From: Bemisia tabaci
Taxonomy: Eukaryota; Arthropoda; Insecta; Hemiptera; Aleyrodidae
Length of the DNA: 64,000 nucleotides
Assembly: GCF_918797505.1 (NCBI RefSeq)
Contig: NC_092794.1
Location: 76,173,345 to 76,237,344, forward strand
Reading direction: 5' to 3'
This document shows, piece by piece, positions 1 to 64,000 of the stretch. The notes below the pieces were generated by a model. It ran no database searches. It was given only the letters and a program-made list of their open reading frames with translations, and was not told where the DNA came from. The position numbers and the translations under genes were made by a program. The first letter of the stretch is position 1, and each line of letters opens with the position of its first letter.

Positions 1-1250
1 GGAGATGGCAGGGGGGCAAAGTTTCAATTTTTTCAAAACTTAAAAAATCGATATATCGCGAACGGGTTGAGTGTAAGTGTTGCAGTTTGCGCTATAAAAC
101 GTCAAAAAATATTCTCTACAAGAATATTAATGCTGTTTGTACGGTTGCGTAATTTATCGTGGTCATAAATAGATTTTTTCGATTTTGAAGGTTCGAATTT
201 TTTTCGTTTTTCGTCTCTCCTCTTCATGCAATCGTTGCTACGTGAATAAAAACCTGTTGAGGTGAATCTCCTTAAAATTCTGCATCTACCACACTTTGCT
301 TGACCTCGGAGAAACGATTCGTTCTTGAGTTATAGCGATTTTTCTGCACGTTCCCGGTTACGCGCGAGCGGTATATCGACGGCGCTCCATCACGCGCGGG
401 CGAGACAGAGGTTGTTTGACCACTAAGGGCCTTATATTCATGCTTAAGGCTGTAATTATCGATATTTTCTCCTGCCTTCACACTTCCCCTTCAATAAATA
501 TTTTTTTATACTTCGTTATAGAGGGTGTCCCAGACCACCCGCACCAGGTCTTTTTCTCGGTTGGTTTAGGTAGTGCGAAGTGAAGGACCGCAGGGTTGAA
601 TAGAGAATTGACCCCAAAGTATCCGAATTTCATGGTTCCGAAACACCTCATGCTCCTCTTGCCCAAGCATCGGGAACATTTAGTACAACATCTGAATAAA
701 GTTTGGGCCAAATCCAGGGGCGCCAAAATCGGCGTTTTTGGAACAACCTCTTTGACGGTGATAAATTGGGATAAAGTAGCGGTCAGGCATTTGATTTGTT
801 TCCCTCGCCTTGATTTCTCATTTGATTATGTTTGCTTTCGTAACGTTATTCAAGCTATTTTCGTGTATTTTTCTGATGTTGAATAATGTATATAAACCAA
901 TTTTTAGGGCATCAACTGAGATTTTCCAGTTTAGAGTGTCTCCAAGGTCAAACAAAGTGTGGTAGATGCAGAATTTTATGGAGAATCACCTCAACAGGTT
1001 TTTATTCACGTAGCAACGATTGCGTAGAGAGGAGAGACGAAAAACGAAAAGAAGTCGAACCTTCAAAATCGAAAAAATTTATTTATGACTACGATAAATT
1101 ACGCAACCGTGCAAACAGCATTAATATTCTTGTAGAGAATATTTTTTGACGTTTTTTAGCGCAAACTGCAACACTTACACTCAAACCATTCGCGAGATAT
1201 CGATTTTTAAAGTTTTGAAAAACTTGCAACTTTGCCCCCCTGCCCCCTGC
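1..1250. repeat. Foldback element with about 310-bp inverted arms
   Basis: The first 310 bases (purine-rich start, then a block ending near 308 at the words CTACCACACTTTGCTTGACC) recur in reverse complement at about 941-1250. The arms are clearly alignable along their length but carry many point differences, so this is an older foldback. The loop (about 313-940) holds only short ORFs that I do not regard as genes. The left end may continue before base 1. Confidence 0.8.
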
Positions 1251-1372
1251 TTAATTATCCGAGGGGGCTGAAATTTTGCCCAAGCATCGGGGACACTTAG
1301 TATGTACAACATCTGAGTAAAGTTTGGGCCAAATTCAGGGGGGGGGGGGCCAAAATCAGCGTTTTTGGACCT
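652..1372. repeat. Direct repeat pair, about 100 bp
   Basis: About 100 bases at 652-750 recur in the same orientation at 1277-1372; both include TGCCCAAGCATCGGG and AGTTTGGGCCAAAT. One copy lies in the loop of the 1-1250 foldback and the other just outside its right arm. The second copy carries a run of more than ten G. Confidence 0.75.
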
Positions 1373-1380
1373 CTTTCTAT

Positions 1381-3100
1381 TTTTGAAACTCTGCTACTTG
1401 GGACTCGTTTGCAGATATGGGTCAATCAAACGGGAAGTAACTGGTCGTACTCCATTGCAAAACCAGAATCTTTGGTATGGTCTCTGAATCAGCTGTTTCC
1501 TAAAACACAGTCGTTTCGAAGCTAATATCAGGCATTCCCACAGCTGCCTTTTGTTGCACAGTGCCATCCATTTCTGCTTTTAGTTTCCCTATGCAGATAT
1601 GTGCATACATGCATGAGCCATAAATATTGGGGTCTATTTGGAAAATGCAGCCCAGCCAGAGACCTCTGTTTATAAAAGAAAGAGTGCATGCTCGGATCGG
1701 ATGTTATCCTCAATAATTCAACCTTTTGAATTGCACTGCCTTGGAACGCTTGTGAAGTCTTGAACTTACGTGAGTATGAGAAAAGAGGTTGCTCATATGT
1801 GTGGTTGTAAAATTTATGCCAGACACATAGTGTAAATTCCTTTAAGTCCGGTAAGTGGTGTTTAAACTGGATGAACTGAAACATTGACAATTAGATGCAC
1901 ATTATTTGCAGATAGCAAGGTGAAGGACTTCAAGATACATCGGCAGAATCCACTAATTTTAATTTCTTTTCTTTTTTCTCCTTATTTTTCTGGTTGAAAG
2001 AAATGTCGTCAGCAGCTCCAGAGCTCTCCTTATTTTAAGTATTAATTGATGGATAGTTTCCGAGAATGGAGTGTAACAAAAAAAAGCATTGAGTAAAAAC
2101 TTGGAACCTTAATATTTTTAATGAATATCAGTATCTTAGAGTCAATCACTAATATAAAGCTAATGAATAATATTTGTATTCTCAACATAATTAGGAGGGA
2201 TTCTACTTGTTTTGAAAAAATTTCATGTGACTTTTAATAATCCCAGACGTGAAACGCAAAACTTCAACAAGTGCTAATCGTGTAGGAAGCAATTGGGCCA
2301 TGGAGTAGTTGTTTGTGCTCACAACCCTTCTGTTTTAAGTCGCTAGTATGCATCCTCTTTGAGAAGGTTGTACAATACATGGAATTACACTTAGAATTCG
2401 GGCAAAGTAGAAGTATGGAAAAGCTTATCATTCTAGATGAAATTTATACATCACACTAAAGCTTAATTTTAACACATTTTAAAGAGCTTAGTGACTTAAT
2501 CCTCAATTCTTGAGCGTTGTCCAAGCACATCGACTTGCAAGAAAGAATCAATGTCATTGTAGTTTTGAACTTTCTCTTTTATTTTGGCGGCTCATTTTTT
2601 GCAACTTTTCAATTAAATGACAAGATAATGGATGAATCCTAGTTTTGTTATGTATTGATAAGCAAAACCGTGATTAATGAGAGTCCATTCAGTATCAGGA
2701 AATAAAGGAGGACATGTTAATCTCTTCTATACAAGTATGCCCCAATCCATCCTTAGCATAGACGCTTCATATGGATTCTGTTCTCAGTAGTGTTAATGTG
2801 GAAACAATATTGAAGATGTACGTTCACACAAAATGCACATTGATTACGTTGATGCATGATGCTTGAAATTTGTACTTGTGCGTCCCCCCCCTCCCCCATT
2901 TTTCCCCTCATCTAGCAAATGTTAATAATTTCGAGAGAAACATGAAAATGCATTACTACCCGAAGAGAGACAAGGGAGTTATTTTATAAAGTTATACATT
3001 TCCCCTACTGTTAGTCGCACTGGCCATTAGTGTGAAAAGGGGGAATGTTACCTCATGCACCAATCATGACGGACCTTCACGCAGACACTGGATTACTAAC
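1381..3100. other. No gene recognised
   Basis: AT-rich single-copy-looking sequence. A 120-codon minus-strand ORF (1528-1890) has no recognisable domain, and a C-rich tract lies near 2885. I see no repeat shared with the rest of the window. Confidence 0.5.
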
Positions 3101-3358
3101 CTGTGGAAATTTGTTTTGGTCAAGAACGGCTTTGTGGAGACTGCATGCTCTCTCGAGACCAAGAAGTCGCGGGCCGTTTTTCACGTTGGGAAAGCTGATC
3201 CCAGAAGCGGGTGCCAGGTCGAGAGCGGCGCTTTGCTTGATAGGGCGCCATGTCTGAGTGACGGGCAAGATTCCCACCGTTCCCGAATTGCCCGATGTAG
3301 ATACCATCGCCCCACAACCCGCAAAGAACAGCATCACGCGGTACGCCGTCACCGCCAT
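3101..3358 (-). CDS. Candidate first coding exon, possible secreted protein
   Basis: On the minus strand an ATG at 3358 opens an 86-codon frame that ends exactly at a codon boundary before a donor reading CACAG|GTTAGT (exon end 3101). The first residues, MAVTAYRVMLFFAGCG, have the basic-hydrophobic-small pattern of a signal peptide. The rest is Ser/Pro/Gly-rich with no motif I recognise. Base composition is clearly more GC-rich than the flanks, which is the main reason for taking it seriously. No second exon was found before the window start. Overlapping ORFs in other frames (3032-3397 plus, 3120-3380 minus) are taken as shadows. A chance open frame in a GC-rich patch is a real alternative. 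Confidence 0.3.
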
Positions 3359-4579
3359 ATCCTTTCGACAAAAATACCACAAAATGTATTTGTGTAACAA
3401 TTAAATGAAAGTTATCAAATTTCGGTATTAAATCTGACGCAGGAGGTCATTATGTCTGTAAAAGTTGAGGGAAAAATAAGATAACCTTACCCTCAAAGGG
3501 ATTAAGCCTGCAGAATTTGGTACCAAGAACATCAACCTAGTCCTGTCACTGACCGTGTGATAGCATTCTGGGGCTCAACGACGAAAAATGGGTAATTTTT
3601 GAGGACCGCTGTTAATTTTTGTCGGCACTGTTGTCAGTGTGAGGAATGAATCACTTCTACCTTTTGAAGGCATGCACTTTTCAGAACGAAAAGGTGCAAA
3701 ATCAACAAAACTTCCCCCCTCATGGATGTTGACCAATTTTCAGTATGTCATTCCTCACTATGGGATACGCCTTTTCCTAAAATTTCAAGGCCTGAAATGA
3801 ATTTCTTTCCGCGTAGCAGCGTTGCCAAGTTGAAAACCGTCGAGTTCCATATCTTTTGAACGAAAAGAGATATTGAGGTGCGGTTTGCGCTAAAATTCTT
3901 CAAAAATTGCGTTCTTTTGAAATATGTACCCAATTTGATCGTTTAGGTAATTTCAGATTGCAATGATGCGATTTTTCACACTTTCTTAAGGGTAATTTTT
4001 TTTCAACCCTAGTACATCGTCATATGCCGGATTCTCGATTCGAAAAAAAAAACTGTTCATTGTATTATTCGTACTTTTCCATTTCTTTTGATATATTATA
4101 GATCTCAGGGAAACGATGGGTAAGGGAGATATGAGCAATTTAAGTTTACGCTCCGCGCGCCGCTCGCCGCTCTGAGTCGTCTGTACACTCCTTTCCTTGA
4201 GCTTCACGAGGTCATTCCTACGTATTTTTTTGCGTACTTTCCATTTCTGGCCTTTGAAAAGGGCTCCGATAAATTTTTAGGCGCCTTGCGGTCCATTGTT
4301 GCCATTTTTTGCTCATATTTTCCCTATTGTACTCACAATTCTACTGAAAAACTTAATTTAAACGGAAAACTATGTGCGTTGAGGGAAAGAACGTAAATAA
4401 AAAATAAAATTTCATGTATACATTTTTCCTTCGTTGCCAAATTTTCGAGAAATATCGTACCAAAGAGCCAAATATTTGAAAAATTGGATAAATCCCCACG
4501 CCATGGTTTATGAAAGTGGGGCATAGCTTTCATATTGACGTACTTACGTGACAGATCTTACCTATCTATATGTCGCAGG

Positions 4580-5482
4580 CTAAAGGTCAAATCCGGCGTT
4601 TAGGCAAATGGTCAAGTTTAATCGAAAACGTAGATTGGCTATTTGCCTAGGTATTTGACTAAGTGACGAGGCAATTACATAAAAGCCTAGGCATTTGCGT
4701 AAATGCCGAGGGCACGTTAGGCAAAAAGGCAAATGATGTTCCTTTTCAGGCAAATACTCAAAATCTGAGAAAAAGTCAATTTGCAATAATCCAAAAAACC
4801 ACAGCCAAAGAAAAAAAGAAAAAAAAGGAAGTCTGTACCTTAAAAAGAATGAGGCAGTAGCGTTACTTGTTCGAGCACGCGATGGGTTGGTGGCACTTGC
4901 TGGAGCATTTTCTCTGATTTTTGAAGCAAGAACATCGTTTGGTCGCACATTGATTTTTACTGGCTTGGCAATTACACTTGACAAAGCCTTGCCCTTCAAA
5001 TAACGAAACGCCAGAAACTGCTTTCGGACCGACACTAGCTTATCCCTCGGAACCTGAGATATTTCAAATTTTATTGCCTCTACTTCTTTTAATTCTTCCC
5101 GCGAACACCAATTTTTGATGACACCTGCGGGTGTTCCAATTTGGTAAACATTATTGCGGATGTCAAGAAAAATTCCTTCGATGTTTTTTGGGTCCAACGG
5201 ACCACGATCAAATTTTGAAATGTTCAAAATAATTGTATCTTCCACTTTCAAAGGTGTGAATAATTTCGAACTTCTTTCTGTCATTTTTTGAGCTGCAACT
5301 TTTTGTCGTAGATGGGCTTCCGCTCTTGTTGTGCGTATTTCTGCCTCGCCATGACAATACTTACAAACAAATGGTTGGTCGCCGTCTTCATTACCACACT
5401 CTTGATGACATGAATTATCGCAAGAGCTGCATTTTTTTAAGCTACCAGGCTTTTGACAAGAGGAGCATTGAGGTTGATCACC
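4580..5482 (-). pseudogene. Integrase-like C-terminal fragment with PHD-like finger
   Basis: An open minus-strand frame runs from just inside a stop at 5483 down to 4580. The first Met lies at 5284, well inside the conserved part, so the fragment has lost its true start. From its N-terminus it shows a Cys/His cluster spaced C-x2-C-x8-C-x2-C-x4-H-x2-C-x10-C-x2-C (a PHD-type zinc finger), a charged helix, then a module containing KVEDTIILNISKFDRG and YQIGTPAGV. In my memory that order matches the C-terminus of transposon-derived integrase proteins annotated as KRAB-A domain-containing protein 2-like. The catalytic DDE core is absent. The last 80 or so residues (Phe/Leu-rich) look like read-through into A/T-rich repeat. 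It lies inside the 3690-7112 inverted repeats. Confidence 0.55.
4620..4780. repeat. Cluster of degenerate GCAAATG/CATTTGC motifs
   Basis: Short words such as GGCAAATG, ATTTGCCTAGG and AGGCATTTGCG recur on both strands within 160 bases, including the hairpin GGCATTT-GCGT-AAATGCC. This sits where the transposase fragment loses recognisable sequence. Confidence 0.45.
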
Positions 5483-7112
5483 TCACACGTTCTGAGTAGG
5501 CTCGGAGCTCGACGTTGCAGTTTCAGCTACTTTGTGAGCCGGGCTGGAGCTTGGTGCTTCAAGACGACATATTTTCGTTGACATATATCTCTTCGACATA
5601 TATCTCTTCAAGTTATGGAAACTAGCATTCGTGACTTGAGGAAAACAATAATGTAATTAAAAACTGAGAGTAATGGGCTCTCCCTTCGATCCATCGGTGT
5701 GCATGGTAGGGAAATATTTGGATGCTGTTAGTCACGAGAATGCAAACTGTGGTGTAAATGCTGCTTCCTTTTGATAGTTTGGCACAACTATTATGGTGTC
5801 CTTTTATCGACGTAATTTACCTGAATTACATTTATTGATGCTTGGGTCAGACAGACTGACAGATACTCGGACTGATATAACCTCACTTCTGAACAAAGAC
5901 ATCACTTGAACATTTCAAGAGAAACTAATGAAATAGTGCATCGGGCTCTGGCAGAAGACGTGCGACGTAATAATATAAGTGTGTAAAAATATTATTTAGC
6001 TTCTACAGAGAATTGAACTCTTATAATATAATTAAATCATAAATCTGTTCTCAACTAGTTAGAGTTGGAAGTTGGTAACTAGGGAAATTTTTTTCGTTCC
6101 CGAGACTGGCTGAACTGAACGGAATCGACCAATGGCATTGAACCACTATACCGGATTTTTCTAAAATTCAAAACATTGTAGCTAAAATTTTGAAAGTCAT
6201 TTGCCGATGCTGAATTATCCGAGCATTGAAACCCTATTAAATGTGGTAGAAATAAAATCCTTATATCTTTAAGCATGATCCTTTGTAGGTCCCATTAGAA
6301 TCTGTGGCCGTATAAGCAAGAAATCTGCTGTGAAAGGTGATCGTGTCGGTTTCCCGCTACTAAATTGCCCATGTTACAAAAAATATTTGTCATTTTGGGC
6401 CTTTAAATGCTTATAACTTTTTGAAAACTCAATGGATCTTGATGAAACTTTCCCACTTTGTAGGCCCAATTTAGGTGCGTCAGTAGACACCAAGATCGAT
6501 GGAATCCGTGCCGTCGTTTGGGCTGCAGTCGAGTTCGAACCGAATCAATTTTCAGAATAATGGAGTTACGTGTGTCTATGGTTGGCTTCCACCTTTTTCG
6601 TTCGGAGGCTTTCCAGTGTTGTCGAGTTTAGACTTTGTTCGGAGGTGGCTACCGCCACCCATGATTGCTCATATCTCCCTTACCCATCGTTTCCCTGGGA
6701 GCTATAATATATAAAAAGAAATGGAAAAGTACGAATAATACAATGAACAGTTTTTTTTTCGAATCGAGAATCCGGCATTTGACGATATACTAGGGTTGAA
6801 AAAAAAATTACCCTTAAGAAAGTGTGAAAAATCGCATCATTGCAATCTGAAATTACCTAAACGATCAAATTGAGTACATATTTCAAAAGAACGCAATTTT
6901 TGAAGAATTTTAGCGCAAACCGTACCTCAATATCTCTTTTCGTTCAAAAGATATGGAACTCGACGGTTTTCAACTTGGCAACGCTGCTACGCGGAAAGAA
7001 ATTCATTTCAGGCCTTGAAATTTTGGGAAAAGGCGTATCCCATAGTGAGGAATGACATACTGAAAATTGGTCAACATCAATGTGGGGAGAATTTTTGTCG
7101 ATTTTGCACCCA

Positions 7113-9480
7113 CCCCTTTGTGAATGCCTCTAGGTCAATGACAGCGACTTTTTGGCACATTCAAAATTTCGAGAGAGCGCGCGCCCTCCCCGTGGAGAGC
7201 GCAGCCTCATTCAACATTTTCAAATGGTAATTCCCTTCTTGCGGAACATCGTCGAAAAGTTAATTGCAACTAGAAAGATCACCGACCAGAGGTGTCTGCG
7301 ACGTTTTGCTCGTGGGTTTCTTCGATCGGAGTTCAAAAGAGGTCTTTTTTCTTACAATCATATGTCCGGCTCAGAAAGGAACGAGGGGGCCAACTGCTCA
7401 TCATTAAAATTTCTTTCTGCAGAAAATCGTAAAGAACTGTATCGATTCACGTCTAGAGTAATCTTAGCGCGTCCGCACCCCCACCCTAGGGTGTCCCTTA
7501 TTTCTCAAAATTGAGAAATTTTCACGGGCATTTTTTTCAAAACGTGATGCGACCCAAAAAAATGAGAAATCGTCTTGGAAAAGAACTTAAAAAAAATTTA
7601 AGGGGTCTCTCAAGCGCCCCAAAGGGCGCAAGTGTAAAAATGGGTAAATGAGCTATAGTATAGTAATTTCCCAGACCCGTGTTTTTTCTTTTTCCGAACT
7701 TTTAACTCCTTCCGGTGGCACGGTCCACCCAAAGTTACTATACGAAATCATCACGTTTTTTCACCTGAAAAATGGGCTAGCGCCGTTTGGTTTCAACTTT
7801 CTGCCTTGAAACTGACGCCCAGTTCATTTATGACCGTTGCAGTGTTGTCAGAAATGCGTAAGTTGTAAAATGTTAAAGTGCTGCCGCATCGCACCTTAGT
7901 AAAATTTGCGATTCCGATAATTGAGAAAGTTCACGATTTGATGATTTTTTTAGGGACGAAGCAATCACGCTAGAGCCTCGAAAATGTGAGATAATAGCCT
8001 CCTAGCACTCTACTTTTGATATAAATTAAACATTTTGCCGTGCAAAACGCGCAGGTATACTTCATAAATTTGGAAACTTGACCCAAAACGCTGTTTAGGC
8101 GCTTATGGGATTCATTTCGGAGAGTTGACTGATTTTTTAAAGTTTGAAGGAATGTTTTCTTCGTCAAAAAAACTCTAGATAGTTGGCTCCTATTATTTTT
8201 CTAAAAATTTCTAATTATTAATTTTCCAGTACTTCAAAAATTTCTCAATTTTGAAAAAAAGGGGCTCTCTAACCCTCCCCCCCACCCCCACCTCGAAAGA
8301 CCACGCCAAACCGTGTTTCTTGCGGGAGGGGGTCCAGGTCTCTCATGACGGAAGTTAACACCTTTTGGAGGATAAATCAGCTACCGTACACAGTCCATTA
8401 CGATTTGATAGGTTAGGGTGCAACCCCCCCCCCCCCCCCCACTTCATGGCAAAAATGAAGGGTTTTGTTCGGAACCGGCGATCTCATATCGAAGCGCTTC
8501 GCGCCCCAAAAGATATGCTTTACGCTGATGATTTTATATATTTCTATCATAAAGTGTTGACTTCAGCCTTGAGAGAAATAGATCGCCTCTTGCAAGAACT
8601 ACAGTTTCTTGCAGTTTTTCACTTCGGGAGAGCGGGTAAAATTACTTCGGGCTTTACGCTTGATTACATCGATTTCGGTTTACATCGGAACATCTTTTGA
8701 CGATTTTCTCCTGAAAATCAGTGCAACGCTAAGAAGTTAGCCGCCTTGTATGTCTCCTAATTGCAACTTTTCGAATCGAACTGACGATTTTTTTTTTTTT
8801 TTAAATAAAAAGGCCGTTTTTATAATTTGACCGATGACAACTTGAGAACAAAGATGTATAGCCATCTTCGGTTTGTGCAAAAAAAAAAAAAAGAAAAAGA
8901 AAGGAAGAGAAAAAAAATTAATGAGGCACCTTACTAACGGTGGAACTCACAGGGGGAGGGAGTCACCATTTGAAAATTTTTACTCTGGGTGCGCTCCCCC
9001 CCCCCCCTCCCCCTAAAAGCACCCAGTCGAATTTTGAATCAGCCAAAAAGAAGTTCTCGTTGACCTTGAAGCTCCCTAAAACTTTATTTTCAGTAGATGC
9101 ATGCATTCAAAAGTTATGGTCGTTCACTTTGTAGATTATCACAAAAATCAGATTGGATCGCCTTCTGATAATCGAAGTTCAACAGGGAGTTTCAAACAAG
9201 CCATCCTCAAGTTTCTCCAAAGCGGTTTCACAGAGCGCTAGATCAACAAGAAAACGGTAGCTCTGTGGGTGTAAAGAGCGTAACTTAAGAGGTCACTGGA
9301 AAGACAGAATCTTCACCAATCCGCGAATTTTTGGAGCTACAGATAGCTCAACTGGTAGAATACGAATACAACAACTAGTTGCTGAGGTTTGATTTACTGA
9401 ATTTAGAAGAACACGAATCAAAACATCAAATATGAAAACGCACAGAAGTAACTATTACTCCTAAACAACCACGAAACCGA
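7113..9480. other. No gene; homopolymer-rich spacer
   Basis: No supported coding region. It contains C tracts near 8276, 8420 and 8997, a T run near 8790 and an A-rich stretch near 8880-8915. ORFs of 60-120 codons here cross these tracts and lack recognisable domains. Confidence 0.5.
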
Positions 9481-10929
9481 CAGCTAAAATCCGAAAATAA
9501 ATACGTCCCTCGGACTCGGCCGGTATCATTCGGGGGAGGACCAGGCATCGGGGTTGGGACCGCACAGTTGTCATTTACACGTTTTAATCTTAAACTCCAG
9601 GGTCTAATTATCTGCTGGGGTGTATAGGTCCCTCGAACTCGGCGGAGACAATAAGGTCAAGGCCGTAATCGTTGCTGGTCTGCGAACGCTGGAAATAGCG
9701 GAGCGCATGCCTCCGCATTTTCACTGAAAACGTCGACCCCCCCGGGGGGGGGGGGGGTTGAACCGCACTCAAAAATGTGACTTGGGGCAGCAGGGTCAAG
9801 GCCGCGATCCAAAACAAGGGTCAAGAGAGCTAACGTATTTTGATATTTCAACCTTTTGAATGGTTAATGTTATTGCGTCTGAAGAAGGCGTAGGTAAGGA
9901 CCGAAACGTCTCGTACCATATTTTGAGAGATCGGTTGATACAATTTTATCAGGGAGGAGGAATAGAGGAGAGAAATATAGTAATTACAGGCAAAAAAAAC
10001 GAGAGGGGGGATTAGAAGGAAAAATTGAAAAAAATTGGAGCTTGGTCTGTTCTAAAAAGGAACAACTTCGGTGATAGTATTTTGTTAGGATGGTACCGAA
10101 GTCAGAAAATGGTGGGAAAAATTTCGATCGTGACTGTTGATAATATGGACAGGCTACTAGATCATGGTAAACTAAAAGTTGGACATTATATGATAGAGAA
10201 TTTGGTAGAGGGGTTCTACTAATTAAATGTTGATGGCTGAAAAAAGCGTGACCATTCACATAGGGGGTGATTTTGATGAAGCGCCGCGTGAGAGGTCGGA
10301 CGGCCGGGGGAAATGAATGCCGAAGGCTTCTTGTTGCGTCACGTTAAGATATCAGACTGTCTCAATTGGACGATTTATGTTAAATGAAACTACGCTCTAG
10401 TAACTATGGTTGGCCTATTATTTTATTTTGAAGGTGCTTTGACACAATACTTGCCATTATGGTTATACGTGCGGTTGGTTCGTTATTAGTGGTCGTTGAT
10501 AAATAAGCAAGTATTAGCCTTTAAATCTCCAAAATCGAGAGAGATGTCTATAGTTGCCAGGTAGAGGAAAATAGTGCAGTAAGAAATGAATTGAGAGTGA
10601 GGGTATTATCATGTCAAAAAGGGGGGGGGGGAGAAAATTCAAAAAAAGTATGGGGGAATTTAATTTTGAGATTAGTGTGTTAAAAGAAGAAGAAATTTTA
10701 TGTAAAATAAAGGTACCAAATATTTTTAAGGAATTGATTATCGATAATATTTTGAGAGGTTGGCATTTAAATAAAATGGATGGATAAATTTAGAACTTAA
10801 TTGCTGAGAATTTAGACAGGGTATTAGATTATGCTATGTGTGTACTAGTCGTAAGTGTGTTATATGTATAATGTATGATGTATGTATGTATCGGTAATGG
10901 TTGAGAATCACGGAGGTCCCACGAATGAA
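9481..10929. other. No gene; ribozyme-like motif at 9879-9907
   Basis: A G/C tract lies near 9737-9758. At 9879-9885 CTGAAGA is followed 17 bases later by GAAAC (9903-9907), the two core words of hammerhead ribozymes and a phrase common in 3' regions of retroelements. Stem pairing is not convincing by eye. The rest is AT-rich, with a G run near 10620. Confidence 0.25.
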
Positions 10930-11128
10930 ATGCGCGAATCCTGAGTGTCCATACCAGAAGCGTCGTCTATCGTCCGGTTCGGATCCAGCGTATTTCACAT
11001 GGCAACTCTGACGGACGGAGCGAGTGGCGCGTTGAGTGCTTTCGCGTCGAGAGCGCGCAGGACGGATACTGATCGGACACTTAGGCAAGCCGGAGACGAC
11101 CCAGCGAAAGAGAGAGTGACTTTCCAGG
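10930..11128 (+). other. CpG-rich candidate promoter / 5' exon
   Basis: This stretch is rich in CpG (for example GTCGAGAGCGCGCAGGACGG) in an AT-rich setting and ends at a plausible donor, TTTCCAG|GTAACC (exon end 11128). An open frame from 10945 crosses it but has no recognisable domain. It could be a 5' UTR exon of a plus-strand gene, perhaps the one whose exons start at 34978, but nothing in the sequence links them. Confidence 0.25.
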
Positions 11129-11438
11129 TAACCCATGGACCGCCTCGGGCTCAGCTTTCCTCCCCCTCTGCCCCCCTTCATTTCCTGAGGTTTCCGTCGT
11201 AGCCGAAATGTCCGTCATGCCGGCCACCGGACGCGACTTAGCACTTTTGCACAACTCCCCCACTTGATCGCTGTCACGTTTACTTCAACACACGTTTGTA
11301 GTTTTTCGATGGGCGCAGCAAAGGGGGCCGGCTCTCTTTGGAATTGAAGAAACATCCCCCCCCCCCGAGAAAAATGATGTGAAGAAATTATTAAAAATTC
11401 ACGTTACTCAGGCCTCAAAATGCGTCCAATCAGAGATT

Positions 11439-12622
11439 AAAGAGCGACGCCAAGAATGGCACAATTTGGGTAAGCAGGGAGTTTTCTGAAACCGGACCCA
11501 AACGATACCTTATGATACCCTAAAACTCTGGTAAAAATTTTAGCTCGAGTATACGCACGGTTTTTGAGAAATGAGGGGACAAAGTTGCCAAATCGCCATC
11601 ATTCTGGACAGCATTTCTACAGCAAAAAGACGGGAAATATGGACGAAAAAGTTACACCTTTGATGGGTTTCAGCTGTAAATGTTCTCATTGGGCCCCCAA
11701 GCATTTAACTGTGTTCAGTTTCAAAAATTTTGGTCGCACAGTGGTCAAAAATGGGGGAATTAGTGGACAAATTAAGATCCTCTGTTAAACTTTTTAAAAA
11801 TGAAGTGAAACTTTTGGTCCCCAATAGAATTTAGATCCCGAAGAAATTCATGTTTTTAATTTTTTTAATTATTACTACATGTCAGACCGTATTGTTTATA
11901 GAACGTTGATATAGAATGGACTTTGTAGCATTATCTCAATAAAATATGCAAACTTTCAGAAATTTAAAAAAGAAGAAGGAAAAATGGAGAGAGAAAATTA
12001 AAAAAAGATTTAGATAGTCATAAAAAGAATTTAAAGAATTTTTCCGGGATCCAAATGCTACTGGGGACCAACAGTTTCACTTCATTTTTAAAAAGTTTAA
12101 CAGAGGATCTTAATTTGTCCACTAATTCTCCCATTTTTGACCACTGTGCGATGTGCATTTGTGAAGCTGAACACATTTTCATGCATTGATGACCGATAAG
12201 AACATTGTTAGCCATGAGAACTGCAGCAGACCGACAATTTTACTTCCATTTCTAAAATTTTGACAAAGAATCCTGATTTGTCGATGATTTCTCCCCATTT
12301 TGGACCACTGTGCGACCAAAATTTTTGAAACTGAACACAGTTAAATGCTTGGGGGCCCAATGAGAACATTTACAGCTGAAACCCATCAAAGGTGTAACTT
12401 TTTCGTCCATATTTCCCGTCTTTTTGCTGTAGAAATGCTGTCCAGAATGATGGCGATTTGGCAACTTTGCCCCCTCATTTCTCAAAAACCGTGCGTATAC
12501 TCGAGCTAAAATTTTTACCCGAGTTTTAGGGTATCATAAGGTATCGTTTGGGTCCGGTTTCAGAAAAATCCCCGCTGACCCAAATTGTGCCAAAAAAACG
12601 GTCGTTTTTGGCGTCGCTCTTT
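11439..12622. mobile_element. Foldback element family A, copy 1
   Basis: The ends read AAAGAGCGACGCC and GGCGTCGCTCTTT, and long inverted arms fill most of the element. It is closely related to 52156-53500. In this copy the left arm lacks about 190 bases present in the right arm and in both arms of copy 2. The join falls at a repeated CGCACAGTGGTC word, as expected from recombination between internal repeats. ORFs inside it occur in mirror-image pairs and are not genes. No target duplication is clear. Confidence 0.85.
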
Positions 12623-13029
12623 CAGAAATATTCGAAAGAGGCCCTCCGGACCCCCCTTTGAGCTGAAAGGCATTAAGTACCCGGGCCCCCGATAACACGG
12701 TGCCAGCAGTCCCCCTGGAAAATAACTCGCGGCTTTCACAATTTACTCAACTTTTTACCGCTAATCGAATCAAGGGAAAATGCGCTGTGCTTGAAATCAT
12801 CATAGCAAGCTAGTATTTTTACGTAAATCCCATTCGAATGTAACTCCCTTTGGCTAGATTAGAGCCACCTTTGCTAAATTACAGCTAAATGGACCAGTAC
12901 CGTAAGTAACCGGACGATTAATTTAGATGTGCGCAGGGGCGAGACTGGTTCCATATTTTTGGGGGAGCGCGCGGTCCCTGTTAAAACGGGACATGGGGAA
13001 AACTCTTCCAAGAAAGTGTCTCAGAAAAC

Positions 13030-13700
13030 GCCTGGTATCAAAAATGAAAAAAAAAAAAAATTGTAATTTAACAAAATAATTATAAATGAGAACCTAAATA
13101 TGAAACGAAAAAAAAATAAAGTAAAAAAAAATCAAACGATAAAATGAAATAAGCAAAATAATGAAATGAAAACTTGAAATATAACAAAAAAAATTAAATA
13201 AAAGTAATAACAAATTATTCAGAACTGAAAACAAAAACGAAGTAGGACAAGCAAAAAAGGGGGAAAACAACGAAAAATGAGACAAAACAAACTAATGAAA
13301 TAAAACAAAAAAAATGAAAGAATATGAATCTAATTACATGAATAAAACAAAATAACCAGAATAACCCCAAAAAATAAAATAAAGAACTAAAGAAAATCAA
13401 GCTAAACATAAAAATCAAACAAATTAAAAATATATGATAAAAAACAAATGAGGTAAAGAAAAGAAATGAAAAAAGTCAAATAAATTGGAAAAATAAGCAA
13501 GAATAAAAATAGTGTATTACAATAGAACACGCTTAACACAAAAATCACATGCCCTGAAGAAAAGAATACCAAAAAACAAGTCAAAAACAAAACAAAAATG
13601 TCTGGAAAGCAATGAAAAAACCTGGAACCCCCACGAATGTATGAATATTCAACACAATAAAAAATAGTAGAAAATTAAGTATTAGGAGAAGGCAGAAAAT
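13030..13700. repeat. A-rich low-complexity tract
   Basis: About 650 bases are almost entirely A with scattered G, T and C on the plus strand (AAAATGAAA-type words). The minus-strand ORFs here are Phe/Leu/Ser-rich products of composition, not membrane proteins. Confidence 0.85.
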
Positions 13701-15020
13701 GCATATAAAAAACTGGTGAAGAACTAAAACGTTCGAAGACAGCGAAGAAACGGTGATTGTCAGCCCGAGTTTTCTCGAACTAATTCGAAACTACTATGGT
13801 TCGATTCTCGTCCTAAATTACATGTGATTTAACAGCCAAAATGACATAATATTTACCCTCAAATGGAGAGAAACGTTGGGGAAAAATACTGAAAAAATAA
13901 CGAAATAACGCCGCTCCGCAGTCAAAGAAGTTCGAAGCTACTTGGGACCATGTTAATCCCCCCCCCCCCCCCCCAAAAAAAAATAAATCTTTAAAAATTT
14001 TTACAATTATCGTACTTTTTCCTTCACATTTAAATATTGGTATACAATTACGGAGACTCCCTATTCCAGCGCCAAAAAGATAAATTCTGATCTAACTTTC
14101 AAAGAGATCCTGGAATATTTTCTTCTGCAGCTTAAATTACTACTTAAATCCTACTTTAGAGGAGTCATGAGTAACTTTTTGTCTGATAAATTTTTTTTTA
14201 CTGTTTTGTCTAATAAAATTCTACACCATCATCATTAATATAAACTTCGAAGGATTTCACTTTTAAGCGATTCCACCTTTTTATATTTCACTCGAGGGGT
14301 TGCCAGATTGGGATATTAATGTGAATATTTTACATAGGTTTAAACTGGAAAAAGTCGTGAAAAAGGAACCCATATGGCAACGGTAAAGTCTGAGAGGGAC
14401 GAGAGGCTGCCTTCCTGGGAAAACCCATGATTAAGCGGGAAATGTCATTAAAACAAATAGGTTCCGTTTGAAGCTTCAAATGTATACAGGGGAAAACTAT
14501 TTTAAAATAAGCATTGTAAATGGATACAGTTGCTACCAAAAAAGAAAAAATGAAAGGGAAAGGAAATGAAATGAAATGAGGACATAACTACTTATGCAAT
14601 CAGAGAGAATAAGACAGAAACATGAGGGATATTTATATGTAATGAAAGTATAAGAAAAAAACACGAGTGGGCTCATACCGATTCGGAACTCGAACTATAG
14701 TATCATTGAGCAGTTTTTTAGACCCCTGCACCATCGATAATCTTCTCAAGAAGTAAATATGAACTTTTGCTACTTTAGCGTGTCAAATCGCGGAAGGGGA
14801 TGCACGGTCGTCACTTTCTTCCACACGATGGAACTAACGTCCCAGTCAAATGCGTTTTTGAAGAAATGATCGACCCCCCTCATTGCTTCATCTCCATATA
14901 TGTATTAATGTTCAAATGATGGGACGTTTCGGTAACAAGGTTATGTGGCAAAATCATTTTTGTCTCGAGAGTCTCCAAAATGTATACAACCTAGTGATCA
15001 AATGTCCAACTCCTCAGAAA
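13701..15020. other. No gene recognised
   Basis: AT-rich sequence with a C tract at about 13960-13974 followed by an A run. No repeat partner or coding signal was identified. Confidence 0.45.
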
Positions 15021-15021
15021 A

Positions 15022-15086
15022 ATGGCTCGCGGAGCGATCCGAATGCCACTACGCGAGTGATCGGGGGTCCAGGGGGCGAACCCCTT
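15022..15086 (-). repeat. Hairpin-rich GC motif, partial copy
   Basis: The minus strand carries TTCGCCCCCTGGACCCCC followed by ATCACTCGC and CGCTCCGCGAGCC. These are the same words, in the same order, as the 5' heads of the elements at 26112, 29882 and 30566. It abuts the left arm of the giant palindrome exactly where the two arms stop matching. Confidence 0.55.
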
Positions 15087-17479
15087 GCACGGTGCCCCTG
15101 AACTCACTTTAAATGCGACTTTGTTGTACATCAAAAATTCAAGTTGGAGGTTGTAGTGGGGTACTCCCTGATGGGTTTTTGGGCAATTTCGAAATAGGTT
15201 GTCGGAGCTCCTCGAAAAATAATCGCATTTTTGTGGTTTTTTAGGGGTAAAATAGCAAAATTGGCCTCCGGGCGACAAATTAAACCCCCTCTCCCTCATC
15301 CTTGCCTTGACCGATCTGAATTTTTAGTATGTTTTTACCTGGTATAAGATGGGACTTTTCTGAAATTTTCATGCCCATACAAATTTTTTTGCTCCCGCGG
15401 CAGCGTTGCCAAGTTGCGGACTCCAAAATATCGAATTTAATGATAAAATGAAGGTTTCGGAGTGTGATTTCCATTCAAAATCAAAAATTCAAATTGTAAG
15501 TTGTAGTAGGGTACTGCCTGATGGGGTTTTGGCCAATTTCGAAGTAGAGTGTTTGAGATTTTTGAAAAGTAATCGAATTTTTGCGGTTTTTTAAGGGTAA
15601 AATAGCACACTGAGCACGGGGCGGCAAGTTGAACCTTTTCTCTCTCATCCTTGCCGTGACCGATCTGAACTTTTAGTATGTATTAACCTGGTATATGGTG
15701 TGACTTTTCTGAAATTTTCATGCCCATACAAAATTTTTTGCCCCCCGCGGCAGCGTTGCCAATTTGCGGACTCAAAAATATCGAATTTGATGATAAAATG
15801 AAGGTTTCGAGGTGTGATTTCCTCCAAAATTTCACGAAAAATGTGCAATCTGAGAGTTTTCGATAAGAAAAGGCATATTTGAACAATTTAGAGTTGCAGT
15901 GTTGCCAGCTTTTGATTTAAAATTCGTCAAAATGACCCAAATCGCGTTGCAACCTCGAGCGCTGGATTTTTATTTCGTTCAGAATTGGTTATTACGGTTC
16001 TTCTGTACTCTATGCATTTAGGTACCATGAAAATTATGCCATTACTTACTTGATGGGTGCAGCTAACTCAAAAAGAGAGGCCGGATAAAGCGATGATTCG
16101 GGGGAAAACGAGCGGTTCGGGTTGACAGAAAGTTCTTAAATCTACTCCATCACCAGAAAGTAAAATTTGAGAACTTTCTCCCACCCCCCAAACCTTATCC
16201 CTGTTGCAGTCAATCCTTTGAACATCTGATCTGAAATTTTGCCCCCGAATTTTTACCAAAAACATGATGTGTTTTTGCACAAAAACTTGTTTTTTTTTTC
16301 ATGTTTTTGGTAAAAATTCGGGGGCAAAATTTCAGATCAGATGTTCAAAGGATTGACTGCAACAGGGATAAGGTTTGGGGGGTGGGAGAAAGTTCTCAAA
16401 TTTTACTTTCTGGTGATGGAGTAGATTTAAGAACTTTCTGTCAACCCGAACCGCTCGTTTTCCCCCGAATCATCGCTTTATCCGGCCTCTCTTTTTGAGT
16501 TAGCTGCACCCATCAAGTAAGTAATGGCATAATTTTCATGGTACCTAAATGCTTAGAGTACAGAAGAACCGTAATAACCAATTCTGAACGAAATAAAAAT
16601 CCAGCGCTCGAGGTTGCAACGCGATTTGGGTCATTTTGACGAATTTTAAATCAAAAGCTGGCAACACTGCAACTCTAAATTGTTCAAATATGCCTTTTCT
16701 TATCGAAAACTCTCAGATTGCACATTTTTCGTGAAATTTTGGAGGAAATCACACCTCGAAACCTTCATTTTATCATCAAATTCGATATTTTTGAGTCCGC
16801 AAATTGGCAACGCTGCCGCGGGGGGCAAAAAATTTTGTATGGGCATGAAAATTTCAGAAAAGTCACACCATATACCAGGTTAATACATACTAAAAGTTCA
16901 GATCGGTCACGGCAAGGATGAGAGAGAAAAGGTTCAACTTGCCGCCCCGTGCTCAGTGTGCTATTTTACCCTTAAAAAACCGCAAAAATTCGATTACTTT
17001 TCAAAAATCTCAAACACTCTACTTCGAAATTGGCCAAAACCCCATCAGGCAGTACCCTACTACAACTTACAATTTGAATTTTTGATTTTGAATGGAAATC
17101 ACACTCCGAAACCTTCATTTTATCATTAAATTCGATATTTTGGAGTCCGCAACTTGGCAACGCTGCCGCGGGAGCAAAAAAATTTGTATGGGCATGAAAA
17201 TTTCAGAAAAGTCCCATCTTATACCAGGTAAAAACATACTAAAAATTCAGATCGGTCAAGGCAAGGATGAGGGAGAGGGGGTTTAATTTGTCGCCCGGAG
17301 GCCAATTTTGCTATTTTACCCCTAAAAAACCACAAAAATGCGATTATTTTTCGAGGAGCTCCGACAACCTATTTCGAAATTGCCCAAAAACCCATCAGGG
17401 AGTACCCCACTACAACCTCCAACTTGAATTTTTGATGTACAACAAAGTCGCATTTAAAGTGAGTTCAGGGGCACCGTGC
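15087..17479. repeat. Near-perfect 2.4-kb palindrome
   Basis: Left arm 15087-16267 and right arm 16299-17479 are each 1181 bases, with a 31-base spacer. I found only isolated differences by eye (for example GCATAG against GCTTAG near 16012/16552). Each arm contains a roughly 350-bp unit twice (15134-15483 and 15484-15830, mirrored on the right), including GCAGCGTTGCC. All ORFs here occur as mirrored pairs, so none is called as a gene. The flanks differ completely beyond 15087 and 17479. Confidence 0.9.
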
Positions 17480-17593
17480 TTGGCCAGCCGTCCTGGACGC
17501 GCTGAAGCGCGCCCAGAACGGCTGGTATCTTCTTCAGCTGCATTTCAAGACCAATATTTTTGAAACTCATCAACATCATTGTTTCATCAGTTG

Positions 17594-18480
17594 TACGAGG
17601 GGCGTTCAATAAGTTAGTATCCCCCCTCTCTAAAATCAATAAGAATTGACCAATTTTAAAAAACTTGGGCTCAAAATCTTCCTTAGGATATACTGAGTTC
17701 AACAAAACAAACTGCAACAAAATCGGACCATGTGCGGCCGAACGCGAGCCGTTTGAACGCGCCGAGGTGCACGGCGCTCCCGCCGAATCCGCGGAGATTT
17801 TAAGTCCGCGACAAGAGAAGAGCTTCTCTGCCGAAGTCTCAGTCGTTCATCACTGACGAAAAATTAAAGAAGTTTTTGTAGAATAAGGGGCTTACCTCAC
17901 CTCTCCACATAACCAGCTCGATCCAAGCAGGTCTGATACTAATTGTGAGACTAAGAGAACGGATACCTCGCGTTAGGCAAAACAAACCACCATTTATTGC
18001 CGTATCTAAAATCTGAACTTGGGGGAGTTCATTTTGAATCAGTGGAAGAGGTCAAACAAGCCGTCAACACTTTCATCCCCAGCCAGTTGAAAGACTTCTA
18101 ACGCGTGGTATCCGTTCTCTTAGTCTCCAAATTAGTATCAGACCTGCTTGGATCGAGCTGGTTATGTGGAGAGGTGAGGTAAGCCCCTTATTCTACAAAA
18201 ACTTCTTTGATTTTTCGTCAGTGATGAACGACTGAGGCTTTGGCAGAGAAGCTCTTCTCTTGTCGCGGACTTAAAATCTCCGCGGATTCGGCGGGAGCGC
18301 CGTGCACCTCGGCGCGTTCAAACGGCTCGCGTTCGGCCGCACATGGTCCGATTTTGTTGCGGTTTGTTTTGTTGAACTCAGTATATCCTAAGGAAGATTT
18401 TGAGCCCAAGTTTTTTAAAATTGATCAATTCTTATTGATTTTAGAGAGGGGGGATACTTACTTATTGAACGCCCCTCGTA
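17594..18480. mobile_element. Mariner-derived foldback, 383-bp arms
   Basis: The ends read TACGAGGGGCGTTCAATAAG and its reverse complement, starting and ending with TA as for Tc1/mariner targets. Arms 17594-17976 and 18098-18480 are nearly identical. The 120-base centre contains about 24 open codons (about 18027-18101) including HFESVEEVKQAVNTF, which resembles the C-terminal part of mariner transposases. It appears to be a mariner copy that lost its body and duplicated one end in inverse orientation. Confidence 0.75.
18022..18101 (+). pseudogene. Mariner transposase C-terminal scrap
   Basis: A short plus-strand frame ending in TAA reads GGVHFESVEEVKQAVNTF and SQLKDF. The pattern of F-ES-x-EEVK-x-AV and a Q/DF tail resembles mariner transposases near their C-terminus and parallels the clearer fragments at 28463-28854. 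No catalytic residue is included. Family assignment rests on this pattern and the enclosing terminal repeats. Confidence 0.45.
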
Positions 18481-19007
18481 CAACGTTTTGTGACACCCAG
18501 AGTAATGCAATCTGGCACCCTGACAACGCTATTCTTATGTGTATCGTGTATCTAAAACTTTTTCTTAAAACAACGTTTTCTGGCGTTAAGATGCACCTTC
18601 TCGACGTACCGGATGAATTTTCAAAAACTTTTCTTTCTCTTTTTTGCAACTACAGATGATAGGGTTTTTCTAATAACTTTACAAGATAACCCCCCAATCA
18701 GTTTAAAGAGCCCTTCGACTGAAATTTTTTTTTAAAACTCGGACATTTTTTTGAATTTTCAAAAATCCTCTCATCGTAAGCCAGAAGAAAGTCTAAGGAA
18801 TTTAAGAAAAAAAGAAATATATTGAACATCGATGCAGGAGTACTTGATAAAGTGTACATTAGCATCCGTAAATTTTACCTTGTGAGGATAGGAACTCATG
18901 GCCCCCTTGTAAATTCTGAGGGAAAGTTGCTGGGAAGAAGCTTTGGAGACGTAAACGGAACGGAGTGCAAACAAAAAGAAAAGGAACTACGCAAAGAGGA
19001 TTTGCGT

Positions 19008-19442
19008 TAGTGTTGTTGATTTTTCCAAAAAATCGATTAAATTGGAAATATCGATTCCGTCCAAAAAATCGATTTATCGCAGAAAAATTAGGGCCTACAA
19101 ATTGATTTTCAAGGAAATCGCTCTGAAAAAAAAATTGATTTTTAGGAACACGAACAGTATTGTGCCGTTCGTTCTTCATGAATTCTAGCCTCTTCGAGCG
19201 TTAGTTTCATTTTCCCTTGAAATAGCATAATGGCTTCCTTTAGTTTTAAACAATGACAGGCTTATTGCTTCCTTAATTACTGAGGAATAAAATTTTTGTT
19301 TGTAGAAAATCGAAAAATTTCGATTTGTGAGTAAAAAATCGATTCAACGACAAAATCGCGTGCCAAAAATCGATTCAATTTAATCGATTATTTTGTGCTA
19401 AAAATCGATTTCTTCCGAAAATCGAAAAATTCTACAACACTA
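19008..19442. mobile_element. hAT-like MITE rich in AATCGATT
   Basis: The terminal repeats TAGTGTTGTTGA (left) and TCTACAACACTA (right) are flanked by ATTTGCGT (19000-19007) and ATTTGCAT (19443-19450), an 8-bp target duplication with one mismatch. That length is characteristic of hAT transposons. The 435-base interior carries many ATCGATT words and no coding frame. Confidence 0.8.
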
Positions 19443-19970
19443 ATTTGCATGCTGCACAGTTCCTTCCGATTTAATTATTTTGTATATGGTTCTTTTTAGC
19501 ATGTAATTATGCCTTATACCTTTCACTCATTCGAACCGTAACTGCTGACGATCCCTCGGGTGAGTAATCGCTGACGTAACATCAACATTGTTCCGTTGAC
19601 TCGCAACTCCTCAGGCGATGGCTGACTGCTTTAAGTTGTGAAGAGACGAGGCGCGGAGAGCAAGCTGCTGGAACCCTATTAACGGGGGGGGGGGGGGGAT
19701 CCAGATTCACTTTCTCTCAAGGTCTGTTCTCTGAACTCAAAAATTCTCCGCACAAGGGCAAGTTTGCAAGCGTGGATCTTGTCTTAGCCGCTTCACTCGC
19801 TGGTCACCAGTAATGAGTCGCCTTCATCTGCTACTTTTACGTTGCCACATCACCCGTCGAAACTTCCAGCCTATCCGATTACTTTTGTTTTTGAACCACC
19901 CAGCTGGGCTTAACCGCCCAGATCCAGGGATGTTTCAGGAAATGTACGTTTTTCTTATGATAAGGTAAAA

Positions 19971-20258
19971 CAGTGTTTCTACTGTTATTAAAAACCGGAG
20001 AAACGGGAAAATATCAGGAAGTTCAATGTTATCAGGAAATGTCAGAAAAATTGATCATTTATCAGGAAATTCCGGGCACGTCAAGCATATTTTAACTTCA
20101 TGCAGCTCATGGCTGAAAAAAGTGACATATTTGACTCAGTTCATTAAATAAGTTCGTTTCTTAAGTCCAACCAGTATCAATGTTTTCGTATTCGCCCAAA
20201 GATTAGGTAAATTTCAATCATCAGGAAAATTCAGTATGAAATTTTACTATACACCCTG
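19971..20258. mobile_element. CAGGGTGT-type MITE, copy 1
   Basis: It begins CAGTGTTTCTACTG, contains repeated ATCAGGAAA words and ends TATACACCCTG. The same terminal logic (CAGGGTGT...ACACCCTG with CAGGAAA or CCGGGAAA interiors) recurs at 38362-40499, 42797, 54771 and 56974-57250. No coding content. Confidence 0.6.
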
Positions 20259-21410
20259 TTAAAATAAATAATCAGCGCCTGTCACCCTCGACTTATTAGC
20301 CGCGACTCGACGGAAAATATTTTTTCATCTTTATTTCTTTGGCAAAATTGGCAACACTTTTTTCCCACGTAACATTTTAACGATTGCCTCCTTCGATGTA
20401 ATCGAGAGTTCAACAATTTTGATAGGAAACACATAACTTCAACTCATATCCTTTTATTTTATTGGCCCGTCTTTGCATTTTGCACTGCTCTTAGAGAACG
20501 GGGAAATTCAAACGTGCTGATCAGATTTTAATATGCACATCGATGTATTGAATGGCGTCATGGTTCTACGATGTAAATGTCGTTTTTTGCCAAATCTAAT
20601 AATTTTTTGGGGTATCTGAACAATTCTAGAGATTTCGGTCTTTTTTCTCTTTTTCTTTCTTTCTTTTTTTTATTTTTTTTATTTTTTAAAATTTTTTTTT
20701 AAAGCAAAATCTAGGGATTTCCTTCTTCCCAGCTATGGATTCTACTTTGGATTACTCAAGTTAGAATGGGTAGATAGAAATCAATCTTCTACATTTACTA
20801 GCTCATACAATTTTTTCTGACGACTGAATAGTGAAATCACAATGATCATTTCGAAGTTCTTCGGGTGATGCCGACCAATAGAAAAAACAAATAATAAAGA
20901 AAATAAATATAAAAAATTTTGAAAAAGAAGGATAAGAAATACAAAAAAACGGCACGTATTTGAAAGTGGCTGTCGAGAATCGCGATTCGCTGAAATTTAT
21001 CTTACTGCAGACGTGCCCGCCGATGCAATCAGCTAATCGGTTTTCCGTCCCAACCGTGGTGGGTTAGGAGGGAGAGTCATGTATCAGCCAATGATGGGGT
21101 AGGGAAACCCCTAATGACAATAATTGACCATCGTAACTTTACCGTAAACCACCTGACAATAGAAAATGTAAATGAAGTTACGAAGTGGACAAATCTTCAA
21201 CATGTCGGAAATGGATTTGCTGCTAAGGGTAACAAGTTCTTGAAAAGTCATTGAGACCTGGGAAAGTAGGATAATGTTTTCCCACCCTAAAAGTCGGGGG
21301 AAAGTCAGGGACTTTCGTTGCGTAACTTTGAAAGTCTTTCTTCCGGCTACAATATTTAATTACTTTTTAATTACCTTGGTAATTTTTCAATTTATATGGC
21401 TGCCGCATCA
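20259..21410. other. No gene; T-rich tract
   Basis: A T-rich low-complexity block lies at about 20638-20705. The remainder shows no coding signal or repeat partner. Confidence 0.5.
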
Positions 21411-21419
21411 TAACTATAC

Positions 21420-22760
21420 GCTCTCTGGCCATCTTTAGATTTTTTCAGTTTTTGTTAGCTCACTCCACCGTTCTACCCGGCCGATTTCCGTGATTTTCGA
21501 AGCTAGCGGCAGGTAATAGTCTCTAGACGAGCTCGCTCTTTCACATGTTGGAAGTATAACCCAAGTTCTTCATATGACGCTGTAAAGATGTGAACTCTCT
21601 CATTTAAACAATGTGAATATTAATTTTTTTTCACAGTTCGTTCTAAAGATCTATTGGGCAGATTTTCATAATTTTTGCAGTTAATGGGAAGGTGGAGTCC
21701 CGAAATGAGCCTCTGTAGATGAGCTCGCTCTATCACATGTTGGAAATATAACCCAAGTTCTTTATTCTGAGGTTGTCCAATGGGTAATGCAATGATCGAC
21801 TTTTAGAGCGAACGTAAAAAGCTAAAAAAACATCGGTGCACATATTCGTGTAGACGGAGTAAAACCCGATAAAATGAAACCTTGCTAAGTTGTTTTGATC
21901 AAAAATTGACGGAGATATGACGTTTCTCCCACGGCATGTTGAGAGAGCATCTCCAGGATTTTAGTGGTATTTTTTGAGAAGAAAAGAACTAGTTAGCGAC
22001 TAATACTGCTTCTGTTGAAACAATCGTCCTTGAACACTTATTTCATTTCTTGATACGCACAATCCACGCCGAAAACAATAGTGGATGACGTAATGTTGTT
22101 ATTTTTTTAACGTTTTGTTACGTTTTAAAAAACGTTAACGTTTTTCGTTTGCACTCAACATCGCGAAAAAGATGAGCAAAATTAACCACGTGACAGACCA
22201 GCCGACTGAGTTGTAATTATTCTCTCACACGTATATGTGGCAACCGCCTCGGCAAGCCATGTTGCCAGACCCTCCCTCCCTTTATGTTACCAATTTTAGC
22301 TCGAAGTGTATCTCGTAAAAGATCAAACTTAATGCACTTCTTTTCGCAGCACCCTTAAAATCCTGGAGGCGGTCTCTCAACATACCGCGGAGAAACGTCA
22401 TATCTCGGTCAATTTTTGACCAAAACAGCTCAACAAGGTCTGATTTTATCGTTTTTTACTTTGTCTACACGAATATGTACACAGATTTTTTTTAGCTTCT
22501 TCCGTTCGCTCTCAAAGTCGATCATTGCATTACTTTTTGGACAACCTATATATGACGCGGTTAAGTTGTGAACTCTCTCATTTAAACAATGTGAACCTTA
22601 AATTTTTGTCTTAGTTCGTTCTAAAGATCTGTCGGTCAGGTTTCCATAATTTTTGCAATTTTTGGCAGGTGCATGTGGTGCAGTAAATGAGCCCACTATT
22701 TTCGGATTTTGGAAGTATGACTTAGGTTTTTTATATGACGTGATAATTTGTGAATTCTCC
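21420..22760. repeat. Tandem repeat, about 190-bp unit, interrupted
   Basis: Units share GAGCTCGCTCT, AACCCAAGTTCTT and GTGAACTCTCTCATTTAAAC. Copies occur near 21430-21620 and 21620-21770, with more diverged ones at 22548-22760, separated by the foldback 21771-22547. A related pair lies at 28890-29130. Confidence 0.75.
21771..22547. mobile_element. Foldback inserted in tandem array
   Basis: The inverted ends read GGTTGTCCAA and TTGGACAACC, with arms of about 195 bases (21771-21965 and 22355-22547). The arms match through GCAATGATCGAC and GACGTTTCTCC with scattered differences. It splits one unit of the surrounding 190-bp tandem repeat, so it is younger than the array. No coding content. Confidence 0.8.
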
Positions 22761-22794
22761 CATTCGAACAATGTTCTTAACAAACAATCTATTC

Positions 22795-23060
22795 TACAAC
22801 ACAGGGTGGGGAAGGAACACTGCTCGATTGAGCCAAAACCGTTGTAGTGCGCGATCTGATTCAAGTAGACTCATGTTTTTTGTGTGAGCGAAAAATTCAA
22901 ATTTATTTTGACCAATGCTGAACATATACCTTAGTATCTTGATTTTGAGTAAATTGTAGCACTTTTTGTTGCACAAATCGTCTTACACGTGAAATTTTGA
23001 AGAGGAAACATTTATCAGAATGCTTAAATTCTTATATCGTCTGGTAGTCCATTCCTTTTT
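22795..23060. repeat. Dispersed repeat shared with 43640-43905
   Basis: Shared words in the same order include CTCGATTGAG, TTGTAGTGCGCGAT, ACGTGAAATT, TATCAGAATGCTTAAATTC and a GTCTGGTAGTCCATT-like end. The 43.6-kb copy is the right half of an inverted-repeat element; this copy seems to be one half only. Confidence 0.65.
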
Positions 23061-23208
23061 TTCGCAATAGTAAAAGGCTGCAACGTATCCATTTTTTAAA
23101 ATTTTATTGCAAGGCACCCTCCCCCTCCGAAAAAATAATGCAAATAAAAAAAGAACATTTATTAAATAGTTAGAAAATTTTCTGTTCAAAAACCTCAAAA
23201 ATTATAAT

Positions 23209-24535
23209 AGTCCAGGCAAACAAGGAAAAGAGCCTCTAAAAATCCCGGGTAGCAATGTTTTCATCGTTTCCTATGTAATTTTTGACGCTGAATCCGAATT
23301 TCAACTTTGCGCCATTTAATTCGGACTGGAAAGTTGCCAAATTTGGCAAAAATGGCCGAAAATCGGACTTTTTTCCGGATTATGGTCTGTAACTTGCCAA
23401 AAATTGATCTGACGATAAAATTAGTTATTTTCAGAAATAAAGCTCGTTAAATTTCCTATAAAAAAGTTCCTAAACACTTTTTTGCTCAAGGCAAAATCAA
23501 GCGCGCTGGCGGGCTCCGAACTTTGTAAAATGTGCGAAAATTGCGCATACTGTAATGTGTTGGGTTATCCTTATCATTTACATGAATTCATTTCACTCAG
23601 TGTTTTTATCATCTTCACTTAATTTGTCCAGAAATTACTCGTCGGACGATTAAAACAGGAGACATCGGGCAAAAACCGCGAAAAACATACTTTTTGCTCA
23701 TTTTTCAAAGTTCGGAGCCCGCCAGCCCGCTTGATTTTGCATTGAGCAAAAAAGTGTATAGGAACTCTTTTACAGGAAATTTAACGAGGTTTATTTCTGG
23801 AAATAACTAATTTTATCGTCAGATCAATTTTTAGTAAGTTACAGGTCATAATCCAGAAAAAAGGCCGATTTTAGGCCATTTTTGCCAAATTTGGCAACTT
23901 TCCGGTCCGAATTTAATGGTACAAAGTTGAAATCCGGATTCAGCGTCAAAAATTACGTAGGATTCCCTGAGAGCATAACTACCCGGGATTTTTGCAAAAA
24001 CCGCAAAAAAACGCAATTTTCGTTCATTTTTCAAAGTTCGGTGCCCGCCAGCGCGCCTTGAATTTTGCCTTGAGCAAAAAAAGTGTATAGGAACTTTTTT
24101 ATGGGAAATTTAACGAACTTTTTTTTAAAACAACCAAATTGTCGTTAGATCAATTTTGGACGAGTCACAGGCCAAAACCCGCAAATAACCAAATTTTCGC
24201 TCTTTTTTCAAAGTTTGGAGCCCGCCAGCGCGCTTGATTTTGCCTTGAGCGAAAAAGTGTTTAGGAACTTTTTTATAGGAAATTTAACGAGCTTTATTTC
24301 TGAAAATAACTAATTATATCGTCAGATCAATTTTTGGCAAGTTACAGGCCATAATCCGGAAAAAAGTCCGATTTTAGGCCATTTTTGCCAAATTTGGCAA
24401 CTTTCCGGTCCGAATTTAATGGCGCAAAGTTGAAATTCGGATTCAGCGTCAAAAATTACATAGGAAATGATGAAAATATTGCTACCCGGGATTTTTGCAG
24501 GCCATAGCCCTTTTCATGGCTTATTTGCCTGGACT
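23209..24535. mobile_element. Foldback with amplified right arm
   Basis: The ends read AGTCCAGGCAAA and TTTGCCTGGACT. A roughly 300-bp unit (TCCCGGGTAGCAAT through GCCAAATTTGGC to GCGCGCTGGCGGGCTCCGAA) occurs once in plus orientation (about 23240-23530). It then recurs in reverse as a full copy (about 23690-23995), a partial copy (about 24000-24130) and another full copy (about 24190-24505). Arm amplification after foldback formation explains the layout. ORFs are compositional. Confidence 0.8.
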
Positions 24536-25558
24536 TTAAGTAAGTCCAAGAGCTTTGAAATCTAAGAATACTTGTCCGGCAAACCTCTTTGCCGAAGAGA
24601 ATAATGGTTGTATTATCCGGTCGTAAAATTATGGCTGAGACTCCGGAGGGGTTTTATCGGTAGTATTCGCTATTTGATGAAGGGGGTTTCGTTTCAATCG
24701 TCATGGTTCGATTGACAAATATAGACGTGAACCAATTGACGATGTTTTCCATTGATTCACAGGTTTGGATTGATCCAAGTTTCTCGATTGACTCAGGGGT
24801 TAAAAGATTGATTCACAAGTTTTTCGATCGATTCCAAGGCGTCATCGATCTGTTCACCAGTTGTTCGTTGGTGATTGGGCAACGGACTTTCCACGTGAAA
24901 ACTGTAACGAGACAAGACATCGATTCTGTGTGGATCGGATATCGCGGAAAAAGCCCGCTTATCCACCATCGTCCAAACTACAGGCACCCTCGTGTTAAAA
25001 ATCAGATTTATAGATCAGAACCAGTCGAGCAATGTGTGAGTGAGTTAGTGAGTCACCTTCTAGTCAAAATTTTTCATGGGGCCCTGTGAAGGGGCGGGGG
25101 GCGTTTTGACACGAATTTGACGTTAAAGATTTCTTAATAACTAAACCGAGTTTTTTAAAGTGGCGACCGGTAAAAGTTCAAAATGACCACAAATTGGTAG
25201 CACAGGTTTTTCTCGATGGATTTGTGCCTGGTATTTTGGCACGTAAAAAATGAAATTTAAAAAAACCAATTTTCAGCCACCTGCTTAATCGGCTGACAGT
25301 TTGAAATAGTTTGAGATGATGACTTCCGGTTTGCGCAGAAATGTTTATTTTTTCATATTTTTTTCAAATGAGCTATCAGAAAAGGGGTCCTGCCATTGGG
25401 AAAAAAAGTTAGGGTCTTTTACCCTCCTTTCAAAATTTTAGAGGGCCAAAAAGTAGCTCCTTTTGATGCAGGAACATCCGATAAGTTTCAAATATTTACC
25501 TCAATCAGGTGAAACAATTTAGATGGGACGGAAGGGACTTTAGGATTACCGTGTATGG

Positions 25559-25604
<46 letters not shown>

Positions 25605-26111
25605 GTATGGTTGAGAAAGATATGGATATGTAATAAATAGATACCTATCCGTTATTCATAATATTAGATACACCGAATACCCGCCGCGTTTCTGCATCCG
25701 CGTTTGGGTCGCGCGTTCCTGTTAAAGTGATCCGGTATTTCCGCAGTCCAACTAAAATTGTGTGCGGATCATCGAAAGTTCTTTTCGTAGTTTTTTACCC
25801 GATGTGATCCACGCAGCTCCAAATCGATGATGCAATTGACTTACGTAACGGCCACTTCCATATGACTGATCTAATCGTTGAGTAATTTGCTTTTTCCTTT
25901 TTTGCATATTATTGCATACAGTCGGCCCAGTCAAAACAAAAGGTTTTCAAAATACCACCGTCACTCACTGAATATTGATGTAAAATTCTTGGGAGAGTTT
26001 TTTTTTTTTTATTGAGAAGAAGTCCTTACGTTTCAGCGATGTTTCTATGAAAATGTATTTAAAATATTATTCTCTTAATATTTTTGAAACATTGATAATT
26101 TTTATTTCAAG
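24536..26111. other. No gene; TTGATTCA motifs and a 42-base A run
   Basis: At 24700-24850 the words ATTGATTCAC, ATTGACTCA and CGATTGAC recur, giving a minor degenerate repeat. At 25559-25600 there are 42 consecutive A flanked by TGTATGG on both sides. Nothing else was recognised. Confidence 0.55.
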
Positions 26112-27225
26112 TAGCTGATTCAGCTCGCTACGCTCGCTTGCGCCGCTAGCCGGTGGCTTCGCCCCCTGGACCCGCAGTCTCTTTCGGAGCGAGTGACTGT
26201 TGGCTCGCTGCGCGAGCCAAATTTTGCTACTTCAAGCAATTAGAGGACTTCCTGGCGACAAAATGATAAATTCAAAAACATAGAATAAGAAACTAATAAT
26301 GATAATCACCTACTTCTAGAAAAAGAAATATCCTTGAAACATAAAAAAACACTCCTGGAAAAGAAAATCAAAACACTTTGTGAAAATGTAACAGTCCGAA
26401 AGGGTGAAGACTAATCACCGATTCTCTTGGAAGAACGCATGAGCTTCTGTAAAGAAGTTAATTATTAATAAAACCTGTGCTGCCGTAAAAAGGAAAATTA
26501 TTTTTTGAAAATTACACATCAAGATTAAGTAATTTCAATGTAAAAAAAAAAATAAAGACAAAATCAAGAAAGCAAAACGCTAGATGCACTAATAAGAAAT
26601 CTTGACAAACCGAGAACTGACTATGAATAATGCGACGGAGGAAATGCGTAGCAGGTGTTCCGAGTTAGACAGCATAAGGAAGGGGGTGATACTGGCCAAA
26701 GGACCCAAGTCAGAGTAGAAGGGTTACACGTGCTGTGAGCAGGTAGGGGTGGGTTTACGTGGAGAGGGAAACGAGAAATCAGAGGGTGGGAGGTCCCCAA
26801 ACCATACGACTCGTCAAGAGGCAAAAACGCAATTATTTCGTCATCAAATCGAGGTAAATTTTGCAACATCGGTCGCGCAAATCGAAAAACCAAGGGGTGC
26901 TGGCACATCTACAGCCTAAGAGCTTTCATTTAAAACAAATCCAAGGAAAATCGGTCCAGTAGTTCCCGAGATCGAATTAGCACAAACTGTCCAGCGGCAA
27001 AGACGCAAATATGTCGTTATCAAATCGAGGTAAATTTTGCAACATCGGTCGCGCACATCGAAAAACCAAGGAGTGCTGGCACATCTACAGCCTAAGAGCT
27101 TTCATTTAAAACAAATCAGAGGAAAATCGGTCAAGCAGTTTCCGAGATCGAATAGTCCAGTAGTCTCAGTTTCGACAAACTGAAGGAGGACAAAAAAAAA
27201 ACCTTAGGATATTAAATATATAGAT
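26112..27225 (+). mobile_element. Hairpin-headed non-LTR-like element, copy 1
   Basis: The head has CAGCTCGCTACGCTCGCTTG and GGCTTCGCCCCCTGGACCC, then hairpin words such as GGCTCGCTGCGCGAGCC; the tail is CCTTAGGATATTAAATATAT. A roughly 175-bp internal unit (TCAAATCGAGGTAAATTTTG to TTCCGAGATCGAAT) is present twice. The conserved 3' part and fixed AT-rich tail suggest a SINE or an RTE-type derivative moved by a non-LTR retrotransposon. No coding capacity is visible. Confidence 0.65.
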
Positions 27226-27768
27226 AATATTTTACGACGAATTTTAAAGACGAAAACTAAAAATTACAGTAAATATGTTTTATTTTTAACTTCTTATAGT
27301 GCTAGGTTGACGTGGAAGAAGGTATCATTGTAAGGAAATATGATCATCTTTCTCACGAAGGTTGGCTAGTTTGGACCTGTAAGGAGGCAGACTCTCAGAG
27401 AGGATTTCAGTTCTATTCCCCACTTAACCTGCGAGCTTTAGAGGTCACCATTACCCCCCCCCCCCTTTTTTTTCAATATACTGATGAATCGACGCGACGC
27501 AAGTACTGACGAAGAAAGATGAATTACGAGGGTCGTTTCAAAAGTAAGTTTCCCTGTTCTTTTTCTCTGCAATTATTAAAGCTAAAACAAATCTGTGAAA
27601 ATGTTGTTGTAGGTCATACTCTTAGCTTTCCAACAAGTTGAACTTTTCATAATTTTGCCCACTGGGCGCCGAGAAAATGCAGTTTTCCCGAATGAACCTC
27701 CGTGCACCGCGGGTGCAAATTATAGCATTTTGAAACCGGGCATGATTCGCGCGATAGTAGTTATTCTC

Positions 27769-28397
27769 AATGGGCCTGTTGCATGCAAGAGATACAGCCG
27801 TGCGAATAGACTTTTTGGAGGTTAAATGACACGAAAATTACGATGGTCACATTAAAAAAGTCTGAAATACACTCCTTACTGCGCAATTTGCGTTGTTAGG
27901 AACGCGCTTTTTCAAATTTCCCGCGTCTGGGGGCAGTTTTCTAACGGAAACAAATAACGGCAACTCGAGGCTATTTCCGGTCAACTAAAACTGACAACAT
28001 AACCTAAAAATCGGAGCTCGTGATGTCGTGAAATGAAATGTAGAAGGATTGCGTTGGATATTTAAAAGTTGATCGATTTGGTTACCGCATAAAGCGTATA
28101 TGGACCACTATAAGGGATCACGTTGGGTTTGTAAACAAACTGAAGGAACAAATAACAACAACAACGACGACTCGGCAACTTCCGGAAATCACAGAGCCCG
28201 CCGTTTCCTCGTTTCCGGTGATCAGAAGACTGCCCCCAGACGCGGGAAATTTGAAAAAGCGCGTTCCTAACAACGCAAATTGCGCAGTAAGGAGTGTATT
28301 TCAAACTTTTTTATTGTGACCATCTTAATTTTCGTGTCATTTAACCTCTATTAAGTCTATTCGCGCGGCTTTATCTCTTGTATGCAACAGGCCCATT
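27769..28397. mobile_element. MITE with about 170-bp inverted arms
   Basis: The ends read AATGGGCCTGTTGCATGCAA and its near reverse complement. Arms (about 27769-27945 and 28228-28397) match through TGCGCAATTTGCGTTGTTAG and GCGTCTGGGGGCAG with few changes. The core is about 280 bases without coding content. Confidence 0.75.
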
Positions 28398-28462
28398 TCA
28401 ACGATTAACAGATGAATTGAGCGAATGTTCATAATACTGTGCATAATACTGAGGACCTTACC

Positions 28463-28684
28463 TTACTTTTCAACATAGTCTCCGCCAGTATCCAAACATT
28501 TTTTATACCGTGGCACCGACTTTCGTATCCCTTCCGTAAAGGACTCAGGTGACTGCTTCAGGGGCCAAGAGTCGACAACGTGCTTCACTTCTTCATCAGT
28601 GACAAAGCTCTGACCTCCGAAATCCTCTTTGAGATGAGGAAACAGAAAGTTTTCACCCGGTGCGAGATCAGGAGAGTAAGGCGG
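28463..28684 (-). pseudogene. Mariner transposase C-terminal fragment, inverted copy
   Basis: The minus strand reads PPYSPDLAPGENFLFPHLKE, then a run containing FVTDEEVKHVVDSW and ending GGDYVEK followed by TAA. The YSPDLAP motif carries the third catalytic Asp of the mariner DD34D triad, and the rest matches the family's C-terminus. About 73 codons survive of a protein normally near 350 residues; the N-terminal helix-turn-helix region and first two Asp are absent. It faces a second copy of the same segment (28692-28854), so the two form a palindrome. No function is expected. Confidence 0.85.
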
Positions 28685-28691
28685 TCAAAGT

Positions 28692-28854
28692 GGATTTCGG
28701 AGGTCAGAGCTTTGCCACTGATGAAGAAGTAAAGCACGTAGTCGACTCTTGGCTCCTGAAGCAGTCACCTGAGTTCTTTGCAGAAGGGATACGGAAGCTG
28801 GTGCCACGGTATCAAAAATTTTTGGATATCGGCGGAGACTATGTTGAAAAGTAA
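28692..28854 (+). pseudogene. Mariner transposase C-terminal fragment, plus copy
   Basis: The plus strand reads DFGGQSFATDEEVKHVVDSW and ends KFLDIGGDYVEK-stop, the same segment as 28463-28684 with several substitutions (for example FAEGIRKL against FTEGIRKS). It lacks the YSPDLAP part, so the break between arms is at about 28685. The match continues past the stop for a few bases (GGTCCTCAGTA) and then ends without a terminal inverted repeat. The two copies have diverged, so the inversion is not recent. Confidence 0.85.
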
Positions 28855-28889
28855 GGTAAGGTCCTCAGTATCTATACTTTAAGCTCCGA

Positions 28890-29130
28890 TAGCTCCTAAT
28901 TTTGCGTAATTGGTAACGCTTAGCTCCAACATTCTACCGGGCCGATTTTCATGACTTTTGCAGTTATCGACGGGCGATTGTCTCTAGATGAGCCCGCTCT
29001 TTTTAGATTATCAAAATATGATCCAGGTTTTTTTATATTACATGGTAAAGTTGCGAATTTTCCTAGTCTCTAGTTGAGCCCGCTGTGATCAGAATTAGAA
29101 AATAGGACCCAGATTTTTTTATATTAGAGG
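28890..29130. repeat. Diverged copies of the 190-bp tandem unit
   Basis: The words CGGGCCGATTTTCATGA, GATGAGCCCGCTCT and TATGATCCAGGTTTTTT align with the array at 21420-22760 and repeat once internally (GAGCCCGCT at about 28990 and 29078). Confidence 0.6.
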
Positions 29131-29160
29131 AGACTAGAAAGCTTAGAAAGGGGGGCCAAA

Positions 29161-29200
29161 TTTGAAATTCCCGCCAGTAAAAAATGGCGGGAATTTCAAA
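29161..29200. repeat. Perfect 16-bp hairpin
   Basis: TTTGAAATTCCCGCCA is followed by an 8-base loop and its exact reverse complement. Role unknown. No U-tract follows, and in this eukaryotic setting a terminator is not implied. Confidence 0.8.
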
Positions 29201-29881
29201 GGACTGCGTGCAAAACGGGCCATTTGGGGCTCGGGGCGGATACCTTTGAGACTTTCCCTATTTATTCACCTAACAATGCCCCATCTTTTCCCAAAGTTTC
29301 AAGCCCCCCAAAAATTTTGGGGAGACGAGGCGGGGGGTCAAAGTTAAAAACCGGCAAAATTTTCGCGAATTTATTACTCGAAAACCAAGAAGTTTTGGAA
29401 AACGCGGTTTAAACGATTGTATTCAGCGTGACGAGAGCTTTCAGAAAATGTATAACATCATAGGGTTTTGTCAACTTCAGCTCGAGTTATCGCCTCCGAA
29501 GCGCCGGAACGCTCGAAAAAGACCCCTTATTTTTTCACGTTTGGGCCGATTTTAAAAAAAGCCATTTTTTTATTTTGATGAAAAAATGATATGTTGTTCC
29601 CGACTCTCTGTAGCCCCTCTAGCTCTTTACCGCATGCTGGGGAAATGTTTTGGTCGCGAGTTATAAGAGCGGAAAGGAGCAAAGGTCGGGAAAATCGGCT
29701 ATTTTAAACTGCGCGCGGCGACAGATCAGGAGACATGTGGCAACAATGCGAGGTCGGCAGAGGAGTGTGATTCGCCGAACTGAGTGGGAGGGGACGTTTT
29801 CCTTCCGATCAAATCCGCTTTAAGCAGAAAGGAACCAAGCCGCATCAGCTTTTGTCTTTAATTTGAGAATTTAATTGTTTA
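29201..29881. other. No gene recognised
   Basis: Mixed-composition sequence without repeat partners in the window. Two overlapping short ORFs cross a G/C-rich patch near 29320. Confidence 0.45.
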
Positions 29882-30565
29882 CTAGCTGCTTCAGCTCGCT
29901 ACGCTCGCTTGCGCCGCTAGCCGGGGGCAAGCCCCCTGGACCCCCAGTTACTCGCGGAGCGAGTAACTGTTGGCTCGCTTCGCGAGCCAAATTTTGCTAC
30001 TACCAGTGCTTAGAGGACTTCCTGGAGGCAAAATAATAAATTCAAAAACAAAGAATAGGAAACTAAAAATTACCCACTTTTAGAAAAAGAAACAACCTTG
30101 AAAAATAAATAACACTCCTGGAAAAGAAAATCAGAACACTTTTTGAAAATGTAACGGTGCGAAAGGGTGAAGATAAATCACCAATTCTCTTGAAAGAAGA
30201 CATGAGCCGACCCCCGACATTAGTGAAACTGCCGTAGGACCCATGCTAGGGTAGAAGGGTGACATGTGTTGTGAGCAGGTAGGGATGGGTTTACGTGGAG
30301 AGGGAAACGGAAATTCAGAGGGTGGGAGGTCCTCCAACCATATGACTCGTCCAGCGTCAAAAACGCAAATATGTCGTTATCAAATCGAGGTAAATTTTGC
30401 AACTTCGGTCGCGCAAATCGAAAAACGAAGGGGTCTTGGCACATCTAGATCCTATGAGCTTTCATTTAAAACAAATCCGAGGAAAATCGGTCCAGTAGTT
30501 TCCGAGATCGAATTAGCACAAACTGTTGGAGGCCAAAAAAGGCCTTAGGATATTAAATATATAGA
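29882..30565 (+). mobile_element. Hairpin-headed non-LTR-like element, copy 2
   Basis: Same head and tail as 26112-27225 but only 684 bases: a middle section is missing and the 175-bp unit is single. The head hairpin is perfect here (ACTCGC-GGA-GCGAGT). It ends in TTAGGATATTAAATATATAG and runs straight into copy 3. Confidence 0.7.
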
Positions 30566-31656
30566 CTAGCTGCTTCAGCTCGCTACGCTCGCTTGCGCCG
30601 CTAGCCGGTGGCTTCGCCCCCTGGACCCCCAGTCACTCGCTCCGCGAGTGAATGTTGGCTCGCTTCGCGAGCCAAATTTTGCTACTACGAGTAATTAGTG
30701 GACTTCCTGGAGGCAAACGATAAACTCAAAAACAAAGAATAAGAAACTAATAACGATAACCACCTACTTCGAGAAAAAGAAACATCCTTGAGAAATAAAA
30801 AACACTCCTGGAAAAAAAAATCAAAACACTTTGTGAAAATTTAACGGTGCGAAAGAGTAAAGATTAATTGCCGATTCTCTTGGAAGAACACAAGAGCTGC
30901 TGTAAAAAAGTGAATTATTAATAAAACCTGTGCTGCCGTGAAAAGGAAAATTATTTACTGAGAAATACCTATCAAAATTAAATAATTTTTTTGTAAAAAA
31001 AACTAAAGACAAAGTCAAGAAAGCAAAATTCCAGACGCACTAAAAAGAAACCTGGACAAACCGAGAACTGATTATGAGCAATGCGACGGAGGAAATGCGT
31101 AGCAGGTGGTCCGAGTGAGACGGCATAAGGAAGGGAGGGATACTGCCACAGGACTCATGCCAGAGTAGAAGGGTGACACGCGTTAACGGTAGGTAGGGAT
31201 GGGTTTACGTGGAGAGGGAAACGGAAAATCAGAGGGTGGGAGGTCCCCCAACCATATGACTCGTCCATCGGCAAATTCGCAAATATTTCGTCATCAAATC
31301 GAGGTAAATTTTGCAACATCGGTCGCGCACATCGAAAAACCAAGGAGTGCTGGCACATCTACAGCCTAAGAGCTTTCATTTAAAACAAATCAGAGGAAAA
31401 TCGGTCAAGCAGTTTCCGAGATCGAATTGGGACAACCTGTCCATCGGCAAATATGCGAATATGTCGTCATCAAATCGAGGTAAATTTTGCAACGTCGGTC
31501 GCGCAAATCGAAAAACCGATGGTAGCCTGCACATCTGCAGCCTAAGAGCTTTCTTTTAAAATAAATCCGAGGAAAATCGGTCCAGTAGTTTCCGAGATCG
31601 AATTAGCACAAACTGTAGGAGGCCACAAAAGGCCTTAGGATATTAAATATATAGAT
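30566..31656 (+). mobile_element. Hairpin-headed non-LTR-like element, copy 3
   Basis: A full-length relative of copy 1, head to tail with copy 2. It carries two 175-bp units (31260-31620). Its head hairpins are perfect: CACTCGC-TCC-GCGAGTG and GGCTCGC-TTC-GCGAGCC. The loop of the first is the reverse complement of the loop in copy 2. It ends in TTAGGATATTAAATATATAG. Confidence 0.7.
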
Positions 31657-33244
31657 ATGAATACTGTTGTGCGGATTTTTGTGCTTTCAGTGAATTTTCT
31701 GAGTAGCACGAAGCAAATTTCTTAACATTTTCAAAGGCATTCGCTTAAATGTTCTCTCGTGAAAAATTCAATTGTTTGGTTAAATTTGGCATTAGCTGAT
31801 GTGGCTTGGTTCTTTTCTCCTAAACGCGGTTCATATCGCACTGCATTCACAAAAACGATGCTTCTAGGTCATATTATGTTTCAACTCTTCTTTTACGTAT
31901 CATGCCCTCCTTTTGAACGTATCCAGCTTGTATGTAAAGGGAAGTCTGTTTTTCAGCTTCCCTGAAAAGTTGGCATTTTTGAGGTCGCACCTTTCTTTTT
32001 TCGCCGTAAAATGTTTTTTTGATAGCGGAGTGCAACCAAAAGTAGCTGTTGAAGGTTGGCAACAACCCCCTGCCATTTAAAATTCGCGCCAGCTTTTTGG
32101 TGCCTAAAGGTCTCCATGGAGAGGCCCTAGTTGCTATACTTTCTCTACTACAAAGGTGCTTCGGTAAACCAGAATCGTATTAACTGTCGTGATGCACACT
32201 AAATGCTGGAGTTAGAGTGACCAATGGGCGACCCGTAATTTTTTCGCCCGGCCTTCGAGATATTTCAGCAATTTTGACAGATGGCCAGCTTTTCAACGGC
32301 TTTCATTGCAATGCGTCAAATGGGAACTTTCATCATCACTCTCTGCGTCGAGCCGCGTCATCGTGATGAGATACTTCATATTGAGATCACAGGAGATAGT
32401 CGGAGTGTTTGAAATATAAATTTCGGCAAACTTCAAGAATCAATTCGACGGAACGAAATAGCACGGAAATACACATCTTTTTCTCAGAATATTCTAGTTG
32501 TGCGACACAACAGGGCTTATTCATCTGTTTAATTCAAGAGAAATTGCCTGCTCTTGCGGAGGGTTTTCATCGGCTACACGGTAATTACTAACAGATCAGC
32601 AGACTGAGTTTTAAAATTGATAGACAAAGAGTACGAAAGATGAAGCGATCTTTTAGGTTGAAACGAGTGGTTCTAATGGAAGGGAGAAAATTATGGACTA
32701 ATTATAAGGTATTTTGTGTTTTTTCGCTACTTAATCAATTACTTACCTCATTTGTCCATGCCAACCACCCTTTTCCACCAATGAGATCGCTCTCTTTCTG
32801 TTTGTAGAGAAGCTAAAGAGGTAGAGAGATTAAAGTGAGCATCCCATTAAGTGAGTTTTTGTTGAATTCCCGTCGCCCCCCCCCCCCCCAAGAAAAACAA
32901 TTTTGGGAACTAAAATACGCATTTTTGTGTCCACCAAAACTGCTAAAATCGTGTAGGTAAGCGTCCTTCAGCAATGAGTGAACCCAGTGTAAGGATTGAG
33001 CGGGTCAAAAAAATACCAGTAAAAATGAGTGTAGCCAAAAAGTGATAAGTTTCCGAGGGACCAAAGAATATGGGATGACGGCTCAAAAATGGTGAAGAAA
33101 CATGTGCTAGACCTAAAAGGTTGGAGGTGATTCTACCGAGAGATCAAAGAATGAAAGGATCGAAAAGAAAGAGAAAATGGAATAATATATGCGGTTTTCA
33201 AGTGAGAGACTATTTTTAATTGATCAGAAAGATCCTGTCCTAGG
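31657..33244. other. No gene recognised
   Basis: AT-rich sequence with a C tract at about 32877-32890. ORFs up to 68 codons lack recognisable motifs. Confidence 0.45.
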
Positions 33245-33249
33245 TGATT

Positions 33250-34135
33250 TTATTTTTACCAGGCTCAAAGTGAGCCGGCTACTACCATGGGTAGGAGACC
33301 TGAAGGGCCACCAGGCACGTAATGCGCCGGCTTCTACTTTGCGCTGGAAAGTCAAAAGGACTTGAAATTTTGAATACTACTCTGTGCTATTGCACTTACT
33401 TTTACTCCGGATTCATAAATGAATCGGCTTCTCCGGTTGGAGGATTTGATACAAACGTGAATTTAGTCAGAGATGTCTTGAAATTTTTCCTGGGTGAATT
33501 TAGATCGGACTGCCATAAGTGGAATATTAAAGTTGATTTCGTGATGACCCTGAGAGATTAGCCGCTCCAATCGCTATAGATGAGTTGATTCAACTTGCTC
33601 GCCAAATTCGCTCCTTGACCGTGCTCGAGGAACTTGATTCTTGACTTGGGTTCGAGATTCCTTTCTGGCTGCTGCTTGAACTTGGTTGAGTCTTCGTTTC
33701 CTAGGTCTTGATTAGCTTGCTTCGCTGCTTGGCTGGATCTGGAGACTGGGTGTTGATCGGACGGCGCATCACTTAGAAGTGAATTCATGGAGCGCAGCGT
33801 CCCAGTATTTATACCGGTCGCGTGAGAGAGCGTTGCCACGAGCTTGGCTGTGATTGGTCGACGCGAGCGCTGTGTGAGAAATTGGCGGGAGTACCGCTAT
33901 GCGAGTTTGAACTTCACGGGAGCACCGCTAGGCGAGTTTGAACTTGGCGAGCGCTGAGAGATTAAGTTTTTGAACGTTTTGAATTTCGCGCTCGCGCGCG
34001 GCTCGTGATTGGTGCGCTGCCTCGCGTTCATTCTGAGGCTGGGGCCAATGGAATTCAGCGGAGCTTGTTGCTCCCAGATTCATCACTGTGATTGGATTTC
34101 TAATGATTATTATTTTGAAGGTGAAACCGAACACC
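33250..34135 (-). mobile_element. Possible solo LTR or TATA promoter region
   Basis: Read on the minus strand, the block could begin with TGTTCGGTTTCACC (near 34130). It contains a 32-bp tandem pair (33883-33950, GGGAGTACCGCTATGCGAG type), then a canonical TATA box (GTATAAATAC, 33804-33813) and a purine-rich Gln/Ser-coding stretch. This U3-R-U5-like order suggests an LTR, but no second LTR, primer site or TG...CA boundary was established. A 93-codon ORF starting at 33839 is probably incidental. Confidence 0.3.
33804..33813 (-). promoter_or_regulatory. TATA box candidate
   Basis: GTATAAATAC on the minus strand, embedded in GC-rich sequence (upstream CGCGACCG). The contrast with its surroundings makes it stand out. 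Confidence 0.4.
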
Positions 34136-34632
34136 CAGAATCTAATATACAGAAGTCTGTATTAAGTAATGGCATTTGAAAGAAAAGTTCATTGAAATAG
34201 GTTAAAATGCAGTCACGATTGAAGGTTTTCACCCGAAAAAATGGCACCGTTGCAATCCAGAGCTTCTAAGCAAAATCGCGACCAATTTTAGACGTCTCGG
34301 GAGATATTTTACCTAGCCAAGTGCCCTTTATCCGTAACGGTCATTCTAAAGAATACGTTCGCTTAGTTTCTAAAAAGTTCCTTCCGTCGTAAGTGTCTTG
34401 TCATTTTTAGATTGTTTTATTTGTACTGACTAGGTCACAAAACGTGACCGTTCCTTGTTTCCTTGATTTATAAAAATGAATAGGAATAAATGTATTGTTT
34501 TTTCTATAAAAGAAAAATAAAAAATTAAAAAGAAAAAAGATTTTGTTGCTTCTCGGCGATTCCATAGCTAGGCACGGTTACCGAATTTACTCCTATCTTC
34601 CTTTAACGTTAGGAGTGACCAAAGTCCATTGG

Positions 34633-34720
34633 GACCCAACTCGATCGGGAGCAAAGTCCACCGGGACCCAACTCGGTTATCTAATCACCGACACGGTACC
34701 ACGGGACCCAACTCGGACGT
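34633..34720. repeat. GGGACCCAACTCG short repeat x3
   Basis: GGGACCCAACTCG occurs three times in about 85 bases, the last two preceded by C, with AAAGTCCA words between. A small degenerate tandem array. Confidence 0.6.
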
Positions 34721-34977
34721 TGCCTGTTACACTGCTACTCTCCCTGAAAAGGTACTCTACACGAGTTTTCACAACACAGCCAAACACTGTCGACTAATTG
34801 AGAGCGGATGATCCTATCCCTATCCCACCCGGCACCCATCCGAGGACCTTAAAGGGGCAAACAGGATGTATTGCGGTGGCATAGCTATCCGCGGTTCTGC
34901 CCTCTGCATTATGTACGCGTCTATGTAAGAGTGTTGTTTCTATAAATTTAATTTTTATGTTATCATTGGTGTTTCAG

Positions 34978-35110
34978 GGTAGTAAATCAAATTCGGGAAA
35001 CCATCAACCGTATTACATGACCACCCCCTCTCTACCAGGGTCCTCCACTCTACCTAGGGTAGGGCCCCTCCTGCGAGCCTATTCTCCCGCTCTTCCTAAG
35101 TCATCCTCAG
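34978..35110 (+). CDS. Host gene exon A, Ser/Pro-rich segment
   Basis: The exon lies between acceptor GTTTCAG (ends 34977) and donor CAG|GTATGT (starts 35111). Only one of three frames is open; it reads 44 codons plus one leftover base and includes GNHQPYYMTTPSLPGSSTLP and AYSPALPKSSS. The leftover G joins the two-base start of the exon at 41762 to make a Asp codon, so the phases agree. The encoded segment is Ser/Pro/Tyr-rich and probably a disordered linker; I could not name the protein. Its base composition is more GC-rich than the surrounding intron. The next intron is 6.65 kb and contains several MITEs and a SINE. Confidence 0.75.
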
Positions 35111-35322
35111 GTATGTAAAGAAAACGTGACGTAACGCAATATCTTTCGATATTTGTTCATTCAGTTTTCGAAAATCAAAGGTTTCATCCCCCCAAAACTT
35201 GTCTTTTGGTGTGAATTGAACCTACAAAATTTTTTTGCCGGATCGGCAGGCTGATTATTTTCCGCTTCGATATCCGAGTTGATAAGTTAGCGACTCACAG
35301 ATAACGACTGAATTCTAACGAC

Positions 35323-35645
35323 TAGGGGTGTTCAAACGAATTCTTCCCGGAACACTATTGATATCGTCTCTTGCCGAAACTGGCTGCAGTACCGACAGTG
35401 GCGATTATATCGTTAACAGCCGGCCTTATCGGATTTTTGAGAGCTCGCACTCAATGCATTGTTGCCCCGTGTGTCGGTTTATCAGATTGCCTGGCGCGGC
35501 GGCGCGTAAAATAGATGTACACATGGCAACAGCTTATTTTCGTCACCTCCGAAAACTCTGATCGCTATCAGCAAGCGCTCTTATCGTAACATTTTCTTGT
35601 CGGAACTGTTTCGGTAGCTTACCGACAACCGATAGAACAGCCCTA
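35323..35645. mobile_element. hAT-like MITE with perfect 8-bp duplication
   Basis: The ends TAGGGGTGTTC and GAACAGCCCTA are inverted repeats with one mismatch. CTAACGAC occurs immediately on both sides (35315-35322 and 35646-35653), an exact 8-bp target duplication diagnostic of hAT-type insertion. The 323-base interior is non-coding. It lies in the intron after exon A. Confidence 0.9.
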
Positions 35646-36109
35646 CTAACGACGTCCTTTAGCCGAGCGATAATTTACATCGAATTTCGCTGATCGTTAT
35701 TCATCGTTCGATAACTTAGTGTCGTTAAGTTAGCGATCTGGACCCCAACGTTGCCGACGTGAGAGATAATAATCAACCAATCAGAGAGCGTTTATGATAC
35801 AAGCAGCGCTCCAACTGCACGATGGCGTAAGTTGAAAACAACACGGTTCCTCTAATCAAATCTCTTTTCTTCACGTGACGCGGGTACGTTGTTAGGTTAG
35901 GTTAGCTTGCCGCGAATCGTTAGCTTAGAGGTTGCCGTAGAGCAACCTTTAACTTATCGACGGACTCAAATATCCCGCCACGGTTTAAGGATCGGCGCGG
36001 AGTGAAATAATCGCTCGATTATAAACTTTTGCCGCTAACGACGGCGTTAACGTAACGGTTTTAATACTAACGCGGAAAGTAATGAGCCTGCTGATCATCC
36101 TAAATAAAT

Positions 36110-36840
36110 GATGCTGCAGAGGCCGACAAGTTCCCGTCGGGAACTTCAACATTTAAAAGTCGCGTTTTTCTTAGACATCGCGAACTCCCCCCGCCCCCCC
36201 CCCCCCCTTTAAATCGTTGCTACGGCTTTGACATTTTTTGAGGTAACACTAATACAGGGTACTTAACGAAAAAGGTCAGCCTCAGTGGTGTAGTGGTCAA
36301 GGCAGTTCGCTGCCAGCACTGAGGTCCCGGGTTCAATCCCTGGAGGTGACTGATATTTGAGGACACTCAAATTTCAGTCATCGTGACTGTGGATGACTAT
36401 GCCACTCCAATACCCTCACCCTTTGAGGTTACAGGGTGCGGGAGGGACATAGTCACCCAGTAAGTAATCCGTCTGCACTGTTCGACTGGGTTGTGAAAAA
36501 TCGGTAATCACTCGTAGTGTGCGCGACTGCCAGCGCTACCTATCAGTGTAGATTGCATCAACACAGTCCAACTCGGTGGACGGAGTGGCGCCACATCGTG
36601 CGATTTCGCCAATTTTTTGTATCATTCTCCCGGCACGGTTTGCCTGAACGAGTTTAAACTTTTCGAGTCGAAAGTAAAAACTCTTCAAATTCTTGGAGTA
36701 TAGTGTCTGCCGAGTCACTGAATCCAAAAAGAAACACATCCTGATGAGCTCCTGGAAAATAAACTTGATTTAAAGGCATTTTGGGGTTATCATGGACGAA
36801 TTACCGGTAGTGAGTCCGGTTACATTACTGAAAAGAAATT
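36110..36840. repeat. Dispersed repeat related to 59140-59945, split by SINE
   Basis: The left part (CGACAAGTTCCCGTCGGGAA to TTTTTGAGGTAACACT) and right part (GCCACATCGTGCGATTTCGCC to TTACATTACTGAAAA) align in order with 59145-59260 and 59690-59940. About 315 bases between them here have no counterpart and contain the SINE. Confidence 0.75.
36275..36590 (+). mobile_element. tRNA-derived SINE
   Basis: The head contains an A-box-like GTGGTGTAGTGGTCAAGGC, a TGCCAGCACTGAGG arm and the B box GGTTCAATCCC (36340-36350), i.e. a tRNA-like RNA polymerase III promoter. A non-tRNA body follows (GGATGACTATGCCACTCC, GCGGGAGGGACATAGTCACC). It interrupts the dispersed repeat 36110-36840. The 3' end is approximate, and no target duplication is resolved. 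Confidence 0.7.
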
Positions 36841-36976
36841 TGTTTTGAACCAAAGTCTAAAACAACATGTCGAATGAGAACCCTGCAGCTTGACCATTTT
36901 TCCCTGTATCCCACAAACATCGTGTTGCGACGACGATCGACCATCCTTTTTGAGCTGTGACGAGACTCAACATTAA

Positions 36977-37343
36977 GGTGATTCGATGGACGTCATATTT
37001 TGTGTCAGAACGTCGTACGATATATCGCATCAATTGGTTCCATTTTTTCAGCTTCTCGTCATTTTTCTCAAATTTTGAGATCGCAATTCTCAGGAGACTA
37101 GAGCACTCACCAATTTTAACAAAGAAATTCAACGTAATAAAGGCGTGTTTTCTTTCTAAAAAACCACGCCTTTATTACGTAGAATTGCTTTGTTAAAATT
37201 GGTAAGTGAGTGCTCTAGTCTCCTGACAACAGAATTGCAACCCAAAATTGGAGAAAAGTGACGAGTAGCTGAAAAAATGGAACCAATCGATGCGATATAT
37301 CGCATGCCGTTCTGACACAAAATATGGCGTCCATCGAATCACC
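36977..37343. mobile_element. piggyBac-like MITE flanked by TTAA
   Basis: Both sides carry TTAA (36973-36976 and 37344-37347). The ends read GGTGATTCGATGGACG and its reverse complement, with arms of about 175 bases meeting near 37157. TTAA duplication is the signature of piggyBac-family transposition. The central hairpin (CGTAATAAAGGCGTG / CACGCCTTTATTACG) is perfect. No coding sequence. Confidence 0.85.
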
Positions 37344-37347
37344 TTAA

Positions 37348-38361
37348 CAGAAAAAAGGAAACGCGAGGAGTGAATCATTGTTTGGCGGTGGAAAGGAAAG
37401 AGGTTAGGTTTTACGTGGCCTGCCGGTCACCACAATTCACAACTCACAACATTGAAAAGGGCACAGCAAGTGCCACCCAAAAGGGCTTTAACAGTAAATA
37501 CTCACATTTCTAGGATTGAATCCCGGGACGCGACGCGGATAAAAAGTAACAACTAAGAGCAGCCTCAGCCTGGTTGTGATTCCGACTCCCTCCGTCAAGG
37601 TACGGGCTGAGGTAGTCGGAACTGCCAACCTGTCGGAGTTTGAATTTGGGGCGGGAAAGGTTTGCTGCCATCAAGAAGCTACAACTAGACTTGGTGATTG
37701 CGGCTAGAGATGGAAAGTGAAATTTCGCATTTTGCAATTTCATATTCCAATGAAATGCTACATCCGAAAGGGGGGCACCTACAAGAAATTTAGAGAGAGA
37801 AGCTCCAATTTCACCTCCAAATCATATGAAAACATTGACATCTGCACCGTGTGAATGTTCTAGGTTTAGACGACAATGTGATTGGTAATATGGATAATAC
37901 GTTTTACCTCTATTGCTGGAAATCGGAGGTTATTTTTCTTGTGGGGAGGTTCTATATCGTTACTGCATTACGATTAATTATGCGATTAATTTTAAGATTT
38001 TTTATGGATTAATTATTTATTATATCTTGCAAACTGAGCTGTTAAAGAGTGGGAGATGAGGGGAGAAGGGAGGGACGTGAAAAATTCAAAATCGAGGATT
38101 ACCGTTGTTGGGCGTTTCGTGGCCGTCTGAATGTATCCCCAAAGGTTTCAAAAAATTTCATGAAATTTCACTCTAATGAATTTTATAGCATTTCCCACCT
38201 CTGACACGGCCTAGAACACCGTGATAGATACAGTTTTGCCAAGTGCATATGAGTTTTGATTGGCTCCTCCATCTTGAGCTTTATGGAGCTCTCAGGATCC
38301 AAAAATGTTGGACGCTGTAATTAAATATAAATACAAAATGGATTAAAATGTAGTGTTTTGT
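37348..38361. other. No gene recognised
   Basis: A B-box-like GGGATTCAATCC on the minus strand (about 37510-37525) may be a decayed SINE head. Otherwise there is no feature. Confidence 0.4.
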
Positions 38362-38443
38362 CAGGGTGTTTAGCGACCTGAAAAACCGGGAAATGCCACG
38401 GAATTATTTTGTTTCAGGGAAATTAGGGAACGTTATGGCCTAG

Positions 38444-38690
38444 TTACACGCTCAAATCCGTCAAATTCCGATCAAAATGATGACCAAAATGGCGGTCGAA
38501 AGTTATCCAGATTGATGAGTAAAATTAATGAAAACAGCGTGTTGATTGAAATAAGCACGGTTGTGTAGAAATCAGATGAACAATGAGCCCCACAGTTCCA
38601 TCATCTACCATCAAATTTTTGCAGGCCGCAGAAATTTGATGGTAGATGCGCACCAGCCACCATTTGATCGGAAATTGATGGAGCGTGTAA
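38444..38690. mobile_element. Small palindromic MITE
   Basis: The ends TTACACGCTC and GAGCGTGTAA are exact inverses; partial pairing continues (CCGATCAAAATG / CATTTGATCGG). The centre has a perfect 17-bp stem (38602-38618 with 38632-38648: CATCTACCATCAAATTT and its complement). Non-coding. Confidence 0.75.
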
Positions 38691-38794
38691 CCAGCACATC
38701 AGGGAATCCGCTAAAATTCGACATGTCGGACTGTCGGAGTTATCTTGTGGAAATGATTTTCGTGACAGGGAAACGCCAAGAAAGTAAAAAACGC

Positions 38795-38835
<41 letters not shown>

Positions 38836-39008
38836 GCAAATTGATGACGAATCAAATTTCAGTAAAATGGGATTGATAGCAAAATTTCTACTGATGTCTT
38901 TTTAATTTTAAAAAATGAGGCAAACATATTTCGCATAAGTTTAGAATTTTGCACTATTTATTACATAATATTCTTAAAACATGAAAAAACTTTCACTTAC
39001 ATCTAATA

Positions 39009-40326
39009 GTCCGGGGGCATACGTAACAAAACATATGTCCCGTGTGCAGATTCGTGAAGGCATATTGTGTGATACATCAATCTCTTCGTTTTGATGTCTA
39101 GAAAAAGAAAATCGATGATGGCCATCTCAAATTTCATACAAACCCCCCCAAATTCAAGATGGCGGCCAAAATGGCGGTTTTGGGGAGGCTTTAATCCATT
39201 AATTTTTTGGAGGACAGTTATGACCAGCTGCGTACATTTTCCACCAATGAATCTATTTCTGGTTTAAGATGAGTCGCCCTTTTTATGCCATTTTAAATAA
39301 TGATGAAAAACAAGACAATTCTGAGAAGATCGTTTTAACTCTGAGCGCAAGGTTTGCCATCAACGAAAATTGGGCAAAGTGACTATCTTACATCCTTAAT
39401 GAACGTACTTGAAGGACAACAATCTCCTCCGATGATGGGATCGTTCAGAAACAGCGTCACGTCGAATGTAAAAAAACCCGCATTTTTCGCCAAAATCGGC
39501 CTTTAGTCTCATGTTTAGGCCGGTATTAGACCCCTAAATAGACCGGAAATGACCAAATCATGATACATTCCGCAAACTTTAGACTTTAAATGAGCAAACA
39601 ATCGTGAAATTGAAGAATCTCAGGGTATGGGCCCAACAACGGCCCTTATCGAAACCCCTCCTTCGGCAAATCTCTTAATATCAGTCATTTACCGGTCTGC
39701 GCCTTTAACTGGCAACAATGTCGGCAGTGATTTTCGATTCAGAGGCTTAATTTTTTGTAGGAGTAAACATCTGATCTCCTATTCGAACTTCTTGACCCAA
39801 GAAACTTAATTTTGAACGTATTGTTTGTTATAGCTGCCTTAAATGGCAGTTTCATCCGCAAGACCGGGGGCCATTTTGGGCGCCATCTTTGATTTTAAGG
39901 CTTCTTGAGAGCCGCAGCGGAAAATGGACCTCATTTTCGGACTCTACGACCCTGAAAACCTAATAATTGATACCTCACAATGCATGTAGACCCGAGTAGG
40001 CAAATTAGTACCCGTAAGAGGTATTTTTGGACGCCATCTTGGATTTTGGCCTAAAAATGACCTTTGGACTAACTTTTGACTGAAAATTCGGATTCTACGA
40101 TCAAAAATACATAAGAAACGACACCCGACACGACGTATTTGCAAACTTTAAATTTTTTTACCCCAAAACCGCCATTTTGGCCGCCATCTTGAATTTGGGG
40201 GGGTTTGTATGAAATTTGAGATGGCCATCATCGATTTTCTTTTTCTAGACATCAAAACGAAGAGATTGATGTATCACACAATATGCCTTCACGAATCTGC
40301 ACACGGGATTACGTATGCCCCCCGAC
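39009..40326. mobile_element. Inverted-repeat element, TA-flanked
   Basis: About 180-base arms (39009-39187 and 40152-40326) begin GTCCGGGGGCATACGTAA and GTCGGGGGGCATACGTAA, with TA on each side, consistent with Tc1/mariner-type insertion. The interior has repeated GCCATCTT/AAGATGGCG words and no long ORF. Confidence 0.75.
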
Positions 40327-40499
40327 TATAATCAGTTCAACCATGTCGAAAATAAGGAATGTTTTTTTCTTTTTGTCAGGGTAATATCAGGGAATTATTT
40401 TTTCTGTGTCAGGTAATTTTAAAATTTTCCCTGGTTTTTGGCCGTTTTTGTGGGGGAAATGTCAGGGAATTTTATTTTTGAAAATTCCTAAACACCCTG

Positions 40500-41761
40500 T
40501 TTTTGCATATCGCAACAAGAAATTTACTCAAATGCATTATTACGACTTATCAACATAGTTTTACGGCTAATTGTGGGCTACTTTCGAGAACAATTATCTT
40601 AGATGTTGTCAGGTTGGCAGCAAGCGCAATCGGTGGTTCAAAAATGGTAATGACCACCCTCCTATCCTCAAAAACCAAAACAAAGTGCCGCCATTTTTGG
40701 GTCCGAAGACCTCCATGAAAATGGAGGGGCATCATGTCCATACTTCCTGTATCAAGGTATTTGGAACTACGGTTTCCACCGATCGCCACAAAACTCTCTA
40801 TCGGTTAAGCACCTACGTCAGTAGCACTCAAAAAATTAATTTTATGGAAGCTCGCAGCACCACTGTCATATGCCAGCGCCATGACTACACGCCGTGCAAA
40901 ACGGTAAATGACCGTTTAGGCGCATAGCGACCAACGAATGATGCCGTAAAAATAGAGGAAGAAGGGCGGTTTAAGGACACCCACCGGTGTTATCAATTTC
41001 GCCGATTCTAACGAAATCGTTTGCTCAAGCTCAAATAACCACAAGATTGCCTAGAGCGGTGTTATATCAGGAAAATGTGTATGGTTATGAAGCGCTGTCT
41101 CAACATTTTGGCGTTCGTCCTAGAGAAATACCCCTTTTGCTGGAAATTAACCAACTGTAAGAAATTTCACGCCGAACCTCCATCGTTTTTTTTATCGAAT
41201 TAACGATTATCTGTACGCCGTTCCCAAATTTCTGAGAAATTTCTTAAGACCTAACCGGCGACGATCCTGTCGCCTTCCTTCTCTCCCCCCCCCCCCCCCC
41301 AAATATAATTGCGGAGAGTTCGAGACGACGCATCAATAGCCATAGTTCAAATAAAACACATTCGTCACTATCCGAATCATTCATATTCATAAACTTACAC
41401 CTTTTCTTCTACTTCTTTACTTACTTAGGGAGAGCGCTCCCTGTTATCACACCACTTTGAGCAATATTGTGATCAGCGAAGCTTACAGTTTAGAAGAGAA
41501 AATTGACAACACTGGTGTGGGTCTTTGAATTAGCCCTCTGCCTTTAGTTCACCCTGATTTGCTTCGCAGTGAACGTATTAAGCCCTTTTGCCACTTGCCA
41601 AGTTGACATAAAATCTCTTTGAGAATTGAGTTGCATAATAATTAGCCCGTTCATGAATGACATTTGAAAGTAATGTTATATGATGACTTTCGTGCTAAGA
41701 CATGAGTCCTCAATTCACATTTTTACGATGTTTTATTAGTAACTTCTAGTTATGCTCTTAG
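40500..41761. other. Intron sequence, no gene recognised
   Basis: It lies between exon A and exon B. ORFs up to 118 codons (40571-40927) lack domains and overlap on both strands. A C tract lies at about 41285-41300. Confidence 0.5.
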
Positions 41762-41939
41762 ATCGGCTTCATGGAGATGCTGGCTACCTGTCTAGCCCAG
41801 AGAGAGGCGGGACCATCCCACCTAGAGCCTATACAGCAGGGTATGTACCATCTGCCACAGCCACTTATGAAGATCCATACTATGCACAGTATGGTTCAAG
41901 AACCGGTTCAATTACTCCAGTGATAGACGAAGAAACAAG
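41762..41939 (+). CDS. Host gene exon B, Tyr/Pro-rich segment
   Basis: Acceptor TGCTCTTAG (ends 41761); donor ACAAG|GTGTGT (starts 41940). The exon is 178 bases: two bases completing the codon begun in exon A, 58 codons, then AG left over. The product includes GDAGYLSSPERGGTIPP and YEDPYYAQYGSRTGSITPV, a Tyr/Gly/Pro-rich, probably disordered segment with potential phosphorylation sites. Phase matches exon A upstream and exon C 13 kb downstream, which is the main evidence that the three belong together. The ATG at 41752 is inside the acceptor region and is not the start. I do not recognise the protein; a cytoplasmic linker of a large neuronal or adhesion protein is a guess only. Confidence 0.8.
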
Positions 41940-42796
41940 GTGTGTTCACCAGTCTTTTAAAAGATTTCAATCAACTTTTTTCTTTTTGTTCTTAATTTCT
42001 CTGTGTGAGTGTTTATTAAATGGGTATATTACATTTAAGACATACAGACAAATGAACCTTCTCATACGATTACCTAGACTGAATGAATTTGGTTGAAGCT
42101 TAGCGCTTACCTGGCAGTTTCATTGTCCTTGAAGGTACTGAAGAACAAAGCAGTGTGAAATATCAGTGATGTTTTTGTGTATGATTATGATGTAAAGAGT
42201 TATCGAAAAGTCTCGGTTGGAATTTCTTAGCTCCGAATACAGAGTCCCGCACACAAATCGATCGCATTGGCGCCGAGATAGAATTTTTTCAGCACGCAAG
42301 TCCTTTTCCCTTAAATCAGCATCCCATCTTTTGTTGCGTTCAATGAAAAATACCTGCCCGTAGTTCTATTTGATTTACTGCGTTTCTGCGGTTTTCCTTT
42401 TTTCAGGTGTTTCTAGATGCCTTTCATATTTTTACTTCATTTTTTTTTTTCACTTCACCCACTTTTTGTAAAAGTTTGAACCTAGATCATTACTTACAGG
42501 TGCAACTTAATATCTAGGCCCGGATTTCCCTAGAAGGGCATAAGGGGCGGCAAATTCCGAGTTCCAAGGAGGAAAGAAAAAAAAATAGAGACCAAAAAGT
42601 TGCAACTAACAGCGACATGAAATTTCAGAGCATGAGAATGCATGATTCAATGAACAGAAGGTCGTCATCAATTGCCGCCGTTCCATACCATCAGCCAAAC
42701 TATTTGGAATAAGTGGAAAAATTAAGGTGTTAATTTTTTTTTTAAATTTTTTTTTTAGTTTGAAAGGGTCAATTTTGCTTCGGTGGGCAGATATAA
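41940..42796. other. Intron start, no gene
   Basis: AT-rich intronic sequence. No repeat family assigned. Confidence 0.5.
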
Positions 42797-42880
42797 CAGG
42801 GTGTTCAGCAACCGGGAGAAACCTGGGAATGGGTATGAACCGGGGGAAAACCGGGAATCAAGGATCTGAACTGGAAAATC
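42797..42880 (+). mobile_element. CAGGGTGT-type element, 5' end
   Basis: CAGGGTGTTCAGCAACCGGG is followed by GGGGAAAACCGGGAATC words, the left end of the family seen at 38362 and 56974. A matching right end lies at 54771, 12 kb away; whether they are one interrupted element is unresolved. An unrelated GC-rich block follows. Confidence 0.5.
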
Positions 42881-43344
42881 GCGAAAATTTGGATGTCGCG
42901 CCGAGTCGCGGGCTGCATAAATTATAACTCGCAGGAAGTGGACCGGGATCGGCAGCGGGAGCTCGCGGGGGACAAACCTAGCCGGGCCGAGGATTTCCGG
43001 AACTTAGCGAGGCGCCAAGAATGCCGATCGTCGTATCCCGAACCCAAAGACATGAACAAGCACCAGCCACGGAAACGCATAACTGCGGCTTGATTTCCGG
43101 GGTGCCCCGTTGAGACCGGATCGTCAAGCAGAAAATCCCGGTGTATTGTCCCTATCAAGTGTGTTATACGTCTATGGTATGATAACAATTAGCAATGTGA
43201 GTCATATTTTATCGGTGGATGCAGGTGGTTCCGCATCCAAAATCGGCAACGGATGCGGAGATTTCCGTATTTTATTTCCCGCATCCAGTGTCGCGTCCTC
43301 TTTCCACTTTGGTAATGAGTTTGGTGAAAGGGGTGGTAGTTTGA

Positions 43345-43905
43345 CAATAGACCACTAGACAAGGTACGAATTTCAGCATTCTGATACATGTTTCCTTACC
43401 AAAATTCCACGTGAAACGCGATGCGCACAACGAAAATTACCGAAATCAACTCCTTCCTAAGATATTTAATGATTCTTGGTGCGTGAATTGAAACCACCCG
43501 CTCATGAAAACTCAATGCTCTACGTGATTCACATCGTGCACTAAACGTTATCATGAACGTCTCTGCGATAAAAGAATCTGGCAGCCTCAATGTTGACGCT
43601 TTGGCTCAGCTATAGCAAATTACTTATAGTTTGAAAAACACTTGTGGGAAATGAACATTGCTCGATTGAGAGGCTTGCTGAAACCCTTGTAGTGCGCGAT
43701 TTGACTCACGTAGAGCTTTGAGTTTCTTGTTAGCGGGCAGTTCGAATTCCTCGTAACCAGTGTGAAATAAAAGTGTTAATAACTCCGTTAGGAGTTGGTT
43801 TCAGTAATTTTCGTCGCGCGAATCGTGTTCTACGTGAAATTCTGATTAAGAAACATGTATCAGAATGCTTAAATTCGCACCTTGTCTAGTGGTCCATTGG
43901 TTTGA
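43345..43905. mobile_element. Inverted-repeat element, about 80-bp arms
   Basis: ACCACTAGACAAGGT and GCATTCTGATACATGTTTCC near 43350-43395 recur in reverse near 43850-43905, with ACGTGAAA words in both arms. Its right half (43640-43905) is shared with 22795-23060. Confidence 0.65.
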
Positions 43906-44094
43906 CGTACGACGTAGAAAGCGGATGCGCATCCAAAAACGGGAAGCAGGTCCCGCCAGCCCCATACCCGCTTCCACTAGCATCCACTTGCTGCGTGGGA
44001 GGCGCGAATTCGAAGGAGGGATTGCGATTTGGGCCGAAATCGGGATTTTAGGCATTCCACGGTTGATGATGCATACAGGGTGTGCAATGCATAC

Positions 44095-44640
44095 AAGTTG
44101 GAAAAGTTCGATTTTGAACTTAGGCCTGAAGAGGGCGTGATCATATTTCAGTATGTTCGTGCCTAGGTGTCCCTGACATTATATTCTAAGCCTTAACAGG
44201 GGCCTAAACCTGGCTTCTGAGCCCAAAATAGCTGATAATTCGAGTTTATCGCTGTTCAACCTTAGATTTCGACCTGGGTCCGAAGGGGACGGTCGGTCAT
44301 ATTCCAGTATTTTACGTGCCTCGGTGTCCCTGACATTATATTCGAAGCTCATGGCCTGTCTCCTTTGGGCTCAGGTCAAAATATGAGGTAGAATCGCAAA
44401 AAAAATGGATTTTCATCATTTTCGGGTTAAGAAGATAGAAAAGTTCGATTCTGAACTTGGGTCCAAAGGGGACGGTTGATCATATATGTTACGTTCCTAG
44501 GTGTCCCTGACATCATATTCGAAGCTCATGACCCGTCCCTTTGGGTCCAGGGTGAAATCTGATGATGATGTAGAACCTTGAAGAACGCAAATTTTCAGCT
44601 ATTTTGGGCTCAGAAGCCATGTTTAGGCCCCTGTTTCGCA
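44095..44640. repeat. Tandem repeat, about 180-bp unit, three copies
   Basis: Each unit carries AAAGTTCGATTTTGAACTT-like and TAGGTGTCCCTGACATTATA-like blocks (near 44105, 44265 and 44440). An inverted pair (AAACCTGGCTTCTGAGCCC at 44208 and its near complement at 44600) bounds part of it. Confidence 0.7.
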
Positions 44641-46930
44641 GCCAAATAATGTGAGTATTGGCAAAACTCGTTTATTTTCGTTTCATAATCATCATCAACC
44701 GTCAAATATCCACAAATTTCCCGATTCCATTGAGGGGTCGATCTCGGCCCAAATCACAACCCTTCTTTTTCATTGCATTCGAGGGCAAAACTGCAGGAAG
44801 CAGGAACTGCTTATGCTACAAATGCTTGAAATTGAAGTATGGTTATTCAATGCTGCTTTCATTACCTCCAGAGTTCCTTTATGTACTCATCTATTTACAT
44901 AGTTATAATTCATGATCTAAAATTAAATTACACAAATTACAGTAATTGTAACAGGAGGCTGTGAAATCATTAATTTAAATCCTACATATCAGATATCAAA
45001 TGAAATTAAAGTAGAAAACCAAACTTATGATGTAATTTCCACAGATTACCGTCACTACTTTCATTAGAATTTTTACCCAGTCGGCTGAAAAGTTGTGTGC
45101 TGCATTTCAGTTTGCATAGCTACTTTGTTTGTCAAAGATAGAAACCTTGACTGTTGCTGAAAAAATGTATTTGAACCACTAAATTACAATATTAGTCATT
45201 TTGCAGAAAGGAGACATCAGTAACCTATCCTTTAGAGTCAAAATCCTACAAGAAGATTTTGACTTTCTGAAAGGTATGCATCTAACAATAAGTTGGTTTA
45301 AGTTTCACTGTTTATTTATTTAGGTATTTAAACCCAGGTCATTATTTCCTTTCGGAAGATTCAGATGGGGTTTAATGGTTTGTATCATGCATAAAGTAAT
45401 GTAGGTAGTGATCATTCAAAACTGCCTTGTTGCAAATATGTGGCATTTCTAGCAATCTTCCATCCAAGGCAGCTAAAATAACATCTACTGGCAAATAATT
45501 GAATGGATAGGTATTTAACAGGGCAATAATAATTAGCCCTCCCCTGATGGAAACTCTTAATGTTACTTACAGACTAAAATAGATTAGGGCAAACTTACTT
45601 ATAAATAAAAACAAGGAATTCTTCAAAACTTGCGCAGCAAAACAAACTAAAGCACTGCTGCACTGCCGTGCTAAGGAAAAACACCGTATGAATATTTTAG
45701 AGTTGCCAAATTTCCTTCGATCAAATGTTAATTTTTGAGGAGCATTATGAATATTTTTCCCTGAAACTTTCAAATCCTCCAAATCGAATTGCTAGTGAGA
45801 TTCGCTTAAAAATTGGAAGAAAAATAATCAACAGTTTTCTTGGAAATTCGTAGGAAGGCAATTTGGCAACGCCTGAAGGCTCTTACAGCGTTCTTCCTTA
45901 GCACGGCAGTGTAGGTCTGTGATGATTTATCAATGTGGTGGTTTCAATGTATGATTTTCTTGCGATTCAAGAATCTGTTAAGGAGTAGGGGACAATATTC
46001 ATCAGAAGCACAGGGATGAGTTAAACGATTATTAACGCACACGTCAAAGCTAAAACCCACACTAAGTGTGACTACAACATGACCTCAAATGGAGCAAAGA
46101 GATCTACATATAAGTTTTTCCGTTTTCCTTACTCGGTGGTGGATGTTTACAATAATTGATAAGATCGTAACTTCTATCAGGGTCTGAATTAGCAGCAACT
46201 ACTGCTTGTGAATGTAAGATTACAAGAGGAGTGAAAATCTATCTTGATCATGCACTTAGGTGCTTATTAAATTGCCGAACTTGTTTTCTGTGGAGAATGG
46301 AACGGAGACAGCATGTTGCTGTCAACTACCTAGGGACTATCTGATCAACAAAGTAAGTAATTTAATTCCTCGCACATGAACTCGAAATTTTAGCATCATC
46401 ACAAAATTACATTAGAAATAAGGGTCAGATGACTCGACCAAAATCTGAGCATAAGAAGAAAAACACTAAATGGGGTTGTTGCGTGGGTGAGGGATTTGAG
46501 AATAAAAAATGTGTAGTCATAGAACTTTTCGCGATGAAAACGATGGTAACGTTCAAAAAGTCAAAAATCAAGTCCTTAAGCCCGAAAAAGCCCATCAAGA
46601 GGGTTATTCAAAATCGGCGATTTTACCCTACGCTTGGATTTTGCCCGGAGTTGGATATGTTGTTCCCTATCACAAGACACGCCTTTTTCCGGCATTGGCA
46701 AGTTCACCCGAAATTTTTCCCGCGCGCTACAGCGTTGCCAAGTTGAAAACAGGCAAATTCCGTAAGTGGCATCAAAATTGAGCTATGAAGTTGCGGTTTT
46801 AACGAAAAGTCTCTAAAAATTACGCACTTTTAGGAAATGACCATGTTTTTAATGTCGCATTAATTTTAACATGCATTATTGCCAAATTTCCGATTTTTAA
46901 ATTCGACAAATGTTACATATCCAGATGTAT
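44641..46930. other. Intron sequence, no gene recognised
   Basis: Mostly AT-rich single-copy-looking intron. A possible small exon (45207-45273) was considered and set aside. Near 46728 the word CAGCGTTGCCAAGTTGAAAAC matches the foldback at 3690-7112. Confidence 0.45.
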
Positions 46931-47800
46931 CTCTACAAGCGGGCTCGTCGCTGACATACAGTGATAATGAATGCCGAAATGGGAATTTTGGGAGGTTTCA
47001 GGTTAGAAAACGGCGTGTTCCGGTGTCGCGCACCACTCTGATCGACACATAATTTTAGCTAAATGTACTTAAGTGTCTAATCTATGAGGTAGGTCAATAA
47101 TATCGGATGTCCCTCTTCTTATTTTTTGACACGGAGTGATGATGGGTGCCGAAATCGGCCGAAATGGGCAATTTGGCCGTTTTGAGGTCAGAAAATTGCG
47201 TGCTTGGGTGTTGCGCACCACTCTGATCGACACGAAATTTCGGCTAAATGTACTTAAGTGTCTAATTTATGAGGTAGGACAATAATATCGGATGTCCCTC
47301 TTCTTATTTTTTGACACGGAGTGATAATGGGTGCCGAAATCAGCCGAAATGGGCAATTTGGCCGTTTTGAGGTCAGAAAATTGCGTGCTTGGGTGTTGCG
47401 CACCACTCTGATCAACTCGAAATTTTGGCTCGACGTACTTAAGTGGATCTCTTAAGAGGTGAGATGATAAAACCGGATGTCCCTCTTCTTATTTTTTGAC
47501 ACTGCGTGATAATGGGTGCCGAAATGGGCAATTAGACCGTTTTAAGGTCAGAAAATTGCGTGCTTGGGTGTTGCGCACCACTCTGATCAACTCGAAATTT
47601 TGGCTCAAGGTACTTAAGTGGATCACTTAAAAGGTGAGACGATAAAACCGGATGTTTCTCTCTACATATTTCTCCACGCCTAGTCATCAAAGGAGGCTAT
47701 GGTGGCATTTTGGCAGTTTTGAGGTTAGAAAATTGCGTTTTTAAGTATGGCGCACCACTCCGATCAACACGAAATATTTCTGTATCTTATTGGATGTATA
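46930..47800. repeat. Satellite-like tandem array, about 180-bp monomer
   Basis: GCACCACTCTGATC occurs at about 47030, 47215, 47400, 47575 and 47752 (the last with one change), giving monomers of 175-185 bases. Other shared words are ATATCGGATGTCCCTCTTC and GGTGCCGAAAT. The middle copies are most alike and the edge copies most diverged. Confidence 0.85.
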
Positions 47801-48065
47801 ACGTAAGACTAGAGGCAATTTTTGTTTGTGTCCTCGTTTCCATACGTCACCTAGCGCGAAAAAAGGAAAAAAATGATTTTTTTTTAAAATTTTACGAAGT
47901 CTTTTAGAAGCTAAAATATTATCCGATGATAATGAATTTTTTTCTACAAAAACTAAGCTAATTGATGTAGATTCTGACAAATTTTGGTTCAATTCTACCG
48001 AAAATTACGAAAGTTATGAGGAAAAGACGTTAGCATAGTCAAAAATAGCCCCAAAAAGCGGTTTT

Positions 48066-48100
48066 GGGGGGTCTGAGGGGGGGCGGAGGGGGTTGGGGGG
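48066..48100 (+). other. G-quadruplex-type G-run cluster
   Basis: Four runs of 5-7 G within 35 bases (48066-48071, 48077-48083, 48088-48092, 48095-48100), with short loops. It lies 18 bases from the truncated end of the Ty3/gypsy element. Confidence 0.7.
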
Positions 48101-48117
48101 CTAAAATTCCCCTAAAC

Positions 48118-48816
48118 CTAAGTTTTAGGACACCCTTGATGACTTAAAATGGTTAAAATAAAAATCCGTTCACAAGGGCATTTTGACATCCTTATCCCGG
48201 GATACCCTTTATTACATACAATACATGATTTGACATAATTTTCAATTTCGGACACATACCCAGGCCAGTAACATATGAGTTTAGCTTTCTCAATGGTTTT
48301 CCCTGTTCCTAAGTGGGCGTTACCATGTAACAACTTTAAATAGCTAGGCCTTAGTATTGTTCGTATGACGATTCGGTTTTTAAAATACAATATCTCATCA
48401 TTAATTGTTAGATCACATCTCATTTTGAAAAATGGCTGGAGCATTTCTACATTGCATTTAGTCCAGTCTGTCACAAGCAATTGCTTTACCTGATTAATGA
48501 GAGGATCATTTAGACTACCGTTTTGGAGTTCTAAGAATTTTGTATTGGACAGCTGAAATTTAACATCCACACAGTGAACAACATCATTTAGTTGGATTTC
48601 ATCCTCAGGTTTATTACTAACAATAAAGTTTCGCGACAAAAGATCAGCTAGAAGGTTATCTTTTCCCGGTATGTACTTAACTTCTAAATCATATGGAAGC
48701 AATTTCAGCAAAAGACGCTGCAATCTGTTAGACATTATTTGAGAGATATTCTTTTTATAACTCGGCTCTAGTGGTTTGTGATCGTTTTCAATTAAGATTT
48801 TAAAATCATAGACCAT
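48118..48816 (-). pseudogene. pol: RNase H C-terminus and integrase zinc-binding region
   Basis: Back in the RT frame. IENDHKPLE and YIPGKDNLLADLLSRNF are the later RNase H motifs with their Asp residues. About 100 residues on, HGNAHLG and SCIVCNKG give an HHCC-type arrangement (H-x3-H then C-x2-C), the N-terminal zinc-binding domain of Ty3/gypsy integrase. Sequence similarity then stops before any DDE core, next to a G-rich tract, so the element is 3'-truncated. Confidence 0.85.
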
Positions 48817-48863
48817 ATTGTGAAAACGTTTTACTGCAAATACAATACTAAGTAGCTCTTTCT

Positions 48864-49265
48864 CTATTTGAGCGTAGCACGTTTCAGCATCTGATAAGTT
48901 TCTTGACGCAAATGAACCGGCTTTTGATTTTGGATCAGACAGGCTCCAAGACCAAATTGTGAAGTGTCACATTGAATAAGAATTGGCTTTTTGGGATCGA
49001 AACTAGTCAGATTGCCGATGGCGCACTCTGCTTCCTTGATTTTATTAAAACTATCAGAGTGAATTTGCTGCCATGTAAACATAGAATTTTTTTTCAATAA
49101 TCCCCTAAGCGGAGCAACTAGATCTGCTAATTTTGGGATGTGTTCCCTTACATAAGTGATGGTTCCTAAAAAACTTTGTAGCTGTTTCCGGTTTCTGGGA
49201 TTCTTTAATTGCAAGATTGCTTCAAGATAATCAGGATTCAGAGATACCTTTACCGCTAATAACAT
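48864..49265 (-). pseudogene. pol: RT connection and RNase H N-terminal part
   Basis: This segment lies in a different frame from the RT. It reads LQSFLGTITYVREHIPKLAD and then ILIQCDTSQFGLGACLIQ, the first RNase H strand with its catalytic Asp. It overlaps the RT frame by about 35 bases; a second shift near 48830 restores the RT frame, so two indels of opposite sign are inferred. Confidence 0.85.
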
Positions 49266-49953
49266 GCCTCATATAGTTGATCGTAGGTTTCTTGAATTGG
49301 CGTTTATTTTTATTAAATTTAATATTGAGCAATTCAGCCCTTCTCATCACTTCCTTAAATGCAATATCATGTTCCTCTTCCTTTGACCCAGCAATAAGGA
49401 TATCATCGAAATTAAAAATGACATTAGGAATGTCTCCAAAATATTTGGTTAATAATTTCTGAAAAATCTCAGGAGCGCACACAATGCCAAAAGGTAATCT
49501 TAGAAACCTATAACTACCAAATGGTGTGTGAAAACCCATTACTTTGGATGCTTCATGTGTAAGTTTACAATGCCAGAATCCATCCTTAATATCCAGCACT
49601 GTAAGAACGTTTTTTCCTGCTGGCTTAGGTTTAATCTCTTCGAATGAGGGTATGAGAAATAATTCTCTCCTAATGTTTTTAATTAAGTTCCTTGGATCAA
49701 GGCAGATTCTGATGGAATGGTTGTCCTTTTCCACAACAACTAAATTGCTATACCATGCAACATCAGAGACATCATTAGATATTATATTTGAGATTAGTGA
49801 GGTTTCTAATTTTTTCTTTAGAGATGGTAAAATTTTATGCGGCAACCTCCTGGGAGGATCATTGAAAGGTACAGAACTAGGATTAACAAAAACATCAACT
49901 GGATCAGGAAAAGCTCTGAGACCTGTAAAGGAATTAGGAAAGTTAATAAGCAC
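49231..49953 (-). pseudogene. pol: Reverse transcriptase domain
   Basis: A 240-codon frame with recognisable Ty3/gypsy RT blocks: the DPVDVFVNPSSVPFNDPPRR approach, IRICLDPRNLIKNI, VLDIKDGFWHCKL (first catalytic Asp), RFLRLPFGIVCAPEIFQKLL and NVIFNFDDILIAG. The active-site pair is FDD preceded by Phe-Asn, where many relatives have Y or L-x-DD. The frame breaks at 49231, near the start of the connection/RNase H region. It shares frame with the protease pieces. Confidence 0.9.
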
Positions 49954-49980
49954 TGCTGCTTTATCTTTGAAGGCTGAAAC

Positions 49981-50187
49981 TTAATCAATTTGTTGTTTAA
50001 CAATGAGACCTAGATCAACACAGGTTTTTAAACCCAAGAGAGGCACAGTGCCTGCTTTAGTTACAGTAAATAAAATCTTGTACAATACATTTTGACCGGG
50101 TAAACTGCAATTCAAGAGTACATTACCAAGTGTTTCAATCGGAGTACCGCCGTATCCCAGAATGATCGATTTATTTGGCGTCAGCAC
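49981..50187 (-). pseudogene. pol: Protease C-terminal part
   Basis: In frame with the preceding protease fragment after its stop. It reads IILGYGGTPIETLGNV and VPLLGLKTCVDLGLI, typical of the second half of retropepsin-like Ty3/gypsy proteases. A further in-frame TAA at 49981 precedes the reverse transcriptase section. Confidence 0.75.
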
Positions 50188-50208
50188 ATTATCCGCATTC
50201 TTGACCTT

Positions 50209-50964
50209 TTAAAATATGTAGTTGGGTAGAATGTTGATTTCCGCACCTGTGTCCAGTTTGAAGTCAACGAAGGAGTTGCTCACGCGAATTTTCTGCATCC
50301 AGAATTTGGCTGAACTACTTGGTGTATCGTTGATCGCACGGAATACTTGGGTATTGGTTGAACCATGTGTATGAGATGTGCTGGCGGTTGCTGCATCACT
50401 CAAATTTACCGACATTTTAGGAGAAACACAAGTTTTATTTACAATACTTGAAGACATGGGCCTCACAGAGCAATAATTATCACAATTAACTAGAACATTT
50501 TGCTTCACGGAGCAATAATTATCATTATTTACTAGAACATTTTGCTTCACCGAGCAATTAGAATTTAATGGATTTTGCATCTCGGAGCATTTGTTAATTT
50601 CACTTAAGGAATTTGCCTCAGCACAATTATTGAAAACACTTAAGGAATCATGCTTCTCGGAGCAATAATTAAAATTTCCACTCATCAGGATGGGCTTTTC
50701 AGAGCAAAAACTGGAGACACTGAACGGACTATGCTTCCTGGAGCTATCATCTAGAATAATTTTAGGGTTACGCTTTTCGGAGCGGTCATTCGGACAAATT
50801 ACAGGTTGAAGCTTCTCGGAGCTAGGTAAGGAACGATCAACAACAATTTCATCGATTATTACAAAATCTTGTGCATCAATGTAATTAGCATAATTAGAAT
50901 TATAGTCTGTCCCAGATACGAAGAGCCCTGGAAAATCAGAATAATTTGCACTATGTAGAAGCAA
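50209..50964 (-). pseudogene. pol: gag-pol linker and protease fragment
   Basis: The frame starts at the edge of the inverted insert. It carries an odd stretch with several CSEK/CSVKQN-type short repeats (residues about 75-160), then reaches SFVDFKLDTGAEINILP, the aspartic protease active site (D-T-G-A). A TAA at 50209 stops it right after the active-site segment. The same frame continues beyond (49981-50187), so this is an in-frame nonsense mutation and not a domain boundary. Confidence 0.8.
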
Positions 50965-51269
50965 GGTATCGTTCGTTCTATTGTGCCCGACTAATCACCG
51001 AGCAAACCCCGCACCGTACAGAGGGTTGGTTATGAGCTCCGCGGCGCGGCGGCGTCTTACGCCGGGAATCCGCTCCTGGACCTTGGGGAAAACCACCGCG
51101 GAAAAATACGAAGGGAGTATGCGTTGCCTCGAGGTGACTTGTGGCCCTCTGTGCGACGCATGTGAGAGGCGACGAGATGACAGGTGACGAGGGTCGAGGC
51201 ACCCCAACCCGCCAAATAGTGCTAATTACTCTGATTTTCCAGGGCTCTTCGTATCTGGGACAGACTATA
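50901..51269. repeat. Inverted repeat within the retrotransposon
   Basis: About 54 bases at 50901-50955 (CTGTCCCAGATACGAAGAGC onwards) recur in reverse complement at 51217-51269 with few changes. They flank about 260 GC-rich bases (CGGCGCGGCGGCGTC type) unlike the retroelement on either side. Confidence 0.85.
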
Positions 51270-51886
51270 AACGGATTAGAGACATTAATGGAAGATGATG
51301 CTAAATTTACTGTGTCAGCTGAGCGCTGAGCAGGAGCACTAGAGGAAGGTTTAGAGCGCGTTTCACAGACACTTGCGAAATGATTAAAGAACCCGCACTT
51401 CGAACATCTTTTCCGGAAGGCAGGACACTGACGAATAGGATGAAGTTGTCCGCAGTTGCAACAGTTGATCTCACTCACTTGCTGCAGATTTTCTTGGGGT
51501 TGAGTTGAGCTGCTTCTTCCTTGCTTTGATGTACTTGCGGAGTTTTGACCACGGTTATTAAAGCTGCTCTTCTTACTGGAGTTGGGTCTGGATTGATACC
51601 TGATGTAATGGACCTGATTGCCATTAGATACCTCCTCTGCTCTTTGCTTCCCTGTTTCCACAGAACAACAAATTTTGACTACCTTGTCTAGATCAAACTT
51701 TTCACCAAGGAGCCTTTCTTGCACCGTTTTGTTGTTGATTCCAACAACTAACCTATCACGAATGAGTTCTGATTTCAGAGTACCAAAGTCACAATCATCG
51801 GCTAACTTTTTAACCAAAAGAAAGAAAGCTTCGAATTCTTCCGATTCTCGCTGACAACGAGAGTTGAAAAGAAACCGCGAATACAA
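50978..51886 (-). pseudogene. gag: gag fragment with two zinc knuckles
   Basis: The minus-strand frame contains a Ty3/gypsy-type capsid C-terminal region (LADDCDFGTLKSELIRDRLV, GINNKTVQERLL) followed by two CCHC knuckles, C-N-C-G-Q-L-H-x4-C and C-S-K-C-G-x4-H-x4-C, in a Ser/Gln-rich tail. The N-terminal part of gag is missing. The knuckle pair and spacing suit the Mag-like group of Ty3/gypsy, from memory. The last 95 or so residues (below about 51270) read through an inserted GC-rich segment flanked by inverted repeats and are not gag. Confidence 0.85.
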
Positions 51887-52155
51887 GGTTCATACCGCCA
51901 TGATGGCCGGCTCGCGAATGAGGGTTGTTGTCATCGATGGCTGGTGAGCCACTGACAGCCCCAACAATCAGCACACCACAGACTTGTAGAAACTGAATTT
52001 AAAAAAAAAATCATGCAACAACTCCATTGCCTGACAACATGAATAATAAACAGAACACACACAACTGAACCACTGATAAAGAATCACTAAAATGCGCCAA
52101 TTAGGCTCATATCACAGGATAATAAATCAAATTTCTTAAATCCACGCTATTGACT

Positions 52156-53500
52156 AAAGAGCGACGCCCAAAAGGACCGTTTTTTGGCACAATTTGGGCC
52201 AGCGGGGATTTTTCTGAAACCGGGCCTAAACGATACCTTATGATATCCTAAAACTCTGGTTAAAATTTTAGCTTGAGTACACGCACGGTTTTTGAGAAAT
52301 GAGGGGGCAAAGTTGCCAAATCGCCACCATCCTGGACAGCATTTCTATAGCAAAAAGACGGGGGAAATGGATGAAAAAGTTACACCTTTGATGGGTTTCG
52401 GCTGTAAATGTTCTTATTGGGCCCCCAAGCATTTAACTGTGTTCAGTTTCAAAAATGTTGGTCGCACAGTGGTCCAAAATGGGGAGAAATTGTCGACAAA
52501 TCAGGATTCTTTGTCAAATTTCTAACCATGGAAATAAAATTGTCGGTTTGCTGCAGTTTTCGTCGCTAACAATGTTCTTATCGGTCCTCGATGCATGAAA
52601 TTGTGTTCAGCTTCACAAATTTACATCGCACAGTGGTCAAAAATGAGGGAATTAGTGGACAAATTAAGATCCTCTGTGAAACTTTTTAAAAATGAAGTGA
52701 AACTGTTGGTCAGTGTGGAGTTTAGATCCCGGAAAAATTCATGTATTTAATTCTTTTAATTATTACTGCATGTCAGACCGTATTGTTTATAGAACGTTGT
52801 TATAGAATAGACTTTGTAGCATTATCTCAATAAAATATGTAAACTTTCAGAAATTTAAAAAAGAAGGAAAATTGGAGAGAAAAAATTTAAAAAAAAGATT
52901 AAAATAGTCCAAAAAAGAATTTAAAGAATTTTTCCGGGATCTAAACTCTACTGGGGACCAACAGTTTCACTTCATTTTTAAAAAGTTCCACAGAGGATCT
53001 TAATTTGTCCACTAATTCCCTCATTTTTGACCACTGTGCGATGTAAATTTGTGAAGCTGAACACAATTTCATGCATCGAGGACCGATAAGAACATTGTTA
53101 GCGTCGAAAACTGCAGCAAACTGACAATTTTATTTCCATGTTTAAAAATTTGACAAAGAATCCTGATTTGTCGACAATTTCTCCCCATTTTGGACCACTG
53201 TGCGACCAACATTTTTGAAACTGAACACAGTTAAATGCTTGGGGGCCCAATAAGAACATTTACAGCCGAAACTCATCAAAGGTGTAACTTTTTCATCCAT
53301 TTCCCCCGTCTTTTTGCTAAAGAAATGCTGTCCAGGATGATGGCGATTTGGCAACTTTGCCCCCTCATTTCTCAAAAACCGTGCGTGTACTCAAGCTAAA
53401 ATTTCAACCAGAGTTTTAGGGTATCATAAGGTATCGTTTAGGCCCGGTTTCAGAAAAATCCCCGCTGGCCCAAATTGTGCCATTCGTGGCGTCGCTCTTT
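52156..53500. mobile_element. Foldback element family A, copy 2
   Basis: Full-length relative of 11439-12622 with the ends AAAGAGCGACGCC and GGCGTCGCTCTTT. Both arms are about 590 bases (52156-52745 and 52915-53500) and highly alike. Mirrored 77-codon ORFs in the arms are artefacts of the repeat. It lies about 270 bases from the 5' side of the Ty3/gypsy fragment. No target duplication is clear. Confidence 0.9.
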
Positions 53501-54690
53501 GTAATGAAAGAGTAGTTAGAATATATCAGAGTGAAAAGTTCCTAATTATTTCACTGTATTCGTTTACCCTGATGGATGGTCGCCGAATTCCAAAATAACC
53601 GTTGCATCTTTGGATGACAGCACGTTCGAGTTGTTTAATTAATAATAGAACGGTACCCTTTCAAAAATTGTACTTATAAATTTAGCTTCAAGGCACAAGA
53701 TAACAATACGTAAAATTTGGAAATGAATTTTCACAACACTTCACACGCACCACAGTACACAACAACAAACAAGTCGGCCGTATGCATTTTTTTAAATTGC
53801 CATCATTTCCCGCTCCCCGCGTTTCACATGTCTGGTCACGTCACATTTGCTCTAAAACAAGTTCCCTCGTCTTCCTCCAGTGAATGCGTTTGAACGAAAA
53901 TGCGTGCTGCATCCACTAATATAATACGACTAAGCACAGAGCGCCAGGGCGGCTTCACTTCTCCCCCGTTTCATTAGATGCGAGTGCTCCGTCTTAATGT
54001 CTTTGGCCAAACCGAAGAAGTGCCGTGAATTTTCCCTCCTTTACGTGTTGTTTATGTTCAAGCTTTTGAGGTTATCTTAACATGCTCTTTATCACTAGTT
54101 CGTCAGAGGTGTCTCTTTTAACTAAGTTGACGCTTTGCTTTGTCTCCTTTTCTGATTCTGTTATAGCACCATCTCATTTCATAATAGCACCAATAAATTA
54201 ATTGCTTAGAGGACAGACAGAGTCTGCCAATTTTGGAAATGATCTCTGATTTCAAGTCCTACTCATTTTTTTTAGTTTCACTCTAAAATTTTTTTTTTAC
54301 ATTTTCAGTTAATTCTGCTGTCCAGCATTATTTCTTCCTGTGTAGGAACTTAGTAGAGTTCCCATCCTTTCTTTCATAGAAACCAGTGAAATTTAATTAG
54401 AAAAAAAGTAATAACTCAATTGAAAAAAATGGCATACTCACATATTTCAGGGTCAGGGGGTATAGTGGTCTTTACCAGATTGAATTTTTATCAGTGGAAC
54501 TGGCAACCTTTCTCTTCTTTTTTTTATTTCTTTGCTGCATACAATAAAATGCTTTTGGTCGCCTACTTATATTTCAAATAAGTTTTCCGTATTATAAAGC
54601 TGAAAATGCAACCTTTCTAATGGTACAATTGCGGCATCTTCATATCTTCATTAGTTCTCACGAAAAATAAGGAAACACGTCTCCTTCATG
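53501..54690. other. Intron sequence, no gene
   Basis: AT-rich intronic sequence. No repeat family or coding region recognised. Confidence 0.5.
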
Positions 54691-54771
54691 AGCTCATCAA
54701 GTCCGCAGGAATGCGGCGAAAAACCGGAGGAAAATCGGGAATGGGGACGTGGGAAAAAACTGGACACCCTG
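54690..54771 (+). mobile_element. CAGGGTGT-type element, 3' end
   Basis: GAAAAACCGGAGGAAAATCGG words run into AACTGGACACCCTG, the right end of this MITE family. No left end lies nearby; the closest is at 42797. Confidence 0.5.
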
Positions 54772-55011
54772 CAAAATTTCTATAATTTCAGTGGGAAGGC
54801 CTACCAAACCCGCCGTTTCTGGCGAAAGACCCCCCCCCCCCCCTTACAGTCACGTTTCCCACACTAGTTGGGAACGGCGGCAATTCTATCGTTGCCCCCA
54901 GTGGCAAGTACGTAAATCCAGGCCTGAAAATATCTTTTTGTTAAGCTTGGAGTAAAAAAAATTATTTTATCATCTGAAGTATGTTGATCGAATCATGTGT
55001 AAATTTTACAG

Positions 55012-55134
55012 TGACACGGAACTAATGGACGAATCTTATAATTTGTATGGAGTGAAACTGGCTGCAGGGCCTGTGCCACCTAGATCTCCCTTTGCCCCTC
55101 CCGCTCCAGTTGTGCCACCATATGATGTCACCAG
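55012..55134 (+). CDS. Host gene exon C, Pro-rich segment
   Basis: Acceptor AAATTTTACAG (ends 55011); donor CACCAG|GTAAAT (starts 55135). The exon is 123 bases: one base completing the codon started by the AG of exon B, 40 codons, and AG left over. It reads DTELMDESYNLYGVKLAAGP followed by a Pro-rich run with PPRSPFAPPAP and VPPYDVTR, which could bind SH3- or WW-type domains. An acidic patch precedes it. The entering phase matches exon B across a 13.07-kb intron full of transposons. The following exon must begin with one codon-completing base; I did not find it before the window end. Confidence 0.8.
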
Positions 55135-55224
55135 GTAAATGCATCTTTACAGCACCCAGTTGTAGATTCTCTTCTTTTCTTTCATTATGTCTTGTGAATG
55201 AAGTATTATGCATCTTATATAAAA

Positions 55225-55320
55225 CAAGGTTGCTCTGCCCCCTGGCCGCTATGCGGCCCAACCCTCTGGAGGGCGCTTCGCGCACTCAGGCCCGCTTCGA
55301 GAGCTCTATACGCATATGTA
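55225..55320. repeat. Row of short perfect hairpins
   Basis: In under 60 bases: GGCCGC-TAT-GCGGCC, CCCTC-TG-GAGGG and GCGC-TTC-GCGC. CTGCCCCCTGG precedes them. The style and the CCCCCTGG word recall the element heads at 26112, 29882 and 30566 and the motif at 15022. It starts 91 bases after the exon C donor. Confidence 0.6.
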
Positions 55321-56973
55321 TTGGCAAAAATGTTCTTCCATTTTAATACACCATTTTGTGTTTGAGCTGCATCGATTTCAAAATTTTTAAAGTAATATTC
55401 AGATTTGTAAATGATGAGGAATAGCTGAATTTTGCTTGGGAGAGGGGGGAGGGGAACGTCAACAAATTTCCTAAAATGCACCATAATTGGTCAAAATTAC
55501 CTAAACGAAGGTAAATTTTGCCAGCCATGGGGGGCAACTGGCCCCTTGCCCTCCCTAAATGATGCCCTTGCACCAGAGAAGAAGAAAAGGAAGAAACAAT
55601 AGTCAAATTATCTACCAAAGTAAAAAGTAAAAGTTCGAAAATCTTTAGGTTTCCATTTCAACAAACATGAGCGGTGACTCATTATTTCAACCGCTGATGA
55701 ACTGATAGAAAATGGTCGCTGAACTTTCAAAAAATGTATTTTTTGGCATTTTTTCACATCTGTACGTTGAATTTATCTTTTCTTTTCTTCTTTTCCTTTG
55801 AGAAAGGTTAGGAGTTTTAATAGGGCTGCGTTTAATAGAAACTCATCAAGTCGCATGTAGATGAACTCGAGAAAAGGGAAAAGTGAAGAGTTAGTAGAGC
55901 TGAAAACTACTCCTAACTGAATTTTTTTGAAAATGTGACTTGGTGCGTTTTTGTAAACGCAGTCCACTCACTGGAAAAATTTTCATTTATTATGTTATTT
56001 TTAGATGCTCAATTTAAGAAAAAGAAAAAATCGGATTATGACCGTTGAGAGTTAAATTATTTGGTCTGCCCGGACACGACGCAGTGCCTGCCCTCTCACT
56101 TTGTGTCTGCTGTTAATATTAATAGAAATTCGGCAATCAAGTATTGATCAATGCCACAATCGAGGCCGAATGAATTAGGAAAAATTGAGTAAAAACCACA
56201 TACCTTGGACCTTAACCTTGGGATATCCCCATTTCAGCGTCGCGCCGTTCCTCAACTCTCGGAATGAGGAGCCCTACACTAGGGGTAGCATTGTTCTACA
56301 GTTTATTCGAGTCACTGAGGTAGAATCCCACATCTAGACGTTTCTAGAGGAAACGACATATGTCTCACGCTATTAACATTGGACGCAAGTCCCATGAGCT
56401 TTAAAAGCTCTAAAACTTTAAAAGTTCGGGATTTCATACTTTCTTGCACATTTACAGATATTACAGATGACATACATGTAAGCATTATCCTTATCGATCC
56501 GGTAGTTCTTCAGAAATAGTGCTTCCAAGATTTTGCTTGTAGCTATATAATATAGATGTAAGATGAATTTTACACTGATGATGTTCCAAAAAGAGGGGAA
56601 TTGTCTGTAATCGATGTCCATGTCCCTGTTTTTCTCATGATACTTGATGATTAGGGTGTGTCTTTATTCTGTATCCTTTTACCAGTTATCATAGTTCACA
56701 CAAGAAACCCTACTGCTGAAACCAATACTTTTATGCCTAATTTCAAGATAAGACGTAATATATATTAATTTACGTTAAATTCTACAAGTCGCAGGTTGAA
56801 ATACCGACACGATTTTAAAAGAAATGATGGGAAAGCCCTAAATGATATGGTAAACTACTAAACAACAGAGATACACACCGAAGGGTGTAAAATGATTTAA
56901 ACATCAAGCGCCTTAGAATCCAAGCCTCAAGTCAAAAAAGAGAAAGAAATCACCCCATACTCCATTTGTAAAT
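55321..56973. other. No gene recognised
   Basis: AT-rich intron-like sequence. Overlapping ORFs on both strands near 55215-55620 derive from mixed-composition sequence and lack domains. Confidence 0.45.
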
Positions 56974-57250
56974 CAGGGTGTCTAGCATCAGGAAAAACCG
57001 GAAAATATCAGGAATTTTGGCCGATCAGGAAAAAATCAGGAAAATCGGAAAAATCAGACGTTTTATCAGGAATTTTTCTGACGCGAATCTCCTCGGCGGA
57101 GAAAGTCTTACTTCTTTTTGCCCACCGCACCAGGAGTCAAGAAAAATCAGGAAAATATCAGGAATTCTCAAAAGGAAAAACCAGGAATTTTTTATAAAAT
57201 ATCAGGAAAATTACAGGATTTTTCAAAATCAAAAAATACTAGATACCCTG
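56974..57250. mobile_element. CAGGGTGT-type MITE, compact copy
   Basis: It starts CAGGGTGTCTAGCATCAGG and ends ACTAGATACCCTG. The interior is dominated by ATCAGGAAAA and CCGGAAAA words. The flanks show TGTAAAT on the left and a TGTAAAC overlapping the right end; too weak to call a target duplication. Confidence 0.7.
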
Positions 57251-57388
57251 TAAACGTACATGGAGAAAAAAAACTTCGGCGATATGACCCGAACTTCAGA
57301 TGTGTGATCTGAAAACTGAAGGCAATATGGATCTCTGGAGTTTTCGAATGTCACGCCTGAGGTTGTTCCGGAGCGAAGTTGTTTGGGT

Positions 57389-57475
57389 CAGGCTGCCGAA
57401 GTCTTCGGCTCAGGTAACCGAAGTTCGGTTTCAGTGGCCGAAGTCTTCCGGTCAGGCAGCCGAAGTTTTCGGTCC
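57389..57475. repeat. 21-22-bp minisatellite, four units
   Basis: Units of the form CCGAAGTCTTCGGCTCAG repeat four times. Each can fold on itself (CCGAA/TTCGG). The unit is near a multiple of three, so a frame stays open across it; coding is not implied. Confidence 0.7.
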
Positions 57476-57603
57476 AAAAATGTATTATTCAGATGCATTC
57501 TGTGCATTCAGATGTTACACAGGTTAATGAGAAACAAGAGACATGCGCACATTAATTAAGTACTAGTTTAACTTACCAGTCGGGAGACATTTCAGCGTAA
57601 AAT

Positions 57604-57685
57604 ATTTGGATGGCCCGGCGGGGAATTGAACCTGCGACGCCAGTCTTATCAGCCTGGTGCTCTACCAAGTGAGCAAGCGCGGCTG
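57604..57685 (-). pseudogene. tRNA-like sequence, degenerate
   Basis: The minus strand has a D-arm-like GCTCACTTGGTAGAGC, an anticodon-loop-like CTGATAA (GAU) and the T-loop context GGTTCAATTCC. Acceptor pairing is about 5 of 7, T-stem pairing is poor, and the anticodon stem only pairs with an enlarged loop. It is a tRNA relic or SINE head, not a convincing functional tRNA. Confidence 0.45.
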
Positions 57686-57699
57686 CTTAGAGATAGCGC

Positions 57700-58409
57700 C
57701 GAAGTATCCCAAATTATTATGATAGTTCGTCCTTTATACTTCATTATAATTTGAGAATTTTGCAGGACCTTTAAAAACTTTGTTTATTGTATGAAAGCGA
57801 TTGGGCTTCTAATTAGCCTTATTTAATAATCTTTCTTCTCTGCGATAGCTGCTGAAACTCGCAAAGTGGACCTCATCTAAAAATCAGTTTTTTGCCATTC
57901 TGTTCAGTAGCCACTAAAGTTTTCGTTGGTCTCTGCTGGACACTTCAGAGAGAGTCCATTCGAAGTTAAGCCAGAGCATCTAAAGTTTTAGGCAGGAAAA
58001 ACTGCCAAAGTTTTCAGGTCACTAATACTACGTTTTCGGTTATTTTATCTGAAATTTCGATCAAATTTGCCTCCCGTAGTCACTCAGCTTTGAGACACGA
58101 GGTTCATTATGGACCTCGGATCCTTGGTCTGATGAGCTCCATTCAAGTAACAGATACACCAGGTCTCTGACCCAAAAAAATTGTGCCGAACCAATTAGAT
58201 CCCACGAACGAGTTTTTTTACTCCGTGTATGTTAACTGAGACACAAAGCACAATCGAATCTCATATCATGGGCTTGGTGCACGACAGTTAGACTGGTTTC
58301 AGACTTTGGTATTTTTTAGGACTACTGAATTGGCATTTAGAATTTTTTGAAGCATAGAACTTTAGACTCGCTCGAAGGAGCAGGGCTCGATTTTTTTTTT
58401 CTTGGAGGG
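57700..58409. other. No gene recognised
   Basis: No coding signal or repeat partner seen. Confidence 0.4.
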
Positions 58410-58565
58410 CTAATCCTTGCACTTTAGTCCTGTCCCCCCTCCTTCCCTACAACCAGTCCCAGGCAACCATTGTTGGAGACCATCAAACTCGGGTCGCCTG
58501 GCCAGGAATCGAACCTGAGACCATAGTAACCACAGTAAGTAATCATAACCAAACCAATAACAGTG
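58410..58565 (-). mobile_element. Possible SINE, B-box region
   Basis: On the minus strand TGGTTACTATGGTCTCAGG leads into GGTTCGATTCC with a fully paired T-stem (CAGG/CCTG). It is followed by a non-tRNA body (CCGAGTTTGATGGTCTCC, then a G-rich tract). The A box is weak. It differs in sequence from the 36275 SINE. Confidence 0.5.
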
Positions 58566-58799
58566 AAAAACGTTTGCCCATATAATCTCCATCTCTCGAA
58601 AACAATTCAAAATTACCTGATCATTACATTCATACCATGAGAAAGATATGTCAGAAGAAAATTTTTGAAACAGTTTCTTCGAAATGTAAGCCCTTTGCAG
58701 ATTCAAAGAGGATGTTTCGACCAATTTTTTAGGTATTTCAGCAATTTTGAGACCTGAAAAACCATTTAAACACAGCACCAATTTGGCACGCAGTAGAGC

Positions 58800-58990
58800 A
58801 GTAGTAGGAAAATGGGAACTTGAGGATAAAAGTTTTTAGCCAAATTGTGCAGAAAAATATGAATTAAATTACAGTGTTGTATGGCGGGTATTGTACAATA
58901 TGGCAACGCTGAAAAAAGTTAAAGTATTGCATGTTGCCCCTTCAATCTGCTGGCTATGCAATGGTGTATGTAACCCCTGTAGGTTATGCA
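58800..58990 (+). repeat. Direct repeat, left copy
   Basis: GAAAATGGGAACTTGA, CAGAAAAATATGAATTAAATT, CAATATGGCAACGCTG and ATTGCATGTTGCCCCTTCAA occur in this order here and again at 60340-60560. The two copies flank the 59-kb repeat block and the 127-codon ORF like the ends of a small terminal-direct-repeat element. Confidence 0.75.
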
Positions 58991-59039
58991 ATGGTGTATG
59001 TTACCCTAAGGTGGTTCATATTTTTCGACTTTTCTAAAA

Positions 59040-59942
59040 TCAAATGTCCGACCCCCCTAAAAGTTGTCATTTGGTGTGAAAAGAACTTACAAAAAATTTC
59101 AGCTCGATCGGATCATCCTCAAAAGTGCCGCCGGGGCCGACAAGTCTCCCAGCGGGAACTTCAAATTCCGGGCAATTGCGTTTTTTCGTCATTTCGCGAA
59201 TTTTTTTCTCCCGTTTAAAATGTAGCTATGGCTTTGAAACTTTTTGAGGTAACACACTTTTTAAGGTACTTTATGAGAAGAATAACACAATTTACCTCAC
59301 CACTTTTAAAATTCCCCCTTCCTCCCCTCAAAGTGGCCACATCGTGCGATTTCGCCGATTTTTCCTAACATTCTGCCCACACGGTGTGCCTTTCTTGTCG
59401 CTACGGCTTTCAAACTTTTTGAGGTAACACACTTTTTAGAGTACTTTACGAGAAAAATTTCACAACTTACCCCACCACTTTTAAAATTCCCCCTTCCTCC
59501 CCTCAAAGTGGCCACATCGTGCGATTTCGCTGATTTTTCCTAACATTCTGCCCACACGGTGTGCCTTTCTTGTCGCTACGGCTTTCAAACTTTTTGAGGT
59601 AACACACTTTTTAGAGTACTTTACGAGAAAAATTTCACAACTTACCCCACCACTCTACAAATGCCTCCTTCTCCCCCTCAAAGTGGCCACATCGTGCGAT
59701 TTCGCCGATTTTTCCCTACATTCTCCCCGCACGGTTTGCCTGAACAAATGTAACTTTTTTGACAGATCAAAAGCAATGACGCTTCAAATTTATGAAGTTG
59801 AGTGTCTGTCGAGTTATGTAAGCCAAGAAGAAAAACAATCTGTCGAGCTCCTGGAAAATAAAGTTGACTTAGAGGTATTTTATGGCTAAAAGGGGCACTT
59901 TACCGATGGTAAGTCCCGTTATATTACTGAAAATAAAATTCC
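59040..59942. repeat. Dispersed repeat with internal triplication
   Basis: Same family as 36110-36840. A roughly 176-bp unit (CTTTCAAACTTTTTGAGGTA to GCCCACACGGTGTGCC) is present about three times (starting near 59228, 59403 and 59579); the relative at 36 kb has one. The second and third units are almost identical, which implies recent amplification. Confidence 0.85.
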
Positions 59943-60326
59943 TTGATAGATACAATGCCTAGGGTTTTTGAATATGATTTTTTTAAGTACTCAAACACTA
60001 AAACCGCCGATTTTAGCAACATGGTAAATTTTGGAGACCTGGAATCACCCATTGGAACCGAAAATTTCTCAAATTTTCCATGGAGCTCTCCTAAAATGGC
60101 CTACTTTCTGGACCGTCCATTCGGCCATCGAACCGAGTTTGAAATGGAAGCTTATAATGACCTGAACTGCCGTGATAGCGAAGAGAGCCGTAAGTGCAAA
60201 AATGAAGTTTTGAGAAAACGGGCTCAGAAGCTTCTGACAAGAACATTTTATGGAAAGGAGCCTCCGTTCTTTGTCAAATTGCCACTAGTCGTCCGGAAGA
60301 CTCCTAGAAATAGAATGGATGATTAA
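59943..60326 (+). CDS. Hypothetical 127-residue protein
   Basis: An open frame lies between the tandem block ending near 59942 and the right direct repeat at 60340. The listed ATG is at 59955 for MPRVFEYDFFKYSN, or the frame's first start codon lies slightly upstream. Composition looks protein-like: acidic and aromatic in the first half, then a basic stretch (CKNEVLRKRAQKLLTRTF) and a C-terminal RKTPRNRMDD. No domain or family recognised, and no signal peptide or membrane segment. A GTAAGT at about 60191 could be a donor, so part of it may be an exon. Its position between two direct repeats suggests a cargo of a small mobile element. It could also be chance. Confidence 0.3.
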   Translation: MIDTMPRVFEYDFFKYSNTKTADFSNMVNFGDLESPIGTENFSNFPWSSPKMAYFLDRPFGHRTEFEMEAYNDLNCRDSEESRKCKNEVLRKRAQKLLTRTFYGKEPPFFVKLPLVVRKTPRNRMDD

Positions 60327-60339
60327 AAATCAGTAGTAT

Positions 60340-60560
60340 GAAAATGGGAACTTGACCGCGAAAAAAATCCAATAAAAATCGTACAGCGTTGCATGATGGT
60401 GCAGAAAAATACGAATTAAATTAGAGTGTTGTATAAGGATTATTATTCAATATGGCAACGCTGTAAAGTAAAAGTATTGCATGTTGCCCCTTCAATAATC
60501 GGGTTATGCAATCGTGTAATGTAGCCCCTTCAATCTGCGGTTAATGCAATGGTGTATTTT
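60340..60560 (+). repeat. Direct repeat, right copy
   Basis: Partner of 58800-58990; diverged but colinear, with the GTTGCCCCTTCAAT word duplicated within this copy. Confidence 0.75.
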
Positions 60561-60710
60561 TCAAAATGGCGCAGGAGCGTTGCCGCACGGTGGACATAAA
60601 TAAATGATTTATTTATTGGTGAAATTTTGCAACATCGCATTTTACACTGTTGCCAGATGGGGCGAGAAATTAGTTAATTTTTTGGGACAGTGTTGCCAGA
60701 TTGTGCAAAA

Positions 60711-61035
60711 AATTCGGATTTTCGGACTTATAAAAATTTTCGGTTTCGGAAGACCGTATCTAACGGTATGGGCCTGGTATTGGATACTGTAGATTAGGGT
60801 CTGATCCGGGAAATTGAAAAATTTTTGGAAAATCACCCTCCTCCGATCCGTTGCGGATTGATGCGATTCTTTTCCACTTTCGAAGATCGGAAAACTGTAC
60901 TGACCGAATTTTAATACGACTTTTCGTTTCCGAGATTTCGGACTTGTAAAATTTTCGGCTTCGGAAGACCGTATTTTACAGTATGGGGCTGGTACCGGAG
61001 ACTGGAGATTAGGGTCTGATTCGGTAATTTACATT
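60711..61035. repeat. Direct duplication, about 235-bp period
   Basis: GGTTTCGGAAGACCGTAT and TTAGGGTCTGAT-containing blocks at 60711-60830 recur at 60945-61035 with several changes. Confidence 0.7.
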
Positions 61036-61189
61036 TTTTAGCGCTTGGAGATGCGTATCGGACCCTTGTGTTTTGCGATGAGCGACTGGGAATTGGGTAT
61101 TGCAATGCTCAGATTGATGAATCAAAAAATTTTATTATTTTTTTTTTTTGTTGGATATTTACAGTTAAAGTTACAGTTTAAAACAGTTC

Positions 61190-61315
61190 CCGTTTAGAAA
61201 ACGCAAACGCGTTCAGAAAACGCAAACGTAAACGCAAACGCGTTCAGAAAACGCAAACACAAACGCGTTTAGAAAACGTACACGTTCAGAAAACGTGCGC
61301 GTTCTAAAAACGTGA
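61190..61315. repeat. GAAAACGCAAACG minisatellite
   Basis: About six irregular units built from CGTTCAGAAAACGCAAACG and CGTTTAGAAAACG. It ends 7 bases before the stop of the membrane-protein gene. It could be part of a terminal repeat of the virus-like element to its right; no terminal inverted repeat partner lies in the window. Confidence 0.7.
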
Positions 61316-61321
61316 GGGTTG

Positions 61322-61657
61322 TCAACCACAAACATCGATTCCTTCTCCTTCTCCGAACTTTAAATCAACACTTATATCATCGACTTTCCGATTGTTATTT
61401 TTCCGGGCCATCCTGATGAAACGGAACTTGCAGTCGGATGATATGTACTTAGAGTACAGGTACGGAGCGGAGCAAATAAGCGCCAGTAAACTCAAGATGA
61501 ATAGAAGAACGTCCGTCAAGGTAGAGGGTGCGCATTTGATTTCCGGACAGACCGGGCACATTGTGATGTTTGCTTCGGATGAGTTTTCCGCTACCGTTGT
61601 GGAATTCACTCCAACAACAGCAATGATGATGGTGATGAGAAATATTTTATCAATCAT
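61322..61657 (-). CDS. Small secreted/transmembrane protein
   Basis: A 111-codon minus-strand gene with ATG at 61657. Residues 1-20 (MIDKIFLITIIIAVVGVNST) form a signal peptide. A short ectodomain follows with NSS and NIT glycosylation sequons and the Cys cluster MCPVCPEIKCAP. A transmembrane helix spans about residues 48-72 (TDVLLFILSLLALICSAPYL), followed by a basic, then acidic cytoplasmic tail. This is type I membrane topology. No family recognised. A TATA box (61695-61702) lies 38-45 bases upstream and overlaps the stop codon of the neighbouring gene, a compact viral-style layout. A role as a small envelope or membrane protein of the adjacent polymerase-bearing element is inference. Confidence 0.65.
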   Translation of the reverse strand: MIDKIFLITIIIAVVGVNSTTVAENSSEANITMCPVCPEIKCAPSTLTDVLLFILSLLALICSAPYLYSKYISSDCKFRFIRMARKNNNRKVDDISVDLKFGEGEGIDVCG

Positions 61658-61694
61658 GATTTTTTCCTTGCGATACTGAGAAGAGAATGCATAC

Positions 61695-61702
61695 TATTTA
61701 TA
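61695..61702 (-). promoter_or_regulatory. TATA box of membrane-protein gene
   Basis: CGTATAAATAGTATGC on the minus strand, about 38 bases upstream of the ATG at 61657. The flanks CG...GT match the box at 62145-62152. It overlaps the stop codon (61698-61700) of the upstream gene. Confidence 0.65.
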
Positions 61703-62096
61703 CGAAATCTTTACTATAGAGAGCCGCTCTCCTCTCTATGGTGTATAATACTATGCGAATCGCACTCAAAAGTCTGCATATCTTCCAGTCCCGTTCGTCT
61801 ACTTTCTTGTACCCCTGCTTTAAGAAGTACATTATTTCATGCTCGTCTGCGACACGTTCTAGGAGATGGCAAAATCTTTCCGTTATCTCAACTAACCCAT
61901 AACACCCGACGGGATCGGAAGTGTCTATTGAGCTGAGTTTAAGATGGTGGAACAACTTGTCAGGAAAAAGGAGTCTGGCAAACTTGTTCAAAATCTCTGC
62001 TCGTATTCCTGGAATCTTGAAAGAGAGAGCCTCATATACCGTGTCCAAGGTGTTCATCGCTCTAATCGATTGTGATTTGAGGGTTGGAGCGTCCAT
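61698..62096 (-). CDS. Unknown 132-residue helical protein
   Basis: Minus-strand gene. The frame is open further upstream, but the first ATG is at 62096; the upstream extension begins only at a GTG next to the TATA box, so 62096 is preferred. The product is rich in alternating hydrophobic and charged residues, predicted mostly helical (LDTVYEALSFKIPGIRAEIL, ERFCHLLERVADEHEIMYFL), with scattered Cys and a C-terminal RIVLYTIERRAAL. No signal peptide or membrane helix. The helical-bundle pattern loosely recalls death-fold adaptor domains, but I cannot support that identification. It lies head-to-tail with the membrane-protein gene and divergent from the polymerase-like gene. Confidence 0.6.
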   Translation of the reverse strand: MDAPTLKSQSIRAMNTLDTVYEALSFKIPGIRAEILNKFARLLFPDKLFHHLKLSSIDTSDPVGCYGLVEITERFCHLLERVADEHEIMYFLKQGYKKVDERDWKICRLLSAIRIVLYTIERRAALYSKDFV

Positions 62097-62144
62097 ACTT
62101 GACGAGTTCTTGTTTTGAAATGATCGATCACACTTCCTCGACAC

Positions 62145-62152
62145 TATTTATA
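62145..62152 (-). promoter_or_regulatory. TATA box of 132-residue gene
   Basis: ACGTATAAATAGTGTC on the minus strand, 49-56 bases upstream of the ATG at 62096. It shares CGTATAAATAGT with the box at 61695. Confidence 0.65.
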
Positions 62153-62234
62153 CGTTCCCTGACTAGAATTGTTAATTTTTCCCACTTGTATGACAGCGTA
62201 GTTTTATATTACTACTACAAATTATGACTACACA

Positions 62235-62480
62235 GTTTGTCCGAGTGTAATCTAGTCTGGTGATTAGCAAATACTACTATATTTACTTTGATTTAAATTA
62301 CAACGACACAGTTTGTCCGAGTGTAACCGAATCTGGTGATTAAGAAATACTACTATATTAACTTTGATCTAAATCATGACTACACACTTTCTCCGAGTGT
62401 AACCGAGTTTGGTGGTGAACGAATACTACTACTATATTTACCCTGAGGTAAATTATGACTTTACAGTTTCTTTTCACTCG
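62235..62480. repeat. 76-bp tandem repeat, three units
   Basis: CCGAGTGTAA occurs at 62241, 62317 and 62393, an exact 76-base spacing, with GTCTGGTGATTA-like and ATACTACTATATT words in each unit. A degraded fourth unit follows. It lies on the side of the intergenic region facing the minus-strand genes. Confidence 0.85.
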
Positions 62481-62539
62481 GTTATGAAAAGTGTAAATTT
62501 GTCTCCGAGCGAAAGTTCATCGGTCTAGGTTTTGATGAC

Positions 62540-62895
62540 ATTAGAAAACCTCGAGTTTGAAATAGTTTTCACTTGTTCACTCTGAAATCTTTTTCAATGA
62601 ACAGAATCTAGCAAACGTAAAGATAGTATAGATTTTCTGTTGTGACAAACTCAGAAAACTTAGAGCTTAAAATAGTATCACTTGTTCGCTCTGAAATTTT
62701 CTCAGTGAACAGAATCTAGCAAACGTAAAGATAGTGTAGATTTTCTGTGGTGACAAACTCAGAAAACCCCGAGCTTAAAATAGTATCAGTTGTTCGCTAT
62801 GAAATTTTCTTAATGAGCAGACTCTAGCAAACGTTAATAATAGTGTAGATTTCCTTTTCTTACCGACTCAGAAAACGTAAAGCTTAAAATAGTAT
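62540..62895. repeat. 108-bp tandem repeat before polymerase-like gene
   Basis: CTTAAAATAGTATC, TTGTTCGCTCTGAAAT, GAATCTAGCAAACGTAAAGA and TGACAAACTCAGAAAAC recur with periods of 108-109 bases over about three units. The last partial unit runs directly into the ATG at 62903, placing TTAAAATAG about 12 bases upstream. The repeats probably carry promoter or enhancer elements. Confidence 0.85.
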
Positions 62896-62902
62896 CTTTA
62901 TC

Positions 62903-63142
62903 ATGGCTGCTCAAGAACAAACACAACAGATTGTTGAAACTTTCATCCAATGTGATATTTGTGATGAATTTTATAAACAAGGTGAAAAGCACGAACAGTG
63001 TGCGGAACAAATTAAGAAGGAGGAGGGTATCGACGATGAAACGCATATTAAACAGGAGCGCTCATCCATTGTGATGAGTTTTATGCGGAGGGAGAGAATC
63101 ATGAGCAATCTCCCGAACACATTGAAAAGATGTCCACCATGA
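62903..63142 (+). CDS. N-terminal finger region of polymerase-like gene
   Basis: ATG at 62903 in good context (ATCATGG) opens a frame that closes at 63142. Residues 17-36 contain CDICDEFYKQGEKHEQC, a C-x2-C-x9-H finger-like unit. From about 63058 the coding signal moves to the -1 frame, where a second unit with HCDEFY and then a third at 63193 continue the same repeat. The last 25 or so residues of this frame are therefore probably read in the wrong frame. No canonical slippery heptamer in the correct register was seen, so a one-base indel or sequencing error is more likely than programmed frameshifting. Divergent from the minus-strand genes. Confidence 0.55.
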   Translation: MAAQEQTQQIVETFIQCDICDEFYKQGEKHEQCAEQIKKEEGIDDETHIKQERSSIVMSFMRRERIMSNLPNTLKRCPP

Positions 63143-64000
63143 AGGACACCTCATCACCTACCGATGACAACAACGATGAAAATCAAGAATATTGTGACAC
63201 GTGCAAGATCTCATACGATAAAAGAGAAAAACATGAAGAATCTGCAAGTCACATAAGAAATTTGTTTGAGACTAAAGTACCGATTGTTCAAGTTGAGACT
63301 GCTTGTCAAAGTAGGTTGAAAACATTTTTCATCACGAACCTCCAACCGGAGATTCTCATCATCGATGACTACCTACTATCAGCTAAAGACCTCGTGATTG
63401 GAAAAATGAAAGAAGAACTCACCGATGAGGCATTGAAGGTAAATATACTAGTTTACGCAGAATACGAGAAAGCTGACGATAAGGACAAGGAAGGAATGCA
63501 GTTGAAAAAATTCAAGACTAAAAACGAAGCTATTTTCGCGTCAACGGATCTGGACGAGTATTATGAAAAGTTCAGGACAAAGATCAATAAAGAATCATTC
63601 GATTTTCACATGAACGGATCCGGGTGGGTGCTGAAGAAGATACAGGGTATGGAGCTACGTGTAAACCGCTATTACGCGTTACATCGAGGAGGAACGTACG
63701 TTAAGCTTCCGTTTCGAACGAACAATGTTGTCAATGTAAATAACGGTGAATATAACGATTGTTTCTTCTTCGCAATGTTGGCAGAGTTCGTCCCGAAGGA
63801 TGAGAACGATAAATATCGTCCGGAAAAATATGTAGATATACTCCATCATTACGATTTCTCGGTCGTTCGATTCCCCACGAGCATAGATGACATTATCAAA
63901 TTCGAGAAAAGGAACAACGTATCGGTTTCGGTATTTGGCCTCCGTGAGAGTTTGGTGTCCAACAAGAAAAAGTATACAGTTTACGCAATTAAAGTTGCCG
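63130..64000 (+). CDS. Polinton/adintovirus-type polymerase B N-terminal region, partial
   Basis: The frame is open from 63052; the first ATG is at 63130, and it runs through the window end (290 codons here). It begins with an acidic linker and a Cys/His unit (C22, C25, H35, H41). A charged region follows, then a conserved-looking block: NGSGWVLKKIQGMELRVNRY (162-181), TYVKLPF, NDCFFFAMLAEF (209-220) and FEKRNNVSVSVFGL (258-271). From memory, this block is shared by many arthropod and cnidarian proteins that precede or form the N-terminus of Polinton- and adintovirus-type protein-primed DNA polymerase B. Exonuclease and polymerase motifs would lie beyond the window. It probably forms one gene with 62903-63142. 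Confidence 0.6.
   Translation, partial: MSTMKDTSSPTDDNNDENQEYCDTCKISYDKREKHEESASHIRNLFETKVPIVQVETACQSRLKTFFITNLQPEILIIDDYLLSAKDLVIGKMKEELTDEALKVNILVYAEYEKADDKDKEGMQLKKFKTKNEAIFASTDLDEYYEKFRTKINKESFDFHMNGSGWVLKKIQGMELRVNRYYALHRGGTYVKLPFRTNNVVNVNNGEYNDCFFFAMLAEFVPKDENDKYRPEKYVDILHHYDFSVVRFPTSIDDIIKFEKRNNVSVSVFGLRESLVSNKKKYTVYAIKVA

Follow-up and report, generated by a model that had tools for sequence, protein, structure and literature searches.

Identification of the element

The right end of a 64-kb stretch of the Bemisia tabaci genome (the window; it sits on contig C2 of the 610-Mb assembly searched in this work) carries a compact block of genes, and the question arises to what kind of element this block belongs. 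The original prediction regarded it as one end of a Polinton/adintovirus-like element, composed of two tightly packed minus-strand genes and a divergent plus-strand gene. Our analysis indicates that the block almost certainly forms the left end of a Polinton/adintovirus (Eupolintoviridae, formerly Adintoviridae) endogenous to B. tabaci. This class of elements is already known, and the unusual part is an accessory gene common to two lineages of polymerase B (PolB). Both minus-strand open reading frames (ORFs) exist as described, and the apparent lack of introns in the block fits the single-frame matches obtained. The features distinguished within the window are presented in Table 1.

Table 1. 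Features of the element located within the window.
Feature	Position	Strand	Remarks
Left terminal repeat	60332..61189	.	terminus AGTAGTATG at 60332; matches left end of sister copy L061
Short AAACGC/GTTCAG tandem repeats	61180..61313	.	between terminal repeat and first gene
Accessory gene, 111 aa	61322..61657	-	ORF; sequence features
TATA-box motif CGTATAAATAGT of 111-aa gene	61693..61704	-	36 bases upstream of start codon
Accessory gene, 132 aa	61698..62096	-	ORF; from ATG 62096
TATA-box motif CGTATAAATAGT of 132-aa gene	62143..62154	-	47 bases upstream of start codon
76-bp tandem repeat, 3.3 copies	62219..62469	.	between divergent genes
108-bp tandem repeat, 3.2 copies	62543..62896	.	three occurrences of CTTAAAATAGTATC within
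PolB N-terminus and first Cys/His finger	62903..63073	+	frame breaks after finger in window copy
PolB continued, other frame	63055..63999	+	further Cys/His fingers; runs past window end

The polymerase gene

The divergent plus-strand gene with Cys/His repeats is real, although its start was initially placed at 63130; the correct start is the ATG at 62903, because the first finger lies out of frame with the rest and the relatives P0001 and P0002 are continuous across the break. A further Cys/His finger begins at 63193, and the region at about 63256-63610 may represent the terminal-protein domain of PolB, a placement taken from the published domain order. An N-terminal OTU-like cysteine protease domain is present in PolBs of Eupolintoviridae/Polintons (PMC11071296, PMC11071308). 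The first part of a putative domain of this type lies within the window, with the conserved Cys codon at 63760-63762; the Cys and His positions are common to the window PolB and P0017, the His codon being located at L059:63. This OTU-like region gave no match to the Pfam OTU family, and the mean pLDDT of the structure model of the N-terminal part of PolB (P0003) was only 39.

The suggested resemblance of the N-terminal block to Polinton/adintovirus PolBs was borne out: a Polinton-like IMG/VR contig encodes a PolB of 1286 aa, the N-terminus of which is homologous to the block (E 1.2e-7). Relatives of this block in B. tabaci run on into an exonuclease-I motif. In the sequence to the right of the window, analyzed as two pieces (L059 and L060), the gene continues at L059:18-2708, for which tblastn with the full-length 1286-aa relative as a query gave an E-value of 1e-139. 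Both exonuclease and palm-region sequence, including a DTDS motif, are present in this part, which scored 42.2 bits against Pfam DNA_pol_B_2 (cut-off 25.8).

Hallmark genes downstream of the window

The original prediction was open to rejection if PolB motifs and any capsid or ATPase gene were lacking further to the right; besides the PolB sequence, we found there the rve integrase, the double-jelly-roll capsid domain and the A32/FtsK-type ATPase that characterize Eupolintoviridae/Polintons, as well as a protease-like ORF. The rve integrase core (L060:656-922) scored 53.2 bits (Pfam cut-off 32.6). Polinton integrases have a C-terminal chromodomain (PMC11071296); a chromo-like stretch was recognized by eye after an insert in the window-copy integrase, and for another element, located on contig C3 and described below, the Pfam Chromo score was 22.4, i.e., under the cut-off of 25.1. 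The capsid was identified by DJR-like_dom (87.6 bits, cut-off 27; E 1.2e-24). The match falls in the later portion of the profile (positions 133-311 of 316), and the neighboring ORFs, which we take to be the rest of the capsid gene, had no Pfam match of their own. The ATPase passed the Pox_A32 cut-off narrowly (23.8 bits vs 22.8). The protease-like ORF is similar to an ORF of the C3 element (E 1.3e-9), neither of them having a Pfam match above the cut-off. ORF L059:5780-6481, which has no Pfam match, may, by its size and place, be the penton (single jelly roll).

A PolB of the same lineage is also found in bidnaviruses, so the element could be read as bidnavirus-like, that is, as a Polinton-derived PolB joined to parvovirus-type genes; moreover, it contains a Phospholip_A2_4 domain (36.9 bits, cut-off 23.9), and domains of this type also occur in the coat proteins of parvoviruses. 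However, Bidnaviridae combine PolB with a parvovirus-type NS1 helicase and a single-jelly-roll capsid (PMC11071296), whereas the capsid domain found here is a double jelly roll, accompanied by an rve integrase and the A32-type ATPase, and no NS1 helicase match was found among the downstream ORFs and pieces scanned (10 + 4, one repeated). The bidnavirus-like reading is thus very improbable.

The Polinton/adintovirus holds the genes of a self-replicating, integrating and capsid-forming DNA element. Going by the known biology of the family, the linear genome would be copied by PolB, whose first domain would prime the synthesis of DNA and be cut off by the OTU-like cysteine protease domain. The rve integrase would insert the element, making a 6-bp duplication, and the capsid protein, ATPase and protease would build and fill the particles.

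Extent and state of the window copy

The window copy spans from 60332 to about 13.4 kb beyond the window end, which gives 17.0 kb including a 1.3-kb insert. Its start is thus to the left of 61190, where it had been placed before: the left end from 60332 is 91.7% identical over 1011 positions to the left end of the sister copy L061, counted from the terminus of the latter. A left end at 60691 was considered and rejected as too short.

Polintons are bounded by terminal inverted repeats and a 6-bp target duplication. Both were found in sister copies, but the window copy does not conform to this pattern. Its end repeats (60691-61189 vs L060:3327-2829, inverted) are 78% alike over 508 positions and no target duplication was seen, the flanks being AAAATC and CAGAGC; its two ends are therefore unlike those of one clean insertion. 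PolB is interrupted by one frame break and four in-frame stops, and the integrase by stops and the 1.3-kb insert, so the window copy is dead, unable to work as it stands.

Accessory genes and the intergenic region

A search of both strands of the 64-kb window for the 12-mer CGTATAAATAGT, as two overlapping 11-mers, gave just two occurrences, upstream of the two minus-strand genes and 450 bp apart, in agreement with the matching TATA boxes reported earlier. Inspection of the sequence shows that the 132-aa gene ends within the TATA box of the 111-aa gene, which includes its stop codon. The third occurrence of CTTAAAATAGTATC is directly before the PolB start. The tandem repeats with TATA-like motifs may constitute a two-way promoter region, serving PolB on one side and the accessory pair on the other.

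The 111-aa protein has a hydrophobic N-terminus, read as a signal peptide, a short ectodomain with Cys residues and N-glycosylation sequons, a single membrane segment (residues ~44-68) and a basic tail past it, and is predicted to be a small type I membrane protein. The 132-aa protein (148 aa when read from a GTG) is helical according to a low-confidence structure model (mean pLDDT 47) and is a putative helical host-interaction factor. The original prediction recognized neither protein, and in our searches as well no known family was matched: in NCBIfam, PHROGs and Pfam, the proteins of the window had no hit above a cut-off or only hits at chance level, and PDB sequence searches gave nothing significant.

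This lack of a known family, together with the finding of relatives only in Bemisia or in short contigs, could indicate that the pair consists of host genes caught beside insertions. Such an origin is highly unlikely, as the pair lies inside the terminal repeats of sister copies and the gene order is kept in 20/20 sister blocks (chosen for having both accessory genes). Moreover, a divergent 111-aa match is present upstream, within 6 kb, at 90 of the 136 PolB matches (in the same orientation at 0/136), and a relative of the 132-aa protein sits next to the PolB of the C3 element. The linkage was counted over all 136 PolB and 150 111-aa matches, which may include pieces of one copy; 46/136 PolB matches had no 111-aa gene inside 6 kb, and these included 6 of the 30 PolB matches whose open frame reaches 1200 aa or more.

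The element family in the B. tabaci genome

Matches in the genome (fragments included) number at least 136 for the PolB fragment, 150 for the 111-aa protein and 140 for the 132-aa protein, and the block is therefore more than a chance assembly. Six sister copies measured 15.1-16.4 kb. Their end repeats of 474-651 bp were 96.7-99.5% alike in 6/6 copies whose right piece reached the end (that of a seventh copy stopped short of it), and a 6-bp target duplication was seen by eye in 5/6. Five distant PolB matches (40-43%) were also found, four of which were inspected.

Apart from PolB, the window alone shows no hallmark gene, and fragments are common among the copies, which would suit a PolB gene standing by itself or one domesticated by the host, outside any virus-like element, but the hallmark genes that follow within ~11 kb and the 15-16 kb units bracketed by terminal repeats in sister copies make this a negligible prospect.

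Between two subfamilies of the Polinton/adintovirus, the dN/dS values (best aligned stretch per pair; pairs non-independent) were 0.26 for the 111-aa gene, 0.32 for the 132-aa gene and 0.33 for PolB. Within subfamilies the picture is less clear: in subfamily A the values were 0.32 for the 111-aa gene, 1.85 for the 132-aa gene (with dS close to zero) and 0.27 for PolB, and in subfamily B they were 0.54, 0.13 and 0.47 in the same order.

The shared 132-aa protein

A relative of the 132-aa protein (29% identity) adjoins a very different PolB in the second element on contig C3, around which no inverted end repeats were found in the C3 sequence examined. The possibility that the 132-aa protein came from the host was considered and dropped, as the C3 locus of its relative turned out to be another PolB element. 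When a gene is retained next to polymerases that are unrelated to each other within a single host, it probably acts on this host, and the 132-aa protein is worth studying because it is common to two polymerase lineages. We tentatively suggest that it could represent a new adintovirus accessory family, passed, within one insect, between two adintovirus lineages whose polymerases differ greatly, which would point to a host-specific job (e.g., blocking cell death or immune signaling), and that the main lineage could be a recently, perhaps still, active whitefly virus. B. tabaci is an important pest and a vector of viruses, and the large adintovirus family in its genome, which was amplified recently, is relevant to the question of whether insects carry live adintoviruses.

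It is worth mentioning that the dead state of the window copy, its mismatched ends, the highly multicopy family and the accessory protein common to a second PolB lineage were not foreseen by the original prediction.

Comparison with known elements

Polintons are 15-20 kb in length (PMC4028283), and both the sister copies and the window copy fall within this range. The Drosophila-associated adintoviruses 1-3, insect members of Eupolintoviridae known from possibly integrated contigs of 13.3-14.6 kb, encode PolB, an rve-type integrase, a capsid protein, an FtsK-type ATPase and a protease (PMC8363768); their likeness to the whitefly element is one of gene content, and the latter differs in having two orphan genes divergent from PolB and in being multicopy. 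In B. tabaci itself, 6723 copies of Mavericks, the same class of elements, were tabulated (PMC9143410), and the family described here is probably part of that count. The section of that source presenting the copy counts describes neither the genes that the elements contain nor any accessory genes or further PolB lineage.

The contig IMGVR_UViG_3300028392_002905 (L005/L006) carries the 1286-aa PolB with the same N-terminal block (33% identity to the whitefly PolB over the aligned part), an rve integrase and an A32-type ATPase; neither the 111-aa nor the 132-aa protein had a match on it. No match to the PolB fragment was found in the phage collection and no relative of P0003 in the genome-contig collection, while protein and alignment scans of the viral-contig collection gave nothing or only this contig. 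It was also the sole PolB among the 44 stretches of a second motif scan, in which 24 other stretches, with the motif in an ORF of at least 150 aa, look by eye like endonuclease VII genes.

Identification of the Plus-Strand Gene as PolB

The window was placed at G000:C2:76173345-76237344 of the 610-Mb Bemisia tabaci assembly, and the closest named protein match belongs to the same species (94% over 97% of the query). The features of the gene block at its right end, together with those of the related loci, are presented in the table. The original observation of a minus-strand gene pair with matching TATA boxes was borne out, as both ORFs are present and the 12-mer CGTATAAATAGT stands before each of them; searched for as two overlapping 11-mers, it has only these two occurrences in the whole window, at distances of 36 and 47 bases on the upstream side of the minus-strand starts. 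The true start of the plus-strand gene is at 62903. The first finger lies in a different frame from the remainder and the window copy is therefore broken near its start, at a place where two relatives of the gene (P0001 and P0002) are uninterrupted.

Coordinates of the analyzed features (positions in the window unless a locus is named)
Feature	Position	Strand	Remarks
Plus-strand reading frame	63130 to window end, 290 codons	+	still open at window end
111-aa ORF	61322-61657	-	left of plus-strand frame
132-aa ORF	61698-62096, ATG 62096	-	left of plus-strand frame
Tandem-repeat array, 76 bp x 3.3			between divergent genes
Tandem-repeat array, 108 bp x 3.2			between divergent genes
Conserved Cys of putative OTU-like domain	63760-63762	+	corresponding His codon: L059, base 63
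Whole element	60332 to L060:3362		17.0 kb, insert included
Insert in integrase gene	L060:1284-2583		1300 bp
C3 element	G000:C3:56040500-56060000 (L093, L096)		PolB, rve integrase, RING-finger gene, 132-aa relative

Three B. tabaci relatives opening with the same block as the plus-strand gene carry an exonuclease-I motif downstream (YADFE in two, YAQFE in one). A pattern scan of IMG/VR led to a contig (IMGVR_UViG_3300028392_002905) encoding a 1286-aa PolB, and residues 164-278 of the window fragment match the N-terminal part of this protein (E 1.2e-7, with 553 ORFs searched). The contig is Polinton-like, because it encodes both an rve integrase (33.2 bits against a cut-off of 32.6) and an A32-type ATPase (42.9 against 22.8). 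The polymerase motifs of its PolB were recognised by eye, and DNA_pol_B_2 was absent from the Pfam listing for this protein at E up to 0.1. The window's PolB extends into L059, the adjoining sequence, where it contains four in-frame stops; 958 positions could be aligned to the IMG/VR protein (E 1e-139). The N-terminal match and this continuation confirmed that the plus-strand gene encodes the N-terminus of a Polinton/adintovirus PolB, as had been proposed. In a structural study (PMC11071308), two domains are placed ahead of the catalytic part of such polymerases, first a terminal-protein-like one and after it an OTU-like cysteine protease, and the protease was proposed to release the priming domain.

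Remainder of the Element

The sequence to the right of the window was analyzed as two 10-kb pieces, L059 and L060. Domains above the Pfam cut-off were DNA_pol_B_2, DJR-like_dom, Phospholip_A2_4, and Pox_A32, with rve above it in L060, and thus the hallmark genes expected downstream (polymerase, integrase, ATPase, and capsid) were found. The capsid match spans the later part of the DJR-like_dom profile, and the adjoining ORFs, taken as the remaining capsid gene, were without a Pfam match. The integrase region contains stops, and the gene is interrupted by an insert. The inverted ends of this insert resemble each other and it shows an 8-bp duplication (ATTGTCAG), from which we take it to be hAT-like. 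The candidate for the anticipated adenain-like protease is a protease-like ORF similar to an ORF of the C3 element (E 1.3e-9). Another ORF is a candidate penton gene.

The Phospholip_A2_4 domain counts in favour of a bidnavirus-like reading of the element, which is very unlikely in view of the rve integrase and the double-jelly-roll capsid domain. The reading of the element as a Polinton/adintovirus follows the adintovirus definition of PMC11071296 and the Polinton gene set of PMC4028283. Replication, integration, and particle assembly would proceed as deduced from the named genes and published Polinton biology.

Earlier work states that Mavericks were already counted in B. tabaci (PMC9143410), that adintoviruses were described from Drosophila samples (PMC8363768), and that the adintovirus family has since been renamed Eupolintoviridae (PMC12451622). 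In titles and abstract openings of the top-ranked open-licence literature (whitefly or Bemisia with Polinton, Maverick, or adintovirus), no description of the genes of the whitefly family was found.

The Family in the Whitefly Genome

Searches of the assembly yielded at least 136 matches of the PolB fragment, 150 of the 111-aa protein, and 140 of the 132-aa protein (lower bounds, with fragments counted in). For 30 of the 136 PolB matches, the frame stays open over at least 1200 aa and the matched part has no stop. A divergent 111-aa match lies upstream within 6 kb of 90 of the 136 (median 1.9 kb) and of 24 of the 30 long frames, and none of the 136 has one in the same orientation. Among 20 sister blocks, which were selected for linkage, the order of all three genes is kept in every one, and 16 have exact copies of both TATA 12-mers at a spacing of 450 bp. 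The aligned part of the 111-aa frame contains a stop in a single block. The 132-aa frame is interrupted in L067 by a stop at codon 121 and in L069 by a frame break. A stop at codon 127, common to 11 of the 20 blocks, was taken to be where a slightly shorter protein naturally ends.

The dN/dS values for the 111-aa, 132-aa, and PolB genes were, respectively, 0.26, 0.32, and 0.33 between the two subfamilies, 0.32, 1.85, and 0.27 within subfamily A (the 1.85 being uninformative, because dS is near zero), and 0.54, 0.13, and 0.47 within subfamily B. In our reading, all three genes were under selection during the spread of the family. At the PolB N-terminus (L070-L080), extra matches to the first Cys/His finger were seen in subfamily B copies, so that PolB copies seem to differ in how many N-terminal fingers they have.

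Six of seven sister end pairs have terminal repeats, which are 474-651 bp long and 96.7-99.5% alike; in the seventh, the right-hand piece ended before the end of the element. These six copies are 15.1-16.4 kb long. Read by eye, five are flanked by a 6-bp duplication (GTCATC, GACTTT, CACTTT, CACAAC, and CTTGGG), and none was seen in the sixth, L075. The copy with GACTTT deviates at the three outermost bases of its right end.

The 111-aa matches are concentrated on contigs C1 (53) and C2 (50), which hold 103 of the 150. They cluster at 0-2.2 Mb (7), 35.8-44.9 Mb (31), and 84.8-92.3 Mb (13) of C1, and at 29-41 Mb (29) and 75.9-79.7 Mb (14) of C2. Insertion or retention of the element is uneven along the chromosomes.

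Accessory Proteins and a Second Element

The 111-aa protein has two hydrophobic segments (at the N-terminus and at about 44-68), N-glycosylation sequons at 18, 25, and 30, and cysteines at 34, 37, and 42. By its sequence, it is predicted to be a small type I membrane protein, which might act in entry, exit, or surface change. The 132-aa protein, which is predicted to be helical and for which no family match was found, may act in host interaction. In the IMG/VR loci examined, neither protein had a match at E below 0.1.

A relative of the 132-aa protein was found on contig C3 (E 6.1e-6, 29% identity), and in the reverse search the window's copy ranked first after the query itself (E 2.7e-6). With a four-relative profile the C3 protein scored 30.7 bits versus 12.1 for the best of 20,000 shuffles; in the pairwise control, three of four relatives outscored every one of 1,500 shuffles, and for the C7 relative one shuffle of 1,500 reached its score. 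Beyond 25-29% matches, no second copy of the C3 relative was found. Its neighbour is a PolB of a different lineage (DNA_pol_B_2 117 bits; best match to the IMG/VR PolB at E 0.027). Downstream of it, the rve integrase and the RING-finger gene are above cut-off; Chromo and Pox_A32 matches are below it, and no Pfam match was obtained for the putative capsid, penton, and protease ORFs. The C3 element is adintovirus-like, with a PolB very different from that of the window.

Contig C7 holds a 79% PolB relative, accompanied by a relative (67%) of the 132-aa gene and by a 111-aa gene remnant. In a stretch of C7 (L085, G000:C7:28943000-28950047), 500 bases are N. For four distant PolB copies (about 40%; C5, C6, and C8), the upstream pieces contain neither accessory gene above chance level.

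Ends of the Window Copy

The window copy and sister L061 are 91.7% alike at the left end. The right repeat of the window copy resembles the left repeat of that copy at 78% and the repeats of the sisters compared at about 75-82%, and the flanking bases are unequal (AAAATC versus CAGAGC). The copy may be two insertions put together, or its right end may be much older than the rest. Just outside the element, at 59221-59741, there is a 175-bp tandem repeat (3 copies, 92% matches). Farther left, reverse transcriptase, RNase H, and H2C2 integrase domains, each in its own ORF on the minus strand (48118-49953), look like a decayed LTR-type retroelement.
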